This document shows, piece by piece, positions 1-64,000 of a stretch of 64,000 nt of DNA (the stretch's first letter is position 1; each line of letters opens with the position of its first letter). A program made the position numbers and the translations under genes. The notes beneath the pieces are model-generated. The model saw nothing but the letters and a program-made list of their open reading frames with translations. It did no database searches and was not told the DNA's origin. Source of the DNA: an uncultured Bizionia sp. (lineage in GTDB: Bacteria > Bacteroidota > Bacteroidia > Flavobacteriales > Flavobacteriaceae); assembly GCA_947496215.1 (NCBI GenBank), contig CANMCF010000006.1, forward strand, positions 124,001-188,000, in the 5' to 3' direction.

Positions 1-236
1 TGAGCATCTTCAGAGGAAAAATCCTCGTAAATGGCTCTTAAATCCTTGAAGATGGAAGCATCTACATCGGAAAGCTGAGGTAGAGGCTGCTCGCAAAGCG
101 CAATGAAATATTCAATTTCCACCAAGACCCGATATTTTATAAGCGCCTCTTCAGAAAAATATTTGGTTAAAACATCTATTTTGTTTCTATAACGACCATC
201 TATGGGTGAAATAGCATTTAATGTTGATATTGACAT
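1..236 (-). CDS. purB: Adenylosuccinate lyase, N-terminal part (runs off the window)
   Basis: Only the first 78 codons are inside the window; the gene continues past base 1. The reverse-strand translation from the ATG at 236 begins MSISTLNAISPIDGRYR, the characteristic start of adenylosuccinate lyase of the fumarase/aspartase superfamily. The enzyme acts twice in purine synthesis, releasing fumarate from SAICAR and from adenylosuccinate, in the cytoplasm. The catalytic residues lie outside the window. A short 7-bp tandem repeat sits about 50 bp upstream of the start. The N-terminal signature makes the call fairly secure despite the partial sequence. Confidence 0.9.
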   Translation of the reverse strand, partial: MSISTLNAISPIDGRYRNKIDVLTKYFSEEALIKYRVLVEIEYFIALCEQPLPQLSDVDASIFKDLRAIYEDFSSEDA

Positions 237-287
237 AGTTGTTGTGTTGTTGTTTTTTGAAAGATGCAAAGATAGGTTATTGTATCT

Positions 288-315
288 CGAATTGCGAATT
301 GTGAATTGTGAATTT
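288..315. repeat. Four tandem copies of a 7-bp unit
   Basis: Four adjacent heptamers read cgaattg, cgaattg, tgaattg, tgaattt. They lie between the purB start and the end of the next minus-strand gene, so they fall in the purB leader. The pattern is seen directly; any function is unknown. Confidence 0.7.
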
Positions 316-364
316 TTGAAGTAGCTTCAAACCATAAATTGATGAATGATCTCTATGTAGGAAA

Positions 365-925
365 TCATTTTAATTTTTTCAAAATATGCCTAGCTCTTGC
401 TTTGAAACCCGAACTTTGCATTTGGTAGTCCCTCTCTAGAATCATTACCAACTCAGGGTGAATCCAATCATAGTCTTTACCTAGCATATACAAGATATTC
501 ATAGAATATGCTTTTGGAGCTATCTTTTCATCGTTGATCATCCAGTCAAAGCAAGCTTCAATGATTTTCTCAAGATGCTCTGGTTGCAATGCAGATTGTA
601 TCTTGTTTTCGGTCTTGGCGTAATAAGCCGTTACCAAGTACTCGCAGATCTTGGCTACTGGACGTACGGCAGAGTCCAAATGTACCTTGTGGATGTTGTT
701 GGTAAATGTATCCAGATGGGGAATGGCAGTTTCTATGCTTTTGCCACACATAAACTCGAAAACCCAAGCAGCCCTTGGAGATGTCTTGTCATTTACCATA
801 AATAGAATTTCTAAAAGCCTTGGGATCAAGTTAGGATTGTCGATTACCAAATTGGCGTAAAAAAGGCGTTTTTCACGAGAATGATTTACATAATTTAATT
901 CTTGATATAGAGCGTCTGTAGTCAA
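365..925 (-). CDS. Conserved hypothetical alpha-helical protein upstream of purB
   Basis: A 186-residue soluble protein without signal peptide or membrane segment. The sequence is helical and resembles a short HEAT-type alpha solenoid, with Asn-Pro and Pro positions at likely helix starts and a basic C-terminus ending KARARHILKKLK. I recognise no catalytic motif. It precedes purB on the same strand, about 130 bp away, and could share a transcript with it. As far as I recall, related flavobacterial proteins sit next to purB and are sometimes labelled adenylosuccinate lyase by proximity; nothing in this sequence supports that activity. Confidence 0.75.
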   Translation of the reverse strand: MTTDALYQELNYVNHSREKRLFYANLVIDNPNLIPRLLEILFMVNDKTSPRAAWVFEFMCGKSIETAIPHLDTFTNNIHKVHLDSAVRPVAKICEYLVTAYYAKTENKIQSALQPEHLEKIIEACFDWMINDEKIAPKAYSMNILYMLGKDYDWIHPELVMILERDYQMQSSGFKARARHILKKLK

Positions 926-962
926 AGGAATTTAGTATTTTTAAAGCTCTAAAATAATAAAA

Positions 963-1436
963 ATGAGAATACTTAAAAAAATACTTTTGGTTTTACTTGT
1001 TGCCTTTATAGTAGCTCAATTTTTTGGTCCGGAAAAAAATGAGGGTGACATTGCTTCTTTAAACGATTTTTTTGCAGACACTAATCCTCCAGAAAATGTA
1101 AAGGCAATCCTAAAGGAAAGCTGTTTTGATTGCCATAGCTCAGTTACTCGATACCCTTGGTATAATAGCATTACACCTGTGAACTATTGGTTGGCAGATC
1201 ATATAGAACATGGGAAGAAACACTTCAATGTTTCCAAATGGAAAGGGAGTTCCATAAAAAGAAAAGACCATAAGTTCGAAGAACTAGTGGAAATGGTGGA
1301 GGAAAAGGAAATGCCGTTGCCTTCCTATACATGGACGCATGGTGAAGCCAAATTAACAGACGAGCAAATTGAAGCTGTCGTGACTTGGGCAAAACAGGTG
1401 AGATTTAAATATGCCTTGGCTCCAAAACCAGAATGA
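963..1436 (+). CDS. Haem-binding domain protein, membrane-anchored
   Basis: A 157-residue protein with an N-terminal hydrophobic segment (about residues 5-21) that should act as an uncleaved anchor or signal. A single c-type haem attachment motif CFDCH follows at residues 54-58, next to an aromatic stretch (RYPWYNS). A methionine in EKEMPLPSYTWTH near residue 117 is a plausible second haem ligand. This arrangement matches the Bacteroidota haem_bd family, small periplasmic cytochrome-like proteins. The partner redox system is not visible nearby. It is transcribed divergently from the hypothetical gene before it. Confidence 0.85.
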   Translation: MRILKKILLVLLVAFIVAQFFGPEKNEGDIASLNDFFADTNPPENVKAILKESCFDCHSSVTRYPWYNSITPVNYWLADHIEHGKKHFNVSKWKGSSIKRKDHKFEELVEMVEEKEMPLPSYTWTHGEAKLTDEQIEAVVTWAKQVRFKYALAPKPE

Positions 1437-1500
1437 TGATCAATAGAATTTGTTAATTGGTTGTCAGATAGTTGGTTGTCAATTATGTGGCGGGTTGTGA

Positions 1501-1531
1501 TTGTGTTTTGTAGGATAAGTACCTATATTTG
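1501..1531 (+). promoter_or_regulatory. Bacteroidota-type promoter before the glycosyltransferase
   Basis: TTG at 1501-1503 and TATATTTG at 1524-1531 are 20 bp apart, fitting the known Bacteroidota consensus TTG-N(17-20)-TAnnTTTG. It lies about 60 bp upstream of the start at 1591. The match is seen in sequence; use as a promoter is inferred. Confidence 0.5.
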
Positions 1532-1590
1532 TATCTGAAAGTATCGAATAATCCCTATTAATTAAATAATTTAATCAAACCATTCCTCAT

Positions 1591-2832
1591 TTGAAAAAAG
1601 AATTATTGATCATTGGTTTTGTTTGGCCAGAACCCAAAAGTTCTGCTGCGGGTAGTAGAATGATGCATCTCATAGAGATTTTTAAATCTAAAGATTATGA
1701 TATAACATTTGCCACATCCTGTGCAAAAAGTGACAACGCCTTCGATTTGAAAGGTATTGGGGTAAAAACTGAATCCATAGTTTTGAATGATTCCAGTTTT
1801 GATGACTTCATAAAGAAGCTAAAACCTGCAATCGTACTTTTTGATCGGTTTATGATAGAAGAACAATTTGGATGGCGCGTTGCAAAGAACTGCCCTGATG
1901 CTTTACGGTTGCTTGATACGGAGGATTTGCATTGTTTGCGTAAAGGAAGGCAACAAGCATTGAAGGATAATACCGTATTTGATATTGGTTATCTATACAA
2001 TGACGTCGCCAAACGTGAAATAGCTAGCATATACAGGTGTGATTTAAGCATTATGATTTCAGAGGTAGAGATTGAAATACTCAAGCATCAGTTTAAGGTA
2101 GATGAGCATTTGTTGCATTACCTTCCTTTTTTGTTGGACTCCATATCTTTGAAGTCTCAAAAGGAATTGCCAAACTTTAGGGATAGAGAACATTTCATAA
2201 CCATTGGTAATTTTTTACATGCTCCCAATGTCGATGGACTTTTCCATTTGAAAGAGAACATATGGCCATTCATTCGTAAGAAGTTGCCCAAGGCGGAGAT
2301 GCATGTTTACGGTGCTTACGAATCCCAAAAGGCGAAACAGTTGCATAATGAAAAAGAAGGCTTTCTAATTAAAGGCTATGTAGATGACTTAAATGATGTC
2401 ATACAGCATTATAAAGTGTGTTTGGTGCCACTACGTTATGGGGCAGGTTTAAAGGGGAAAATAATAGATGCCATGCTAAATGGGATTCCTTGTGTGACCA
2501 CAAGCATAGGAGCTGAGGGGATGTATGGTGATATGGAACCCAACGGTTTTGTAGAAGATGATCCCAAGGAATTTACAAAAAAAGCGATAGAATTATACAC
2601 AAACAAGATTTTTTGGGCGGGAAAACAAAAAAATGGAGTTGACATTATTAACATTCGTTTTGACAAGTTGTTGTTCACCACCGATTTCCTACATCGGATA
2701 GAAATGCTTCAAAATGGCATGGAAGCACATAGAATCAGTAATTTCACAGGAAGTATGTTGATGCATCATACTATGCAAAGTACCAAGTTCATGAGTAAAT
2801 GGATAGAGGAAAAGAATAAGAATCAACATTGA
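1591..2832 (+). CDS. Glycosyltransferase, GT4-like
   Basis: A 413-residue cytoplasmic protein that starts with TTG and the Rossmann strand KKELLIIGFVWPEPKSSAAG, typical of the N-terminal domain of GT-B glycosyltransferases. The C-terminal half holds LIKGYVDDLNDVIQHYKVCLVPLRYGAGLKGKI-like features of the nucleotide-sugar binding domain (glycine-rich GAGLKGK followed by GIPCVTTSIGAEG). It would transfer a sugar from a nucleotide donor; donor and acceptor cannot be told from sequence. It stands alone with its own promoter-like element rather than in a polysaccharide cluster. A frame from the TTG matches the family N-terminus, so the start is likely right. Confidence 0.85.
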   Translation: MKKELLIIGFVWPEPKSSAAGSRMMHLIEIFKSKDYDITFATSCAKSDNAFDLKGIGVKTESIVLNDSSFDDFIKKLKPAIVLFDRFMIEEQFGWRVAKNCPDALRLLDTEDLHCLRKGRQQALKDNTVFDIGYLYNDVAKREIASIYRCDLSIMISEVEIEILKHQFKVDEHLLHYLPFLLDSISLKSQKELPNFRDREHFITIGNFLHAPNVDGLFHLKENIWPFIRKKLPKAEMHVYGAYESQKAKQLHNEKEGFLIKGYVDDLNDVIQHYKVCLVPLRYGAGLKGKIIDAMLNGIPCVTTSIGAEGMYGDMEPNGFVEDDPKEFTKKAIELYTNKIFWAGKQKNGVDIINIRFDKLLFTTDFLHRIEMLQNGMEAHRISNFTGSMLMHHTMQSTKFMSKWIEEKNKNQH

Positions 2833-2875
2833 AAGAAATAAACCAACACTACACTAATTTTTAATCATCATCATT

Positions 2876-4432
2876 ATGAAAACTCTTTATGCGGTTTTGT
2901 GCTCATTGTTAATGTCTGGCAGCATATGTGCACAAATGAATTCCAAACAAATAGATTCATTGGTAAACTATGCCATGAGTAAATTCAATGTAGCTGGAGC
3001 TGCCGTTGCAATAGTAAAAGACGGAAAAATAATACATAATAAGGGATACGGGATAAAATCGATTGAAACGAAGAGCCCAGTCAACGAGCATACACAATTT
3101 GCAATAGCGTCCAATAGCAAGGCCTTTACGACAGTTGCACTGGCTTTGTTGGTTGAAGAAGGGAAAATCAATTGGTTGGATAAGGTAAAAGACCACATTC
3201 CTGAGTTTACCATGTATAACGATTATGTAGAAGACAACTTCAATGTTCAAGACCTGGTAACACACCGAAGTGGATTGGGCCTTGGAATTGGAGACTTGAT
3301 GTTTTTTCCTGATGGCTCAGATTTTACGATGGATGATTTATTGTCCAGTTTTCAACACTTCAAACCAGAATCTGCCTTTAGGACAAAATGGGATTATGAC
3401 AATTTGTTGTATCTAGTTGCAGGGGAGCTCATTGCCAGAAAAAGTGGGATGACTTGGGAAGCGTTTGTCAAAACCCGTATTCTGGATCCTTTGAATATGG
3501 ATAATACATATGCTTCTTTGTCAGAAATCAAGGATACTAGCAATTTGTCATCATCACATTCCACGGATACCGGTACCATTAGAATAATACCGACCTTTAA
3601 AGAAATGATAAATGGTGCAGCAGGAGGAATCTTTTCCAATGTAGACGACTTATGCGAATGGATGCTATTACATCTCAACAATGGGAAATACGGTGAGAAT
3701 TTAAACAAACAATTGTTTTCAGGGCTTAACCATCGAGAGATGTGGAAAATACATACAGTAATGAGAGTTAATCCAGATTCGCGTTACAATTCCCATTTTT
3801 CGGGCTATGGCTTGGGTTGGTTTTTGTCTGATGTAAAAGGAAATATGAAGGTTGAACACACGGGAGGTTTGCCTGGAATGCTATCCAATACGGTTATGAT
3901 GCCCGATTTGAACCTTGGAGTGGTAATCCTGACAAATACAAGTGATGATGGAGGGGGATTGTTCTCATCGGTAGCAAATGCGATAGTCGATGATTATTTG
4001 GGGTTGGATAACTTCAATTGGGTTGATAAATATGCAGCCTATTATAAAAAAAGAGCAAAAGGGAGTGATGATTTTACTAAAAAAGTTTGGGAAGATGTCG
4101 GAGTTGCCGATGCATCTAACATCAAACGCAAAAACTATATTGGATTGTATGAAGACAAATGGTTTGGAAATGTTGAGGTATTCCATGACAAGGGGAAGAT
4201 GTACATTAAATCATACCGCTCACCAAAGCTAAATGGCGAGTTGCAGTTTTACAAGGATCAAACATTTGCAGTAAGGTGGGAATATCAAGATATGAATGCA
4301 GATGCATTTGTGACCTTTGACCTAGATGAAGTGGGAAAGGCACAGCGTATTAAAATAAAGGGAATATCTCCAAATATAGATTTCAGTTTCGATTTTCAAG
4401 ATTTGGATTTGCAACGTGTAAACAAAGATTAG
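2876..4432 (+). CDS. Secreted serine hydrolase, class C beta-lactamase family
   Basis: A 518-residue protein with a cleavable signal peptide (residues 1-20, ending SICAQ). It carries the three class C/penicillin-binding motifs: SxxK at S79-K82 (SNSK), YxN at Y174-N176 (YDN), and HTGG at 328-331. A C-terminal beta-rich extension from about residue 400 resembles DUF3471, common in Bacteroidota esterase/peptidase members. Likely activity is hydrolysis of a peptide or ester in the periplasm or at the cell surface; true beta-lactamase activity cannot be assumed. The next gene starts 3 bp after its stop, so the two are probably cotranscribed. Confidence 0.9.
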   Translation: MKTLYAVLCSLLMSGSICAQMNSKQIDSLVNYAMSKFNVAGAAVAIVKDGKIIHNKGYGIKSIETKSPVNEHTQFAIASNSKAFTTVALALLVEEGKINWLDKVKDHIPEFTMYNDYVEDNFNVQDLVTHRSGLGLGIGDLMFFPDGSDFTMDDLLSSFQHFKPESAFRTKWDYDNLLYLVAGELIARKSGMTWEAFVKTRILDPLNMDNTYASLSEIKDTSNLSSSHSTDTGTIRIIPTFKEMINGAAGGIFSNVDDLCEWMLLHLNNGKYGENLNKQLFSGLNHREMWKIHTVMRVNPDSRYNSHFSGYGLGWFLSDVKGNMKVEHTGGLPGMLSNTVMMPDLNLGVVILTNTSDDGGGLFSSVANAIVDDYLGLDNFNWVDKYAAYYKKRAKGSDDFTKKVWEDVGVADASNIKRKNYIGLYEDKWFGNVEVFHDKGKMYIKSYRSPKLNGELQFYKDQTFAVRWEYQDMNADAFVTFDLDEVGKAQRIKIKGISPNIDFSFDFQDLDLQRVNKD

Positions 4433-4434
4433 TT

Positions 4435-5040
4435 ATGAGTTGGATAAAAGTGATACCATACAATGAGGCGAAATCAAGCCTAAAGAAGATTTATGACAAG
4501 GTAAAAGGGCCAAACAACAATGTGGACAACATATTGGCCATACATAGCTTAAGACCACATTCTCTAGTTGGGCATATGGCGTTGTACAAGAATGTGTTGC
4601 ACAACACCAACAACACCTTGCCAAAATGGTATTTGGAAACCATTGGAGTGTATGTGAGTTATCTTAATGCATGCAGTTATTGTGTCGATCATCATTTTAC
4701 AGGATTAAAACGTTTGTTGAAAGATGATGAGAAATCAAATAAGATATTCCAAGGGATTGAAACTGGTACTTTAAAGACGCATTTTGATGCTAAGCATGCA
4801 ATTGGAACAGAGTATGCAAGAGTATTGACAATGGACCACACCAACATAAAAGAAAGTTTGATATCTGAATTGAGATTCAATGGTTTTACAGATGGTGAAA
4901 TTCTAGAACTCAACCAAGTAATCAGTTATTTCAATTATGTGAATAGAACGGTTTTGGGACTAGGGGTCAACATCGAAGGAGATGTTTTGGGGCTGTCCCC
5001 AAATGATGGCCATGATGAGAACAATTGGAGCCATTCTTAA
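4435..5040 (+). CDS. AhpD-like peroxidase-related protein (carboxymuconolactone decarboxylase fold)
   Basis: A 201-residue all-alpha cytoplasmic protein. The redox motif ACSYCVDHH contains C80 and C83 followed by H86/H87, the CxxC-x-x-H signature of AhpD-type alkylhydroperoxidases. This family reduces peroxides or recharges a peroxiredoxin; the specific substrate is unknown. Its start lies 3 bp after the serine hydrolase stop, suggesting translational coupling, although a functional link between the two is not obvious. It ends directly against the convergent M28 peptidase gene with no visible terminator. Confidence 0.85.
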   Translation: MSWIKVIPYNEAKSSLKKIYDKVKGPNNNVDNILAIHSLRPHSLVGHMALYKNVLHNTNNTLPKWYLETIGVYVSYLNACSYCVDHHFTGLKRLLKDDEKSNKIFQGIETGTLKTHFDAKHAIGTEYARVLTMDHTNIKESLISELRFNGFTDGEILELNQVISYFNYVNRTVLGLGVNIEGDVLGLSPNDGHDENNWSHS

Positions 5041-6006
5041 CTATTCTTCGGTAATCAACTCTTCGATGACCGAGTACATTAAATTGGTTGTGGAAAGCAA
5101 ATAGTCAAAGTTAATCGTATCATAGGTGTCACTAGGAGCATGGTAGTGAGGTGTGGTATCCCTGTTTTTGTACTCTTCGGTCAGCCCAATGGCATTGTAT
5201 CCCAAATTTCTAAATGATTTGTGATCCGTGTAATCTACATCCGAAATATGAATGGGAATATTATGCTTTTTTGCAATTTTGGAATATTTGCTTTTTAGAT
5301 AATCGGTAGGTAGTTCCAACTCAATAGCCCTATCTCCATCTTTATCCCATCCCATTTGATCTACTGTGTGAACGGAATGAACGTTGTGATTTTTTCCTTT
5401 TAACATTTTTGCAAACGCATCACTACCTATCAATCCTTTTTCTTCATCGTCAAAGAATATGACCATTACATTTTTATTTCGAACTTCCAAGTTTTTTAAT
5501 TTGGTAAGCAAACTATATATCATAGCTACTCCAGTGGCATTGTCATTTGCTCCAGGACAGTTTTCCACAGAATCGAAATGAGCACCTAGAATAACATATT
5601 CATCACTTTTTTTAGTTGAATAAAGAGTTGTATGTATGTTGGCCCCTTTATAAAAGTCAATCGGGATGTTGGGGCTCCTCTCTTGAGCTATGAACTGATG
5701 TTTCTTGGCCTTTAAATCCAAATCCATAATAAGGTCTTTTAGGTATTCCCTAACCAGTACCTTGTCGTTTTTTGTAAATCTGCTTTTTAATTTGATACTT
5801 CCATTTATGGTTTCATTTCCTGTAAGTTTGCCTATAATTTTTTTTTGAAGCTCTAAAGTAGATGCATTTAATTCATAGTGGGGATTTGGAATTTCTTTTT
5901 TTGAAGAAGATGAAACATTGAAAATGAATAAAAAGAGTAGGATTGTCGAACTATGTTTTATGAGTATAGGATTCATATGCTTTTTAATGAAAAATAATGG
6001 TTTCAT
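5041..6006 (-). CDS. M28-family zinc aminopeptidase, exported
   Basis: A 321-residue protein with an N-terminal hydrophobic export segment (about residues 20-32). Zinc ligands of the M28 family are visible: H143 in GAHFDSV, D155 in PGANDNATG, the E188/E189 pair in FFDDEEKG, an Asp in QMGWDKDGD and a His near DTTPHYHAPSDT. It should release N-terminal residues from peptides outside the cytoplasm. The upstream ATG at 6006 or the internal ATG at 5976 (MNPILIKHSS) are both possible starts; the second gives a more typical signal sequence. Confidence 0.88.
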   Translation of the reverse strand: MKPLFFIKKHMNPILIKHSSTILLFLFIFNVSSSSKKEIPNPHYELNASTLELQKKIIGKLTGNETINGSIKLKSRFTKNDKVLVREYLKDLIMDLDLKAKKHQFIAQERSPNIPIDFYKGANIHTTLYSTKKSDEYVILGAHFDSVENCPGANDNATGVAMIYSLLTKLKNLEVRNKNVMVIFFDDEEKGLIGSDAFAKMLKGKNHNVHSVHTVDQMGWDKDGDRAIELELPTDYLKSKYSKIAKKHNIPIHISDVDYTDHKSFRNLGYNAIGLTEEYKNRDTTPHYHAPSDTYDTINFDYLLSTTNLMYSVIEELITEE

Positions 6007-6056
6007 AAGTTACCATTATTTTTTTATTTTAAATAAGCAGCTACATTTGAAAATGA

Positions 6057-6094
6057 AAAAACCTTGACTCCCATCCGAAGGAATCAAGGTTTTT
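6057..6094 (-). terminator. Hairpin terminator after the J-domain gene
   Basis: A stem of aaaaccttga with tcaaggtttt, extended by three more pairs after one mismatch, is flanked by A and T tracts. It lies just past the stop of the minus-strand gene ending at 6114 and before the M28 peptidase gene. Confidence 0.75.
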
Positions 6095-6113
6095 ATAGTA
6101 AATAGAATATTTA

Positions 6114-6560
6114 TTAAGCTTCTTGTAAGCTTTTCTTTATTTTTCTGTATGTATAGGTTTTGAAGATGTTTCTTTTTGCAAAACGTGTTTGTTTGTCCGA
6201 TTGAGCAAACTTTATGTATAATGCTTTGTTGACTCCAAAAAACTCATAGGTATTGCCATCCAAGAAAGTGATTTCCAACAATAGTCCTTTGTGCTTCCAA
6301 TCCATTATTGGGCTATTGATGGTTGTATTGTATTCTTCTAAATTAGCCGAAATGGTCTCTGGAGCAATACTTACCAAAAAGTGATATCCATCTATGATTT
6401 GACGACTTTTCAACTCTGCTTCCTTTGCTTTCTCATCACCCTCTTGAAACTTGTCAGGATGCCATTCTTTCACTAAATTTCTGTAAGATGTCTTTAGAGT
6501 TTTAAGAGAAGTGTCTTTCTCAACATTAAATAACTTCTTGTATTCATTAATACGCTTCAT
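6114..6560 (-). CDS. J-domain plus KTSC-like domain protein
   Basis: From the ATG at 6560 the protein has 148 residues and begins MKRINEYKKLFNV, directly entering a DnaJ-type J-domain with the invariant HPD in KEWHPDKF. After a short linker the C-terminal part reads as a KTSC-like domain (beta-strand GLLLEITFLDGNTYEFFGV, then a helix). J-domains stimulate Hsp70 ATPases; the KTSC domain is thought to bind nucleic acid or lysyl-tRNA synthetase-related partners, so the role is open. A longer frame reaches 6617, but the extra 19 residues do not look conserved. Confidence 0.8.
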   Translation of the reverse strand: MKRINEYKKLFNVEKDTSLKTLKTSYRNLVKEWHPDKFQEGDEKAKEAELKSRQIIDGYHFLVSIAPETISANLEEYNTTINSPIMDWKHKGLLLEITFLDGNTYEFFGVNKALYIKFAQSDKQTRFAKRNIFKTYTYRKIKKSLQEA

Positions 6561-6767
6561 AAGGATGCTTTTTTCTAAATAAGGCGCAAAGGTACTCTTT
6601 CTTTTTGCATTGAGCATGAGAATGGTAAAAAAGAATTTTCACTGGTCGTATTGATGAGCATGAAGTACTGTCCTAGTCTTGGAATTAGATATACGAATAG
6701 AGGATGAGTTTTTATTTTCTGAAAGGCTCTAGATAAGTATTGTCATCATTGCTAGTGTAATGGTGTC

Positions 6768-7400
6768 TTAATCTTCGAAATTGAGATTTGTGGGCTTTAG
6801 TAGAATGTGATTGGAGTTGCCGACGCTCAACAAAGAATCAAAACGTTCTGTCGAATTTTCCAAGATTTCAAAACTCAAGTTGTCCAGCCAAACTTTCCCG
6901 GTGCCATGTAGCAAAACCCCAAAGTTCATTGAATTGCTGTTTTCTGGGACGTCCAATGTTATTTCATATTCCGTCCAATTCGTCGAACCTTTGATAGGTC
7001 TCTTCTTCATATTGTCAAAATAAGGGGAAGCACAGCTTTTAATGGGATTTATTCTTAACCACATTCCAGACCAGTTAGACACATTCTCAGTCTTGATGTA
7101 CCCTTTCATTTTGATTTTCTTGCCAAGAAACTCTTTGGTGCTGCAGGATTGCATTATGGCTCCAAATTCCTTTGGGCTGGATGTTTTGGATTCTAAGCAT
7201 ATGCTTTTCTTTCCATTTTGGGATACGGAATCGTCTAAGTTTAAGAGGTATTCTTCGTGACTGTTCCCAGTTTTAAACCATACTATTGAAGGAGTTTCAT
7301 AACAGGAAATCATACTGATTAATAACAATAACAATGGCAATAAAGGAGAATTTATCACTCTTTTTGGATGTGGTATGATTGACTTTCTTTTAACTGGCAT
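6768..7400 (-). CDS. Putative lipoprotein with carbohydrate-binding-like jelly roll
   Basis: A 210-residue protein with a basic N-terminus, a leucine-rich segment and a lipobox-like LISMISC, so it is probably lipidated and attached to a membrane. The mature part has the rhythm of a CBM4/CBM11-like beta-sandwich: GYIKTENVSNWSGMWLRI, then TNWTEYEITLDVPENSNSM, and VWLDNLSFEIL at the end. Such domains often follow regulators or enzymes in Bacteroidota, but here the domain stands alone. No enzymatic motif was seen. The 215 bp upstream of it hold no gene. Confidence 0.65.
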   Translation of the reverse strand: MPVKRKSIIPHPKRVINSPLLPLLLLLISMISCYETPSIVWFKTGNSHEEYLLNLDDSVSQNGKKSICLESKTSSPKEFGAIMQSCSTKEFLGKKIKMKGYIKTENVSNWSGMWLRINPIKSCASPYFDNMKKRPIKGSTNWTEYEITLDVPENSNSMNFGVLLHGTGKVWLDNLSFEILENSTERFDSLLSVGNSNHILLKPTNLNFED

Positions 7401-7614
7401 TTACTATAGTGTGTCAAAAAACAAACCAAGGGTTTATTGAATGGAAAAACAGTTTGCACATAGCGCAATTTCAAGTTGTTAATTTACTAAATAAAAAGAA
7501 ATATAGAAACTAGATGTATCTCTAAATGTTTAGCTTTTTGATATTGTTCATTGCTTTTATCACTACAATGATTGGTCTTGAAGTCTAAAAAGAAATAGAC
7601 TAGAAGAAACTTGC

Positions 7615-8052
7615 CTACTTGCTTGTCCAAAAATATTGTAAATCCTTGTCTATTTCCCAACCGAGGCTTTCATATAGATGTTGTGCTGGGTTCGAAGTCT
7701 CGGTTTGTAACCCTACTCCCTTGTAATCAAGTTCTCTACATAGCTTCTTGGCTTCGTTCATCAATGCCACACCAATTCCTTTTTTACGATGGTTGGAAGC
7801 TACATACAAATCATTTAAAATAAACAACGGTTGCATCGAAACGGAGGAGAAACTATGGAATAGATGTGTAAAGCCAACAGCTTCATCATTGATGTATGCA
7901 ATGTATAGGATGGTATCTTGATTAGTTAGGCGCTCGATTAAAAAAGGTTTTACCGCTTCGATATTCGAGGGTTGTCTATAGAAAACACGATAACCATCAA
8001 ATAGAGGAGCCAAATCGTCAAGGTGTTGTAATTCTGCTTTAATAATTTTCAT
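7615..8052 (-). CDS. GNAT family N-acetyltransferase
   Basis: About 145 residues from the ATG at 8052 (MKIIKAELQHLDDLAPLF). The acetyl-CoA binding motif A is clear: LYVASNHRKKGIGVALMNEAK, with the R/Q-x-x-G-x-G/A pattern as RKKGIGV. The following QTETSNPAQHLYESLGW is motif B. It would transfer an acetyl group from acetyl-CoA to an amine on a small molecule or protein; the substrate cannot be deduced. No linked gene gives a clue. Confidence 0.88.
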   Translation of the reverse strand: MKIIKAELQHLDDLAPLFDGYRVFYRQPSNIEAVKPFLIERLTNQDTILYIAYINDEAVGFTHLFHSFSSVSMQPLFILNDLYVASNHRKKGIGVALMNEAKKLCRELDYKGVGLQTETSNPAQHLYESLGWEIDKDLQYFWTSK

Positions 8053-8125
8053 ATGGATCAAAAAAAACTGTAATCGAAATTACAGTTTTTAATTTAAATA
8101 TTACTATCTACCACAAGGAGTGTTT

Positions 8126-8764
8126 CTACTTGGCATTCGATTTATGTTTGTTTATTTCGTCTTGCAATTGGCGTCTTACCTTTTGTTCGCGTTCCAATGC
8201 AACACGCCTATGTTCTTCAAATTGCTCTTCTGTCTCTGCCAATGTGATCTTGGCTTGTTTGGTAATGGTGTTGCTGTCTTTGAATTTGTATATGAAAAAC
8301 AAGAGGAAAACCAACAAACATCCAATTATGGACCACATTAGGCTATTGTATCCACTTTTACTCATTTGTATTCCAAACAAGGACATACTGTCTTTTTCTA
8401 TGTTTGTCTTGTTCAAGGTGCCTTGGGTATTGGATAGATTGGTTTTTAAAAGAGTTATTTCCTCTGCTTGTTTGTTGACGATGCTTTGGGTATCGTTTAG
8501 ATTTTTATGAACCGCTTTCAAAGAATCCAACACATGGGACTTCAAGGTAAGTATCCAATTTCTTTTGATTACTTCATAAGGCTGTCTGCGCTCATCATTC
8601 CAATTGCTGGATTTTGTTATGACATATTCAAATTGGCTGTCTATGGTGCCTCTATCCAATGAAAGCTCTTCGTTTTGAGTCTTGTTTGCTGTATTTTGTG
8701 CTTGGATGTTTAATGAAAAAAAAACTATGGCTAGTAGCGTGATGATGAATTTATGGTTGCTCAT
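8126..8764 (-). CDS. Conserved flavobacterial membrane protein with coiled coils
   Basis: About 212 residues from the ATG at 8764 (MSNHKFIITLLAI), with a signal peptide ending near IQAQ. The conserved block SQFEYVITKSSNWNDERRQPYEVIKRNW follows, then a long heptad-rich segment (KNLNDTQSIVNKQAEEITLLKT and on), one transmembrane helix (SLMWSIIGCLLVFLLFFIYKF) and a charged C-terminal coiled coil. This layout suggests a periplasmic coiled coil tied to the inner membrane. I recall relatives labelled tRNA (guanine-N1)-methyltransferase, but no methyltransferase motif is present here. Function unknown. Confidence 0.75.
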   Translation of the reverse strand: MSNHKFIITLLAIVFFSLNIQAQNTANKTQNEELSLDRGTIDSQFEYVITKSSNWNDERRQPYEVIKRNWILTLKSHVLDSLKAVHKNLNDTQSIVNKQAEEITLLKTNLSNTQGTLNKTNIEKDSMSLFGIQMSKSGYNSLMWSIIGCLLVFLLFFIYKFKDSNTITKQAKITLAETEEQFEEHRRVALEREQKVRRQLQDEINKHKSNAK

Positions 8765-8818
8765 ACTGGGAATTGATTTAATTGTACTCAATATTACGAA
8801 AAAAGATTAATTTTTGAA

Positions 8819-8868
8819 ACGTATATAGTAAAAAGCCTCACTTTTGTGAGGCTTTTTACTATATACGT
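8819..8868 (-). terminator. Terminator with a 23-bp perfect stem
   Basis: Positions 8819-8841 pair perfectly with 8846-8868 around the loop tttt. It lies just after the stop of the minus-strand LVIVD lipoprotein gene at 8882. The inner stem is GC-rich (gcctcac) and is flanked by A/T tracts on both sides, so it could work in either direction. Confidence 0.85.
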
Positions 8869-8881
8869 GAAATCTATGGAT

Positions 8882-9625
8882 CTAGATGTTGATTGTACTT
8901 AATTCCGTTGTGTTCTGTATGTTGTTTTCATCTAGATTGTATTGGTACAATCCAGTTTCACCTATTAGGATGAGTAAATTTTCGTTGATGATCACATCGA
9001 AGGCATTCTTATCGATGTTGTGAACCAATTGTAGGTTCTCTGGATCGGTAATGTCAAAAATCTTGACTTCATCATCACAAACGATCAAGTAATCACCGTA
9101 CAGTCCCAAACCAATTGGACGTGTCAAGTTGCGTGTGGAAATCAATATGGGGTTTTGTAAATCTTCAACGTCATACACTTCCAAGAGATTGACGTTATTT
9201 CCACAACCTATATCCGAATGCAAGGTCACAAAGGCATGGGTGTAATTTGAAACCACAGGATCGCATGCTGTGAAGTGTTGGGCCTGTGAAAGGTATTCTG
9301 GTAGCTCTGGACTATCTACGCTATAGATGTACATGCCATTTCTAGAGCCGATGAATAAATATTCCTTGTAGTTGAAAAGCGTTTCTATGTCGAAACCTAT
9401 GTGTACTTCATTGACCTGTACTGGGTCTTCGTTGTCGGCAATGTTGAAAACATTCAAATCTTGATTGTCTACGGTATACAGATAATCATTAAAAGTCGTA
9501 AAACGTGCAAGGGATCCACTTTTCCCCGTGTCGGAAAAGGATTCGTTGTTGCTCCCGCTGCTATCGGAATTGGAATCGCAATGTAACAGTGTCAATGCTG
9601 TTAAAATCAATATGTATTTTTTCAT
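8882..9625 (-). CDS. LVIVD-repeat beta-propeller lipoprotein
   Basis: About 247 residues from the ATG at 9625 (MKKYILILTALTLLHC), with a lipobox at LTLLHC followed by Asp and a Ser/Asn-rich linker. The body consists of repeated blades such as LNVFNIADNEDPVQ, IYSVDSPELPEYL, LEVYDVEDLQNPILIS and VKIFDITDPENLQL, the LVIVD repeat pattern of surface beta-propellers. It probably forms part of a propeller outside the cytoplasm. A slightly longer frame starts at 9637 and would overlap the preceding gene by 8 bp. It pairs with the lipoprotein gene just upstream. Confidence 0.8.
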   Translation of the reverse strand: MKKYILILTALTLLHCDSNSDSSGSNNESFSDTGKSGSLARFTTFNDYLYTVDNQDLNVFNIADNEDPVQVNEVHIGFDIETLFNYKEYLFIGSRNGMYIYSVDSPELPEYLSQAQHFTACDPVVSNYTHAFVTLHSDIGCGNNVNLLEVYDVEDLQNPILISTRNLTRPIGLGLYGDYLIVCDDEVKIFDITDPENLQLVHNIDKNAFDVIINENLLILIGETGLYQYNLDENNIQNTTELSTINI

Positions 9626-9629
9626 GATG

Positions 9630-10142
9630 TTATTCATTTAAATTCCAATCAATAATTACTTCGTTTGCTTGTGTGTTATGGTAGCTGAAGTTGTCCGGAG
9701 CTACCAATTCTGGAAAAGCATTTACAATACGTTTTGTGATTTCTATGCTGTTTTCCAAGAAATTTGGCTTTATGGCAATAAGATCCGTGGCATTGTTTAT
9801 ATATAGGATCTCTCCTTTTATGCTTATGTCCGAAGAACCCAAGACCTTTAAAAAGGCCAAGTTGACCGGAGAGGAAGGGTTGGAGTTGTCATAGATGTGA
9901 AATCCCTTGTTAGGTTCATTGATGAAAAGATAATCGTCCTTTACATATATCTTGCCTGAACTGTCAATGGACTTGGGAGGTAACAAGTCTGTGGAGTTTT
10001 CGAATTCCATCCTTAACATTGTTACTGCCTCATACCTTGGACTGAGAGGTGTGACATCATCATCATTTGTTCCCCAAGGGAAACATGAATAGAGACTCAA
10101 AATCAAAATGGAAAAAATGATTTTGTTAGTTGGTTTTTTCAT
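9630..10142 (-). CDS. LVIVD-type lipoprotein, first of a pair
   Basis: A 170-residue protein with a lipoprotein signal (LILSLYSC at about residues 13-20). Two blades resemble the LVIVD family: GKIYVKDDYLFINEPNKGFHIYDNSNPSSPVNLAFL and the following DISIKGEILYINNATDLIAI. The protein is too short for a full propeller. It lies 4 bp before the start of the second LVIVD lipoprotein, so the two are almost certainly coexpressed. Adjacent pairs like this are, as far as I recall, common in Flavobacteriaceae. Role unknown. Confidence 0.75.
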   Translation of the reverse strand: MKKPTNKIIFSILILSLYSCFPWGTNDDDVTPLSPRYEAVTMLRMEFENSTDLLPPKSIDSSGKIYVKDDYLFINEPNKGFHIYDNSNPSSPVNLAFLKVLGSSDISIKGEILYINNATDLIAIKPNFLENSIEITKRIVNAFPELVAPDNFSYHNTQANEVIIDWNLNE

Positions 10143-10194
10143 AATGAATAGCTTTTTTTAATAGATGCCTATTATATGAAATGGTTGCGTTTCT

Positions 10195-10234
10195 AAAGCA
10201 AAAAATCTCACATTGTTGTGAGATTTTTTGCTTT
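10195..10234 (-). terminator. Terminator after GAPDH
   Basis: An 18-bp perfect stem (10195-10212 with 10217-10234) closes on the loop ttgt. The run of T/A bases in the stem follows the minus-strand GAPDH stop at 10256. The symmetry would allow bidirectional function. Confidence 0.85.
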
Positions 10235-10255
10235 GTCATAATATTTTGAACTCTA

Positions 10256-11704
10256 CTAGTAATAAGTAAAGCGTCTTACTTTTGCAATGTATTTCGCTAA
10301 ACGAATAACTTGATGGCTATAACCATACTCATTGTCATACCAAATGTATAATACGGCATTTTTACCGTCCTTGCGGACAATGGTTGCCTTGCTGTCGTAA
10401 ATGGAAGGAGCTGAACTACCGATTATATCGCTAGAAACCAACTCATCACTCATCTCATATTTGATCTGCTCTACCAAATCACCTTCCAAAGCATACTTTT
10501 TTAAAGTTGCATTCATACTGTCTACACTGGCACTGGCTTCCAGTTCCAAATTCAAAATGGCCAAAGACCCATTTGGTACGGGTACACGGATGGCGTTGGA
10601 TGTCAATTTACCTGCAAAGCTAGGCAAAGCTTTGGAAACGGCTGCTCCAGCTCCAGTTTCAGTGATAACCATATTCAATGCAGCTGCACGACCACGACGG
10701 TATTTCTTATGGAAGTTGTCTACAAGGTTTTGATCGTTTGTATAGGCATGGATTGTTTCCAGGTGTCCACTTTTTACACCGTAGGTGTCTTCGATGGCCT
10801 TCAAGATAGGTGTGATTGCATTTGTGGTACAAGATGCAGCAGAGAAGATGTCTATTTCGTCTGGATTGTTCTCAAGGTGATTTACACCATAAACGATATT
10901 AGGAACACCTTTTCCAGGTGCTGTCAACAATACTTTGTCTGCCCCTTTGGATGATTTTAATCTACTTAATGCTTCTTTGTCTCTAAAAACACCAGTATTG
11001 TCAATAATCAGTGCATTGTCGATATCATATTTCGTATAGTCGATATCTTCTGGTTGGTTGGCAGAAATAATTCTCACCGTGGTTCCATTGATGATCAAGG
11101 CTTCTTTTTTTACATCTATGGAAACTGTTCCAGAAAAATCTCCATGTACAGAATCATTACGCAACAAAGCAGCTCTTTTTTCTAGAATGGTAGCATCTAT
11201 TTTTCCACGGGTAACAATGGCTCTCAAACGTAATTGACTACCTTTACCTGTTCTAGTCATCAATTCTCTTGCAACCAAACGACCAATACGTCCAAAACCG
11301 TAAAGAACGACGTCTTTCGGAGTTATGGCTTCATTCTCATTGGCAGCTTTAAGCTTGTTGGCAACAAAAGCCATGGCATTGCCATACTTTTTCTCTTCCA
11401 GATGGTATTCGTAAGTTAATTTTCCTATGTCCAATTTTGCGGGTGGAATATCCAATGTTTTGATAGCTTGTGCTATCTCTACAGAATCGAAAACCGAAAT
11501 GGGTTTTTGAACAAATTCTCCAGCATATTCATGAAGATTTAAAATCTGGCTTACGTTTCTGTCTATCAATTGGTTTCTGAAAATCACCAATTCTATAGAT
11601 TTGTCGTACCAAAGATCGCTTACAATTTTAATAAATTCCACAGTAGCTCTACGTCTGTCTGCTTGAAATGCTAATTCGCTTTCGTAAGTTTCTTTAATTG
11701 GCAT
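10256..11704 (-). CDS. Glyceraldehyde-3-phosphate dehydrogenase with N-terminal extension
   Basis: A 482-residue cytoplasmic enzyme that oxidises glyceraldehyde-3-phosphate with NAD(P) and phosphate. The nucleotide-binding GFGRIGR appears near residue 137 and the catalytic cysteine lies in SAASCTTNAITP; the usual HAYTNDQN, R-rich RRGRAAALN and C-terminal WYDNEYGYSHQV motifs follow. Standard GAPDH is about 335 residues, so roughly 130 extra residues precede the Rossmann fold. They look helical and contain no known motif. This long form is familiar from Bacteroidota and may favour the gluconeogenic direction, but cofactor preference cannot be read here. Confidence 0.92.
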   Translation of the reverse strand: MPIKETYESELAFQADRRRATVEFIKIVSDLWYDKSIELVIFRNQLIDRNVSQILNLHEYAGEFVQKPISVFDSVEIAQAIKTLDIPPAKLDIGKLTYEYHLEEKKYGNAMAFVANKLKAANENEAITPKDVVLYGFGRIGRLVARELMTRTGKGSQLRLRAIVTRGKIDATILEKRAALLRNDSVHGDFSGTVSIDVKKEALIINGTTVRIISANQPEDIDYTKYDIDNALIIDNTGVFRDKEALSRLKSSKGADKVLLTAPGKGVPNIVYGVNHLENNPDEIDIFSAASCTTNAITPILKAIEDTYGVKSGHLETIHAYTNDQNLVDNFHKKYRRGRAAALNMVITETGAGAAVSKALPSFAGKLTSNAIRVPVPNGSLAILNLELEASASVDSMNATLKKYALEGDLVEQIKYEMSDELVSSDIIGSSAPSIYDSKATIVRKDGKNAVLYIWYDNEYGYSHQVIRLAKYIAKVRRFTYY

Positions 11705-11787
11705 TAGTATAAATGTTTAGGGTGTTGTTGTTTTTTTTTTGCAAAAGTATAGTTTTCAAACGTTTTCGTAAAACTTTTAACGTAAAA

Positions 11788-11828
11788 AAACAAAAGCACC
11801 TCAAGACTGACTCGAAGTGCTTTTGTTT
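11788..11828 (-). terminator. Terminator after the HtrA-like protease
   Basis: The arms aaacaaaagcac (11788-11799) and gtgcttttgttt (11817-11828) form a 12-bp stem extended past one mismatch. It follows the minus-strand stop at 11846. Confidence 0.75.
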
Positions 11829-11845
11829 GACTTTTTTAAAGTGTT

Positions 11846-13255
11846 CTATTTTAGACCGTACCTGCTTTTTTGACCACGTGAGTTGATAAGTTCAATGCTC
11901 AATGGTTGATATGGATCCCTGTTTTTGATTATTTCCTGTACCTCTTCAACGGAATTTACCTTGATGTTGTTGATTGCAGTGATGATGTTTCCCTCTTCAA
12001 CGCCTTCTTTCGCAAAGTAATTCGAATAACCGCCGCTTATTCTTGAAATCTTTACGCCATTTTTGGTTTTGTATTTTCTCAGCTCCTTTGGTTTGGCATT
12101 TTTTATAATCCCAATTTCTGGAAGCGTGTACGTGTTGTTTTTCAATAAAGTGACTTTTACTTCTTTTTGCATACCATTGCGCAGCAAACTCACATTTACG
12201 ACGTCATTAGGTCTCTTTGTGTCCAAAAAGCCTCTCAAGTCGGAGAACTTTCTGATTTCGATATTATCGATTTTCTTGATGATGTCTCCACTTTTAATAC
12301 CAGCTTCAAAGGCACCTGTATCTTCCTCTACGTCGTCTATGTAAAACCCTTCGGTTTCATTGATGCCTAGCTTTTCTGCATAGGAGCTATTTAAAGAGCC
12401 TCCCGTTACACCTAGAATTCCATTTTGGACATTGCCAAATTCCATGATGTCTTGTATCACCTTCTTCGCAATGTTGCTAGGTACGGCGAAGGAATAACCA
12501 ACATAAGAACCGGTTTGGGAGCTAATTGCCGTGTTTATTCCAATAAGCTCTCCGTTTGTGTTTACCAAGGCGCCTCCTGAATTTCCAGGATTTACGGCAG
12601 CATCTGTTTGTATGAAGGATTGATTGCTCTGTCCTGACAGATCTCTGGATTTTGCACTTATTATTCCTGCAGTAACGGTAGACGTCAAGTTGAACGGATT
12701 ACCTACGGCAAGTACCCATTCTCCAATTTTTGCAGAGTCGCTATCTCCAAACGTAGTATATGGTAAATCTTCATTCGTTTCTATTTTTAACAAGGCGATG
12801 TCCGTTTTTGGATCAGCCCCTATGATTTTGGCTTCCAACGTTCTATTGTCATTCAAGGTGACGTTTAAAGTCTCGGAGCCATCAATGACATGATTGTTCG
12901 TTACGATATATCCGTCAGGTGAAATAATGACACCACTACCTGTTCCCAATTGCTTTCGTTGTGGAACTCTCCCCATAAACAAGTCCTGTAGCGTCGGCTG
13001 GCTGTTGTTTATGGTTACATTTTTAACGTGTACTACGGCATTCACCGTTTTTTCTGCAGCTTCTGTAAAGCTGATGCCTCCCGTTGTAGCCAAGATAGTC
13101 TTTGGTGTTGTGTTGTTTGTAGGTATGAATATCGGTTGTGTTTGCTGTTGGTCTACGACTACTTTTTGTTCTTTTTCAACAAAGGTCTTATAGGCTCCTA
13201 GAGTGATTGTTCCTCCCAATACCGAAACTAAAACCAGCGATAAAATCTTTCTCAT
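11846..13255 (-). CDS. HtrA/Deg-family periplasmic serine protease
   Basis: A 469-residue protein with an N-terminal membrane/signal segment. The trypsin-like triad is complete: H122 in TNNHVIDG, D152 in DPKTDIALL, S226 in NPGNSGGAL. Two PDZ regions follow: one around GFYIDDVEEDTGAFEAGIKSGDII and a shorter one near ISGGYSNYFAKEGVEEGNII. It should act as a protease and chaperone for misfolded envelope proteins. It is transcribed divergently from dapF; the 184-bp gap between them must hold both promoters. Confidence 0.93.
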   Translation of the reverse strand: MRKILSLVLVSVLGGTITLGAYKTFVEKEQKVVVDQQQTQPIFIPTNNTTPKTILATTGGISFTEAAEKTVNAVVHVKNVTINNSQPTLQDLFMGRVPQRKQLGTGSGVIISPDGYIVTNNHVIDGSETLNVTLNDNRTLEAKIIGADPKTDIALLKIETNEDLPYTTFGDSDSAKIGEWVLAVGNPFNLTSTVTAGIISAKSRDLSGQSNQSFIQTDAAVNPGNSGGALVNTNGELIGINTAISSQTGSYVGYSFAVPSNIAKKVIQDIMEFGNVQNGILGVTGGSLNSSYAEKLGINETEGFYIDDVEEDTGAFEAGIKSGDIIKKIDNIEIRKFSDLRGFLDTKRPNDVVNVSLLRNGMQKEVKVTLLKNNTYTLPEIGIIKNAKPKELRKYKTKNGVKISRISGGYSNYFAKEGVEEGNIITAINNIKVNSVEEVQEIIKNRDPYQPLSIELINSRGQKSRYGLK

Positions 13256-13412
13256 TTGTTAAGTGTTTATGTGTTAAGGTTTTCAATTGATTTGATTATG
13301 GAATGCTACTTGTCAACAATCCATAAATTCATAACATTAAAATTAAAATTTTATTGAGTGCCATTTTCAACTTTAACGAGTATTTAACAGCATGAATAAA
13401 TTTCTAAAACAT

Positions 13413-13420
13413 TATATTTG
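13413..13420 (+). promoter_or_regulatory. Possible -7 element before dapF
   Basis: TATATTTG matches the Bacteroidota -7 consensus TAnnTTTG, 20 bp before the dapF start. No convincing TTG lies at the expected distance upstream. Confidence 0.35.
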
Positions 13421-13439
13421 TCGAAATAATTCAAGCTAG

Positions 13440-14219
13440 ATGACATATACCTTCTATAAATACCAAGGCACGGGAAATGACTTCGTTTTTATTGATAACA
13501 GACAAAATAAATTCAACAAAAAAGATGCCAAATGCATTGCCTTTTTATGTGATAGGCGTTTTGGCATTGGAGCAGATGGTCTAATACTGTTGGAAGAAGA
13601 TGAAACAACCGATTTCAAAATGGTTTACTTCAATGCCGACGGAAATGAGAGTAGCATGTGCGGAAATGGAGGGAGGTGCATTGTCGCCTTCGCAAGGCAT
13701 TTAGGAGTGATAGGTAAAAAAACAACATTCAATGCAATAGATGGCATACATCATGCTACCATTGAAGACGATTTTGTGAAGTTGCAAATGCAGAATGTAG
13801 AGGCCATCGAGGAATATGATACTCATTTGTTCTTGAACACAGGATCCCCACACCATGTCGAAATTGCCGAAAACCTCAAAACGGTAGATGTTAAAGAAGA
13901 AGGTGCAAAAATTCGTTATGGAAAGCTATACGATGAAGCTGGAAGCAACATAAACTTCGTAGAAAGAATAAATGCGGAAACTTTTGCGGTACGTACCTAT
14001 GAAAGAGGAGTGGAGGATGAAACATTCTCTTGTGGAACTGGAGTCACTGCTGTTGCCTTGGGTATGCACTACATAGGAGAGACCGTAAAAAACGAAGTAG
14101 CATTGAATACTGAAGGGGGAGCTTTGAAAGTCTCTTTTGATAAAACAGAGAAAGGCTATGAGAATATTTGGCTTCAAGGTCCAGCAAAACAGGTTTTTAA
14201 AGGAGAGATAAAATGCTAA
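13440..14219 (+). CDS. dapF: Diaminopimelate epimerase
   Basis: A 259-residue cytoplasmic enzyme converting LL- to meso-diaminopimelate for lysine and peptidoglycan synthesis. The two catalytic cysteines are C74 in SSMCGNGGRC and C198 in TFSCGTGV, with the expected family motifs YQGTGNDF at the start and GAGADGL-type FGIGADGLIL. Length is typical. Its stop overlaps the following GNAT gene by 7 bp and mltG overlaps next, so the three form an operon. dapA lies about 23 kb away in the same window. Confidence 0.96.
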   Translation: MTYTFYKYQGTGNDFVFIDNRQNKFNKKDAKCIAFLCDRRFGIGADGLILLEEDETTDFKMVYFNADGNESSMCGNGGRCIVAFARHLGVIGKKTTFNAIDGIHHATIEDDFVKLQMQNVEAIEEYDTHLFLNTGSPHHVEIAENLKTVDVKEEGAKIRYGKLYDEAGSNINFVERINAETFAVRTYERGVEDETFSCGTGVTAVALGMHYIGETVKNEVALNTEGGALKVSFDKTEKGYENIWLQGPAKQVFKGEIKC

Positions 14220-14746
14220 CGTTAAAAGGTGAACATATCTATTTGCGGCCATTGGAGCCTGAAGATCTGGATTTCATTCATACTATTGAAAACGATGAGG
14301 CCATTTGGGAGATTAGCAATACCATTACTCCATATTCCAAGTTTTTGATAAAGCAATATCTTGATAACGCCCACAAAGACATTTATGAAGTCAAACAACT
14401 GAGGTTGGTTATTTCCAATTATGATGACGTCGCTTTGGGGATGATCGATATTTTTGATTTTGACGTAAAAAATAGGAGGGCAGGCATTGGTATCTTGGTG
14501 AAGGAATTCGAAAATAGACAGAAGGGATATGGACGCGAAGCACTTCAGATGTTGTCGAACTATTGTTTTGTACACCTGGATTTACACCAATTGTATTGTA
14601 ACATTTCAGAAGAAAACCAAGCCAGCATCAAGTTGTTTACCAGTCAAGGCTTTGAAAACATAGGATTAAAAAAAGATTGGAACTTCCATAATGGAGTTTT
14701 TAAAAACGAATATTTATTTCAACTCATAAATACCAATGTACATTAA
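14213..14746 (+). CDS. GNAT acetyltransferase, RimJ/RimL-like
   Basis: A 177-residue protein starting MLTLKGEHIYLRPLEPEDLDF, the usual beginning of RimJ/RimL-type acetyltransferases. The acetyl-CoA motif reads GIGILVKEFENRQKGYGREALQML and is followed by HLDLHQLYCNISEENQASIKLFTSQGF. It may acetylate the N-terminus of a protein or an amino compound; the target is unknown. The gene overlaps dapF (7 bp) and mltG (11 bp), so translation is coupled. Confidence 0.88.
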   Translation: MLTLKGEHIYLRPLEPEDLDFIHTIENDEAIWEISNTITPYSKFLIKQYLDNAHKDIYEVKQLRLVISNYDDVALGMIDIFDFDVKNRRAGIGILVKEFENRQKGYGREALQMLSNYCFVHLDLHQLYCNISEENQASIKLFTSQGFENIGLKKDWNFHNGVFKNEYLFQLINTNVH

Positions 14747-15779
14747 AAAAATACTACTTGCCATTGTAATCATTGGCTTAATCGTTGCAGGATACTTTGC
14801 ATATTACGTCTATGGGGCAATGTTTGAACCCAACACCAGCTTTGAGGCGGAAACTACTTTTGTAAATATTTCCAAAGGTTCTGACTACGAAGATGTCAGG
14901 GAACAATTAAAGCCTCTATTGAAGGACATAGAAACATTTGATGCCTTGGCGAAGCAGAAAAAATACACAGACCGCATCAAGTCTGGACGTTTTCTCATTA
15001 AAAGGGGAATGAACAACAATGATATTATCAATTCCATAAGAGTCAACAATGTTCCTGTGAAAGTGACTTTCAACAATCAAGAAACCATCGCGAAGTTGGC
15101 TGGTAGGATAGCGAAACAAATAGATGCGGATAGCTTGTCGTTGTTAAATGCAATGATGGACAAGAACTTTTTGGATGAAAATGGATTTAAGCCAGAAACT
15201 GCTTTGGGAATGTACATTCCTAATAGTTATGAGTTATTTTGGAATAGTTCGGCAGAACGATTTAGAGATCGCATGCTCAAAGAATATAAGGCATTCTGGA
15301 ATGCATCTCGAAAAGAAAAGGCAAAGGAGATTGGTTTGTCCGAATCCGAGGTTATTGCACTGGCTTCGATAGTATACGAGGAATCCAAGCAGCCAAGCGA
15401 ACAACCACGAATAGCAGGAGTGTATCTAAATCGTATTAGAATAGGTATGCCATTGCAAGCAGATCCAACAATTCGTTTTGCTGCCTACAAGCTTCCAAAA
15501 TATAGAAATACGGTGATCAAGCGTGTGTTGAATGTCCACAAGGAAATTGCATCTCCTTACAATACTTATATGAATAGAGGGTTGCCTCCAGGATTAATAG
15601 CAATGCCAGATGTGTCTGCGATAAATGCGGTTTTAAACAATGAGAAACATCAATATCTATACTTCGTGGCAGATGCCAAACGCTTGGGCTACCATAGGTT
15701 TGCAAAGACGTTGGCACAACATAACGCAAATGCTAGAGCATATCATGCTTATTTGTCATCGCAAGGGATATATAAATAA
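14736..15779 (+). CDS. mltG: Endolytic murein transglycosylase MltG (YceG-like)
   Basis: A 347-residue inner-membrane protein with an N-terminal transmembrane helix (IKKILLAIVIIGLIVAGYFAYYV). The YceG domain is recognised by the sequence LASIVYEESKQPSEQPRIAGVYLNRI, which contains the catalytic glutamate of the EE pair, then MPLQADPTIRFA and the terminal YLYFVADA. It cuts glycan strands at the membrane and can set their length. A LysM-like region precedes the catalytic domain. It is the third gene of the dapF operon, a fitting place for a cell-wall enzyme. Confidence 0.94.
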   Translation: MYIKKILLAIVIIGLIVAGYFAYYVYGAMFEPNTSFEAETTFVNISKGSDYEDVREQLKPLLKDIETFDALAKQKKYTDRIKSGRFLIKRGMNNNDIINSIRVNNVPVKVTFNNQETIAKLAGRIAKQIDADSLSLLNAMMDKNFLDENGFKPETALGMYIPNSYELFWNSSAERFRDRMLKEYKAFWNASRKEKAKEIGLSESEVIALASIVYEESKQPSEQPRIAGVYLNRIRIGMPLQADPTIRFAAYKLPKYRNTVIKRVLNVHKEIASPYNTYMNRGLPPGLIAMPDVSAINAVLNNEKHQYLYFVADAKRLGYHRFAKTLAQHNANARAYHAYLSSQGIYK

Positions 15780-15781
15780 CA

Positions 15782-16690
15782 TTGAAATCTGTTTTAACAT
15801 ACCTGACCTTGGTTCTAATGTCGGTATCGGCATTTTCACAATCCAAGTTCAACAATTTTTTCAAGCCCAGCGATTCTTTGAATGTGATCAGACGCAATGC
15901 AGTTGTCATTTCTGAGGCGTCCATAGGAGCGTTGACGCTTGTTGGTTTGAATCAGTTATGGTATAGTGATTTTGAACGTTCGAGGTTCCACACCATAAAT
16001 GACAATGAGGAATGGCTTCAAATGGATAAGTTTGGGCATGTATTTACAGCTTATCAATTGGGAAAGTTTGGTGCACAAACTCTGAACTGGAGTGGAGTAG
16101 GGGAAAGAGATCAACTGCTATATGGAGCAACCTTGGGTTTTTCCTTCTTGACAGCGGTAGAGGTATTGGATGGCTTTTCCAAGGAATGGGGGTTTTCTTG
16201 GGGGGATTTCCTAGCAAATGCATCAGGAACGGGAATTTACGTTGGACAAGAGTTGTTATGGAAAGAACAACGTATTACATTAAAATACTCCTTTCACCAA
16301 ACACGTTATGCCACGCAACGACCAGATAAGCTAGGAGCAGGTTTTTTGGAGGAAGCATTAAAGGATTACAATGGGCAAACTTATTGGTTAAGTGCAAACT
16401 TGCATTCGTTTTTCAAACAAAGCAAGCTTCCTAAGTGGCTGAATGTAGCTTTTGGTTATGGAGGGGAAGGGATGTTGGCTGGAACTAAAGCTGTAGAAAA
16501 GGAATTGTTTCCCAATCAAAATAGGAGGCGACAATACTATTTGAGCTTGGATTTCGATCTTACAAAAATTAAAACTAACTCGCAGATTTTAAGGGTTTTA
16601 CTTGATGTTTTTAATGTGGTAAAAATACCACTTCCCACATTGGAGTTCAACGATGAAAATGGCATAAAGTTCCACGCCATATACTTTTAA
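15782..16690 (+). CDS. DUF2279 family exported protein
   Basis: A 302-residue protein starting with TTG at 15782, 2 bp after the mltG stop, with a signal peptide ending near SAFSQ. The conserved core DKFGHVFTAYQLGKFG, followed by GATLGFSFLTAVEVLDGFSKEWGFSWGDFLANASGTGIYVGQ, marks the Bacteroidota DUF2279 family. Several hydrophobic stretches suggest an association with the outer membrane or envelope. Function is unknown. Tight spacing to mltG suggests a role in envelope upkeep. Confidence 0.85.
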   Translation: MKSVLTYLTLVLMSVSAFSQSKFNNFFKPSDSLNVIRRNAVVISEASIGALTLVGLNQLWYSDFERSRFHTINDNEEWLQMDKFGHVFTAYQLGKFGAQTLNWSGVGERDQLLYGATLGFSFLTAVEVLDGFSKEWGFSWGDFLANASGTGIYVGQELLWKEQRITLKYSFHQTRYATQRPDKLGAGFLEEALKDYNGQTYWLSANLHSFFKQSKLPKWLNVAFGYGGEGMLAGTKAVEKELFPNQNRRRQYYLSLDFDLTKIKTNSQILRVLLDVFNVVKIPLPTLEFNDENGIKFHAIYF

Positions 16691-16710
16691 TTGTAGTTGA
16701 ACGATTAATT

Positions 16711-16740
16711 TTGTTATATCAAATATTATTTATAATTTTG
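16711..16740 (+). promoter_or_regulatory. Bacteroidota-type promoter
   Basis: TTG at 16711-16713 and TAATTTTG at 16733-16740 are 19 bp apart, a full match to the Bacteroidota consensus. It lies 58 bp before the ATG at 16799 and supports that start over an upstream TTG at 16754. Confidence 0.6.
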
Positions 16741-16798
16741 CACGCTGAATTTTTTGGCTCGCTTTTTGAATAAAGCAGCCTTAGAAATTAAAGAAATT

Positions 16799-17467
16799 AT
16801 GAACAAGAAGAGTATTGCAAGTTTTTTATTGCTGGCGTTTACAATTTGTGTTTTAATAGTTGTGTCGCTATCAACAGAAGAGAAAGTGGAGAGTACGGTT
16901 TATTATTACTCTACAAAGGGATTGGATTTGGATTACACAGTTAATCTGGATGACGAGGACGGCATCGATTTTTTTGAAATGGAAAAATCGTTTTCCCCTG
17001 AGTTGGGGAAATCTTTTTTGGGATTTAAGGAAGCCTTGGGTTTCAAAGAATCTCAGAATAATTATTTTTCGGTCAATACCCTAGGTTATTTGGGTAAATA
17101 CCAATTTGGTAAAAGCACACTGAAGCTAATAGGTATTACAGATGCAAAGAAATTCCTCAAAACACCAGAATTGCAGGAAATGGCTTTTGTGGCAAACACA
17201 GAACGAAACAAGTGGGTGTTGAGAAGGGATATCAAGCGTTTTGACGGAAAATACCTCAATGGAATAAAGATAACTGAATCTGGTATTTTGGCAGCAGCTC
17301 ATTTAGCTGGGCCTGGTAGTGTTAAGAAATATCTTAGAAGTTATGGGGTGCAAGGTTTCTCTGATGCCTATGGGACTTCCATAAAATCCTATATGAAACG
17401 TTTTTCAGGTTATGATACATCACAGATCAAACCAAACAAAAGACCAAAAGTTTCATTGAAAGCTTAA
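16799..17467 (+). CDS. Conserved exported protein, possibly a peptidoglycan-associated lytic-type domain
   Basis: About 222 residues from the ATG at 16799 (MNKKSIASFLLLAFTICVLIVVSL), with a signal or anchor helix. The body includes FLGFKEALGFKESQNNYFSVNTLGYLGKYQFGKSTLKLIG, which resembles the active region of lysozyme-like transglycosylases (E followed by ...S...N..G..G.YQF), and later ILAAAHLAGPGSVKKYL. That pattern is reminiscent of phage-type or chitinase-like muramidases. I believe relatives are named peptidoglycan-binding LysM protein, though no LysM repeat is seen here. A role in cell-wall turnover is inferred from sequence and from nearby mltG. Confidence 0.7.
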   Translation: MNKKSIASFLLLAFTICVLIVVSLSTEEKVESTVYYYSTKGLDLDYTVNLDDEDGIDFFEMEKSFSPELGKSFLGFKEALGFKESQNNYFSVNTLGYLGKYQFGKSTLKLIGITDAKKFLKTPELQEMAFVANTERNKWVLRRDIKRFDGKYLNGIKITESGILAAAHLAGPGSVKKYLRSYGVQGFSDAYGTSIKSYMKRFSGYDTSQIKPNKRPKVSLKA

Positions 17468-17474
17468 TTAGATC

Positions 17475-18191
17475 TTAGATTTTATGAATAATGAACAGGG
17501 TTGGTCTCTTATGGAGGTCAACCTTTGTTTTTTTCCACTCGTTTGCAGTCATGGTTTTTATGTACTCGGTTGGCAACGTGATGTCACAAGCAACACATAT
17601 ATCAGTATTGCCATTTAAAACACTGCATAGATCCTCCAACATCTTGTTGTTTCTGTATGGTGTTTCAATGAATAATTGTGATTGGTCTTGATCAAAGGAC
17701 AAGCGTTCCAGTCTTTTTAGTTCTTGTTTGCGTTCTCCTTTGTCTATTGGTAGATAACCGTTGAAGGCAAAACTTTGGCCATTCATGCCAGAGCCCATCA
17801 TGGCAAGTAGTATAGAAGATGGGCCTACCAGCGGAATGACTTTTATGTTGTTTCTATGTGCAATCTTCACTATGTCTGCCCCAGGATCTGCAACACCTGG
17901 ACAACCAGCTTCGGAAATGACTCCGATGTTGATGCCTTTCTTGCAAGGTTCCAGATAGCCTGGGAGTTCACTTGCGTCTGTGAATTTATTGAGAGGAAAT
18001 AGGGTTAAAGATGATTGTTGCTTGCCAGAACTTATCTTTTTGATGAATCGCCTAGCTGTCTTTTCGTTTTCGACAATGTATATATCTGTTTGTTCTATGA
18101 TCTTTTTTACTGTTAAAGGTAATACGTTCAAAGGTTCCGTATCCCCCAAAGTTGTGGGGATAAGATATAATTTTCCAAGTTGATTTTCCAT
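17475..18191 (-). CDS. SAM-dependent tetrapyrrole-methylase family protein, RsmI-like
   Basis: A 238-residue cytoplasmic protein starting LGKLYLIPTTLGDTEPLNVLP, the usual opening of the RsmI/tetrapyrrole methylase fold. SEAGCPGVADPGADIV and VIPLVGPSSILLAMMGSGMNGQSFAFNGYLP are the conserved cofactor and core motifs. RsmI methylates the 2'-O of C1402 in 16S rRNA; this is a shorter, divergent flavobacterial form, so an rRNA target is likely but not certain. It shares one base with the end of the sugar dehydrogenase gene upstream. Confidence 0.85.
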   Translation of the reverse strand: MENQLGKLYLIPTTLGDTEPLNVLPLTVKKIIEQTDIYIVENEKTARRFIKKISSGKQQSSLTLFPLNKFTDASELPGYLEPCKKGINIGVISEAGCPGVADPGADIVKIAHRNNIKVIPLVGPSSILLAMMGSGMNGQSFAFNGYLPIDKGERKQELKRLERLSFDQDQSQLFIETPYRNNKMLEDLCSVLNGNTDICVACDITLPTEYIKTMTANEWKKTKVDLHKRPTLFIIHKI

Positions 18192-19561
18192 TAATTGATA
18201 ATTAGTTTTCTAATCGCCTTTTCACCATTTCCAGTTGAAACCTCTATCAAGTACAATCCACTAGGAATCTTACTTGTCGAAATGCTTAATTGTGCTGTAT
18301 TGTTAGGTTTAGTCTTTTTAATTGTTTTGCCTCGAACGGTATAAATCGTAACGGATTCGATGTTTCTATATTGCAATGGGAAGCGAATGTTTACAATGTT
18401 GTTGGATGGATTTGGGTACATTTCGAAATGTAAGCCCTCGTTTTCTGGAACATTCAAATTAGGATCCAAAATCTTATATACCCTTCCATTTCCAGCAATA
18501 TACAACTCCCCGTTTATATCCTCTCCAAATGTAGTCCAAAATTGTGTAATATTAGGAGTTTGGAAAGTCATATTCCAAATTCCTGAATTTTCCGTTAGAA
18601 TACCTATCTCATTGCTGCAATAATCTGCAAAGAAGTATTTGCCATAAAAACTGGGGTACATGCTGCCTCTGTACAGGTAACCTCCGGTAACGGAGCATCT
18701 ACCATTAGCCAAGGCATAATCGGCAACTGGCATTACGGTATTACTGAATGCTGGGCAACTTCCATCATTGTTATATGGAGCATTGCCTTCATAACATCTC
18801 CACCCGTAATTGTCTCCAGGTGTTCCAGACCCCACTACTTTGTCTATTTCTTCGAAGGCATTTTGCCCAACATCGGCAATCCATAAATCACCGTTCAATG
18901 TATCGAAAGACAACTTCCAGGGATTTCTAAGGCCAATGGCATATATTTCAGGAGAGCCACCAGAATTTGCATATGGATTGTCTGCCGGAATATCGTAAGT
19001 CGATCCATCGACGTCAATTCTCAATATCTTGCCTAATAAGGTGTTTGTGTTCTGAGATCTATTCCCTGGGTCTCCAGCAGAACCACCATCACCAGTGGCA
19101 ATGTAGAGGTAACCATCTGGTCCAAATGTAATCTTACCTCCATTGTGATTTGAGTAGGGTTGCGTTATCGTTAACAATATAGTAGCTGAGGTGTTGGCCA
19201 CATCGGGGTTTGAGCTTACTGTATATCTCGATATCACGGTGTTTCCGGAGTTATTGGTATAATTTACATAGAATCGACCAGAAGAGGAATAATCGGGAGC
19301 GAAAGCCAAACCCAACAATCCACGTTCACCACCGGAGCTAACCAAGTTATCGATGTCTAGGAAAGGGGTTGGATTCGCTGAGCCATCTGCATTCAATATC
19401 TTGATGACACCTCCTTGTTCCACTATGAAGAGTCTATCGTCTCCTGCGTGTGCAATTTCCACGGGACTTGAAAATATGGGACCAAAAGTTTCCAATGATA
19501 CGGTTTGAGAAAAGCTTAGGTAGGATAATACGATGAAGAGACCAATGTGTAATTTTTTCAT
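18191..19561 (-). CDS. PQQ-dependent sugar dehydrogenase-like protein with T9SS sorting domain
   Basis: A 456-residue secreted protein with a signal peptide (to about FSQT). The six-bladed glucose/sorbosone dehydrogenase fold is seen in IAHAGDDRLFIVEQGGVIKI, RGLLGLAFAPDY, SNHNGGKITFGPDGYLYIATGDGG, GLRNPWKLSFD and DNYGWRCYEG. A C-terminal type A sorting domain follows: FEMYPNPSNNIVNI, ending with GEKAIRKLIIN. It should be exported by the type IX system and either anchored to or released from the surface. The family oxidises sugars with PQQ, but substrate and PQQ dependence are inferred. Confidence 0.9.
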   Translation of the reverse strand: MKKLHIGLFIVLSYLSFSQTVSLETFGPIFSSPVEIAHAGDDRLFIVEQGGVIKILNADGSANPTPFLDIDNLVSSGGERGLLGLAFAPDYSSSGRFYVNYTNNSGNTVISRYTVSSNPDVANTSATILLTITQPYSNHNGGKITFGPDGYLYIATGDGGSAGDPGNRSQNTNTLLGKILRIDVDGSTYDIPADNPYANSGGSPEIYAIGLRNPWKLSFDTLNGDLWIADVGQNAFEEIDKVVGSGTPGDNYGWRCYEGNAPYNNDGSCPAFSNTVMPVADYALANGRCSVTGGYLYRGSMYPSFYGKYFFADYCSNEIGILTENSGIWNMTFQTPNITQFWTTFGEDINGELYIAGNGRVYKILDPNLNVPENEGLHFEMYPNPSNNIVNIRFPLQYRNIESVTIYTVRGKTIKKTKPNNTAQLSISTSKIPSGLYLIEVSTGNGEKAIRKLIIN

Positions 19562-19605
19562 TTTTGCGTTTTTTAGTAAAGTTAATACTATTTATACGCT
19601 GATTA

Positions 19606-20061
19606 TTAGTAGTTTAGTCTATTTCCTATGATATTGCAAGCTTCATCGAGCATTTTGAAAACGTTGTCAAAACCAGAATCTCCACCATAATATGGGTCTG
19701 GAACGTCAAGGTTTTCGTTGGGAAAACTTTCGTTGAGGATAAGCTTCACCTTGGTTTTGTCCTTGTCGTTATTGGCCAAGGCAAGGATGTTCTTATAATT
19801 GGAATTGTCCATGGCATAGATGTGGTCAAAACGATCAAAATCCAAAGATGTGAATTGACGACCTCTTTGTTTATCTATGTTTATACCATAGTGCCTTGCA
19901 ATGGCAATGGAACGTCTATCTGGTTTTTCACCAATATGATAGTTGCTTGTGCCAGCAGAATCTATGAAAAAGGAATCTTCAGGTAGTTTGGATTGCAATA
20001 TGCCTTCCGCCAAAGGGGAACGACAAATGTTTCCTAAACAAACCATCAGTATCTTGGTCAT
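19606..20061 (-). CDS. Low-molecular-weight protein-tyrosine phosphatase
   Basis: A 151-residue cytoplasmic enzyme. The P-loop CLGNICRS places the nucleophile at C8 and the arginine at R14; the general acid is D122 in VPDPYYGG. Length is typical. It dephosphorylates phosphotyrosine or related phosphoesters. No tyrosine kinase gene lies nearby, so its partner is not known. The 40-bp gap to dnaA suggests cotranscription with it. Confidence 0.93.
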   Translation of the reverse strand: MTKILMVCLGNICRSPLAEGILQSKLPEDSFFIDSAGTSNYHIGEKPDRRSIAIARHYGINIDKQRGRQFTSLDFDRFDHIYAMDNSNYKNILALANNDKDKTKVKLILNESFPNENLDVPDPYYGGDSGFDNVFKMLDEACNIIGNRLNY

Positions 20062-20100
20062 AATGTTATCTGTGAAAAAGGTAGGTTTTAAAAATTAAAT

Positions 20101-21528
20101 CTATACCGAAAGCTTCTTGGTAAGGTCCTCTACATATTTTCTAAACTGCTTGTCTGTGGAAGATAGATTGTCTACTGTTTTGCATGCGTGTAATACAGTA
20201 GCATGATCACGCTTTCCTATTTGAGAACCAATGCTAGCCAAAGAGGCCTTTGTAAATTTCTTTGCAAAGAACATTGCCAATTGCCTTGCTTGTACAATAT
20301 GACGTTTTCTGGTTTTGGATTGCAAAGTGTCCACATCCATTTGAAAATAATCCGATACTACTTTTTGTATGTAGTCTATGGATACTTCCCTTTTGGTGTT
20401 TTTTACAAATTTCTCCACAACTTGTTTTGCAAGTTCGATGTTGATCTCTTTTTTGTTGAAAGACGATTGTGCTATAAGGGATATGATTGCTCCTTCCAGC
20501 TCCCTTATGTTGGACTTGATGTTTTTTGCGACATATTCCACTATGTCATTTGGCATCTCAACACCATCTCTATACAATTTGTTCTTCAAGATGGAAACGC
20601 GAGTTTCGAAATCCGGTGTTTGCAATTCGGCTGACAATCCCCATTTGAAACGGGACAACAAGCGTTGTTCTATGTCTTGCATATCCACTGGAGCCTTGTC
20701 GCTTGTAAGGATGACCTGCTTGCCGTTTTGATGCAAGTGATTGAATATGTGGAAAAAGACATCTTGCGTTCCAGATTTTCCTGAAAGGAACTGTACATCA
20801 TCTATGACTAGTACATCGATAAGTTGATAGAAGTGGATAAAGTCGTTTCTATTGTTCTTCTTTACGGAATCTATGTATTGCTGGGTAAATTTCTCGGCAG
20901 AAATGTACAAGACTGTTTTTTCGGGATATTTATCTTTTATGTTTACACCAATGGCGTGAGCCAAGTGTGTTTTTCCAAGACCCACACCTCCAAATATCAA
21001 CAATGGATTAAAGGATGTTCCTCCTGGTTTTGCTGAGACCGCCAAACCTGCACTTCTTGCAAGACGGTTGGAATCACCTTCAAGGAAATTGTCGAAATTA
21101 TAATTTGGGTTGAGCTGAGATTCAATCTTCACATTGCGAATGCCAGGAATAACAAATGGATTGCGTAATTCAGGATTCTTGTTGTTTAAAGGGACATCTA
21201 CATCTTGTGCTTTTACAGAGCTTCTGTTGGCACTAGGAATCTTTTCTGTGAATGGCTGTTTGTTGCCATAGGTGTTTTCCATTTTTATGATGTAAACCAA
21301 CTTTGCGGTTTCACCCAATTCCTTGGTCAATGCCACTTTTAATATCTTCACATAATGCTCTTCCAGCCACTCGTAGAAAAATTTACTAGGGACTTGTATG
21401 CTCAATGCATTATCTGTAAGCTTCACTGCTATAATTGGTTCAAACCATGTTTTGTAAGCTTGTGGTTGGATATTGTCCTTTATAAAATTTAGACAGTTAT
21501 TCCAGACCGATTGCGCAGTTACACTCAT
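20101..21528 (-). CDS. dnaA: Chromosomal replication initiator protein DnaA
   Basis: A 475-residue protein that opens oriC and loads the replicative helicase. Domain I is at the N-terminus (VWNNCLNFIKDNIQPQAYKTWF), domain III has Walker A GGVGLGKTH at about residues 180-188 and Walker B VLVIDDVQFL, and domain IV carries the DnaA-box binding signature IGKRDHATVLHACKTV near residues 436-452. The divergent thioesterase gene starts 190 bp away. I saw no cluster of TTATCCACA-like boxes in that gap, so this is not clearly the origin. Confidence 0.97.
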   Translation of the reverse strand: MSVTAQSVWNNCLNFIKDNIQPQAYKTWFEPIIAVKLTDNALSIQVPSKFFYEWLEEHYVKILKVALTKELGETAKLVYIIKMENTYGNKQPFTEKIPSANRSSVKAQDVDVPLNNKNPELRNPFVIPGIRNVKIESQLNPNYNFDNFLEGDSNRLARSAGLAVSAKPGGTSFNPLLIFGGVGLGKTHLAHAIGVNIKDKYPEKTVLYISAEKFTQQYIDSVKKNNRNDFIHFYQLIDVLVIDDVQFLSGKSGTQDVFFHIFNHLHQNGKQVILTSDKAPVDMQDIEQRLLSRFKWGLSAELQTPDFETRVSILKNKLYRDGVEMPNDIVEYVAKNIKSNIRELEGAIISLIAQSSFNKKEINIELAKQVVEKFVKNTKREVSIDYIQKVVSDYFQMDVDTLQSKTRKRHIVQARQLAMFFAKKFTKASLASIGSQIGKRDHATVLHACKTVDNLSSTDKQFRKYVEDLTKKLSV

Positions 21529-21718
21529 TTGTTATTAAAAGGCTTTTTATTGTTAGTTGTATGTAGCACAGAATCGGATTAAAAACTATGCTGTTTTATA
21601 GCGTGACAAATATGTGAACAAATTTCTAAAAAAAAAAATCATTTACTATTGAATTTGTAGTTTTTTTTCCCCATGTTTATCTTATCCCTAAGCTACAAAA
21701 AAATAATCAATTACAAGT

Positions 21719-22114
21719 ATGAAAAATGATGAAATAGAAATAAGAGTCAGATATGGAGAAACTGACCAAATGGGAGTGGTTCATCACGGGAACTATGCTT
21801 TATACCTTGAGATGGGACGTATTGAATGGTTGAGGAAATTTGGCCTTTCCTATAAAAGAATGGAAGAAGAAGGTGTTGCTCTTCCAGTTGTTTCAATGCA
21901 ATTGAATTTTAAAAGGTCTGCGTACTATGACGATGTGATAAAGGTGAGGACGAAGCTCAAAAAAAAACCGCTAGTAACGATAGAGTTTGATTACGAAATA
22001 TTGAATGAATCAAATGAAACTATATCTACTGCAAATACGGTCTTGGCTTTTGTGGATTTAAAAACGAATAAACCTATGAGACCTCCTAAATATATTTTGG
22101 ATATTTTAAGTTAA
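21719..22114 (+). CDS. Acyl-CoA thioesterase, 4HBT hotdog family
   Basis: A 131-residue protein with the 4-hydroxybenzoyl-CoA thioesterase signature RYGETDQMGVVHHGNYALYLEMGRIEWLR, in which D16 is the expected catalytic aspartate. It should hydrolyse acyl-CoA thioesters in the cytoplasm, as YbgC-type enzymes do. It is transcribed away from dnaA, an arrangement I recall from other Flavobacteriia, and ends with a 4-bp overlap against the convergent YigZ gene. Confidence 0.92.
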   Translation: MKNDEIEIRVRYGETDQMGVVHHGNYALYLEMGRIEWLRKFGLSYKRMEEEGVALPVVSMQLNFKRSAYYDDVIKVRTKLKKKPLVTIEFDYEILNESNETISTANTVLAFVDLKTNKPMRPPKYILDILS

Positions 22115-22725
22115 CCTTCGAGTGTTTTGATGTCTACTTTGTAAAGGGTGTTGAAAATGGTTTCGATTTCCAGAGCATTTTTCTTTCTGACTGAAATGGA
22201 GATTTGACAATCCAATTCCAGTTTTTGGGCGATTATGTTCAAGTTCTTTTCCTTTATTATTCGCATTACCTTGTTCATATTTGGATAATCGAAAGAAATA
22301 AGGAAATCGATGTTTATCGTACGTTCAATAATTTCAGAGGAATCAAGAGCCATTTGGGCCCCAGTGCGGTAAGCATTGATAAGACCTCCAACTCCCAGCT
22401 TTACACCTCCAAAATACCTGACGACTACTATCAATATGTTGGTAACGTCATAGGACTGTATTTGCCCATAGATGGGCATTCCTGCACTATTGCTTGGTTC
22501 TCCATCGTCATTGGCCCTATATTTTACGAATTCTGTGCCTAATTGATAGGCATAGCACCAGTGTCTTGCCGAGTGGTGTTGTTTCTTTAGGGTGTCTATA
22601 TGGGCTTTTACGTCTTCTTCTTCCGAGATGGGAAAGGCGTAACTGAAAAATTTGCTGTTCCTGTCCTTGAAAAGGACTTCTTCTGAAGACTTTACAATTG
22701 TTTTATATGTATCTTTCTCTTCCAA
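22111..22725 (-). CDS. YigZ/IMPACT family protein
   Basis: A 204-residue cytoplasmic protein. The UPF0029 N-terminal domain contains HHSARHWCYAYQLG, RANDDGEPSNSAGMPI and VRYFGGVKLGVGGLINAYRTGA, all conserved in the YigZ/IMPACT family, and a DUF1949-like C-terminal ferredoxin fold follows. The family is linked to ribosome or translation control but its biochemical role is not settled. It leads into a tight minus-strand cluster with the EamA and HAD genes. Confidence 0.92.
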   Translation of the reverse strand: MEEKDTYKTIVKSSEEVLFKDRNSKFFSYAFPISEEEDVKAHIDTLKKQHHSARHWCYAYQLGTEFVKYRANDDGEPSNSAGMPIYGQIQSYDVTNILIVVVRYFGGVKLGVGGLINAYRTGAQMALDSSEIIERTINIDFLISFDYPNMNKVMRIIKEKNLNIIAQKLELDCQISISVRKKNALEIETIFNTLYKVDIKTLEG

Positions 22726-22726
22726 A

Positions 22727-23587
22727 TTATGTGCTTGCTACTAATATTATGCTTATTATGGCTAGGCCTATGCCGAACCAATTTTTTTTGATCAATTTCT
22801 CGTTGAAAACGACAATCCCCAATAGCGTTGAAATCATGACGATGGCGACGTTGTTAATGGTAAATACCGTAGAGCTGTTCAGGTTTTGATTTTGTAGCGC
22901 CTTCAATAGGTAAATTATGGAAAAGTAGTTTGGAACACCCAAAAGAATGCCACCCAAGACATTTTTCCACTCAAATGCAAAATCCTTCTTAATTACCAAT
23001 GTGACCATCCCTATCAATCCTGCAAAACTGAAAACGACTGCAGAAAAATAGGGGATTTCCTCAGAAGAAACATAATTGGTCTCCATATATTTTATAAAGG
23101 TGTCTATGATTCCAGAACCTACGAACAGGAGAATGGGGTAAATCAAAGTTCTTTTGTTCAAGGATGTCTTACTGCTTTTGGGCCTGACGGAAGTAAAGTA
23201 CACGGCCAAAAGAGCAATGATGATTCCGAACACTTTAAATATGCCCAGATGCTCCTTGTAGACTATGACTGCGAACAATATTGGAACCACAACGGACATC
23301 TTGCCAGCTACAGATGCCACGGATAGCCCATTTTTTTGAGACGTAAGAGCCATTATGTTGAAAATAAAAATGAATAATAATCCCAATAAGATGGCTCCAA
23401 GAAACCATTGTTTTTCTGGAATGTGGGCAAAACTCACATTACCTTCAAAGAACCAAAATCCGCAAGAGGCAGCAACGACATAGTTTACAATTATGGCATG
23501 TAACGTGTTGATGTTGTATTTCTCGAAGTATTTGAAAAACACATATAGAGAACTTGAAAATGATATGCTGAGAATTAGATTAATCAA
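22727..23587 (-). CDS. EamA/DMT-type membrane transporter
   Basis: A 286-residue protein with about ten hydrophobic helices in two repeated halves, typical of the drug/metabolite transporter superfamily. The end-of-repeat helix FAVIVYKEHLGIFKVFGIIIALLAVYFT and its counterpart LLGIVVFNEKLIKKNWFGIGLAIISIILV carry the usual E-x-L motif. It sits in the inner membrane; the solute is unknown. It overlaps the HAD gene by 4 bp and is 1 bp from the YigZ gene, so the group is likely an operon. Confidence 0.9.
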   Translation of the reverse strand: MINLILSISFSSSLYVFFKYFEKYNINTLHAIIVNYVVAASCGFWFFEGNVSFAHIPEKQWFLGAILLGLLFIFIFNIMALTSQKNGLSVASVAGKMSVVVPILFAVIVYKEHLGIFKVFGIIIALLAVYFTSVRPKSSKTSLNKRTLIYPILLFVGSGIIDTFIKYMETNYVSSEEIPYFSAVVFSFAGLIGMVTLVIKKDFAFEWKNVLGGILLGVPNYFSIIYLLKALQNQNLNSSTVFTINNVAIVMISTLLGIVVFNEKLIKKNWFGIGLAIISIILVAST

Positions 23588-24207
23588 AACAAATCACTTT
23601 TAACCTTGAACAAGTCAATGATGTCATCATTCTTCGGGTCGTTGTTCCAAACGTTAAGACCTAGTTTGGATGCAGCATCAGTGTTTTCTTTGGTATCGTC
23701 TATAAAGAGACATTCTTCAGCTTCAAGGCTATTCTCATTCAAAACGAATTCATAGATATCTGCATTGGGTTTTCTCAATTGTATTTCATGTGACAAATAG
23801 AAGGCATCGAAGCAATCTTTGAATTCTTCGTAAAAGGGGATGTTTTTTTTTATGCTATCTATATGCAATGCATTGGTGTTGCTCAATAAGATGAGCTTGT
23901 ACTTCTTGTCTTCGGACAACTGTCTTATGAAATCCAATCTGCGTGGAGGAAAATCACATAGAATGTAGTTCCAAGCCTCTATTACATCTGCTTCGGAAAG
24001 CTTTGGGAAGTTGTCGCAATAAAATTCCAAAAACTCACTTGTGGACATGAAGCCTTGTTCATACAAGGCATTTATGGCAATTATATCTTCAGAAAAGTCA
24101 TCTATTTCAAATAATTCCAACATATTTGTTCTTGAACCTTCCTTGTCAAGGTTTATAAATACATCTCCAAAATCGAATATTATGGTTTTTATCATGGTTT
24201 TTCCCAA
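23584..24207 (-). CDS. HAD-family hydrolase
   Basis: A 207-residue cytoplasmic protein. HAD motif I appears as FDFGDVFINLD, motif II as LILLSNTN, the lysine in LSHEIQLRKPNADIYEF and motif IV as CLFIDDTKENTDAA. All four are intact, indicating a working phosphatase of the YihX/epoxide-hydrolase-like type. The substrate, probably a small phosphorylated metabolite, cannot be read. Its start lies 14 bp from the ribD stop; riboflavin synthesis in many bacteria needs a HAD phosphatase for the ribD product, so a link is possible but unproven. Confidence 0.9.
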   Translation of the reverse strand: MGKTMIKTIIFDFGDVFINLDKEGSRTNMLELFEIDDFSEDIIAINALYEQGFMSTSEFLEFYCDNFPKLSEADVIEAWNYILCDFPPRRLDFIRQLSEDKKYKLILLSNTNALHIDSIKKNIPFYEEFKDCFDAFYLSHEIQLRKPNADIYEFVLNENSLEAEECLFIDDTKENTDAASKLGLNVWNNDPKNDDIIDLFKVKSDLF

Positions 24208-24221
24208 ACGAGTGGGAGTTT

Positions 24222-25268
24222 TTAAAGGTTATTACTATATAATCTAAGTGTATCTTCCAATATCTTTTCTTCAGAAATCAAATGTCCAGAAAAATTTGGG
24301 GCTTTTATGCCTTCGTTGAATTTGATGGTACCTGTGAATACACGAGCTTCATCCCAAAGATTCTCATCTATGAATGTTTGAAGCATTCTTGCTCCACCTT
24401 CTACGATGACAGAATTGATGTCACGGTCGTATAGGACGTTGCAAATTTGCGCAGCTATGCTTTCATTGGCTTCGAAGTCTATTGTTTCGATATCTGCTTT
24501 AGAATTCTTGGGATTAAGCTTTGAGCTTATCACGATGGTTTTGGCTTCAGCATTGAAAATGGAAGCATTGGCATCTAATTTCAAATCTTTGTCCAAAACG
24601 ATGCGAGTTGGATTTTGTCCAGTCCAATCACGTGCTGTCAAACTCGGGTTGTCTTGTAAAACTGTATTGGTCCCAGTTAGGATGGCTTGCTCCTCTGTGC
24701 GCCATTTATGTACCAATTGGCGAGATAGGTAATTGGTAATCCAAACTGGCTTTCTTTCCTTTTTGGATTTTGGAGCTATGAAACCATCATTGGTTTCTGC
24801 CCATTTCAATATGATGTAAGGTCGCTTTCTATCGTGAAATGCAAAGAATCGTTTATGGTGAGCCTTGCAAGCTTCTTCCAAGACACCGATGATCACCTTG
24901 CAGCCATTGTTTTGAAGCTTTAGGATACCTCTTCCAGCAACCTTGCTATGCGTGTCCATAGTACCGATTACTATGTTGGGAATGTCGTTTGCAATTATTA
25001 AATCACTACAAGGAGGTGTTTTTCCAAAATGAGAGCAAGGTTCCAACGTTACATAGAGTGTAGATTTCTTTAAGAGGGGTTTGTCTTTTACACTATTTAT
25101 GGCATTCACTTCTGCATGGTTGCCACCATAAGCACTAGTATAACCCTCGCCAATGATCTTGTCATCGTACACGATGACACTGCCGACCATTGGGTTTGGT
25201 CTAGCGCTCCCCAAGGCATTTTTGGCAATTTCAATACAGCGTTTTATGTAAGTTTCGTGAGATGTCAA
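24222..25268 (-). CDS. ribD: Bifunctional riboflavin deaminase/reductase RibD
   Basis: A 348-residue cytoplasmic enzyme with two fused domains. The N-terminal deaminase has the zinc site HAEVN (H51, E53) and PCSHFGKTPPCSDL (C78, C87). The C-terminal reductase, from about residue 150, contains PYIILKWAETNDGFIA and VIVEGGARMLQTFID. It catalyses the deamination and side-chain reduction steps toward lumazine. Next to a HAD phosphatase, which may serve the same pathway. Confidence 0.95.
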   Translation of the reverse strand: MTSHETYIKRCIEIAKNALGSARPNPMVGSVIVYDDKIIGEGYTSAYGGNHAEVNAINSVKDKPLLKKSTLYVTLEPCSHFGKTPPCSDLIIANDIPNIVIGTMDTHSKVAGRGILKLQNNGCKVIIGVLEEACKAHHKRFFAFHDRKRPYIILKWAETNDGFIAPKSKKERKPVWITNYLSRQLVHKWRTEEQAILTGTNTVLQDNPSLTARDWTGQNPTRIVLDKDLKLDANASIFNAEAKTIVISSKLNPKNSKADIETIDFEANESIAAQICNVLYDRDINSVIVEGGARMLQTFIDENLWDEARVFTGTIKFNEGIKAPNFSGHLISEEKILEDTLRLYSNNL

Positions 25269-25270
25269 TG

Positions 25271-25726
25271 CTAAAGTTTAATTTTCACATCTTCTGTTCT
25301 ATCTATGTCATATGTATGGGAGAAACCTAGGACTTTGTATTCGATCACTCCCAGATATTGCACTTTGATCTTTTGATTTAAAATGCTATTGAACACACTC
25401 TCAAGAGTATTGGTGTTTAATATTCTCTTTGAGGGGATGTTGGCTTGCAATGGAATTGAAAATTCCTCTTTGGCTGGGACTTCAAAGGATTCGGAAGAAA
25501 TAGTGGTCATTTCCTCATCATTTACGAATACTTTGATCCCTTCGGATTTCAATTCTCCTCCGATGTCGTTTGGGTTAAGAAAAAAGGCATCTGCACTTAA
25601 TGTAATGTGCTCCGAAGTGGACTCTACGATCTTAATGTTTTCAATTCTTAAGAACTCTGGTTTTTCGTTGACAGAACAGCTTAAAAGACCAATGGCAATT
25701 GTTGATAACATTATAAATTTCTTCAT
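25271..25726 (-). CDS. Lipoprotein with LEA-14/WHy-like domain
   Basis: About 151 residues from the ATG at 25726 (MKKFIMLSTIAIGLLSC), with a clear lipobox LLSC. The mature part has the beta-sandwich pattern of LEA type 2 proteins: ILSADAFFLNPNDIGGELKSEGIKVFVND and IPLQANIPSKRIL. It probably sits at the inner face of the outer membrane. Function unknown. It ends 3 bp before the ribD start, so it may be transcribed with it. An upstream ATG at 25747 would add seven residues. Confidence 0.78.
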   Translation of the reverse strand: MKKFIMLSTIAIGLLSCSVNEKPEFLRIENIKIVESTSEHITLSADAFFLNPNDIGGELKSEGIKVFVNDEEMTTISSESFEVPAKEEFSIPLQANIPSKRILNTNTLESVFNSILNQKIKVQYLGVIEYKVLGFSHTYDIDRTEDVKIKL

Positions 25727-25780
25727 CGTACATTTTTTATATTTCATGTATCTTCACTTGCGTAAAAATAGTATAATAAA

Positions 25781-26272
25781 GTGAGCAAAAATAATATTGT
25801 CATAAGAGAAATCCAAGCAGGGGACAATACTCAAATGGAAGCTGTCATCAGAGCTTGTTTTTCCGAGTTTGAATTGCCTTTGGTGGGAACAGCGTATGAA
25901 GATGATGAAACTCCAAAAATGTTTGAAGCCTACCAGAATGAGAACGACATCTATTATGTCGTTGAAGAGAATGGTGAAATCATAGGAGGAGGAGGTGTAA
26001 AGCCATTAAAAGATTTTGAGGCAGATGTGTGCGAGATTCAAAAAATGTATTCATCTCCAAAAATGAGAGGGAGGGGGTTTGGGAAATTGCTATTCGAAAA
26101 ATGCTTGGAATCGGCAAAAGCTTTGGACTACAAGCAATGTTATTTGGAATCTGCCTCACAACTCAAGGCAGCAATACATATTTACGAAAAGTATGGTTTT
26201 AGGCATTTGGAAGAGCCTCTTGGCAACACAGGGCATTTTTCCTGTGGTGTTTGGATGATAAAAGACTTATGA
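25781..26272 (+). CDS. GNAT family N-acetyltransferase
   Basis: A 163-residue protein with a GTG start. Motif A is EIQKMYSSPKMRGRGFGKLLFEKCL, with the R-G-x-G-F/G pattern, and motif B is ESASQLKAAIHIYEKYGFRHL. The N-terminal part VIREIQAGDNTQMEAVIRACF follows the family. Substrate unknown. prmC begins 6 bp downstream, so the two may be read together. Confidence 0.88.
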   Translation: MSKNNIVIREIQAGDNTQMEAVIRACFSEFELPLVGTAYEDDETPKMFEAYQNENDIYYVVEENGEIIGGGGVKPLKDFEADVCEIQKMYSSPKMRGRGFGKLLFEKCLESAKALDYKQCYLESASQLKAAIHIYEKYGFRHLEEPLGNTGHFSCGVWMIKDL

Positions 26273-26278
26273 TAACAC

Positions 26279-27211
26279 TTGAAAATTAAAACTACTATAA
26301 TAGTGCTGTTAAAAGACCTTAAAAATATATTCCACAAGGAATTGGATACCATATATGGAAAGGAAGAAGTGTCCAGTTTCTTTTTCATATGCATTGAATC
26401 CTTTTTTGACATTTCAAGATTGGCATTGGCAATGGATATAGGTATATCCATAACAAAGGAAGAGCAGGTTCCAATTTTTGAAGCTTTGGAAGGTTTGAAG
26501 AACGAGAGACCCATTCAATACATTTTGGGAGAAACGATATTCTATGAGTTGCCTTTCAAAGTGAATGAAAATACATTGATTCCAAGGCCAGAGACAGAAG
26601 AATTGGTTGAGTGGGTCGTTCAAGAGAGTAAAGCCAAGGAAGAGAGCCTAGCCTCAGGCATAAGAAAGAACAGTTTCCATATTTTGGATGTTGGGACAGG
26701 TAGTGGTTGCATAGCTATTTCTTTGGCCAAGAACATACCAAGCGCAAGTGTTCATGCTTTGGACGTTTCGGAAGGGGCTTTGAAAACAGCCAAGGAAAAT
26801 GCAGAACTCAACTGTCAGGATGTAACTTTCGTAAAAGCTAGCATACTAAATGAAGAATCTGTTAAGTCTGGTTTTAAGGAACTGGGCATTGAAAACTTGA
26901 AATTGGATGTTGTCGTATCCAATCCACCTTACATTCGCAATTTGGAAAAAGGAAAAATGAAAGCCAACGTACTTGAAAACGAGCCACATTTGGCATTGTT
27001 CGTGGAAGATGACGATGCATTGATTTTCTATGAGGCAATAACTGGTTTTGCAGAAAAGCACTTAAAACCCCAAGGGCAATTGTTTTTTGAAATTAATGAG
27101 TATCTGGCAGATGAAATGATAGAATTGGTGAATTCATACGAATTTGAGGGCATCGAAATCAAAAAAGACCTATTTGGCAAAGATAGGATGTTGAAAGCAA
27201 CAAAGAAATAA
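26279..27211 (+). CDS. prmC: Peptide chain release factor N5-glutamine methyltransferase
   Basis: A 310-residue enzyme that methylates the GGQ glutamine of RF1 and RF2. A helical N-terminal domain leads to the SAM motif ILDVGTGSGCIAISLA (about 135-150) and the catalytic NPPYI at 215-219. PETEELVEW and RPIQYILGE are also conserved. The reading frame is best started at the TTG 6 bp after the GNAT stop, because the N-terminal domain would otherwise be cut. It follows the GNAT gene closely. Confidence 0.93.
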   Translation: MKIKTTIIVLLKDLKNIFHKELDTIYGKEEVSSFFFICIESFFDISRLALAMDIGISITKEEQVPIFEALEGLKNERPIQYILGETIFYELPFKVNENTLIPRPETEELVEWVVQESKAKEESLASGIRKNSFHILDVGTGSGCIAISLAKNIPSASVHALDVSEGALKTAKENAELNCQDVTFVKASILNEESVKSGFKELGIENLKLDVVVSNPPYIRNLEKGKMKANVLENEPHLALFVEDDDALIFYEAITGFAEKHLKPQGQLFFEINEYLADEMIELVNSYEFEGIEIKKDLFGKDRMLKATKK

Positions 27212-27239
27212 TTAACGGTATTCCAATTAAATATAACAG

Positions 27240-27821
27240 ATGAAAAGCATGGCAGTGTTTTGCGGAGCAAGTGAAGGCAACGATAAAGATATTGTGGCAG
27301 AAGCCTATCTATTGGGAGAAACCTTGGCGAAACGAAACATAAATTTGGTATATGGTGCAGCTAAAATTGGTATCATGGGACTAGTAGCCAAAGGAGTCTT
27401 GGATAGCAATGGGACAGCTATTGGTGTAATACCAGAGTTTTTGAAAACGAAGGAAATAGTAAACAATGATCTTTTCGAGTTGATAGTAACTAAAAACATG
27501 CATGATAGAAAGGTTGTTATGTATGAAAAATCCGATGGATTTATGATTGTTCCTGGAGGCTTCGGTACTATGGATGAGTTTTTTGAAATTGCAACTTGGG
27601 GGCAACTGGGGTTGCATACAAAGCCAATAGGGATATTGAATGTAAAGGGGTATTACGATGCTTTGATCAAGCAATGTGAAACAATGGTGGAACGAGGTTT
27701 CTTGAAACAAGAAAACCTAGATGCCATTGTTATGGATGATACTATAGATGGCCTTTTGGAAAAGATGGGGCAATTTAAACCATTGCCCAAACCTACTTGG
27801 TTGAATATAGATAAGTTATAG
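27240..27821 (+). CDS. LOG-family protein (TIGR00730), possible cytokinin riboside monophosphate phosphoribohydrolase
   Basis: A 193-residue Rossmann-fold protein. The family motif PGGFGTMDEFFEIATWGQLG is intact, with the GGxGTxxE active-site pattern, and the N-terminus MKSMAVFCGASEG fits. Members cleave nucleoside monophosphates to base and ribose phosphate. In bacteria the physiological role varies. It lies between prmC and ligA, all on the plus strand and close together. Confidence 0.9.
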   Translation: MKSMAVFCGASEGNDKDIVAEAYLLGETLAKRNINLVYGAAKIGIMGLVAKGVLDSNGTAIGVIPEFLKTKEIVNNDLFELIVTKNMHDRKVVMYEKSDGFMIVPGGFGTMDEFFEIATWGQLGLHTKPIGILNVKGYYDALIKQCETMVERGFLKQENLDAIVMDDTIDGLLEKMGQFKPLPKPTWLNIDKL

Positions 27822-27830
27822 ATTTTTTGA

Positions 27831-29852
<2,022 letters not shown>

Positions 29853-29858
29853 ATATCT

Positions 29859-29929
29859 ATTTTAGAGGTTGACGATTAGGGTTTGCCTCTAAAATAATTC
29901 TTGTCAATGTTTTTATGCATAACATTGAC
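29859..29929 (+). terminator. Two successive hairpins after ligA
   Basis: First hairpin: attttagagg (29859-29868) with cctctaaaat (29886-29895). Second: gtcaatgtt (29903-29911) with aacattgac (29921-29929), followed by T-rich sequence. Both are perfect stems of 10 and 9 bp, and they probably end the ligA transcript before the membrane-gene array. Confidence 0.7.
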
Positions 29930-30081
29930 TTTTATTACTTTATGCTTATAGCCTATAGGGCATCTATCATTATTCTTTTATTATGCAATCACGTTGAAAA
30001 AGTAAATAGCTAATGCGATATTTTTTTTGTTAATTAATTGGTTTTTAGTATATTTAAGTTCCCTCTCCCCAAATTTTAAAA

Positions 30082-30610
30082 ATGATTGCTGATAGATTTA
30101 AGTTGATTGAAGGGGCAATAATATTTCTTGTCGCTTTGTTTGTAATTAGTATATTGTTAGGTTATACTTTGGTTTCAAGTATTACCAAAGCATTTATATT
30201 TCCTGTTTTTTTGCATTTGTATTTTACGAAATCGGACATTGAAAGCAAATCTTTCATTGGTTTCTTGTTGATGCTCTCATTTTTAGCAGTGTATTGTTTG
30301 TTGGTAATGAAGAAACCAATAATGCCTCCATATTTAATAGGTATGTTATACATATGCCTATTGATCTGTGTAATTAAGGGTTTCAATTTCAAGCAACAAC
30401 TAAATTATTTGGACTGCCCTACCCAAGATGGAGTTTTTGTTTTTGACTAGTGTTTGCATCGTGTTTTCAGAGATGGTTGAAGTTGCTTGTATATTTATCT
30501 CTGTAGATTATATTATAAATATTACTTATTCCTTGTTGTTGATTATTGGCTTCTATTTTTATATGAAATCAGAATCCAAGATTTATAGAAGCTACAAGGT
30601 ATTGTCTTAA
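30082..30610 (+). pseudogene. Broken first member of a tandem membrane-protein family
   Basis: The first frame (30082-30450) starts MIADRFKLIEGAIIFLVALF and closely matches the intact gene at 32903 through about TM3-4, ending in FNFKQQ. There it jumps directly to LNYL, a motif that in the intact gene lies about 57 codons later. The frame then ends early, and a second frame, from 30428, resumes with SVCIVFSEMV and YSLLLIIGFYF, the conserved end of the family. So the gene has lost a central segment by deletion and then shifted frame. Two adjacent pieces and nearly 85% identity of the 5' part with 32903 (by eye) support recent decay. It is unlikely to encode a working protein. Confidence 0.85.
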
Positions 30611-30709
30611 GACTTGGAATTAGGCTTATTGAAATGGATGAGCTCCAAGATATTGGTTTATTGGTGGTTTTTGTTTTTATTGAATATGATTATACACCCT
30701 GTTTTTCAA

Positions 30710-31405
30710 ATGAAAGTAGATCAACCTATGTTGATTAAAGGCATTGCGTACCTCTCAATTGTTACATATGTTATTTTTGCATTATTCGATCTTTGGTTTG
30801 TGTATGTTTTTCCACAGGCATTAATGTTTCCTTTGCTTTTATATTCTTATCTTAAGAGAGCTGATGCCGTAAGCAAATGTTTTATAGGTTTTTTACTTGG
30901 ATTTACTATGTCTGGAATTGATGGGGTAATGGGTGTGTTATTTGAGGAAGATGTCTTCAGTTCCCATATTGCAAATTCATTCTTTTTATTTGCTTACTTC
31001 TGCTTGTTTGTTTTCTTTTTGAAGAAGCTTAAATTGTTGGACTTGATAAGACGCTTTTGGGCGTATATGATCGTTTTATTGGTATTTGATGTTTACATTG
31101 TTTTTAATTTCAATCTGATGATGTTGGAATGTGAATGTTTTTTGGAGGATTCTTCTGGTCTCATATTTGAATATACATATAATGTGTTCGTAATACTGGT
31201 GCTTTCGTTTTCCTTGTTAAACTATTTATATAATGATACAAAAAGAGAGTTATTCTTGTTCTTGGCCATCGCTAGCATAGCGTTTTCGGAAATGGTACAA
31301 GTCGTCGTTCTTTTTTCGGCTCAGAATACTGATGCATTGGTAACACCATATCTTTTATTGTTAGGTGTGGGGTACTATTTTCTTTATAAATATACTTATT
31401 CATAG
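30710..31405 (+). CDS. Multi-pass membrane protein, subtype 2 of the tandem family
   Basis: From the ATG at 30710 (MKVDQPMLIKGIAYLSI) the protein has 231 residues and about seven or eight hydrophobic helices. This start aligns with that of the gene at 33682 (MKVDEIKIIRAIIYL), whose upstream sequence is also similar. The conserved core includes FIGFLLGFTMSGI, LVLSFSLLNYLYNDTK and LFLAIASIAFSEMVQVV, ending VTPYLLLLGVGYYF. The LNYLY...FSEMVQ pattern is vaguely like the YhhN/TMEM86 family, but I would not assign lysoplasmalogenase activity. A longer frame from 30614 is also open. Confidence 0.75.
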   Translation: MKVDQPMLIKGIAYLSIVTYVIFALFDLWFVYVFPQALMFPLLLYSYLKRADAVSKCFIGFLLGFTMSGIDGVMGVLFEEDVFSSHIANSFFLFAYFCLFVFFLKKLKLLDLIRRFWAYMIVLLVFDVYIVFNFNLMMLECECFLEDSSGLIFEYTYNVFVILVLSFSLLNYLYNDTKRELFLFLAIASIAFSEMVQVVVLFSAQNTDALVTPYLLLLGVGYYFLYKYTYS

Positions 31406-31595
31406 AGGCAGACTACGATGGTCAAAAGACATTGTCATAGGTGCTAAGGTATATGTTACACCTTTTTATGTGATCTTTCGGCAATAACAAGATGTCAGAA
31501 ATTATTTTCAATACATATATTTTTTTGTGTAACATATTGGTTTTTAGGTCTGTAGTTGTTTTTTTATTATATTGTATTCCGCAATACTTTACAAA

Positions 31596-32393
31596 ATGAT
31601 TGTTGATAGATTTAAACTGTATGAAAGGACTGTTGTTTTGTTGTCCACCTTATTTGTTATTAGCGTCTTGTTTGATTTTATTTTAATGTTAAACATTACT
31701 CTATCATTGATATTCGTTGTTTTTCTGTATTTGTACCTTACAGAATCAGAAAGAAAGAGTAAAATTTTTATGGGTTTTTTATTGGCGTTTCTCATAGGTG
31801 ATATATATGCTGTTGTAATGGGGTTGTTCCATTTGATTTCTTCATATCTTGGAAATGCATCTTCTTATGTTGAACTTGAACCTTATGTTGGAAATATGCC
31901 ATTTGTTATAGCGTATATTTGTTTAATTGTATATATAGCTAGAGATTTTAATTTTAGTCAATTGATAAAGCGTTTTAAATACCATTTATTGGTATTGGTT
32001 ATTTTTAATGTCTATGCCATTCTTACACTTAATCGAATGATGTTGGAAGCTGAGTTTTTTGAGATGTATACCTTGGCATTTTTATTCGAAAGCATATATA
32101 ACTCATGTATTATTTTGGTACTCTCGTTTTCGTTGTTAAACTATATCTATTACGATACTGAAGTCAGTTTTTTATTATTGTTGGGAAGTATATTCGTAGT
32201 GTTTTCCGAAATGGTACAGGTAGCCTATTTTTTTATTCCTCCAGATTCCGAAATGATGCAGTTGCCTTATGATTTTATTTCTACTGGCCGTATTCTTTAT
32301 ATCACTTATTCTTTGTTGTTGATTATAGGCTTCTATTTCATTTACAGGTATATTTTAGCAGAGATGGAATTGAAAGTAAAACTTGATTTGTAA
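31596..32393 (+). CDS. Multi-pass membrane protein, subtype 1 of the tandem family
   Basis: A 265-residue protein from the ATG at 31596 (MIVDRFKLYERT), the same start motif as the genes at 30082 and 32903. It has about seven or eight membrane helices, the conserved DFNFSQLIKRFKYHLLVLVIFNVY, LVLSFSLLNYIYYDTE and FVVFSEMVQVAYFF, and ends ITYSLLLIIGFYFIY. It is the longest member, with extra residues in loops near SSYLGNASSYVELEPY and PPDSEMMQLPYD. Function unknown. The 190 bp upstream resemble the leader of the first gene of the array. Confidence 0.78.
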   Translation: MIVDRFKLYERTVVLLSTLFVISVLFDFILMLNITLSLIFVVFLYLYLTESERKSKIFMGFLLAFLIGDIYAVVMGLFHLISSYLGNASSYVELEPYVGNMPFVIAYICLIVYIARDFNFSQLIKRFKYHLLVLVIFNVYAILTLNRMMLEAEFFEMYTLAFLFESIYNSCIILVLSFSLLNYIYYDTEVSFLLLLGSIFVVFSEMVQVAYFFIPPDSEMMQLPYDFISTGRILYITYSLLLIIGFYFIYRYILAEMELKVKLDL

Positions 32394-32902
32394 AGTTAAG
32401 GTAACAAATTTAACTAAAAGGCAAACTGTTTCTGATGATAAAGAGCATACTTCCATTACAACCTGAATGTGAAGAGCGCTATAACGAGTTTTAAACAGAT
32501 TTAAGATGAAGATCGGTGAAAATGAATCTTTGCATTTAATTTAAAATGAGCTATGTTATGGCTGAAGACAAAATTGGGACCAAGTAAAAGAAAGTAGAGA
32601 AAACAGGAGTAGTTTTGATTTCAAAAAAAGGAATTATTTGTTAAGTTTTGACATATAGATCAATAAAATGTTTTTTTGAGGTTAAATCATTTGATTTAGA
32701 CACCAAAAAAGAATTTCTTCTGATTTTTAATTTTGATATAAGATATTGATTGTTAGTGTTTTGTTGTTTTGTTTTTAATAAAAAGGAATATCATTGGTCT
32801 TTTTTAAGTAATTGCGTTAAAAAAGTGAATTATCGATAAAAAGACATGTTTTATCGATTAATTGTGTGGTTTTCAATACATTTGCATCCCCAAGTTTACA
32901 AA
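32394..32902 (+). other. Intergenic region between third and fourth array genes
   Basis: Besides the ligA relic, the segment after it (about 32690-32902) resembles the real spacer downstream of ligA: both have a short aat-gcgtt(g)aaaaaagt stretch, a gttttat/ttttttt run and an identical approach to the ATG ending in attgttgatag-type sequence. TACATTTG at 32877-32884 matches a -7 element. I see no other gene. Confidence 0.65.
32480..32660 (+). pseudogene. Decayed copy of the 3' end of ligA
   Basis: The clearest stretch runs from about 32563 (gacaaaattgggaccaag) through ttgattt and aggaatt to ttaagtttt at 32648. It aligns with the end of ligA from about 29760 (gacaaaatggggccaag, ttgattt, aggaatt, ataagttt) at roughly three quarters identity by eye. 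Single-base insertions break the frame and a stop follows the first conserved codons. Weaker similarity reaches back to about 32480. The fragment lies in front of an intact array gene just as real ligA lies in front of the first one. No translation is expected. Confidence 0.8.
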
Positions 32903-33619
32903 ATGATTGTTGATAGATTTAAGTTGATTAAAGGGGCGGTGATTTTTCTTGCCGCTTTGTTTGTAATTAGTGTTTTGCTAGGTTATACTTTGATTTCAAG
33001 TATATCCAAAGCATTTGTGTTTCCTATTTTTTTATACCTATACCTTACGGAACCAGGTGTTAAAAGCAAGTCTTTTATTGGTTTTTTGTTGGTTTTCTCA
33101 CTTTCGGGGATATACGCTGTGATTTTGTCTATGTGTTCGATATTTTATTCTTATTTAACCAGTATGCCATATATAATGGCGTATCTATGTCTATTGGTTT
33201 ATATAATTAAAGAATTCAATTTTAGACAATTGGTAAAACGCTTTAAATATTATCTATTGGTTTTGTTGGTGTTCAATGGATATGTGATTTTTACCCTTAA
33301 CCAAATGATTCTTGAGGATGATTCTCTTAAAGTAAATACATTGGAATTTGTCATAGAGGGAGTTTACAATCTATGCATTTTGCTAGTGTTGTCCTTTTCG
33401 TTGTTAAACTATTTGTATCACGATTCTAGGACAGGGTTTTTATTGTTCCTGGCTAGTGTATGCATCGTATTTTCAGAGATGGTACAAGTTGCCTATATTT
33501 TTATCTCTGCAGATTATATTTTAAATGTTATTTATTCCCTGCTGTTAATCATTGGATTCTATTTCATTTATCTATACATTGAATCCAAGACCGACGATTA
33601 TCAAGCAATACGACCTTGA
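32903..33619 (+). CDS. Multi-pass membrane protein, subtype 1 of the tandem family
   Basis: A 238-residue protein from the ATG at 32903 (MIVDRFKLIKGAVIFLAALF), preferred because the same start motif occurs in two other members; a longer frame reaches 32846. It has about seven or eight helices, with FIGFLLVFSLSGIYAVI, EFNFRQLVKRFKYYLL, LVLSFSLLNYLYHDSR, SVCIVFSEMVQVAYIF and YSLLLIIGFYFIY conserved. It is the closest relative of the broken copy at 30082 and follows the ligA relic. No enzymatic motif was recognised; function unknown. Confidence 0.78.
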   Translation: MIVDRFKLIKGAVIFLAALFVISVLLGYTLISSISKAFVFPIFLYLYLTEPGVKSKSFIGFLLVFSLSGIYAVILSMCSIFYSYLTSMPYIMAYLCLLVYIIKEFNFRQLVKRFKYYLLVLLVFNGYVIFTLNQMILEDDSLKVNTLEFVIEGVYNLCILLVLSFSLLNYLYHDSRTGFLLFLASVCIVFSEMVQVAYIFISADYILNVIYSLLLIIGFYFIYLYIESKTDDYQAIRP

Positions 33620-33681
33620 TCGTATGACTAGAAAGATGAATGAGGTTTCCTGTTGAATATTTACGTAATACGTTCATAAAA

Positions 33682-34395
33682 ATGAAAGTTGATGAAATTA
33701 AAATAATCAGAGCAATAATATACTTGTTGATAAGTATGTTGACTATTTGCATTTTGCTTGATTATTCTTTGTTGGCTAACATTGCAAAGGCTTTTATATT
33801 TCCTGTTTATTTGTATGTTTATCTTAGGCGGCATACCGAAAAAAATAAATACTTCATATGTTTCCTACTTGGTTTTTCCTTAACAGGAATCCATGCAGTG
33901 ATAAATGAGTTGGATTCAGGCGTTTATTCTTGTATTGGTAGCTTTCCTATTGTTGTGGCTTATTTAAGCCTGCTCTTTTTTCTTGTTGGAAAGTTGAGAT
34001 TTAGGCACTTGGTAAAGCATTTTGGAGCTTATTTGCTTGTGTTGTCCATATTCAATGTATATGTCATCTTTACGCTCAATCAAATGATGATGGAAGATGG
34101 ATATCTACAAAGCTCTTGGGAATTCATATTCGAGTGTGTATATAATATCTCTGTGGTATTGGTGCTTTCACTTTCGTTGTTGAATTATCTATATGACGAT
34201 ACTAAAAAGAATTTATTGTTGTTTTTGGCCATTACATGCATTGCATTCTCCGAAATGGTGCAAGTAGTCTATATTTTTTCGGATGTGAGGACATTGAAAG
34301 CACCTTATCTACTATTACTAACCATAGGGATTTATTTCATATATCCATATATGAAATCCAAAGTAGATAATGACGATATGATGCCCTTGCCTTAA
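33682..34395 (+). CDS. Multi-pass membrane protein, subtype 2 of the tandem family
   Basis: A 237-residue protein from the ATG at 33682 (MKVDEIKIIRAIIYLLI). It shares with the gene at 30710 the ending LAITCIAFSEMVQVVYIFS and APYLLLL, and an upstream stretch (tgttgaatat versus tattgaatat before the ATG). The shared ICFLLGFSLTGIHAVI and LVLSLSLLNYLYDDTK mark the family. It is the last member of the array and ends 4 bp before the stop of the convergent DoxX gene. Function unknown. Confidence 0.78.
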   Translation: MKVDEIKIIRAIIYLLISMLTICILLDYSLLANIAKAFIFPVYLYVYLRRHTEKNKYFICFLLGFSLTGIHAVINELDSGVYSCIGSFPIVVAYLSLLFFLVGKLRFRHLVKHFGAYLLVLSIFNVYVIFTLNQMMMEDGYLQSSWEFIFECVYNISVVLVLSLSLLNYLYDDTKKNLLLFLAITCIAFSEMVQVVYIFSDVRTLKAPYLLLLTIGIYFIYPYMKSKVDNDDMMPLP

Positions 34396-34399
34396 ATTT

Positions 34400-34777
34400 C
34401 TATAGTTTTAAAAATGGAATGTCTTTTCGGTAGAAAAACAATACGATGGCAGATAATATGAAGGTAACCACGGCAGTAATAAACAATACGCCTCCATCAT
34501 TTTTGATCTCTATGCCCAATTGTGTCAAGTGCATCATTATGGCTCCACCAATAAGTCCTAAGGTCAATGTTGCACCAGCCCAAACCGTCTTTGGGATCAG
34601 TAACAAGATGCCAGCAATGAGTTCCAATACACCAATGCCTATGCGACCAAAGGGTTCTAATCCCACTTGTTCGAAAATATAGACACTGTCTGGATGAGCA
34701 GTAAATTTAAAACGTAAAGTTTGTATTAGGATTATGGCTACAATTAATCTTAAGATAAACAATAATTTGGTTTTCAT
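34400..34777 (-). CDS. DoxX-family membrane protein
   Basis: A 125-residue protein with four hydrophobic helices and the DoxX pattern IIQTLRFKFTAHPDSV...LEPFGRIGIGVLELIAGILLLIPKT. It sits in the inner membrane; some relatives take part in sulfur or quinone redox chemistry, but the role here is unknown. It points toward the last array gene, separated by 4 bp, with no visible terminator between them. Confidence 0.85.
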   Translation of the reverse strand: MKTKLLFILRLIVAIILIQTLRFKFTAHPDSVYIFEQVGLEPFGRIGIGVLELIAGILLLIPKTVWAGATLTLGLIGGAIMMHLTQLGIEIKNDGGVLFITAVVTFILSAIVLFFYRKDIPFLKL

Positions 34778-34832
34778 AAATTTTTAATGTGTTGATTTTT
34801 ATAACTACATAGTAGCTCTAAAAAGGAGTTCC

Positions 34833-35750
34833 TTACACTATTATGGATGCACCATCTGCAGTTTTGTTTTTGTTGGCATCAAAGTAAAAATCTATTCTAC
34901 CCAGATTTATGCCATAACAACCGACTTGATTTACCAGTACGTTCTTACCTTCACTATTTTGTGCAATTGTAGGTTTTGGTAAAAAAGTGTGGGTATGCCC
35001 TCCAATGATTAAATCGATGTCCTTTGTCGATTTTGCCAAAAGAAGATCACAAATCTTCTTTGGATTTTTTTTATAATAATAGCCCAAGTGAGATAAGCAA
35101 ACAATGAGATCGCAAGCTTCATCCTCCTTGAGGATGCGAGTCATTTCTTGAGAGCTTTCAATAGGGTCCAAATATTCGGTCTCCTTATACATTTTTTTGT
35201 CTACAAGACCATTTAACTTCACTCCTAGGCCGAAAACACCAATTTTCAAACCATCTTTTATGAACACTTGGTATGGTTTTACATGAGTATCCATAATGGT
35301 GTTTTTAAAATTGTAATTGGCGGAAAGAAATTGAAACTTGGCATGGGGTAGTTGGGCATAGAGGCCATCAACGCCATTGTCGAAATCATGGTTTCCTATC
35401 GTAGCTGCATCATACTTCATCTTGGACATCAATTTGAATTCGAGTTCACCTCCATAATAATTGAAATACGGTGTTCCCTGAAAAATGTCCCCAGCATCCA
35501 ACAACAATGTATTTGGATTCTCATTGCGTATGGCCTCCACAAGACTAGCTCTTCTTGCCACTCCACCTTGATTTGCGTTTCTAGATGCATCCGGAGCAAA
35601 AGGATCAATATGACTGTGTACGTCATTGGTATGCAATATTGTGATTTTTTTCAGCTTCGGTGAGGAGTTGAAAGATTGTAATCCAAAACCACCTATGGTT
35701 ACCAAGGCTGTAGCTGCTGTCGATTGTTGTAAGAATGTTCTACGTTTCAT
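34833..35750 (-). CDS. Metallophosphatase, N-terminal half of a 5'-nucleotidase, Tat-type signal
   Basis: A 305-residue exported protein with a twin-arginine-like start MKRRTFLQQSTAATALVTIGGFG. It holds the metal-binding motifs of the UshA/5'-nucleotidase catalytic domain: TILHTNDVHSHIDPF, LLDAGDIFQGTPYF, IGNHDFDNG, LSHLGYYY and GGHTHTF. The C-terminal substrate-binding domain is absent and is encoded by the next gene upstream (35753-36511). The pair should hydrolyse nucleotides or similar phosphoesters in the periplasm or at the surface. Confidence 0.9.
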   Translation of the reverse strand: MKRRTFLQQSTAATALVTIGGFGLQSFNSSPKLKKITILHTNDVHSHIDPFAPDASRNANQGGVARRASLVEAIRNENPNTLLLDAGDIFQGTPYFNYYGGELEFKLMSKMKYDAATIGNHDFDNGVDGLYAQLPHAKFQFLSANYNFKNTIMDTHVKPYQVFIKDGLKIGVFGLGVKLNGLVDKKMYKETEYLDPIESSQEMTRILKEDEACDLIVCLSHLGYYYKKNPKKICDLLLAKSTKDIDLIIGGHTHTFLPKPTIAQNSEGKNVLVNQVGCYGINLGRIDFYFDANKNKTADGASIIV

Positions 35751-35752
35751 AG

Positions 35753-36511
35753 TTATTTGGTTTGGGTAAATCTATCGTCCTTGATTGGTGTGATGGTGTC
35801 CACCTTTTTGAAATAATCTATCATGGCATTGCGAATTTTATAATCTAAAACATACAAGCTGTCATTGGGTGTGAAAAAACGCATTCCGTCACCTCCATTG
35901 TATAGATAGTCGTTGGTTGCCAAATAGTAAAGCTTGTCACTTTCAATTGTCTTTCCTTTAATTAGGGATTCCAATATGTTGAAGTCCTTGTCCAGTGTCA
36001 ATTTCAATCCACTAATGGGATGTGCTCTTTTTGCAAGACTCAAATACTGCATCATACTATCAATTTGCTTTCCTTTCAAAGCTATGACAACGATGCTGTT
36101 TTCAAATGGCATGACTTCAAACGCCGTTCTGGTTGTGATGTTTCCTTTGGAAATGATGGAACGAATGCCGCCGTGGTTCAATATGACGGCATCTATGTCC
36201 TCTCCGGTTCTTTTGTTGAAAACGAGATTCCCTTGCTCAAGGACAATGTCAGCCATGAGATTGCCAATGGCAGTATTGAACTTGCCATCTCCCTTGGAAT
36301 ATGTTTCAGGAGCATAGGAAATGATACCATCCATATCGCTATTGACTTTGTCACGGTATGGTTTTATCAAATTTTCGAATTCCTGATGCATTTTCAATGT
36401 ATCTGAAACCGGTATTTGCCTACCTTCAATTTTGTTAAGCGAATATGGTTCTTGCTTACAGGAGAAAAGACCAATTGCAATTAGGAAAAGAAAAAAGGTT
36501 TTACGTTTCAT
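35753..36511 (-). CDS. 5'-nucleotidase C-terminal domain lipoprotein
   Basis: A 252-residue protein with a lipoprotein signal (FLFLIAIGLFSC). It consists of a 5'-nucleotidase C-terminal domain: GNLMADIVLEQGNLVFNKRTGEDIDAVILNHGGIRSIISKGNITTRTAFEVMPFENSIVVIALKG, then YLATNDYLYNGGDGMRFF. It lacks the metal site, which is in the gene 2 bp downstream. The order is unusual, because the C-terminal domain gene comes first. Both being exported, they may assemble as a complex. Confidence 0.9.
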   Translation of the reverse strand: MKRKTFFLFLIAIGLFSCKQEPYSLNKIEGRQIPVSDTLKMHQEFENLIKPYRDKVNSDMDGIISYAPETYSKGDGKFNTAIGNLMADIVLEQGNLVFNKRTGEDIDAVILNHGGIRSIISKGNITTRTAFEVMPFENSIVVIALKGKQIDSMMQYLSLAKRAHPISGLKLTLDKDFNILESLIKGKTIESDKLYYLATNDYLYNGGDGMRFFTPNDSLYVLDYKIRNAMIDYFKKVDTITPIKDDRFTQTK

Positions 36512-36586
36512 GGGATTAAACTTGTTGTATTTAGGTTAACTATTTAACCATCTTTTGCTATTTTTGTCGCAAAGCAATAAATATAA

Positions 36587-37105
36587 ATGATTTTAAAAGG
36601 ATTTAAGGAAAAATCTAATAAAAAGTATATTAACAAAACATTAAGGAAAAGGGTTGTCGTCCCATCCAAAGATAGGATTGGAAACCTAGGTATATTGGTG
36701 GATGGCAGAGAATCTATCGATTATGATTGGTTCAAGACTTTGGCCGATGCATTGAAGGTTAATAAGGATAAAATTGAAATTATTGCATTTGTAGATAAGA
36801 AGAAAGAAGAGGAGAAGGAGTTGGTCCCAACTTATGAAGCCAAAGACATAGGGTGGAATGGAGTGATTAAAAACAAGGAGTTAAAACGTTTTTCAAACAC
36901 AAATTTTGATCTTCTGATTAATTACTATACAAAAGACGATTTGCTTTTGAAGTTGTTAACGGTAGCATCAAAGGCAAAATTTAAAGCAGGAATACTGCAA
37001 ACAGATGAACGATTGAATGATCTCATTGTAAAGACAGAATTGAGAGATTTTAAAACGTTCAAGAATGAATTGGTGAAATACCTTAATATATTAAATAAAA
37101 TATAA
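36587..37105 (+). CDS. Conserved hypothetical protein upstream of dapA (possibly DUF6913)
   Basis: A 172-residue cytoplasmic protein without signal or membrane helix. It begins [22 protein letters not shown] and contains [25 protein letters not shown] and [34 protein letters not shown] believe it belongs to a Flavobacteriia-specific family (DUF6913) usually next to dapA. No catalytic residues stand out. It ends 1 bp before dapA and is probably cotranscribed with it. A TATTTTTG -7-like element lies at 36559-36566. Confidence 0.75.
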
Positions 37106-37106
37106 A

Positions 37107-37985
37107 ATGAACAACCCCTTTGTAGGAACAGGAATAGCAATTGTAACACCCTTTAAAGAAGATTTAAGTGTAGATTACAACGCGTTAGGTAGTATTGTGG
37201 AATTCAATATTGAAAATGGCGTGAACTATATAGTAATAAGCGGTACGACAGGAGAAAGTGCCACCATTACAAGAGAAGAGAAAAAGGAGATCATAAATGT
37301 AGTGAGTAGCGTTAATAGAGGAAGAGTTCCTTTGGTACTTGGGATTGGAGGAAACAATACGATGGCAGTCATAGAAGAAATAAAGGCAACGGATCTATCC
37401 GGATTTTCAGGAATACTGTCTGTGTCCCCTTATTATAGCAAACCGACTCAAGAAGGCATCTACCAACATTTCAAAGCTATTTCGGAGGCATGTCCAGTTC
37501 CTGTCATTTTATATAATGTTCCAGGTCGTACAGCATCCAACATGACTGCGGAAACCACATTGCGATTGGCCAATGACTTTGAAAACATAGTCGCTGTCAA
37601 AGAAGCAGGAAACAGTATGGGGCAATATTTACAATTGTTGAGAGATAAACCAGAAGGGTTTGGTGTAATTTCGGGCGATGACGATTTGGTGCTGGGAGTA
37701 GTCTTGGCAGGAGGAGATGGTGTGATTTCCGTAATAGCACAAGCTTTGCCTAGGGAATTTTCCAAAATGATAGAGTTGGGGAAAGCAGGAAAAGCAAAAG
37801 AAGCTTATGCCATTCATTTCAAATTGATGGAAATAGTAAGTCTCATTTTTTCTGAAAACAATCCAGCAGGGATAAAAGCGGTTTTTGAAGCTTTGAACCT
37901 ATGTAACGATACTGTAAGATTGCCACTTGTACCAGCTACCAAAGAATTGAAAAGTAAAATTGAACAGTTTTTGAAAACCATATAA
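37107..37985 (+). CDS. dapA: 4-hydroxy-tetrahydrodipicolinate synthase
   Basis: A 292-residue TIM-barrel enzyme condensing pyruvate with aspartate semialdehyde, first step of lysine/diaminopimelate synthesis. The Schiff-base lysine is in VAVKEAGN and the class motif is YNVPGRTA with GTTGES earlier. It shares an operon with the preceding hypothetical gene and possibly with the channel gene 6 bp downstream. It complements the dapF gene at 13.4 kb. Confidence 0.96.
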
Positions 37986-37991
37986 AAGGAT

Positions 37992-38915
37992 TTGGGTAAG
38001 AAAATTAAAGATCCAGGATTTGGAGCATATTCCAATAAGCTAGCCAAGCGTATGGTGAATAGCGATGGATCGTTTAATATCAAACATATAAACAAGCCAA
38101 GGAAATTGTTGGAAACCTATCATTTTCTGATAAACATATCTTGGCTTAAGTTTTTTGTATTGGCTGCGTTGAGTTTTTTGGTCATCAACATATGTTTTGC
38201 AGGAGTATATCTAATTATTGGAATAGAGGAAATAGTTCCATCGACAGGAGATGATTTCAGGGACTTCACCAAAGCTTTTTTCTTCTCATCACAAACATTG
38301 ACAACCTTGGGGTATGGGGCAATGTCTCCAAATGGCGTGCTAAGCGGAATAATATCTTCCTTCGAGGCTTTCATCGGACTATCTATGTTTTCTTTTTTAA
38401 CAGGATTGATCTATGGTAGGTTTTCGAAACCAAAAGCATCAATACGGTTCAGCGAGAATATGATATTGAGGGACTTTAACCATACAAAGGCATTAATGTT
38501 CAGGTTGGTAAACAACAGAGCTTCCGTAATGATCAAGCCAAAGGTAAAAGTAACATTGGCACTTACAAAACTCAATAATGTGGGAGATTACGTGAGATCC
38601 TTCTACACATTGCAATTGGAGCGGGAGGAGATAACCTATCTGCCAACGACATGGACGATCGTTCATGAAGTCAATGAGGATAGTCCTTTGTTTGGCTATA
38701 CAAAAGAGGAGTTGAAAGAGCATAATGGAGAATTGTTGATAATGATCAGTTATTTCGATGAATCCTTTAACCAAGAAGTACACCAGATGCACTCATACGA
38801 GTTAATGGAAATAAAGGTAGATCATAAATTTTTGCAAGCCTATTATTACGACAAGGAAGGGAATATGGTTTTGGACTATGACCTTTTCGATAAAATAGAA
38901 GTCATCAAAAGTTAA
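37992..38915 (+). CDS. Inward-rectifier-type potassium channel (Kir family)
   Basis: A 307-residue protein with a TTG start. Two transmembrane helices bracket the filter TLTTLGYGAMSP (TLGYG at 105-109), then a large C-terminal cytoplasmic beta-sandwich follows (FSKPKASIRFSENMILRDFN, VEVHEVNEDSPLF-like region), the hallmark of prokaryotic Kir channels such as KirBac. It sits in the inner membrane. The start lies 6 bp after the dapA stop. Confidence 0.9.
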   Translation: MGKKIKDPGFGAYSNKLAKRMVNSDGSFNIKHINKPRKLLETYHFLINISWLKFFVLAALSFLVINICFAGVYLIIGIEEIVPSTGDDFRDFTKAFFFSSQTLTTLGYGAMSPNGVLSGIISSFEAFIGLSMFSFLTGLIYGRFSKPKASIRFSENMILRDFNHTKALMFRLVNNRASVMIKPKVKVTLALTKLNNVGDYVRSFYTLQLEREEITYLPTTWTIVHEVNEDSPLFGYTKEELKEHNGELLIMISYFDESFNQEVHQMHSYELMEIKVDHKFLQAYYYDKEGNMVLDYDLFDKIEVIKS

Positions 38916-39024
38916 ATATTACTTAATCCCAATTAAAAGGGGCTCGCAAACATTATTTTAGCAAAGAAATTATATTTTTAAAATCCATATTAATAGCGTA
39001 TTTTTGCATCTTGTTAAAAAATTT

Positions 39025-39825
39025 ATGAAAAACAGTTTTTACATCCTATTGTTAGTCCTAGCGTTTAGCTCTTGTAGTGAATATCAAAAAGCACTCAAAT
39101 CTGAAGACATAGCTACAAAGTTTAAATTGGGAGAAGAACTTTACCACGAGGGTAAGTTTGCCAAGGCCAATAAATTGTTCGCACAGATAGTTCCTAATTA
39201 CAGAGGAAAGCCACAAGCTGAAAAGTTGATGTTCCTATATTCTGATTCTTTCTATCAAATGGAGGATCACTACATAGCAGGATATCAATTTGAGCGTTTT
39301 GTTTCAGCTTATTCCAATAGTGAGAAACTGGAGGAGGCAATGTTCAAAAGTGCGAAGAGTTACTATGAACTTTCACCAGTGTATTCAAAAGATCAGGAAG
39401 ATACAGCAACAGCATTGGAAAAACTACAAAGCTTCATCAACATATATCCGGAATCCAAGAATTTGGCAGAGGCCAATACTTTGGTGAAAGAATTGGAGTT
39501 CAAGTTGGAAAAGAAGGCGTATAGCATAGCTAAACAATACAATCACATTTCTGATTTTAAAGCATCCATAGCCTCTTTTGATAATTTTATCATAGACTTT
39601 CCAGGATCGTCATTTAGAGAGAAAGCTTTGTTTTACAGATTTGATTCAGCATATCAATTGGCAAGTAAAAGTGTGGAATACAAAAAAGAAGCACGTTTGC
39701 TAACGGCAAAAACATATTACAATGCATTTAAAAAGGCATATGCCAATTCGGAACATGTAGAAGCTGCGAATGAAATGTTAAGTGACATTGAAAAACAATT
39801 AGAAAAGTACAATACGAAAAGTTAA
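39025..39825 (+). CDS. bamD: Outer membrane assembly lipoprotein BamD
   Basis: About 266 residues from the ATG at 39025 (MKNSFYILLLVLAFSSC), with a clear lipobox. It consists of TPR-type helix pairs (EELYHEGKFAKANKLFAQIVPNY, AEKLMFLYSDSFYQMEDHYIAGYQFERFV), the BamD/YfiO pattern. It helps insert beta-barrel proteins into the outer membrane. The next gene, encoding an omega-like RNA polymerase subunit, begins 11 bp later. A longer frame starting at a TTG at 39004 is less likely. Confidence 0.93.
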   Translation: MKNSFYILLLVLAFSSCSEYQKALKSEDIATKFKLGEELYHEGKFAKANKLFAQIVPNYRGKPQAEKLMFLYSDSFYQMEDHYIAGYQFERFVSAYSNSEKLEEAMFKSAKSYYELSPVYSKDQEDTATALEKLQSFINIYPESKNLAEANTLVKELEFKLEKKAYSIAKQYNHISDFKASIASFDNFIIDFPGSSFREKALFYRFDSAYQLASKSVEYKKEARLLTAKTYYNAFKKAYANSEHVEAANEMLSDIEKQLEKYNTKS

Positions 39826-39836
39826 TATAAACTATT

Positions 39837-40166
39837 ATGGATTTAAAAAAGATTGATGCACCTTTAAGTACTACCACGTACAACAGAAATGCAGTTGATG
39901 CCCCAACAGAGAACATCTACGAGGCAATTTCAATTATTTCAAGGAGAGCAGAGCAAATTAATTCAGAAATCAAAAAGGAACTTATTGAAAAGTTGGAGGA
40001 GTTTGCTACTTACAATGATAGTTTAGAGGAAATTTTTGAAAACAAAGAACAAATAGAAGTGTCTAAATTCTATGAGAAGCTACCAAAGCCTCATGCCTTG
40101 GCGGTACAAGAATGGTTGGACGATAAAATTTACCACAGAAATACTGAAGAAACAAACAAAGGCTAA
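39837..40166 (+). CDS. rpoZ: RNA polymerase omega-like subunit (RpoZ/Rpb6 family)
   Basis: A 109-residue protein. The core ENIYEAISIISRRAEQINSEIKKELIEKLEEF matches the omega/Rpb6 fold, in the form I recognise from Bacteroidota, which is annotated as a DNA-directed RNA polymerase subunit omega. It is short, acidic and cytoplasmic and would stabilise the beta' subunit. It lies between bamD and coaBC, a gene order I recall as conserved in Bacteroidota. Confidence 0.85.
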   Translation: MDLKKIDAPLSTTTYNRNAVDAPTENIYEAISIISRRAEQINSEIKKELIEKLEEFATYNDSLEEIFENKEQIEVSKFYEKLPKPHALAVQEWLDDKIYHRNTEETNKG

Positions 40167-40172
40167 ACTATC

Positions 40173-41384
40173 ATGTCTATATTAAGTGGCAAGAATATAC
40201 TACTAGGCATCAGTGCCGGTATAGCTGCTTACAAAACAGCTTCACTAGTAAGAGCATATATAAAAGCAGGTGCAAACGTACAAGTTGTCATGACACCTGC
40301 TTCCAAAGACTTTGTAACGCCTCTTACATTATCTACACTATCCAAAAATCCAGTACACTCTTCTTTTTACAATGAAGAAGATGAAAATGCGGTTTGGAAC
40401 AATCATGTCGAATTAGGTCTTTGGGCTGACTATTTCATAGTAGCTCCGGCAACAGCAAATACTTTGTCCAAAATGGCTAATGGGGCATGCGACAATTTGT
40501 TGTTGGCAACATATCTCTCTGCCAAGTGCCCAGTGTATTTTGCACCAGCTATGGATTTGGACATGTATAAGCATCCATCGACAGCAAATACCTTCAAGAC
40601 ACTTCAAAGCTTTGGGAATGTGATGATACCTGCGACGTCTGGTGAATTGGCAAGCGGCTTGGTGGGACAGGGACGTTTGGCGGAACCTGAAGACATAGTC
40701 TCCTTTATGGAAAAGGACATACTAGGAAAGTTGCCGCTAAAGGAAAAAAAAGTATTGATAACAGCAGGGCCAACCTATGAAGCCATAGATCCAGTGCGGT
40801 TTATTGGAAATCATTCCAGTGGGAAGATGGGATTCGAGATAGCAAAGGCAGCTGCCAATCTTGGAGCAGAAGTCATTTTGATTACCGGACCAACCTATCA
40901 AAAGGTATCACATGCTCTAATTGAAGTCATACCTGTGGTTAGTGCCCAAGACATGTATGACGCGGCTCATGAGCATTTCAACACGGTAAATGTGGCCATT
41001 CTCTCGGCTGCGGTTGCAGATTACAGACCAAAAGAAATTGCCAATCAGAAAATAAAAAAGCAAGAAAAGACGTTAACCTTGGAGTTGGAGAAAACAAAAG
41101 ATATTTTGGCTTCTTTGGGAGCCATTAAAAACCAACAGCTATTGGTAGGCTTTGCTTTGGAAACAAATAACGAGTTGGAATATGCAAAAGGAAAACTAAA
41201 AAAGAAGAATTTAGATTTAATTGTATTAAATTCGTTAAAAGATAAAGGAGCAGGTTTTAAAGGAGAAACCAACAAAGTAACTATTATAGATAATAAAGAT
41301 AACGTAACCGCTTATTCATTGAAATCCAAGGCAGATGTGGCCAAAGACCTGATGAATGAAATAATAACAAAACTTGATGCGTAA
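40173..41384 (+). CDS. coaBC: Bifunctional phosphopantothenoylcysteine decarboxylase/ligase
   Basis: A 403-residue enzyme for coenzyme A synthesis. The N-terminal flavoprotein CoaC domain has ISAGIAAYKTASLVR, the catalytic histidine in NHVELGLWADYFIVAPATANTL and the conserved PAMDLDMY. The C-terminal CoaB domain has ITAGPTYEAIDPVRFIGNHSSGKMG and AAVADYRP. It overlaps the porD start by 8 bp. Confidence 0.96.
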   Translation: MSILSGKNILLGISAGIAAYKTASLVRAYIKAGANVQVVMTPASKDFVTPLTLSTLSKNPVHSSFYNEEDENAVWNNHVELGLWADYFIVAPATANTLSKMANGACDNLLLATYLSAKCPVYFAPAMDLDMYKHPSTANTFKTLQSFGNVMIPATSGELASGLVGQGRLAEPEDIVSFMEKDILGKLPLKEKKVLITAGPTYEAIDPVRFIGNHSSGKMGFEIAKAAANLGAEVILITGPTYQKVSHALIEVIPVVSAQDMYDAAHEHFNTVNVAILSAAVADYRPKEIANQKIKKQEKTLTLELEKTKDILASLGAIKNQQLLVGFALETNNELEYAKGKLKKKNLDLIVLNSLKDKGAGFKGETNKVTIIDNKDNVTAYSLKSKADVAKDLMNEIITKLDA

Positions 41385-42264
41385 TATTTTAACCCTTTTA
41401 TTGTTGTGCCTTAGTGCAGTTGGTCTTTCTCAAGAACTGAATAGTAACGTCGTAGTCAATGCACAATTGACAGGAAACGAGAACCTCCAGATTTTCAAAA
41501 CATTGGAAAACCAGCTTACCGAGTTCGTATCAAAGAGGAAATGGACTAAAAAAGCAGTAGCACCACAAGAGAGAATAGATTGTAACATCGTAATTAATGT
41601 AACGGAATATTTGGGAGAGAACTTTAAAGCATCAATTCAGGTACAATCCTCAAGACCCGTATATGGTTCCACTTATAGCACGCCAACATACAATATAAAC
41701 GACAAGGACTTCAACTTTAAATACTTGGAATTTCAGAACTTGATATACAATGAAAATCAATTCGAATCCAACTTGGTATCCGTATTGTCGTTTCATATCT
41801 ATATGGTTTTGGGAATGGACGCTGAATCGTTTACAGAAAAAGGAGGAACGCCATACTTCGTGCAAGCCCAAAAGATTGCGAACTATTCACAACAAGAAAA
41901 ATTTAAAGGTTGGAAGTTGGAAGATGGCTTGCAAAGTAGGTTCGCATTGATCGATAACATTCTATCCCCTACATATAAGGAATTTAGAACTGTAATGTAC
42001 AAATATCATAGACTAGGCCTGGATGTGATGAGTGAAGACATCAAAACAGGCAAAAGCGAAATAGCAGAGGCTTTGGGATATTTTAAAAAGATGAACAGTA
42101 GAAGGCCTAATTCGTATTTGGCACGTGTGTTCTTTGATGCAAAAGCAGACGAAATAGAGAGTATTTTCACAGGAGGTCCAAGTGTGGACATTTCGGATAT
42201 GGTCGATGTGTTGAATAAAGTAGCACCAACATATTCCAGCAAATGGAGAAGCATCAAGTTCTAG
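41377..42264 (+). CDS. porD: PorD/DUF4835 type IX secretion protein
   Basis: About 295 residues from the ATG at 41377, with a signal peptide (ILTLLLLCLSAVGLSQ). The body contains DCNIVINVTEYLGENFKASIQVQSSRPVYGSTYSTP, then FLVQAQKIANYSQQEKFKGW-like sequence (FVQAQKIAN...) and later SRRPNSYLARVFFDAKADEI, the pattern of the DUF4835 family, which I recognise as PorD. It should act in the envelope during type IX secretion. It overlaps coaBC and is followed by recN, as is usual for Bacteroidota. The T9SS-sorted protein at 18-19.6 kb is a possible cargo. Confidence 0.85.
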   Translation: MRNILTLLLLCLSAVGLSQELNSNVVVNAQLTGNENLQIFKTLENQLTEFVSKRKWTKKAVAPQERIDCNIVINVTEYLGENFKASIQVQSSRPVYGSTYSTPTYNINDKDFNFKYLEFQNLIYNENQFESNLVSVLSFHIYMVLGMDAESFTEKGGTPYFVQAQKIANYSQQEKFKGWKLEDGLQSRFALIDNILSPTYKEFRTVMYKYHRLGLDVMSEDIKTGKSEIAEALGYFKKMNSRRPNSYLARVFFDAKADEIESIFTGGPSVDISDMVDVLNKVAPTYSSKWRSIKF

Positions 42265-42335
42265 GCTTTATTGTTTTTCCCATCCTCTTCGAATCAAAGA
42301 AGAAATCGTATAACTTTTACTTTTTGACTTAAAAA

Positions 42336-43988
42336 ATGCTAACCTCACTATCCATAAAGAACTATGCTTTAATAGATCACCTTCAAGTAGATTTCAATGC
42401 AGGTTTTACTATTATAACAGGCGAAACAGGAGCTGGTAAATCTATCTTGTTGGGAGGCTTGTCACTCATATTGGGAAAAAGGGCAGATCTGAGTAGTTTG
42501 AGAGACAAAAGCAGCAAGTGCATCATAGAAGCTGTATTTGATGTTACAAATTACAATTTGGAATCGCTGTACGAAGCAAACGATATCGATTTCGAAACAC
42601 AAACTATCATAAGAAGGGAAATACTACCATCTGGAAAATCTAGGGCATTCGTGAATGATTCCCCTGTTAATCTGAGTAATTTGCAATTGTTGGGTGAACG
42701 ATTGATAGATGTACATTCCCAACACGAAACACTTCAATTGGTAGATGATGGCTTTCAGTTTCAAGTAATAGATGCTTTGGCTGAAAACAAAAAGGCATTG
42801 GAAAACTACAATGGTCAACTTTCAATATACAAGACATTAAAAAAGGAATTGGGGAAGTTGGTTGCATTTCAAGCTGAAGCCATAAAGGAGCACGATTACA
42901 ATACCTTTTTGTTAAAGGAATTGGTTGAAGCCAATTTGAAAGAAAATGAACTAGAGGCATTGGAAGAAGAGTATGAAACACTGAATAATGTCGAAGAGCT
43001 TCAAGAGAAGTTGACGAAAGCAACGCAATTGTTGGATGAAGAGCAAATAGGAGTCTTGAATACCTTGACGGAGTTGAAGAATACGTTGCAAAACATCTCA
43101 AATCTTTCAACAAGGTATGCCGAAGCCTTCAATCGTGTAAACAGTAGTTTGATAGAGTTGGATGACGTTTTTGTCGAATTGGAAAGCTTTCAAGGAAATT
43201 TGGATGCAAATCCAAAACGCTTGGAAGAAGTAAGTGGAAAGTTGACAACGCTTAACAACCTAATGCAAAAACACGTAGTAAATGATGTCAGTGCCTTGAT
43301 AGAAATAAGAGAGGCTCTTGCCATAAAGGTATCGGATACGGAAAACATAGATGCAAACATCCAGAAAAAGGAGACTGAAATTAAGGCTGTACAAGCCAAA
43401 TTAGATGCAATAGCAGATAAAATACATAAAAGGCGATCAACAGCTATACCGAAGCTAAAAAAGGAGTTGGAAGAGATATTGTCTAGTTTGGGAATGCCCA
43501 ATGCTCAATTCGACATCAGGTTGAAATTAGGACAGGAATATTTCAACAATGGAAAGGAGGAATTGTCCTTCTTGTTTTCAGCCAATAGAGGTGGGCAATT
43601 CAATCCGTTGAAGAAAGCCGCATCCGGAGGAGAGTTATCCCGAATCATGCTGGCCATAAAATCCATTTTGACTCAGTATATAAACTTACCAACCATAATG
43701 TTTGATGAAATAGATACAGGTGTTTCTGGGGAAGTCTCAAACAAAATGGGAGATATTATGGCGAAAATGAGTACTACGATGCAAGTGTTCAGCATTACGC
43801 ACTTACCGCAAGTGGCTGCGAAAGGGCATACTCATTTCAAAGTATACAAAGAAGATGTCGATGAAGTGACAGTCACGAACCTCGTTAAGTTAAATCACGA
43901 TGAACGTGTCGTGGAAATAGCACAAATGCTAGGAGGGGTGGATTTGTCGAGCTCTGCCATAGCTCATGCGAAGCAATTGTTAAACTAA
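42336..43988 (+). CDS. recN: DNA repair protein RecN
   Basis: A 550-residue SMC-like ATPase. Walker A is GETGAGKSIL in the first domain, followed by a central coiled-coil region (about residues 150-390). The second nucleotide-binding half contains the signature KAASGGELSRIMLAIKSIL and Walker B TIMFDEIDTGVSG. It acts in double-strand break repair. It continues the bamD-coaBC-porD gene order. Confidence 0.96.
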   Translation: MLTSLSIKNYALIDHLQVDFNAGFTIITGETGAGKSILLGGLSLILGKRADLSSLRDKSSKCIIEAVFDVTNYNLESLYEANDIDFETQTIIRREILPSGKSRAFVNDSPVNLSNLQLLGERLIDVHSQHETLQLVDDGFQFQVIDALAENKKALENYNGQLSIYKTLKKELGKLVAFQAEAIKEHDYNTFLLKELVEANLKENELEALEEEYETLNNVEELQEKLTKATQLLDEEQIGVLNTLTELKNTLQNISNLSTRYAEAFNRVNSSLIELDDVFVELESFQGNLDANPKRLEEVSGKLTTLNNLMQKHVVNDVSALIEIREALAIKVSDTENIDANIQKKETEIKAVQAKLDAIADKIHKRRSTAIPKLKKELEEILSSLGMPNAQFDIRLKLGQEYFNNGKEELSFLFSANRGGQFNPLKKAASGGELSRIMLAIKSILTQYINLPTIMFDEIDTGVSGEVSNKMGDIMAKMSTTMQVFSITHLPQVAAKGHTHFKVYKEDVDEVTVTNLVKLNHDERVVEIAQMLGGVDLSSSAIAHAKQLLN

Positions 43989-44094
43989 AAAAGTAGAAGT
44001 TTAAAGTATAAAAGATTAAAGTTCTTTAACTTTGAACCCTAGAAATCAGCAATAAGAAATAAACCATATACTTATCAATTAAATATAACATAAT

Positions 44095-44916
44095 ATGTCA
44101 TATAATTTACTGAAAGGAAAAAAAGGAATCATCTTTGGAGCATTGGACGCCAATTCGATAGCTTGGAAAACAGCTGAGCGTGTTCACGAAGAAGGTGGAG
44201 AGTTTGTATTGACGAATGCACCGATAGCAATGAGAATGGGACAAATAAATGAGCTTGCGGAAAAAACAGGTTCTCAAATAATTCCTGCAGATGCAACTTC
44301 CGAAGAAGATCTACAGAACTTAGTGGAGAAGTCTATGGAAATACTTGGTGGTAAGATAGATTTTGTCTTACATTCCATAGGTATGTCTGTAAATGTACGT
44401 AAAGGAAGACCTTATACGGATCAAAAGTACGATTGGACACAAAAGGGAACGGATGTATCAGCCATGTCCTTTCATAAGGTAATGCAAACACTATACAAGG
44501 CAGATGCCATGAACGAGTGGGGAAGTGTAGTAGCCTTGACATATATGGCAGCACAACGTGTGTTTCCAGATTATAACGACATGGCAGACAATAAAGCCTA
44601 TTTGGAAAGCATAGCTCGTAGTTTTGGGTATTTCTTTGGAAGGGATAAGAAAGTAAGGGTGAATACCATCTCGCAATCACCAACTCCAACCACAGCTGGG
44701 CAAGGAGTAAAAGGTTTCGATGGCTTTATTTCTTATGCAGACAAGATGTCTCCATTGGGAAATGCAACAGCATTGGATTGTGCTAATTATACGGTGACTT
44801 TATTTAGCGATTTAACAAAACGTGTAACATTGCAAAACCTATACAACGATGGAGGTTTTAGCAATATGGGAGTTAGCGATGCGGTAATGGATGCTTTTGT
44901 GGACTCACAAGAGTAG
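44095..44916 (+). CDS. fabI: Enoyl-[acyl-carrier-protein] reductase
   Basis: A 273-residue enzyme reducing the enoyl-ACP double bond in fatty acid synthesis. It has the N-terminal GIIFGALDANSIAWKTA dinucleotide fold, the helix around LHSIGM and the catalytic Y-x6-K pair in YNDMADNK. Length is typical for FabI. The gene is followed by a hairpin terminator. Confidence 0.95.
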   Translation: MSYNLLKGKKGIIFGALDANSIAWKTAERVHEEGGEFVLTNAPIAMRMGQINELAEKTGSQIIPADATSEEDLQNLVEKSMEILGGKIDFVLHSIGMSVNVRKGRPYTDQKYDWTQKGTDVSAMSFHKVMQTLYKADAMNEWGSVVALTYMAAQRVFPDYNDMADNKAYLESIARSFGYFFGRDKKVRVNTISQSPTPTTAGQGVKGFDGFISYADKMSPLGNATALDCANYTVTLFSDLTKRVTLQNLYNDGGFSNMGVSDAVMDAFVDSQE

Positions 44917-44940
44917 AAGCCAAAAATAAAAATACTTCAA

Positions 44941-44975
44941 AGCCTCAAAGCTACTTTTAGTTTTGAGGTTTTTTT
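44941..44975 (+). terminator. Terminator after fabI
   Basis: The arms cctcaaa (44943-44949) and tttgagg (44962-44968) form a 7-bp stem, followed by seven T residues, 25 bp past the fabI stop. It fits a rho-independent terminator. Confidence 0.8.
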
Positions 44976-45448
44976 ATGCTGTCTAACTCCAATTTTCATA
45001 TATGTCTACCAATAAAACATTCATAAAAAAGCAGTAATAGTAAATTGAAATACACAAACGATGAGCTAAGGGGTTGTAGTTTGTTGAAATTTAGAATTTT
45101 ATAATCTTCTTGTTTTTTTGTTTTGTGCGCCCAATTTCTTATGGACACGAGTGATGCTCGTGTATTTGTGTTATGAATACAATAGCCATTACTAAAGGCT
45201 ATTTTGATCGCTTATATATCCTTAAAAGAACATTTCCAGTGTTCGTTGTATACAATATGTTTGGCAAGAGGTAATTTGCCGTCTAAACTTGATTGAATAT
45301 GAAGTAAGTATATGAAATTCGCATCTGTGTATTAGAAATGTGACAATCATATCGTATTAGGTTATTAACAGTATTTTAACATTTTTATTGTTAGGTATCG
45401 TGTGTGGTGATCGTCTAAGTATGATTATTAATCCAAAATAATTAAATT
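44976..45448 (+). other. Intergenic region with short hairpins
   Basis: This 470-bp stretch has no gene that I can support. It contains a stem acacgag/ctcgtgt (45145-45151 with 45157-45163), a second aatagcc/ggctatt (45181-45187 with 45197-45203), and a weak third around 45228-45244. They could be part of an RNA leader or a small RNA, or chance. The barrel gene begins at 45449. Confidence 0.4.
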
Positions 45449-46354
45449 ATGTGTCACAAATTAAAAATTGTCCATTTTGGGGTTGTACTCCTATTTTCGA
45501 TGCCGTTCATAACTATGGCTCAGACACCAGTAAACGGTTTTTTCCCTCAAAAAAACGATCTTACAGTAGCGTCGAGTTATACCTATAAAAGCTATGATCG
45601 ATTTTATCGAGGTACAACATTAACTGAAGAAGCCCCAGCAAATATGGGATCTATTTCTTCCTCTATAGTCAGTCTTTATGGAGAGTATGGGATTATAGAC
45701 TGGTTGTCAACTGTTGTCACTGTACCATATATATCCACAACAAATTCTGAAGATGTATTGGATCCCGTACAAGGGGTAAATCAAGTTGAAGGCGTACAAG
45801 ATTTATCTCTTTTTCTAAAAGCAAGAGTGTTTAAAAAACAATTTGACAATTCTTCAAAGCTATCCATCGGTGGTGCTACAGGTGTTACTTTTCCTATGGG
45901 TAATTATAATGAATCTGGTATTTTGTCTTTAGGAAGTCAAGCTACGGCAATAGATGGTTGTGGTATCATACAATATAGCACTCCAATCAATATTTTTACT
46001 GAAGCGCAGATTGGATATAGCATCAGAGAAAATTCTGATTTCGAAATTCCAAATGCAATACTATATAGTTTAAAAGTAGGGTACTACAATGATTGGATTT
46101 ATGCACATGCCAAGTTGGGAATTCAAGATTCTACTTCGGGATACGATATTGGTACACCAGAATTTGCTGCAAACGGAGGGCCTTTAGGTTTACCTCAAGC
46201 AGAAGCAGATTATACTAATGTTAATTTTGATGTCTACACTCCTTTGTACGAAAAAACAATTGGAATATCAGCAGGTTACGGAGTGAATTTAAATGGCCGT
46301 AATTATAATCAAGAGTCTTCTTTTACATTGGGTTTAGTGTATAGGACTGACTAA
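45449..46354 (+). CDS. Outer membrane beta-barrel protein, MetA-phenol family-like
   Basis: A 301-residue exported protein with a signal peptide (LLFSMPFITMAQ). The barrel strands alternate, with family-like features LSTVVTVPYIS, LSLFLKARVFKKQFDNSSKLSIGGATGVTFPMGNY and INIFTEAQIGYSI. It ends in LGLVYRTD. This resembles the phenol-degradation MetA pathway/transporter family of outer membrane proteins. Its substrate is unknown. Confidence 0.75.
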   Translation: MCHKLKIVHFGVVLLFSMPFITMAQTPVNGFFPQKNDLTVASSYTYKSYDRFYRGTTLTEEAPANMGSISSSIVSLYGEYGIIDWLSTVVTVPYISTTNSEDVLDPVQGVNQVEGVQDLSLFLKARVFKKQFDNSSKLSIGGATGVTFPMGNYNESGILSLGSQATAIDGCGIIQYSTPINIFTEAQIGYSIRENSDFEIPNAILYSLKVGYYNDWIYAHAKLGIQDSTSGYDIGTPEFAANGGPLGLPQAEADYTNVNFDVYTPLYEKTIGISAGYGVNLNGRNYNQESSFTLGLVYRTD

Positions 46355-46431
46355 TAATGTTCTTTAGTACTAAATGTATCTATAGGTGCTTTTTCTGTGC
46401 AGGTAATCATCATAGAACAAAAAATAAATTC

Positions 46432-46459
46432 AAAAGCCACTCTTGGAGAGTGGCTTTTT
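46432..46459 (+). terminator. Terminator after the barrel protein
   Basis: The arms aaaagccactct (46432-46443) and agagtggctttt (46447-46458) form a perfect 12-bp stem with a 3-base loop and T-rich end, about 80 bp after the barrel stop. It lies upstream of the true start of the next gene. Confidence 0.85.
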
Positions 46460-46485
46460 CTATCAGTTTAGATTACATTTGCGAT

Positions 46486-47493
46486 ATGCAATTACAGTTT
46501 TCTTTCATTATTCCGGTTTACAATCGTCCCGACGAAATTGAAGAGCTCTTACATAGTTTTAAGGATTTGGAAACGACTTTGAGATATGAAATCGTCATAG
46601 TTGAGGACGGTTCCACAATACCGTGTAAGGAAGTCATAGAAAAATACGATGCCAAGTTGGAAATAGCTTACTATTTCAAGTCAAACTCTGGTCCAGGAGA
46701 TTCCAGAAACTATGGAATGCAAAAGGCCAAGGGAAATTATTATATCGTTTTGGACAGTGACTGTATTTTGCCTAGAGACTATCTCTCGGAAGTCGTTAAA
46801 GGATTGGAGAATGATTACGTAGATTGTTTTGGAGGCCCTGATGCTGCACATCATTCTTTCTCAAATCTACAAAAGGCAATTAACTTTTCCATGACCTCCT
46901 TTATAACCACTGGAGGGATTCGAGGGAATAAAAATAGCTTAGGTAAATTTCAGCCAAGAAGCTTCAATATGGGGATTTCTGAAAAAGCTTTCGAAGCTAC
47001 CAAAGGCTTTGGGAGAATACACCCAGGAGAAGATCCGGATTTATCCATTAGATTGTGGAAGGCAGGTTTTAGGACAAAGTTGATTCCTGAGGCATATGTT
47101 TATCATAAACGACGTATTTCATGGTCTAAATTTTATACGCAAGTCAACAAGTTTGGGATGGTAAGACCAATATTAAATGTATGGCATCCAAATACAAAAA
47201 AGATGACATATTGGTTTCCTGCAGTTTTTAGCCTAGGGGTTTTAGCATCGATAATATTGTTGTTTTTTAATGTTATTTGGCCTTTATACCTTGTTTTGGG
47301 GTATTATTCATTAGCTTTAATTCTAGCAATGGTACAAACAAAAAGTATCATTGTTGCTTTTCAAGCCCTAATAGCAATTACAATTCAGTTTTATGGTTAT
47401 GGTTATGGGTTTTTAAAAGCTTCGATAGCTATAGGGGTGTTTAATAAAAAGCCTGAGGAAGCGTTTCCCAAGTTGTTTTTCAAAGTTGAATAA
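46486..47493 (+). CDS. Glycosyltransferase family 2, membrane-anchored
   Basis: A 335-residue protein from the ATG at 46486 (MQLQFSFIIPVYNRPDE). An upstream open frame from 46357 is rejected because it would run through the preceding terminator. The GT-A motifs are seen in VEDGSTIPC, the DxD-type VLDSDCI, and FNMGISEKAF. Two C-terminal membrane helices (YWFPAVFSLGVLASIILLFF and a following segment) tie it to the inner membrane. It transfers a sugar from a nucleotide donor; the acceptor is unknown. Its stop overlaps the YbbR gene start. Confidence 0.87.
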   Translation: MQLQFSFIIPVYNRPDEIEELLHSFKDLETTLRYEIVIVEDGSTIPCKEVIEKYDAKLEIAYYFKSNSGPGDSRNYGMQKAKGNYYIVLDSDCILPRDYLSEVVKGLENDYVDCFGGPDAAHHSFSNLQKAINFSMTSFITTGGIRGNKNSLGKFQPRSFNMGISEKAFEATKGFGRIHPGEDPDLSIRLWKAGFRTKLIPEAYVYHKRRISWSKFYTQVNKFGMVRPILNVWHPNTKKMTYWFPAVFSLGVLASIILLFFNVIWPLYLVLGYYSLALILAMVQTKSIIVAFQALIAITIQFYGYGYGFLKASIAIGVFNKKPEEAFPKLFFKVE

Positions 47494-48455
47494 TGGTTGT
47501 AATCAAATCCAAAATAGTCAGAATATTCAAGAGCCGAAAAATCAATGTTTTTTTTCTTTTTTTTCTGTTGGCGTTTGTCATTTTGATACTCACAAAACTA
47601 TCAAAGGAATATACGAATACAATTGTATTGGATGTGAAGCCAGAAGGTGTCCCAGAGGAAGTCATCGTTTTAAATGACTCTACCCATAGATTGAAGGTTA
47701 CATTGACAACACATGGTTTCAAATGGTTCAATTTCTATATGAAGACACCAGAATTGACCATAGATTTTAGTGAGGATGTCAATAAGACGGAGGATTTTTT
47801 CATTTGGAGCACATCAAAAGGCTTTTCCAACATCAATGATCAATTTGATAAGAATACCAAAATAAAAAGCATCAACCCAGATACCTTGAAGTTCAAGTAC
47901 GATGTCAATGCAGTAAAACACATACCTGTAAAAGTTAATGCGCAGCTAACATTCAGCCCAGGTTACGACATGCTGAATGAGATTGAAATAAACCCAGACA
48001 CCATAAAGGTCATAGGACCGGCAAGCATATTGGCAGAATTGGAATATCTTGAGACCGAAGATCTGGTTTTGAAAAACGTGAAGACAGCGATAAGCAATAC
48101 GCTATCCATACAAACGAAGTCGATAGATGACAAGGTGAAATACGATTTTGAAGAAGTGGAAGCAAGCGCAGTCGTGGAACGATTTACAGAAGGTACCTTG
48201 AGTATTCCGATTCAAGTAATAAACGTACCCAAGGGAATACGATTGAAACACTTTCCCAAGAATGTGAAAGTGTCATATTATACGAGTTTGGAGGCGTTTA
48301 AAGATGTTAGGGAAAAAGACTTTAGAGTTGTTTGTGATTATAACGATTTGGAAAAAAACAGCATTTATCTAACACCAAGATTGACAAAGAAACCTAGAAA
48401 GGTCAAAAGCACACGATTGCATCAACAAAAAATAGAATTTATTATTACAGAATGA
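47493..48455 (+). CDS. YbbR-like domain protein
   Basis: A 320-residue protein with an N-terminal transmembrane helix (KINVFFLFFLLAFVILIL) followed by beta-rich YbbR-type repeats (EEVIVLNDSTHRLKVTLTTHGF, YDMLNEIEINPDTIKVIGPASIL and ILSIPIQVINVPKGIRL-like). YbbR domains bind partner proteins and are linked to diadenylate cyclase in other bacteria; the partner is unclear here. It overlaps both neighbours by one to four bases. Confidence 0.87.
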   Translation: MVVIKSKIVRIFKSRKINVFFLFFLLAFVILILTKLSKEYTNTIVLDVKPEGVPEEVIVLNDSTHRLKVTLTTHGFKWFNFYMKTPELTIDFSEDVNKTEDFFIWSTSKGFSNINDQFDKNTKIKSINPDTLKFKYDVNAVKHIPVKVNAQLTFSPGYDMLNEIEINPDTIKVIGPASILAELEYLETEDLVLKNVKTAISNTLSIQTKSIDDKVKYDFEEVEASAVVERFTEGTLSIPIQVINVPKGIRLKHFPKNVKVSYYTSLEAFKDVREKDFRVVCDYNDLEKNSIYLTPRLTKKPRKVKSTRLHQQKIEFIITE

Positions 48456-49051
48456 TTACGGTAGGACTTACAGGAGGAATAGGGAGCGGTAAAACAACAG
48501 TGGCAAAACAATTTGAGGCTATTGGGGTCCCAATATACATAGCCGATGATGAAGCTAAAGCCTTAATGTTGAGATCCAAGGTGATAAGACGAAAGCTCAT
48601 AGCATTGTTTGGAGAGAAAGCTTATGTGGACAATGGATTGAACAAACCCTATTTGTCGAAAGCAATCTTTAATGACAAAAGCCTATTGGAACAAATGAAT
48701 GAAATCGTTCACCCGAGGGTGGGGCGCCATTTTACAAAATGGAAAGCCAAACAAGTGGCGCCATATGTCATAAAAGAAGCGGCTATTTTGTTTGAAAACG
48801 GAAGCTATGAGCATTATGACTACATAATAACAGTGGTTGCTTCAGAAACGTCAAGAATAGAACGTGTCATAAAACGAGATGCAACGACAAAAGAAAAGGT
48901 ACTATCCATAATCAAGAACCAATGGAGTGATGCCGAAAAAGTGAAGAAATCCCATTTTGTAATAGAAAACGATGATCTTTCGTCTACAAAAGATCAGGTT
49001 TTGGCCATTCACAAGACATTGCTTAATGCTAGTAAAACTAAACTCGTTTAA
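48452..49051 (+). CDS. coaE: Dephospho-CoA kinase
   Basis: A 199-residue enzyme catalysing the last step of coenzyme A synthesis. The P-loop is GLTGGIGSGKTTV and the conserved DDEAK and HPRV motifs follow. Length is typical. It overlaps the YbbR gene by 4 bp. CoaBC is encoded about 8 kb upstream in the same window, so two CoA steps are close but not adjacent. Confidence 0.95.
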   Translation: MITVGLTGGIGSGKTTVAKQFEAIGVPIYIADDEAKALMLRSKVIRRKLIALFGEKAYVDNGLNKPYLSKAIFNDKSLLEQMNEIVHPRVGRHFTKWKAKQVAPYVIKEAAILFENGSYEHYDYIITVVASETSRIERVIKRDATTKEKVLSIIKNQWSDAEKVKKSHFVIENDDLSSTKDQVLAIHKTLLNASKTKLV

Positions 49052-49202
49052 TTTACGAATACGATCTTAAAGAGTTTTTAAGTAGTATTTGTCTTATAAA
49101 TGTTTTATCTTGTAGTAGGCTTTTTATCGATAAAATGCAGGCCAAGCCAGTACTGGAGCTCAAATTTTAACATTTTTGTTAATGTAAGGTTAAATCGAAG
49201 GA

Positions 49203-49229
49203 TTGCTAAATGTTAAAATATTAATTTTG
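49203..49229 (+). promoter_or_regulatory. Bacteroidota-type promoter next to the histidine kinase start
   Basis: TTG at 49203-49205 and TAATTTTG at 49222-49229 are 16 bp apart. The -7 element ends one base before the ATG at 49231, so the transcript might be nearly leaderless or start further down. Confidence 0.45.
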
Positions 49230-49230
49230 A

Positions 49231-50802
49231 ATGATGAGTAAGAAAGTGTTTCTGGTTTTAGTCATCTTAATGAGTTTGTCTTTAATAGGTATAATCTTTT
49301 TGCAAGCCTATTATATAACAGATTCTGTTAGAAATGAAGAAGATCAATTCGTCTCTAACGTCAAAAGAGCTCTAAGCTATGTTTCCAAGGAAATTGGGGA
49401 CGAAGAATTTAAAGATCACATATTAAAACTGAGGGAATTAATAGATCAAGGTGTTGAAGTCGATGTTGATACGACAGCAGTACTTAATTTATACATAAAA
49501 CAGGATCGAGAAGATACGAATGAAACGTTATTTTATAGAAACGGAATTTTAGAAGAAAATTATAAAGTATCATCGCAGCTCTTTGACATAGGTTTAGATA
49601 GTACAAGTATAAAGCGTATTATTAACGAAAATCAGACGACTGTCTACAGGACAGGAGATTTGGACAGCTCCAATAAAACCGATGCTATGTTGGCTCAAAT
49701 AGGAAGCATATCCAGAACCGAAGATTTGATGTTTGAAACACATTATGACAACATTGCCTATAGAAAGCCCATTCATAAAAGGGTGAGCAAGGAAAAGATA
49801 GATAGGCTTCTTCGGTTTAAATTGCTGGAAGACAACATAAACATAGATTACGAATTTGCAATCTATAGCAATAATTTGGCAACGAAGGTAAAAACGGAAA
49901 ATTTCGAGATGGCGAATGCATATGTAAGTGTGCCTTTTTTCAAAAATGAAAAAGACCCAAGCAATTATCAATTGTTGGTGGAATTTCCAGAACGAAAAAA
50001 ATTCATATTGTCATCAATAATGACAATGTTGATATTATCGATAGTGTTTACGTCCATAATAATACTTGGATATTCCAGTGCTTTGTTTCAATTGGTAAAA
50101 CAGCGTCAGATTTCTGAAATAAAAACAGATTTCATAAATAACATGACGCATGAGTTCAAGACACCAATTGCAACGATAAATTTAGCGTTGGATGCTATCA
50201 GAAACCCTAAGATCATAGATAACAAAGACAAGGTCATGCGTTATCTCTCTATGATCAAGGAAGAAAATAAACGTATGCATGCGCAGGTGGAAAATGTTTT
50301 GAGAATATCGAAACTTGAAAAAAATGAACTCAACATTAGTAAGGAAAGGGTAAGCATCAACGACTTAATTGAAGATGCCATTTCTCATGTGGAGTTAATT
50401 ATAGAAGATAGAGGAGGGACTATCGACACGGATTTCAAAGCTGATAAGACTTCAGTTTTGGCTAATGAGACACATTTTACCAACGTATTGGTAAATATTT
50501 TGGACAATGCCATAAAGTATTCCGTAGATGCCCCCATAATAAATGTTGAATTGGAGAATGTTGGAACCAATATTTTAATCAAGATAAAAGATCAAGGTAG
50601 TGGTATGAGTAAAGCCGCCCAAAAAAGAGTCTTTGAAAAATTTTATAGAGAACATACAGGAAACATACATAATGTAAAAGGACATGGGTTGGGGTTGGCC
50701 TATGTTAAAAGAATTGTAGATGACCATCATGGTTACATATCAGTAGAAAGTGAAAAAGAAAAGGGAAGCATATTTACGATTAAGCTTCCATTAATATCAT
50801 AA
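49231..50802 (+). CDS. Sensor histidine kinase
   Basis: A 523-residue membrane protein. An N-terminal transmembrane helix, a periplasmic sensor region (about residues 30-258), a second helix (IMTMLILSIVFTSIIIL) and the kinase core follow. The phosphorylated histidine is H307 in NNMTHEFKTP, with ATP-binding boxes N (FTNVLVNILDNAIKYS), G1 (IKDQGSGM) and G2 (HGLGLAYVKRIV). A response regulator gene follows 5 bp later, giving a standard two-component pair. The signal is unknown. An alternative start is one codon later. Confidence 0.94.
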   Translation: MMSKKVFLVLVILMSLSLIGIIFLQAYYITDSVRNEEDQFVSNVKRALSYVSKEIGDEEFKDHILKLRELIDQGVEVDVDTTAVLNLYIKQDREDTNETLFYRNGILEENYKVSSQLFDIGLDSTSIKRIINENQTTVYRTGDLDSSNKTDAMLAQIGSISRTEDLMFETHYDNIAYRKPIHKRVSKEKIDRLLRFKLLEDNINIDYEFAIYSNNLATKVKTENFEMANAYVSVPFFKNEKDPSNYQLLVEFPERKKFILSSIMTMLILSIVFTSIIILGYSSALFQLVKQRQISEIKTDFINNMTHEFKTPIATINLALDAIRNPKIIDNKDKVMRYLSMIKEENKRMHAQVENVLRISKLEKNELNISKERVSINDLIEDAISHVELIIEDRGGTIDTDFKADKTSVLANETHFTNVLVNILDNAIKYSVDAPIINVELENVGTNILIKIKDQGSGMSKAAQKRVFEKFYREHTGNIHNVKGHGLGLAYVKRIVDDHHGYISVESEKEKGSIFTIKLPLIS

Positions 50803-50807
50803 TTACT

Positions 50808-51515
50808 ATGGAAGAACAGCAGAAGAAAATATTATTAGTTGAAGATGATCCAAATTTTGGAACCGTTTTAAAGGATTATTTAATAATGAATGACTATGAG
50901 GTCGTACATGCCAAGAATGGTATGGAAGGCTTCGAGAAGTTTAAAAAGGACGATTACGATCTATGCATACTGGATGTTATGATGCCTTATAAGGACGGCT
51001 TTACGCTAGCTAAGGAAATAAGGGAGAAAAATACGGATGTACCTATTGTTTTCTTAACTGCAAAAGCAATGAAAGAGGATGTCTTGAAAGGTTACAAGGT
51101 AGGAGCAGATGACTATTTGAACAAACCTTTTGATAGTGAGGTGCTATTGATGAAGATAAAGGCGATTATGCAGCGTAAGGCAACAGAAACAGTTGCAGAC
51201 AGCAAGCAATTTGAATTCAAGATTGGTAATTTCGATTTGAACTCAAAGTTGCGTTTCCTCAAGTTCAAAGGAGGAGAGCCAACAAAACTTTCTCCAAAAG
51301 AAAACGAGTTGTTACGTTTGTTGGCGTTGCATGAAAACGATTTGATGCCTAGGGAGTTGGCATTGACTAAGATTTGGAGGGATGATAACTATTTTACATC
51401 CAGAAGTATGGATGTTTACATTGCCAAGTTACGCAAGTATTTGAAAATAGATGACAAGGTAGAAATATTGAACATTCACGGAGAAGGATTCAGATTGGTG
51501 GTCAATCACGAATAG
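50808..51515 (+). CDS. OmpR-family response regulator
   Basis: A 235-residue protein. The receiver domain has VEDD at 11-14 and the phospho-acceptor D56 in CILDVMMP; the T/K positions (FLTAKA and NKPFD) are intact. The winged-helix output follows (LSPKENELLRLLALHENDLMPRELALTKIW, with IHGEGFRLV at the end). It pairs with the kinase gene before it and would regulate promoters in response. Confidence 0.95.
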   Translation: MEEQQKKILLVEDDPNFGTVLKDYLIMNDYEVVHAKNGMEGFEKFKKDDYDLCILDVMMPYKDGFTLAKEIREKNTDVPIVFLTAKAMKEDVLKGYKVGADDYLNKPFDSEVLLMKIKAIMQRKATETVADSKQFEFKIGNFDLNSKLRFLKFKGGEPTKLSPKENELLRLLALHENDLMPRELALTKIWRDDNYFTSRSMDVYIAKLRKYLKIDDKVEILNIHGEGFRLVVNHE

Positions 51516-51540
51516 AAGACTTTTTTTACTATGAAATAAG

Positions 51541-51572
51541 CCCTGAATAACTTTTGTTGTTCAGGTTTTTTT
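51541..51572 (+). terminator. Terminator after the two-component pair
   Basis: A 10-bp stem with one G-T pair (51542-51551 with 51556-51565) and loop tttt is followed by eight T residues, 26 bp past the response regulator stop. Confidence 0.85.
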
Positions 51573-51705
51573 TGATCAAAAAAACAAAAAAATCACAAGT
51601 ATGTAAACCCAATTCTCATCAGTGTTAAATTCAATTTCGATTATAATCGTTTGAATATGAGTATTTTTTGAGGTTCTGTCGCTTTATGGAATTAAAAATT
51701 CTTCA

Positions 51706-51713
51706 TATATTTG
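51706..51713 (+). promoter_or_regulatory. Possible -7 element before the barrel protein
   Basis: TATATTTG matches the Bacteroidota -7 consensus, 26 bp before the start at 51740. No TTG is placed well upstream. Confidence 0.35.
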
Positions 51714-51739
51714 AATTCCATTGAACATAAATCACCCTT

Positions 51740-52411
51740 ATGAAAAAGTCACTGCTTAGTATCGTAATAGTCAGTTTTGTTTTGTTGAACGTTAATGCCC
51801 AGAACTATGGCGAATTTCAATTTGGGATAGGAGGAGGAGTAAGTTTCTCTAGCGCTACCATTGATGATGATACTGAAACAGGATCACTTACTTCATTTAA
51901 CGTAGCTTTCTCCACAGAGTATTATGTTCACAATAGATTGGGGATAAAAGCAAAGATAATTTATGACAACAAAGGATGGGAAGGTGAGACTACAAACCCT
52001 GATTCTATTCTTGAAACCATCAAAACAGACTATAGCTTGAGTTATATTACTGTTCCAGTAATGGCTAACTTCCATTTTGGTTCAATACAAAGTAGGGCTC
52101 AACCATTTGCAACAAGACCTTGGTATTTGAGTTTGGGACCTTATGTTGGCTTCTTATCCAAAGCTGAAGAATCTAAATTGGGAACAGATTTTAAAGAAAC
52201 ACTTAAAGGAATTGACTATGGTGTTGCCTTTAATTTTGGAGTGCGCTTTGAAGTCGCCGATTTTACTAAGCTATATGTTGAATACGATGGGCAATATGGG
52301 CTTGCCGATATTTCGTCTGATTCAACGAGTTCAACTGCCAATGAGCATATATCTATAAAAAACGGACTGAGGAGTAGTTTCAACCTAGGTCTGCTTTTTG
52401 CTTTCTATTAG
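51740..52411 (+). CDS. Outer membrane beta-barrel protein, PorT-like
   Basis: A 223-residue protein with a signal peptide (ending VNAQ). The strand pattern FQFGIGGGVSFSSATI, SYITVPVMANFHFGS, YLSLGPYVGFL and SFNLGLLFAFY fits the outer membrane barrel/PorT-like family. It is likely in the outer membrane; function is unknown. A 314-bp gap after it holds a terminator but no other gene. Confidence 0.85.
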   Translation: MKKSLLSIVIVSFVLLNVNAQNYGEFQFGIGGGVSFSSATIDDDTETGSLTSFNVAFSTEYYVHNRLGIKAKIIYDNKGWEGETTNPDSILETIKTDYSLSYITVPVMANFHFGSIQSRAQPFATRPWYLSLGPYVGFLSKAEESKLGTDFKETLKGIDYGVAFNFGVRFEVADFTKLYVEYDGQYGLADISSDSTSSTANEHISIKNGLRSSFNLGLLFAFY

Positions 52412-52556
52412 GAATATGATTTTTAGGCTACTTATGAAAATTACCATAGTATTTCTTTCATATGGATAAAAGTTTTGTAAGTGCTGGGGATATATGACAA
52501 GATATAAATGAGAGACTGATCACTAGTAAATACTCACTTCAAGTGTCATATAAAAG

Positions 52557-52584
52557 GAAAAACACGTAGTTGTACGTGTTTTTT
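52557..52584 (+). terminator. Terminator after the barrel protein
   Basis: The arms aaaaacacgta (52558-52568) and tacgtgttttt (52573-52583) form an 11-bp perfect stem with loop gttg, T-rich on the 3' side, about 150 bp past the barrel stop. The rest of the 52412-52725 gap shows nothing else I can name. Confidence 0.85.
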
Positions 52585-52725
52585 CAAACTCTAACTTCAC
52601 TAGTTTTGATGCTAAATGATACCTTTTCTGTGAATCGATTTTGATTTGCTAGAGCATGGGAAATAGGATGACACCATATGGATGGTAGCAATCTCGTTTA
52701 GACCATAAAACATTGATTAACTTAA

Positions 52726-53718
52726 ATGGAAAATATGATTAAGGAAAAAACGATTTTTGACATTGGAAAGCGATCTGTTTCATTGTTGGAAAAGGGAATA
52801 AGTCAAGCCGAAATAGAAAAAAATCTAAAAGAGATACACGTTCACTTTCAAAAGGTGACGGCCATTACCGGTTTCGATTCCAAAATAGAGCATATGGCAT
52901 CAGTTTTAGCCGCAAAAGGAAAGGCTTTGGGGTTGAATTATGCAGCTCAATGTCTGTTGGATTACAAAAGGACTGTGAAATTCCTAAGAGCAGTCGTTAA
53001 AGCGATCAAAGACAAACAAAAAGCATCACCAGGAGAATTAATCCACATATTTTATGCAGGATGTGGTCCTTATGCACCGTTTATAACTTTGGTTGCTCCT
53101 CTTTTTAGCCCTGATGAAATACGATTTTCTATATTGGAGATCAATGGAAATTCGCTTGAATCTGCAAAGGGGTTGATAGAATCATTGGAGTTGTCAGATT
53201 ATGTAGAGGAGTTTCATCTAGGAGATGCGGTTATCTTCGAGGTTACAAGCCCAGAAAAATATCATATCCTAATTAGTGAAACATTGGACGCCTTGCTTTA
53301 TAGAGAATGTTACCTCCCAATTTTGTTTAACATGTTACCTCAATTCAATGAAAATATAACATTGATACCAGAGAATGTTTGTTTGAATTTGATTTTTTTA
53401 CCTTATAGTGCAGGCAATCATCAAGAGTGTGATGCTGGTAAAATCATAGATGCACGAGAAGCAGTGACCATCCATGGGGATGACCCCATACCATTGCAAT
53501 TGCCAGAAAAAACATTTGCATTGGAAGCAATGGAACGTTACAAGAGCCTAATTATAGATACAAAGGTACACATCTATGATGATATTTGGTTGGATAGAGG
53601 AGAATCGTCCTTGACGCTTCCCTTGGAAATGATATTGGATCAGCCTTTTCAAGATGGTGCCATCGTTTTTACTTATCATATGGAGCCTGACATAGAATTG
53701 AAATATGTGCTTGAGTAG
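52726..53718 (+). CDS. SAM-dependent methyltransferase with PRMT-like core
   Basis: A 330-residue cytoplasmic protein. The SAM-binding motif I reads HIFYAGCGPYAPF (107-119), followed by the acidic strand end FSILEIN (E138). The stretch SETLDALLYRECYLP (184-198) contains E185 and E194, nine residues apart, matching the double-E loop of protein arginine methyltransferases (PRMT1 E144 and E153). LIPENVCLNLIF then resembles the strand after this loop in PRMTs. I do not see the THW motif. Bacterial arginine methylation by such a protein is inference. The gene is flanked by non-coding stretches with no operon partner, suggesting a transferred gene. Confidence 0.7.
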   Translation: MENMIKEKTIFDIGKRSVSLLEKGISQAEIEKNLKEIHVHFQKVTAITGFDSKIEHMASVLAAKGKALGLNYAAQCLLDYKRTVKFLRAVVKAIKDKQKASPGELIHIFYAGCGPYAPFITLVAPLFSPDEIRFSILEINGNSLESAKGLIESLELSDYVEEFHLGDAVIFEVTSPEKYHILISETLDALLYRECYLPILFNMLPQFNENITLIPENVCLNLIFLPYSAGNHQECDAGKIIDAREAVTIHGDDPIPLQLPEKTFALEAMERYKSLIIDTKVHIYDDIWLDRGESSLTLPLEMILDQPFQDGAIVFTYHMEPDIELKYVLE

Positions 53719-54122
53719 ATGAAGAAATATGTGGCTTCACGTATTTTTTTAAAAAATAACATCATTAACTTTTAGGGTAATCACTTGTTAATCAGTCGTT
53801 TTTTTTATGAGAAAAGGTTTTCAGGTTTTTGTTGAGTGCTTTTAAGGTACATCTATATCCAAAACAATGAGAACAAATGCAAATATGCTAAATCCCAATT
53901 AGGATGTAAAATTTAAATCAGAGTATAGGGAATCATTATTTACAAGGAAGAACTTTATGAAGACATTGTCAACCGCTTCAATAATCTAAATAAGGTTAAG
54001 AAGTTCGATATGTTTTTTCGATGACTTGTAGAAAGATTAAAAGAACTTAAACCTAAAAGTGGTGTTTATAAAAAATAAATGCTTGTCAGTATTATGTGAA
54101 GACTCTGAAATGATGTTTTGCT
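53719..54122. other. Intergenic region containing a gene relic
   Basis: Apart from the relic at 53929-54078 (listed separately), I see no gene or clear terminator in this 400-bp stretch. The region separates a plus-strand gene from the convergent miaA. Confidence 0.5.
53929..54078 (+). pseudogene. Small gene relic with an in-frame stop
   Basis: The frame beginning at 53929 reads GIIIYKEELYEDIVNRFNNL then NKVKKFDMFF, meets TGA at 54022-54024, and continues in the same frame as LVERLKELKPKSGVYKK to the TAA at 54076. Residues on both sides of the stop look like one protein end. No start codon lies upstream within the frame. The parent gene is not recognised. Confidence 0.45.
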
Positions 54123-55040
54123 TTAAGTGCTTACATCAATGGAAGCAATCATATCATCAAAATCATATTCATAATCAAACCAAAGTGTATTTTGATTTCG
54201 TTTGAACCAAGTAAGTTGACGTTTGGCAAAACGGCGGGAGTTCTTTTTCATTTCCGAAATTGCAAAATCCATCGTCCACTCTCCATTCAAATAATTGAAT
54301 AATTCCTTGTAACCTACAGTGTTCAATGCATTTAAATGTTGCTTAGGTAGCAAGGATTTTGCCTCTTCGAGTTGGCCATTTTTCATCATGATATCTACAC
54401 GTCTATTGATGCGATCGTAAATAATGGGCCTTTCTGCAGTTAGGCCAACGGTAATCGTTTTAAAAGGTCGCTTGCCTTTTTCCTTGTTTAAAAAAGACGA
54501 ATAGGGTTTTCCGGAGCCAATGCAAATTTCCAAGGCCCTGATAACGCGATGTGGATTTTCTATCGCTATGGTATCGTATGTGTTAGCATCCAATGCCTTT
54601 AATTGCTGTTGTAGTGTTTCCAAGCCTTCGGTCTCCAGCTTGTTGTTCAATTGTTCCCTAATGTTTTTATCTACTTCAGGGAAATCATCGAGTCCTTTTG
54701 TAACGGCATCAACGTACAAACCGGAGCCACCAACCATAACAACCACGTCATATGCTTTAAAAAGCGTTTTTAAGCATTGTATGGCGTCTTTTTCAAAAGC
54801 GCCTACATTGTATTCATCATCTATGGATTTATGGTGTATGAAATGATGTTTGGCCTCTGATAATTCTTTTGGCGTAGGAGCTGCGGTTCCAATTTGCATT
54901 TCCTTGAAAAATTGTCTAGAATCGGCAGAAATGATTTCGGTATTGAAATGTCGTGCCAATTTTATGCTCAAACTCGTTTTGCCTATGGCCGTGGGACCGA
55001 CAACGGAAATTAATGTTTTATGTGAATCTGATTGATTGAT
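54123..55040 (-). CDS. miaA: tRNA dimethylallyltransferase (start codon not canonical)
   Basis: MiaA adds a dimethylallyl group to A37 of tRNAs. The protein has the P-loop GPTAIGKT, then HFNTEIISADSRQFFKEM and the conserved GGSGLYVDAV. A TTG at 54971 would skip the P-loop, so the real start is upstream. But between the P-loop and the in-frame TAA at 55080-55082 there is no ATG, GTG or TTG. I place the start at the ATC at 55038-55040, which gives 305 residues, the usual length. The stop of the preceding channel gene is in the same frame. The gene product is likely made, but its start is uncertain. Confidence 0.85.
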   Translation of the reverse strand: MNQSDSHKTLISVVGPTAIGKTSLSIKLARHFNTEIISADSRQFFKEMQIGTAAPTPKELSEAKHHFIHHKSIDDEYNVGAFEKDAIQCLKTLFKAYDVVVMVGGSGLYVDAVTKGLDDFPEVDKNIREQLNNKLETEGLETLQQQLKALDANTYDTIAIENPHRVIRALEICIGSGKPYSSFLNKEKGKRPFKTITVGLTAERPIIYDRINRRVDIMMKNGQLEEAKSLLPKQHLNALNTVGYKELFNYLNGEWTMDFAISEMKKNSRRFAKRQLTWFKRNQNTLWFDYEYDFDDMIASIDVST

Positions 55041-55079
55041 CGTGAAACGCGTTTTTGTGATGGGTTGAGATACTTTTCT

Positions 55080-55919
55080 TTACTGATTTAACTTATGTCC
55101 ACAATCGTAACAAAACTCGGCTTTGTCCTTATGTCCGCTAACCGAGCAACTAGGGCAGGATTGTGTGTTGGTTTGTACTTTTTTAACCGAAGTCCGAGTT
55201 ATTTCAGAAGTTACGATCCCAGTAGGAACAGCAATGATACCATATCCTAGAATCATTACAAGTGAAGCGATGAATTGTCCAAAGGGTGTTTGTGGGGCGA
55301 TATCTCCATAACCGACGGTGGTTAAGGTCACGATGCACCAATATACACTTTTGGGAATGTTTGTGAATCCATTTTCTTCACCTTCTACCAAATACATTAT
55401 GGTGCCTAGTATGATGGATAGGATGATGACGGCAAATAAGAATACAGAAATCTTTACACGACTAGCTTTCAATGCTTGTATCAGATTATTGGAGGCTCCC
55501 AAATAACGAGCCAACTTTAAAATTCTAAAAACTCTAAGCAAACGCAAGGCACGTAAGGCAACCAATGCATGTGTGCCAACAAATATCAATGAGAGGTATT
55601 TGGGGATGGTAGACAATAAATCGATTATACCATAAAAACTCGTAATGTATTTAAAAGGTTTTTTTACGGAAATTATTCTGGCAATGTACTCCAGAGTGAA
55701 CAATATGGTAACTATCCATTCTCCAATATTCAATAGATTGTGATATCTGGTATCTATGGAGTTTACGCTTTCCAACATGACAAGTATGATACTTGCCAAA
55801 ATGAAGATAAGCAAAATGACATCAAACAACTTTCCAGCTTGTGTATCTGCTTCATAGATGACTTCATGAAGCTTGATTCTCCAATTCCTATTTGATGTTT
55901 GTTCGTCCATAGATTCCAA
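55080..55919 (-). CDS. Voltage-gated-type potassium channel with zinc ribbon
   Basis: A 279-residue inner-membrane protein of the six-helix type. The S4-like segment RALRLLRVFRILKLARY (about 123-139) has regularly spaced arginines, and the filter is TTVGYGDIAP (TVGYGD at 201-206). The C-terminus carries a zinc ribbon: C255, C258, C270, C273 in CPSC...CYDCG. The stop codon TAA (55080-55082) is in the same frame as miaA. The channel ends there and miaA follows directly. Confidence 0.9.
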   Translation of the reverse strand: MESMDEQTSNRNWRIKLHEVIYEADTQAGKLFDVILLIFILASIILVMLESVNSIDTRYHNLLNIGEWIVTILFTLEYIARIISVKKPFKYITSFYGIIDLLSTIPKYLSLIFVGTHALVALRALRLLRVFRILKLARYLGASNNLIQALKASRVKISVFLFAVIILSIILGTIMYLVEGEENGFTNIPKSVYWCIVTLTTVGYGDIAPQTPFGQFIASLVMILGYGIIAVPTGIVTSEITRTSVKKVQTNTQSCPSCSVSGHKDKAEFCYDCGHKLNQ

Positions 55920-55936
55920 AAATACTAAAAGATTGG

Positions 55937-57901
55937 CTATTTATTCTTAAGTACTATCAAAGCATTTGTCTGAGTATCTACAATAGTAGCAAAAAAAGAT
56001 TTCAAATAACCATAAAAATTTGAAGTATAAATGGCTTCACTAAAATTGAATTTAAAAAACAATGTAATGACATCATTTTCATATTTGGTATTTAAAATTA
56101 AAGAACCTGTGTTGCTTGGCAATTTCAAGGCTATGCTTTCTGGTATTTCCACCACATCGTATTTCCCATTTAAATTCAACTTTAAAGTATAGAGATAGGC
56201 ATCTTTATAACCAAAATCTATAGGATATGTTCTTTCTTGGAGCTTAAAGGGGTTTTCGGTAATGAATTTGAATATAAATGGGTTTAAATAAATGTTGTCA
56301 CCAATGGTTTCTGTTTCCATCGTGATATCAAATACTTCTTCAAATTTCTGACTGGATTTCTCTTTGGTAGCAACATCATAGGAAATGATGCCTATGTTTG
56401 GGTGCTTGTCCTTATAGGATTTCAGATATGCGTCATTGTTGCTGTGATAGTCTTTTTTAGAACCTAGGGCATGATACCCTGTTTTTTTGGATTCGACAAC
56501 TCCATTTAATGTTCCATTCTCATCAAAGTTTAATTCTACTTTAAGGATTTTAGTAGCTGCTTTATCGACACTGATTGGCAACCAATAACTCCCTTCCTTG
56601 AAATCCAAGAGGCGCCCATATTGATTTAAGCATCTAAAAGGGATTTGACCAAATGGTAGATAGTCGTCAACGGCATCCAATAAAAACGTTTTACCATCAA
56701 TGGATGCTTGTAATATCAAATAATTGAAATCACTGATTACGGGATGTACTTTTGTAGCTAGGCCATTTGGCCTTGTGGATATCAAGACCACTTTTACATC
56801 GATGTCATTCTCTTTCAGTAAATTGAACAAGAGTAGGTTGATTTCGGAAGCACGGCCAGATTTGTTTTTAATCAAGCCTTTTAGTGAAACTTCCTTGAAA
56901 AGATTGTATTCTCCATTCCAAGTATAGTGGTCCTGTACATATTTGTATATGGCTTTGGCCTTTGTCAATGGATCGCTTTCCTTTGATACTATTTCAGTTA
57001 AAAGGTCTTTGACCAAGCCCCCTTTGTTTAATTGACGGCCTATTGCTTGTTCGCTTTTTAGGTCTTTGTCAGTTGTTTTCCAGGTTCTAGCATAGTTTTT
57101 TATACCACCATCAAAACTTCTATAGATTTTTAATTCATAATCTATTCTTGCCAAATAATTGTTGCGAGTGGTCATGTAATCTTCATCGATGAAGGCTGGG
57201 ACATCTTTCATTACATAAATGGAATTGAAACAATCAGCCTTGGCTCCTCGACCAGTAGACAAGCAGTTTTTTACTAATTTTGATTCATTGGTGTGCAATT
57301 TTTTTCCACCAACCAGTTTTATGTTATATTCATAGTTACCAGGAATACTAGCTCTATATTCGCTATGTAATGTCGGGATATCACTTTGGAATTCCCAACC
57401 TTTGTATTTGAACATGAAGGGAGACTCCAAAGTGTAACTGTACGTGATTACCGAACCCTCTTTGATGTTTGGGAGCGCAAACTTTACCCGAGTATAGTTG
57501 TCGTTGTACTTTTCTCTGAAGATTTGATTTTTTTCAAGTCTAGTTTTGGATATCTTGCCGTCTACCAAGTTGTTGGTTGTTGCCGAAATGTCAGATATTT
57601 TTTCCTTGCTGTCACCACTATCATTTTTGTAGAGGTCTATTATGATGTTTGCCTTTTTGAAGCCTTCTCTGTCCAAGATCTTGATCTTGCGTTTAATCTT
57701 CGTTTTTAGTTGGAATGTGTTTTTATCAACGTAGGATTCTCCATATTCATAAATAACTAGAGCATGGGCAGTTGAATCTTTTTTAAAAATGTTGGTTTCT
57801 AGATCTTTGTTGGTAATGGAATAATTTTCCGAACTAAAATTGGTTTGGCCATAGCCTATATATGTTAGTAAAAGGAGTAGGAACGTTGTAAATGATTTCA
57901 T
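55937..57901 (-). CDS. DUF3857/transglutaminase-like exported protein
   Basis: A 654-residue protein with a signal peptide (ending GYGQ). The first half is a DUF3857 domain; the second has a transglutaminase-like core (AIYKYVQDHYTWNGEY, then SGRASEINLLLFNLLKENDI, and LDAVDDYLPFG). The catalytic cysteine of the transglutaminase family, normally near the SGRASE position, is replaced by alanine here, so the domain is probably non-catalytic. Its start shares a base with the stop of the exonuclease/GIY-YIG gene. Confidence 0.85.
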   Translation of the reverse strand: MKSFTTFLLLLLTYIGYGQTNFSSENYSITNKDLETNIFKKDSTAHALVIYEYGESYVDKNTFQLKTKIKRKIKILDREGFKKANIIIDLYKNDSGDSKEKISDISATTNNLVDGKISKTRLEKNQIFREKYNDNYTRVKFALPNIKEGSVITYSYTLESPFMFKYKGWEFQSDIPTLHSEYRASIPGNYEYNIKLVGGKKLHTNESKLVKNCLSTGRGAKADCFNSIYVMKDVPAFIDEDYMTTRNNYLARIDYELKIYRSFDGGIKNYARTWKTTDKDLKSEQAIGRQLNKGGLVKDLLTEIVSKESDPLTKAKAIYKYVQDHYTWNGEYNLFKEVSLKGLIKNKSGRASEINLLLFNLLKENDIDVKVVLISTRPNGLATKVHPVISDFNYLILQASIDGKTFLLDAVDDYLPFGQIPFRCLNQYGRLLDFKEGSYWLPISVDKAATKILKVELNFDENGTLNGVVESKKTGYHALGSKKDYHSNNDAYLKSYKDKHPNIGIISYDVATKEKSSQKFEEVFDITMETETIGDNIYLNPFIFKFITENPFKLQERTYPIDFGYKDAYLYTLKLNLNGKYDVVEIPESIALKLPSNTGSLILNTKYENDVITLFFKFNFSEAIYTSNFYGYLKSFFATIVDTQTNALIVLKNK

Positions 57902-59262
57902 TAAAAATGTATGATTTTCAGACGCTTGTTGCGTCTTAGATAGCTTTGTATGATATGTTGGTTGTCTCTGTTGTTTTCCATTGGGGTTATTATGGATTCC
58001 AACACTTCCTTGTTGTTTATTTGATAATTCAAGTTATAGAATCCCAAGCCTCTGAATATGCCATCTTCTATTAACATGGCACTACGCTCGTCTACCTCTC
58101 GACCACGATCAACAATAATCATATTTTGATTGTCGTAGCTGTTTTTTTCAATCAATTTTTGCACTCTTATGTTATAAGCCTTGGGGGCTTCCAGTTGGAT
58201 GCAAGCACCTTCACACTCTTTTATGTCGTATTTGAAGCAACTGTTTTCCGTTTTGTACAAGCCAACCAATTTTTGACAAAGTTGAAACTTGTCGACGGCA
58301 TTGAATAAGAAAGACTTGGCACTTTGCCTATTGCTAAATGTGGTAATGGCTTTTTTTCTGCCATCTGCCTTGTCTATCTTTAAATTAATGTAACCTGCAT
58401 CGTCAACAAAACTATATAACGCGTGCGTGAACATTCGACGTCTCAAAGCTCGATTAAGAGAAGGTCTATTGCGCTTTATCTCTTCACTTTCCTTTAAAAG
58501 GGCTACCAATTCGCTTCCAGTGGCTTCGTATGTAACGGCAGCTACACGTGATTGTATTTTCTTCGACTTCGAATTTGTACCAGTAAAATGCTGATTGATA
58601 CGTTTTTTTATATTCTTGCTTTTTCCTATGTAAATGATTTTTCCTTCAGAATCATGTATGTAATATACTCCAGTTACAGAAGGGATGCCAGCTATGATGT
58701 CTATGAGTTTCGGCTCCAATTGCAATTTGGGTTCTTTGCGAATGGATTGTTGTATGATATTTTTTTCGACGTCTTTGGCCAACAACAATTTGAATAGCTT
58801 GACGGTGGCCAAGGCGTCTCCAGATGCGCGATGTCTATCTGTTACCGGAATACCCAAAGAACGTACCAATTTACCCAAGCTATACGAAGGTAGATCTGGA
58901 ATTAAACCTTTCGACAACTCTACGGTACATAGGGTCTTTCTTTCATAGTCAAATCCCAAACGATTGAATTCCGTCCTTAGGATTCGGTAATCGAACTTGG
59001 CATTGTGAGCGACTAGGATACTATCTTCTGTGATTTCAACTATGCGTTTTGCAACCTCATAAAACTTAGGGGCATTGCGTAACATATTGCTGTTTATGCC
59101 TGTTAAATTGACTACGAAGGGTTGGATTTCCCGTTCAGGGTTAACCAAACTTATGAATTGATCCACGATTTCATGACCGTCATATCTGTATATGGCGATT
59201 TCCGTTATTCCTTCTTCATTAAATTTTCCTCCCGTGGTTTCTATGTCTACTATAGTATAAAT
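57901..59262 (-). CDS. DnaQ-type exonuclease fused to GIY-YIG domain (start ATT)
   Basis: A DNA polymerase III epsilon-type 3'-5' exonuclease joined to a GIY-YIG nuclease domain. The exonuclease motif I is TIVDIETTGG (upstream of the GTG at 59166), and HNAKFDYRI and HRASGDALAT are the other motifs. The GIY-YIG module is GVYYIHDSEGKIIYIGKSKNIKKRINQH, as in UvrC-like Cho proteins. No ATG, GTG or TTG lies between the motif and the in-frame TAA at 59308-59310. The ATT at 59260-59262 is the best match to the family N-terminus, giving 453 residues. Confidence 0.87.
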   Translation of the reverse strand: MYTIVDIETTGGKFNEEGITEIAIYRYDGHEIVDQFISLVNPEREIQPFVVNLTGINSNMLRNAPKFYEVAKRIVEITEDSILVAHNAKFDYRILRTEFNRLGFDYERKTLCTVELSKGLIPDLPSYSLGKLVRSLGIPVTDRHRASGDALATVKLFKLLLAKDVEKNIIQQSIRKEPKLQLEPKLIDIIAGIPSVTGVYYIHDSEGKIIYIGKSKNIKKRINQHFTGTNSKSKKIQSRVAAVTYEATGSELVALLKESEEIKRNRPSLNRALRRRMFTHALYSFVDDAGYINLKIDKADGRKKAITTFSNRQSAKSFLFNAVDKFQLCQKLVGLYKTENSCFKYDIKECEGACIQLEAPKAYNIRVQKLIEKNSYDNQNMIIVDRGREVDERSAMLIEDGIFRGLGFYNLNYQINNKEVLESIITPMENNRDNQHIIQSYLRRNKRLKIIHF

Positions 59263-59322
59263 AAGTGCCTTGTTTATTGGATTATGGGGTTGTCTCTTAT
59301 GTTGTTTTTATGAAATCGAATG

Positions 59323-59994
59323 CTATTGGGCATAGTTTCGTGAGCCAAATATACTACTTCCTACTCTAACCATCGTACTACCGGATGCAATTGCCAATTT
59401 ATAGTCTCCACTCATCCCCATGGAAACGGTATGCAATTGACAATTAGGGCTGTTCAATTCTTTTAAATGGTCGAAAGTTGTTTTAAGTTTATCGAACTCT
59501 CGTTTTACTTGATCTTTGTCATTTGTAAATGTTGCCATTCCCATTACACCAACGATGTTTACATTGTTACATTCTGCACAAGCTTTGGATTGGAGTAGGG
59601 TTGTAGCCTCTTCAGGAGACATTCCGAACTTGGAATCCTCTGAAGCGATCTTTATTTGCAACAAGCAATCTATTACCCTGTGATGCTTCATTGCTTGCTT
59701 GTTTATTTCTTCCAACAATTTCAAGCTTTCCACACCATGAATCATACTTACAAATGGTGCCATGTGTTTTACCTTGTTACGTTGTACATGACCAATCATG
59801 TGCCACTTGATGTCTTTTGGCATTGTTTCGTGCTTCTCTACCATTTCTTGAATCTTGTTTTCTCCAAAGATGCGTTGACCAGCATCATAGGCTTCCATGA
59901 GGTCACTTATGGGTTTTGTCTTGGAGACGGCAACCAATGTGACGTATTCTGGTAATTGGGATTGTATTTTGTTGAGGTTGTTTGCTATGTTCAT
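59323..59994 (-). CDS. YggS-family pyridoxal phosphate-binding protein
   Basis: A 223-residue cytoplasmic protein of the YggS/PLPBP type. The PLP-binding lysine is in VTLVAVSKTKP, followed by the conserved IFGENKIQEM and WHMIGHVQRNKVKH. These proteins buffer the free pyridoxal phosphate pool and have no known enzymatic activity. It heads the exonuclease/DUF3857 group on the minus strand. Confidence 0.93.
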   Translation of the reverse strand: MNIANNLNKIQSQLPEYVTLVAVSKTKPISDLMEAYDAGQRIFGENKIQEMVEKHETMPKDIKWHMIGHVQRNKVKHMAPFVSMIHGVESLKLLEEINKQAMKHHRVIDCLLQIKIASEDSKFGMSPEEATTLLQSKACAECNNVNIVGVMGMATFTNDKDQVKREFDKLKTTFDHLKELNSPNCQLHTVSMGMSGDYKLAIASGSTMVRVGSSIFGSRNYAQ

Positions 59995-59998
59995 GGTA

Positions 59999-60020
59999 AT
60001 TTCCTGCGAAGGCAGAAATC
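59999..60020. repeat. REP-like palindrome
   Basis: tttcctgcgaaggcagaaa is an imperfect palindrome with arms cctgc and gcag. It resembles the dispersed ttcctgc-cttcgcaggaa palindromes I recall in many Flavobacteria intergenic regions. Family membership is inference. Related short palindromes are at 60123-60137 and 63034-63050. Confidence 0.4.
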
Positions 60021-60199
60021 TTTTAATTGTTCTTAATCTAAATATCCATCAAATATAATAGATTCATCTTTTTCATCCTTAGATATGACAGAGAATACAG
60101 TCATTTGTTAAAGTAAATGAATTCCTTCACTGAAGGATTTATAATATATCATCTTTAATGACGAATATAAAAATAGTGTAGCAAATAGGGGGTGATGAA

Positions 60200-61438
60200 T
60201 TAAAACTCATATATGGTGACCCCACTTCTAAGCTTAGGTTGTATATAGGTGCTTTTCGGGGGCATTTTCAATCCATCGTCCGCTATTTGTTTCAATACTT
60301 CAACACTTGCAGGAACCATGCCGAAACCAACTTTGTAGGCACCACCATCAATTTTGCTTTTCAAATTCACAATGTCCTTCTTTCCACTCAAGTAATCAAT
60401 GCGGGAATCGTTTCTTAAATCGGAAATGCCAAGGATGGGTTTCAATATGGTCTTGTACAGCAATTGTGCATCAAGCTCGTCCAAAGACGTTTCAAACTTG
60501 AAATTCGTCTTACGGAGATACAAGGAGTAGAACTCTCCATCCAAGTACATGCTGAAATGATGTTTCTTTGAAGGTTTGTAGGGAATGATCCCTCTATTTT
60601 CTATTCGAAACATCGTATCCAACTGAATCAAGAATTCTTCTTTTGTCAACCCATTCAAATCCTTTACCAAGCGATTGAATTCGTGAATTCGCAATTCGGA
60701 TTCAGGAATGAGGTAGCTCATGAAATAGTTGTAGTTTTCAGATCCGTCATGATCTTTGTTTAGAGATTTTAGGTCTTCACATAGCAATTGCGAGGAAGAC
60801 GATCTGTGATGTCCATCTGCAATGTAAAGCGTTTCCATTTTCTCAAATGTTTCGGTAATGACATCAATATGCGCTTTGTTTTCTATTAACCACAGATAAT
60901 GTGTATCTCTATACGTGGTGGTAAATTCAAATTCGGAGCGTTGTTTCTGTATTTCGTCAAGAATATTTGAAATGGTCGTATTGTCTGGATAGGTGAGGAG
61001 CACTGGTTCTGCATTGAACCCTACCGTTTTCAAGTAGTCTTTGAAAATGGATTCCCTACTGGCTATGGTGTCTTCATGCTTTTTTATGACATCCTTTTCA
61101 TAATCCTCTACGCTGGCCGCTGCAACGATGCCATTGAAGACCTCCTTGTCCCTATTCACAATCTTGTAGATGTAAAAACTGGGAGTCTTGTCTTGAGTGA
61201 AGACATCATCTTCCTTAAACTCCAAGTACCTATTCCTTACGAGCTGATATCTGTCCTTTCCCGAAATTTCCTTGTCATATTTGTATCCTGGGTTTACGAT
61301 ATGTAAAAAAGAAAAGGGATTGTAGTCCAATCTGGCTTCACGTTCAGCCTGTGTGTAGCTTTGATATGAACGCGATGCCACCAAGCTGACCTTGTCTCTT
61401 GTTGGTCTTACTGCTTTGAATGGAAGTATTTTTGCCAT
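60200..61438 (-). CDS. DUF1015 family protein
   Basis: A 412-residue cytoplasmic protein. It starts MAKILPFKAVRPTRDKVSLVASRSY and contains the DUF1015 pattern, including LYIADGHHRSSSSQLLCEDL with a His pair. The C-terminal KVGFGMVPASVEVLKQIADDGLKMPPKSTYIQPKLRSG is also conserved. The family often lies beside serine biosynthesis genes, but none are seen here. The function is unknown. Confidence 0.9.
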   Translation of the reverse strand: MAKILPFKAVRPTRDKVSLVASRSYQSYTQAEREARLDYNPFSFLHIVNPGYKYDKEISGKDRYQLVRNRYLEFKEDDVFTQDKTPSFYIYKIVNRDKEVFNGIVAAASVEDYEKDVIKKHEDTIASRESIFKDYLKTVGFNAEPVLLTYPDNTTISNILDEIQKQRSEFEFTTTYRDTHYLWLIENKAHIDVITETFEKMETLYIADGHHRSSSSQLLCEDLKSLNKDHDGSENYNYFMSYLIPESELRIHEFNRLVKDLNGLTKEEFLIQLDTMFRIENRGIIPYKPSKKHHFSMYLDGEFYSLYLRKTNFKFETSLDELDAQLLYKTILKPILGISDLRNDSRIDYLSGKKDIVNLKSKIDGGAYKVGFGMVPASVEVLKQIADDGLKMPPKSTYIQPKLRSGVTIYEF

Positions 61439-61444
61439 GGTTTA

Positions 61445-62101
61445 TCAGTTTTCTGCATTCTGTGCACGATTGTCTTCAATGAATAGGGTTGGATCCAAAT
61501 ACCCCTTTGTAATCGAAGAATATCCGCCTCCGATATCTAAAGATATGGAATCTCTTAGTTCTAGATGAAGGTGAGCCAAATATTGACCATTGCAATTTCC
61601 TATCGTAGCAATTTGCTTGCCTCGTTTTACGTAATCTCCTTCAGAAACCAAGATGGTATCGCAATGTGCATATAGCGATTTATATAGCTTGTTCTTATGT
61701 AAATGTACAACTTGCAAGACATTCCCCCATCCACCTTCATAGTCTTTAACTTCAGAGACATAACCATTGCCAATGCTATGAATGGGATCTTTTAAATCGG
61801 TGTTTCCACCACCACGGCCATTCCAGTCATCACCTAAATGATCGTTCTCTCCAAATTTTTGAGCATTGTAATAGCCTTTAGAATTTGGTATGCCTACTGG
61901 GGAGTCAAAACCATCCGAGATGTAATCTTGATTACTTTTGAACAATTCGAAATAGTCAATTGGTTTGGGAAGTGAATCTGTCATTTCATTCACTTTCACC
62001 AAAACCGTTTCTCCCTTTTTAGGAGTTTGCGTTTCACGTTTGCAAGATGAAATGGAAATCAAAATGAAAAAGGAAAAGACAGTTTTGATGTACAGGTTCA
62101 T
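61445..62101 (-). CDS. M23-family peptidoglycan metallopeptidase lipoprotein
   Basis: A 218-residue protein with a lipobox (ILISISSC at about 13-20). The LytM/M23 zinc motifs are HLGDDWN and HLHLELR. It should cut peptide cross-links in the cell wall from the membrane side. It ends 6 bp before the DUF1015 start, so the two are probably cotranscribed. Confidence 0.9.
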   Translation of the reverse strand: MNLYIKTVFSFFILISISSCKRETQTPKKGETVLVKVNEMTDSLPKPIDYFELFKSNQDYISDGFDSPVGIPNSKGYYNAQKFGENDHLGDDWNGRGGGNTDLKDPIHSIGNGYVSEVKDYEGGWGNVLQVVHLHKNKLYKSLYAHCDTILVSEGDYVKRGKQIATIGNCNGQYLAHLHLELRDSISLDIGGGYSSITKGYLDPTLFIEDNRAQNAEN

Positions 62102-62120
62102 TTTTTACAAGCGTTACTAA

Positions 62121-63008
62121 CTATGAAAATTGACTAGCAACGGTTTCTGCTTTTCTGCTTTTGCTATAATCATAGAATCCTTCTCCGGATTTGATACCTA
62201 ACTTGCCTGCATTGACCATGTTTACCAACAATGGACAAGGTGCATACTTAGGGTTTTTAAATCCATCATACATAACATTCAATATGGATAGACATACATC
62301 CAAACCGATGAAGTCTGCCAATTGCAATGGTCCCATTGGGTGAGCCATTCCCAATTTCATCACGGTGTCTATTTCGTTGACACCTGCTACACCATTGTAC
62401 AATGTTTCGATGGCTTCATTGAGCATTGGCATTAAAATCCTATTGGCAACGAAACCAGGGTAATCGTTTACCTCGGTTGGAACTTTGCCCAAAGTCTTGC
62501 TCAACTCCATTATGGTATTGGTTACAACGTCACTTGTATTGTAACCACGAATGATTTCTACCAATTTCATGATAGGCACTGGATTCATGAAGTGCATTCC
62601 TATTACCATTGATGGACGTGAGGTCACTGCGGCAATTTGAGTAATGGATATGGACGAAGTATTGGTCGCCAAAATGGTGTCTTCTGGGCAGGCTTCATCC
62701 AATTGTTTGAATATCTTGAGTTTTAAATCCAAGTTCTCGGTAGCAGCTTCAACGACCAAGCCAGCGTACTCGACGCCCTCAGTTACACTGGTGAAGGTAG
62801 TTATGTTTCCCAAGGTGTTGGCTTTGTCTGCTTCTGAAATCTTCTCTTTGGCCACCATTCTATCCAAATTTTTGGTAATGGTCGCCAAGCCTTTTTTCAA
62901 GGAGTCTTCACTAATGTCTATGAGTTGAACCTTGAATCCAGATTGCGCAAAAGTATGAGCAATGCCGTTTCCCATTGTTCCTGCTCCAATTACTGCTATG
63001 TTTTTCAT
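62121..63008 (-). CDS. 3-hydroxybutyryl-CoA dehydrogenase family
   Basis: A 295-residue enzyme oxidising or reducing 3-hydroxyacyl-CoA with NAD. The N-terminal GAGTMGNGIAHTFAQSGF is the dinucleotide motif, and the catalytic histidine lies in GMHFMNPVPIMKLVEI. Length is typical of the Hbd/PaaH family. It could serve fatty acid oxidation or butyrate-type metabolism. The M23 peptidase gene ends 19 bp away. Confidence 0.93.
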   Translation of the reverse strand: MKNIAVIGAGTMGNGIAHTFAQSGFKVQLIDISEDSLKKGLATITKNLDRMVAKEKISEADKANTLGNITTFTSVTEGVEYAGLVVEAATENLDLKLKIFKQLDEACPEDTILATNTSSISITQIAAVTSRPSMVIGMHFMNPVPIMKLVEIIRGYNTSDVVTNTIMELSKTLGKVPTEVNDYPGFVANRILMPMLNEAIETLYNGVAGVNEIDTVMKLGMAHPMGPLQLADFIGLDVCLSILNVMYDGFKNPKYAPCPLLVNMVNAGKLGIKSGEGFYDYSKSRKAETVASQFS

Positions 63009-63122
63009 AAAAAATATTGTTTTTTCACTCTCCTGAAGGAGATAATCTTGGTTAAATTATTGTTGTCGTTTCTTATTTTGAACTAGACCAAACTGAGTTC
63101 TTGCAGATGAAATATGATTTCT

Positions 63123-64000
63123 TTAAAATTGGTTGATTATCATTGTCGCTACTCTCAATGCTTCCGTACCATCATGCAAGGTCACAATCGGTGTCGTATC
63201 GTTGTCAATGGCATCTGCAAATGTTTCCAGTTCGTCCAAGATGGCATTGTTGACAGATATTTCCGGATTGTCGAAGTAGATTTGTTTTTTAATGCCTTCT
63301 GCATTTTGAAGGATCATATCGAAATCTCCGGGATTGGTTGGAGCATCTTTCATTTTGACAACTTCACATTTCTTTTCCAAGAAATCAACTGAAATGTAGG
63401 CATCTCGTTGAAAAAAACGTGTTTTACGCATATTCTTCAATGAAATTCTACTTGCTGTCAAGTTGGCAACACAACCATTTACAAATTCTATTCTGGCGTT
63501 TGCTATGTCTGGAGTATCACTTATAACGGATACACCACTTGCAGATACGTGTTTCACCTTGGATTTTACGACGCTTAGTATTACATCTATATCATGAATC
63601 ATCAAATCCAATACGACAGGGACATCCGTACCACGAGGGTTGAATTCTGCCAAACGATGTGATTCGATGAACATTGGCGAATCCAATTGTCCTTTAACGG
63701 CCATAAATGCAGGGTTGAAACGTTCCACATGACCTACTTGACCCTTAACGCCATGCTCGGCCACCAAAGCTCTCAATGTTTCAGCTTCCTCGACGGTATT
63801 GGTAATGGGTTTTTCTATAAAGATATGCTTTCCCTTTGCTATGGCTTGTTTTGCACAATCATAATGGGAGAGGGTAGGAGTTACGATATCTACGACATCT
63901 ACTGCTTCTATTAGAGCTTCTATGGTGTTGAAGTATTTGTAGCCAAATTCAGCTTCGACCTTCTTGGCATTGGCTTCATCTGCATCATAAAATCCTACAA
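63123..64000 (-). CDS. Gfo/Idh/MocA-family oxidoreductase (runs off the window)
   Basis: The open frame continues to the window edge, so the true start is outside. It contains VGFYDADEANAKKVEAEFG and IVTPTLSHYDCAKQAIAKGKHIFIEKPITNTVEEAE (with the EKP signature), then GVKGQVGHVERFNPAF. This is an NAD(P)-dependent sugar or related oxidoreductase of the Gfo/Idh/MocA type. The substrate is unknown. The TTG at 63776 is inside the frame and is not a start. Confidence 0.9.
   Translation of the reverse strand, partial: VGFYDADEANAKKVEAEFGYKYFNTIEALIEAVDVVDIVTPTLSHYDCAKQAIAKGKHIFIEKPITNTVEEAETLRALVAEHGVKGQVGHVERFNPAFMAVKGQLDSPMFIESHRLAEFNPRGTDVPVVLDLMIHDIDVILSVVKSKVKHVSASGVSVISDTPDIANARIEFVNGCVANLTASRISLKNMRKTRFFQRDAYISVDFLEKKCEVVKMKDAPTNPGDFDMILQNAEGIKKQIYFDNPEISVNNAILDELETFADAIDNDTTPIVTLHDGTEALRVATMIINQF

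Follow-up and report, generated by a model that had tools for sequence, protein, structure and literature searches.

Tandem duplication join points are a feature of bacterial gene duplication and amplification, and a truncated gene at such a join point is a known kind of feature, the process being an ordinary one. Islands that integrate in the 3′ ends of genes leave a displaced original end. In addition, birth-and-death evolution is known for tandem gene families, and the scars of duplication tend to decay or to recombine away. The locus described here can be set beside all three systems: inside an array of related genes that follows the intact ligA lies a decayed remnant of the ligA 3′ end. 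Among the papers listed by literature searches, none describes this locus in its title or in the opening lines of its abstract.

The window, that is, the whole 64-kb stretch of DNA that was analysed, lies in a 4.95-Mb genome of 132 contigs, the nearest relatives of which are Flavobacteriaceae. Five related genes, for which this analysis uses its own labels A to E, sit on the plus strand between ligA (27852..29852, plus strand) and a DoxX-like gene (34400..34777, minus strand). According to its Pfam matches and alignment, ligA, the gene for NAD-dependent DNA ligase, is intact. Gene A (subtype 1; 30082..30610) is broken into two open reading frames in different frames (30082-30450 and 30428-30610), which correspond to different parts of D-type genes, and its middle is missing. 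Gene B (subtype 2; 30710..31405), in which the ATG corresponding to the family start is at 30710, and gene C (subtype 3; 31596..32393) are read from their open reading frames. Gene D (subtype 1; 32903..33619) is intact, as judged from its place in the tree and from dN/dS. Gene E (subtype 2; 33682..34395), recognised by its open reading frame and by the order in relatives, abuts the DoxX-like gene, as does the last array gene in G001 and in several Lacinutrix. The DoxX-like membrane protein is a conserved neighbour by gene order and matches DoxX (PF07681) with 24.3 bits against a cut-off of 23.6. Beyond it lies the far neighbour used as an anchor on the basis of the order in relatives (34833..35750, minus strand), which we take, from the look of the sequence, to encode a 5′-nucleotidase-like protein.

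The products of B to E match no Pfam or NCBIfam family at E values up to 1. The A piece, compared with Pfam only, gave three weak matches below the cut-off, and among six relatives of the array proteins three gave only sub-cut-off Pfam matches and three gave none. The AlphaFold2 model of D, built from 70 sequences, has a mean pLDDT of 87 and eight long helices. Foldseek comparison with the PDB returned no match at 1e-3; the best E value was 0.15, and the leading matches, for the most part to GPCR-, rhodopsin- and designed-helix-type folds, superposed poorly. From this model, the intact array genes are predicted to encode an eight-helix membrane family that sits beside ligA in many Flavobacteriaceae, for which a role as an integral membrane protein, perhaps in sensing or related to lipids, could be guessed. 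A distant relative of the array proteins is also found elsewhere in the genome (L134 1447-2187, G000:C27; E 7e-13), where, judging by sequence appearance, one neighbouring open reading frame is presumably glycosyltransferase-like and the other alpha-fucosidase-like.

The relic, which reproduces the final ~165-195 bases of ligA in decayed form, occupies 32468-32658 of the window (plus strand) and is strongest at 32493-32648; its source, at most the last ~195 bases of ligA (29658-29852, plus strand), encodes part of the BRCT domain. When the ligA tail (29500-29852) was aligned with the gap 32394-32845 under a +2/-3/-5/-2 scheme, the top local alignment paired 29688-29843 with 32493-32648 at a score of 72, compared with a mean of 22.9 (sd 2.7, maximum 37) for 1000 dinucleotide shuffles. 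Softer scoring widened the alignment to 29658-29852 and 32468-32658 with a score of 357 (shuffles: mean 184, sd 23, maximum 271), and under a third scheme none of 1000 shuffles equalled the relic score. A relic of the ligA end before the fourth array gene, with small indels and stops, had been proposed in the preliminary description, and it is borne out: identity is above the random level, the copy contains indels relative to ligA, and early in it an in-frame TAA stands opposite a GAA of ligA (AAACTGATTGAAGAT vs AAACAGATTTAAGAT). A scan of both strands of the 64-kb window in overlapping pieces, with the last 400 bases of ligA as the query, gave only two matches above 30, ligA itself (800) and the relic (72), the next best score being 30. 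Elsewhere in the window array, the five remaining gaps gave stringent ligA-tail scores of 15-22, inside the shuffle range, and under the softer scheme the least likely value was reached by 8/300 shuffles; no second relic is claimed there. A chance similarity in intergenic DNA might be argued from the AT-rich composition and from the absence of the relic among the 41 matches that the ligA tail gave in a blastn-type search of the genome. The relic contains no long exact word and is therefore visible only by gapped local alignment. A chance origin is hardly credible in the face of 0/1000 shuffles in all three scoring schemes, the uniqueness of the match in 64 kb and the recurrence of the relic in a second genome of the genus, described below.

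The relic differs from the ligA of the window at 14/53, 15/52 and 25/53 sites of codon positions 1, 2 and 3, respectively, whereas the intact ligA genes of the window and of this second genome, MAG-66, differ at 5/70, 1/70 and 23/70. Because its pattern is unlike that of the intact pair, the relic is, as far as codon positions tell, free of protein constraint. It lies in direct orientation downstream of the intact ligA as a truncated copy of the boundary gene, and the DNA 3′ of it is collinear with the DNA 3′ of the intact ligA through the spacer and the gene start, both of which are marks of a partial tandem duplication scar. The spacer and promoter region from ligA to A (29853..30081, plus strand) aligns to 32666-32902, within the corresponding region from the relic to D (32659..32902, plus strand); the two spacers align almost end to end with a score of 325, above shuffles of 164 ± 18.5 (maximum 260, n=1000), and genes A and D begin alike in alignment. 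The resemblance of this spacer and of the start of the gene at 32903 to those after ligA, which had been noticed before, thus stands, and the order of ligA tail, spacer and subtype-1 gene start is repeated. On the 5′ side of the relic, the 3′ flank of C (32394..32467, plus strand, from alignment) leads up to it, and from the alignment limits its join to the ligA-derived DNA is placed at ~32468-32492.

A first search with protein D against 99 genomes, the window's own included, gave matches in 24. The set contains two other genomes of the genus, namely the MAG 'Bizionia sp. MAG-66' (G002) and G001, an uncultured Flavobacteriaceae, whose LigA proteins are 95% and 89% identical to that of the window. 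MAG-66 is a metagenome bin with its array on two contigs, one with the order ligA, C1, relic a and a truncated A-type gene and the other with C2, relic b, D, E and DoxX, and both array contig ends are multi-copy repeats; its locus, like that of the window, is known from assembled contigs alone. Relic b, between C2 and D (L022 1169-1398), is in the same place as the relic of the window. Against MAG-66's own ligA it scores 297 (shuffle maximum 258) and 34 (maximum 31) with 300 shuffles, and against the ligA of the window it is weak, with a stringent score of 25 reached by 57/300 shuffles and a score of 238 reached by 8/300. MAG-66 carries a second relic, relic a, between C1 and the truncated A-type gene (L021 5627-5750), which scores 208 (shuffle maximum 199) and 40 (maximum 36) against MAG-66's own ligA with 300 shuffles, and 48 against the ligA of the window (shuffle maximum 29). 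A further relic suspected before C2 (L022 1-334) was not found by ligA-tail alignment. The truncated gene, A2, is the counterpart of A; beyond roughly codon 23 it passes into the repeat at the end of the contig.

The order in G001 is ligA-x-y-D, with no clear relic by ligA-tail alignment; the x-y gap gave the lowest values under the softer scheme, reached by 5 to 34 of 300 shuffles, and is not counted as a relic. Elsewhere around this locus, G001 has a 340-bp direct repeat (93%; L023 8735-9074 and L024 7839-8178) made of the end of D and the end of the DoxX-like gene. The repeat flanks a segment of ~14.7 kb with open reading frames that we assume, from the look of the sequence, to be nadB-like, TonB-receptor-like, aminotransferase-like and ABC-transporter-like, among which no integrase was recognised by eye in the first 70 residues of frames of at least 110 aa.

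A wider scan of a genome collection provided the best 80 of 139 confirmed loci. Together with the window, these comprise 67 complete loci, having both ligA and the nucleotidase gene, and 14 incomplete ones. Between ligA and the nucleotidase gene, the complete loci have one array-family gene in 35 cases, two in 21 and three in 8, and one locus each has four, five (the window, with the broken A counted) and six; some second array copies sit beyond the DoxX-like gene. For 76 rows the array region was compared with the ligA tail, and 7 rows were skipped; the 76 include the window, MAG-66 twice (L021, L051) and G001 twice (L023, L050), so 72 loci remain once the window and MAG-66 are set aside. The window, with a Z of 18.9, and MAG-66, with 7.1 and 6.1, were the sole clear outliers. 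No relic was detected in the 72 other loci, G001 included, where one as decayed as relic b could escape in distant genera. The ligA tail detected no relic in any of the 35 loci with a single array gene, so that relics in genomes without a duplicated array, which would have spoken against a duplication, were found in 0/35, and a scar-free single-copy state is present in relatives. The weak signals at L068 and L080, with Z values of 4.5 and 4.2, come from ~36-40 bases in one scheme and fall to 0.7 and 1.0 in the other; that of L080 lies inside an array gene, and both are taken as chance. A six-gene array after ligA occurs in an uncultured Flavobacteriaceae (L066 2854-8100), where a ligA relic was not detected.

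To relate the array genes to one another, a tree was built from 54 proteins; they came from the window, the two other genomes of the genus and 23 of the 80 surveyed loci, and the truncated A2 was left out. The intact array genes of the window and MAG-66, the A piece and the D of G001 form one clade (98/96, ten rows). Within it, the A piece, with only 44% of columns filled, groups with the two D genes of the window and MAG-66 (96/89), B is sister to their two E genes (100/99), and C, C1 and C2 make up a third group (100/100). In the spacer tree, the spacers of window A and MAG-66 A2 are separated from the D spacers by a 100/100 split, the ligA-A spacer being nearest to that between relic a and A2 (176/213). 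Therefore, unless they were exchanged, both unit starts predate the parting of the window and MAG-66 species. The tail-only tree is weak, with a best relic split of 89.8/53 and relic a placed at 17.5/34.

Collectively, we consider the relic to be the join-point scar of a tandem duplication whose unit ran from the ligA tail through C, with a probability of roughly 0.83. In an ancestor common to the window and MAG-66, the segment from ~165-195 bases before the ligA stop to just after C would have been copied head to tail, presumably by unequal exchange or short-homology joining. Since the left break fell inside ligA, the upstream ligA would have remained whole and the downstream copy would have started with a useless tail, which brought the promoter region of the first gene along and, being unconstrained, later decayed. 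The ancestral order was possibly ligA-A-B-C-E; after duplication of the ligA tail with A, B and C, D would correspond to A, and the extra B and C would then have been lost beside the older E, perhaps via exchange between the second B and E, giving ligA-A-B-C-relic-D-E. A tandem duplication had been suggested before, with a unit of the ligA tail, one subtype-1 gene and one subtype-2 gene. The start inside ligA, the repeated order, the pairing of A with D and B with E and the detection of a relic in the window and MAG-66 only, among 76 rows, all agree with that suggestion, and it is the right end that differs: each of the three relics is directly preceded by gene C, which probably places the end of the copied unit after C and not after a subtype-2 gene. 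The two-gene unit could be kept if C had been inserted later between B and the relic, in keeping with the A/D and B/E pairs in the tree and the odd, possibly exchanged history of the C genes; the position of C at every relic and the different apparent ages of the two pairs make it quite unlikely.

These ages were compared over the first 106 codons, using the third positions of codons that encode an identical amino acid in both genes. Agreement is 47/61 for A and D and 21/39 for B and E (p 0.027), which suggests that B and E probably split before A and D, and that E was probably already present before the duplication. The equal divergence needed for one event making the D-E pair was thus not found. 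Of the earlier proposal that duplication gave this pair, the correspondence of the genes survives, and a single simple event for both, which is probably not what happened, is not claimed here; a larger unit with later losses is preferred. For the D orthologs, agreement over these codons is 61/90, so A and D are at least as alike. They look no older than the species split, yet the tree and the spacers place their split earlier, and gene conversion or exchange would be needed to reconcile the two. Attempts to date the relic by shared ligA states were less informative. At 31 sites where the window and MAG-66 agree against G001, it follows window/MAG-66 at 15, G001 at 8 and neither at 8, the expected direction and too weak to use, and an apparent sharing of window-specific states by relic a (8 vs 1, with 4 neither) became ~4 vs 3 in a second alignment by eye and was dropped.

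Some observations on gene C do not favour the duplication reading. Window C and MAG-66 C1 (31596-32393 and L021 4807-5598) agree at 181/217 third positions, compared with 925/1387 in five ortholog pairs (Fisher p 3.5e-7), a likeness that a purely vertical history does not predict. Agreement is also high for C and C2 (136/174) and for C1 and C2 (139/175), and the D genes that follow the relics have diverged to an ordinary degree (141/206). The ~30 bases after the C stop are alike in window C, C1 and a C tail (C0) and little so in C2, so that a 3′ flank is clearly common to the first three only. It is possible, judging by these counts, that C copies were exchanged between lineages or are under unusual constraint. 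Between the window and MAG-66, dN/dS is 0.074 for D, the lowest of the three array pairs, 0.145 for E and 0.212 for C and C1.

Upstream of the D promoter lies a twin box, recognised by pattern comparison as two ATCGATWAA-like words ~21 bp apart (32832..32861, plus strand). It is kept before D and, by eye, also before the corresponding gene in several Flavobacteriaceae genera, and it is decayed before A and C. A loose form of the pattern precedes 45/138 array-family open reading frames, compared with 17 of 1600 stretches drawn at random from these loci, a background that may itself include parts of some true boxes; in the window D alone has it. The strict pattern matches once more in the genome (G000:C12:8961-8989), near two similar small open reading frames and a gene that we assume, from the look of the sequence, to be menB-like. 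Gene D keeps the ancestral promoter box and the upstream copy A is broken, so preservation is now better on the side of D, previously supposed to be the new copy.

The state of D is also what would be expected if the relic were a displaced original end, that is, if an A-B-C segment carrying its own ligA end had recombined or integrated at the ligA 3′ end and restored ligA, leaving the old end before D. The geometry would be identical, the C genes look exchanged between lineages, and the relic is slightly nearer the ligA of MAG-66 (110/161) than that of the window (106/161). We regard this as very unlikely. The tree puts A, B and C together with D in one clade, so an insert would not consist of unrelated cargo, and the present ligA tail resembles its MAG-66 counterpart (0.85-0.86 over the final windows) to the same degree as the body of the gene does (0.80-0.92 along it). 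Moreover, neither a recombinase gene nor unrelated cargo was found between the intact and the second ligA end, where A, B, C and frames of up to 122 aa are present and only B and C exceed 122 aa. A partial tandem duplication thus remains our preferred reading.

The scar shows where a break occurred during the expansion of a tandem array and gives that expansion a relative date, and such a scrap helps to reconstruct how the array grew. The locus also points to a conserved membrane protein family beside ligA in Flavobacteriaceae that has its own conserved promoter box. More speculatively, and in our view rather improbably, the ligA 3′ end may be a repeated recombination boundary, at which units made of the ligA tail and membrane-protein genes that diverge would be duplicated and lost, and would also pass from one related species to another; if so, the array would be a small turnover locus for an eight-helix membrane family with a conserved twin-box promoter.

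Compared with the known systems, the locus resembles islands that integrate in gene 3′ ends in having a second gene end downstream of an intact gene, and differs from them in that no integrase-like open reading frame and no unrelated cargo lie between the two. It shares with birth-and-death gene families its subtypes, the broken A, the truncated A2 and the range of 1-6 copies among the 67 complete loci, whereas here the locus is bacterial, the membrane protein family is unnamed and ligA serves as the boundary gene. With tandem duplication join points it has in common the head-to-tail copy, the truncated boundary gene at the junction and an array that grows and shrinks; unlike a fresh amplification, its scar is old, decayed and common to two species.
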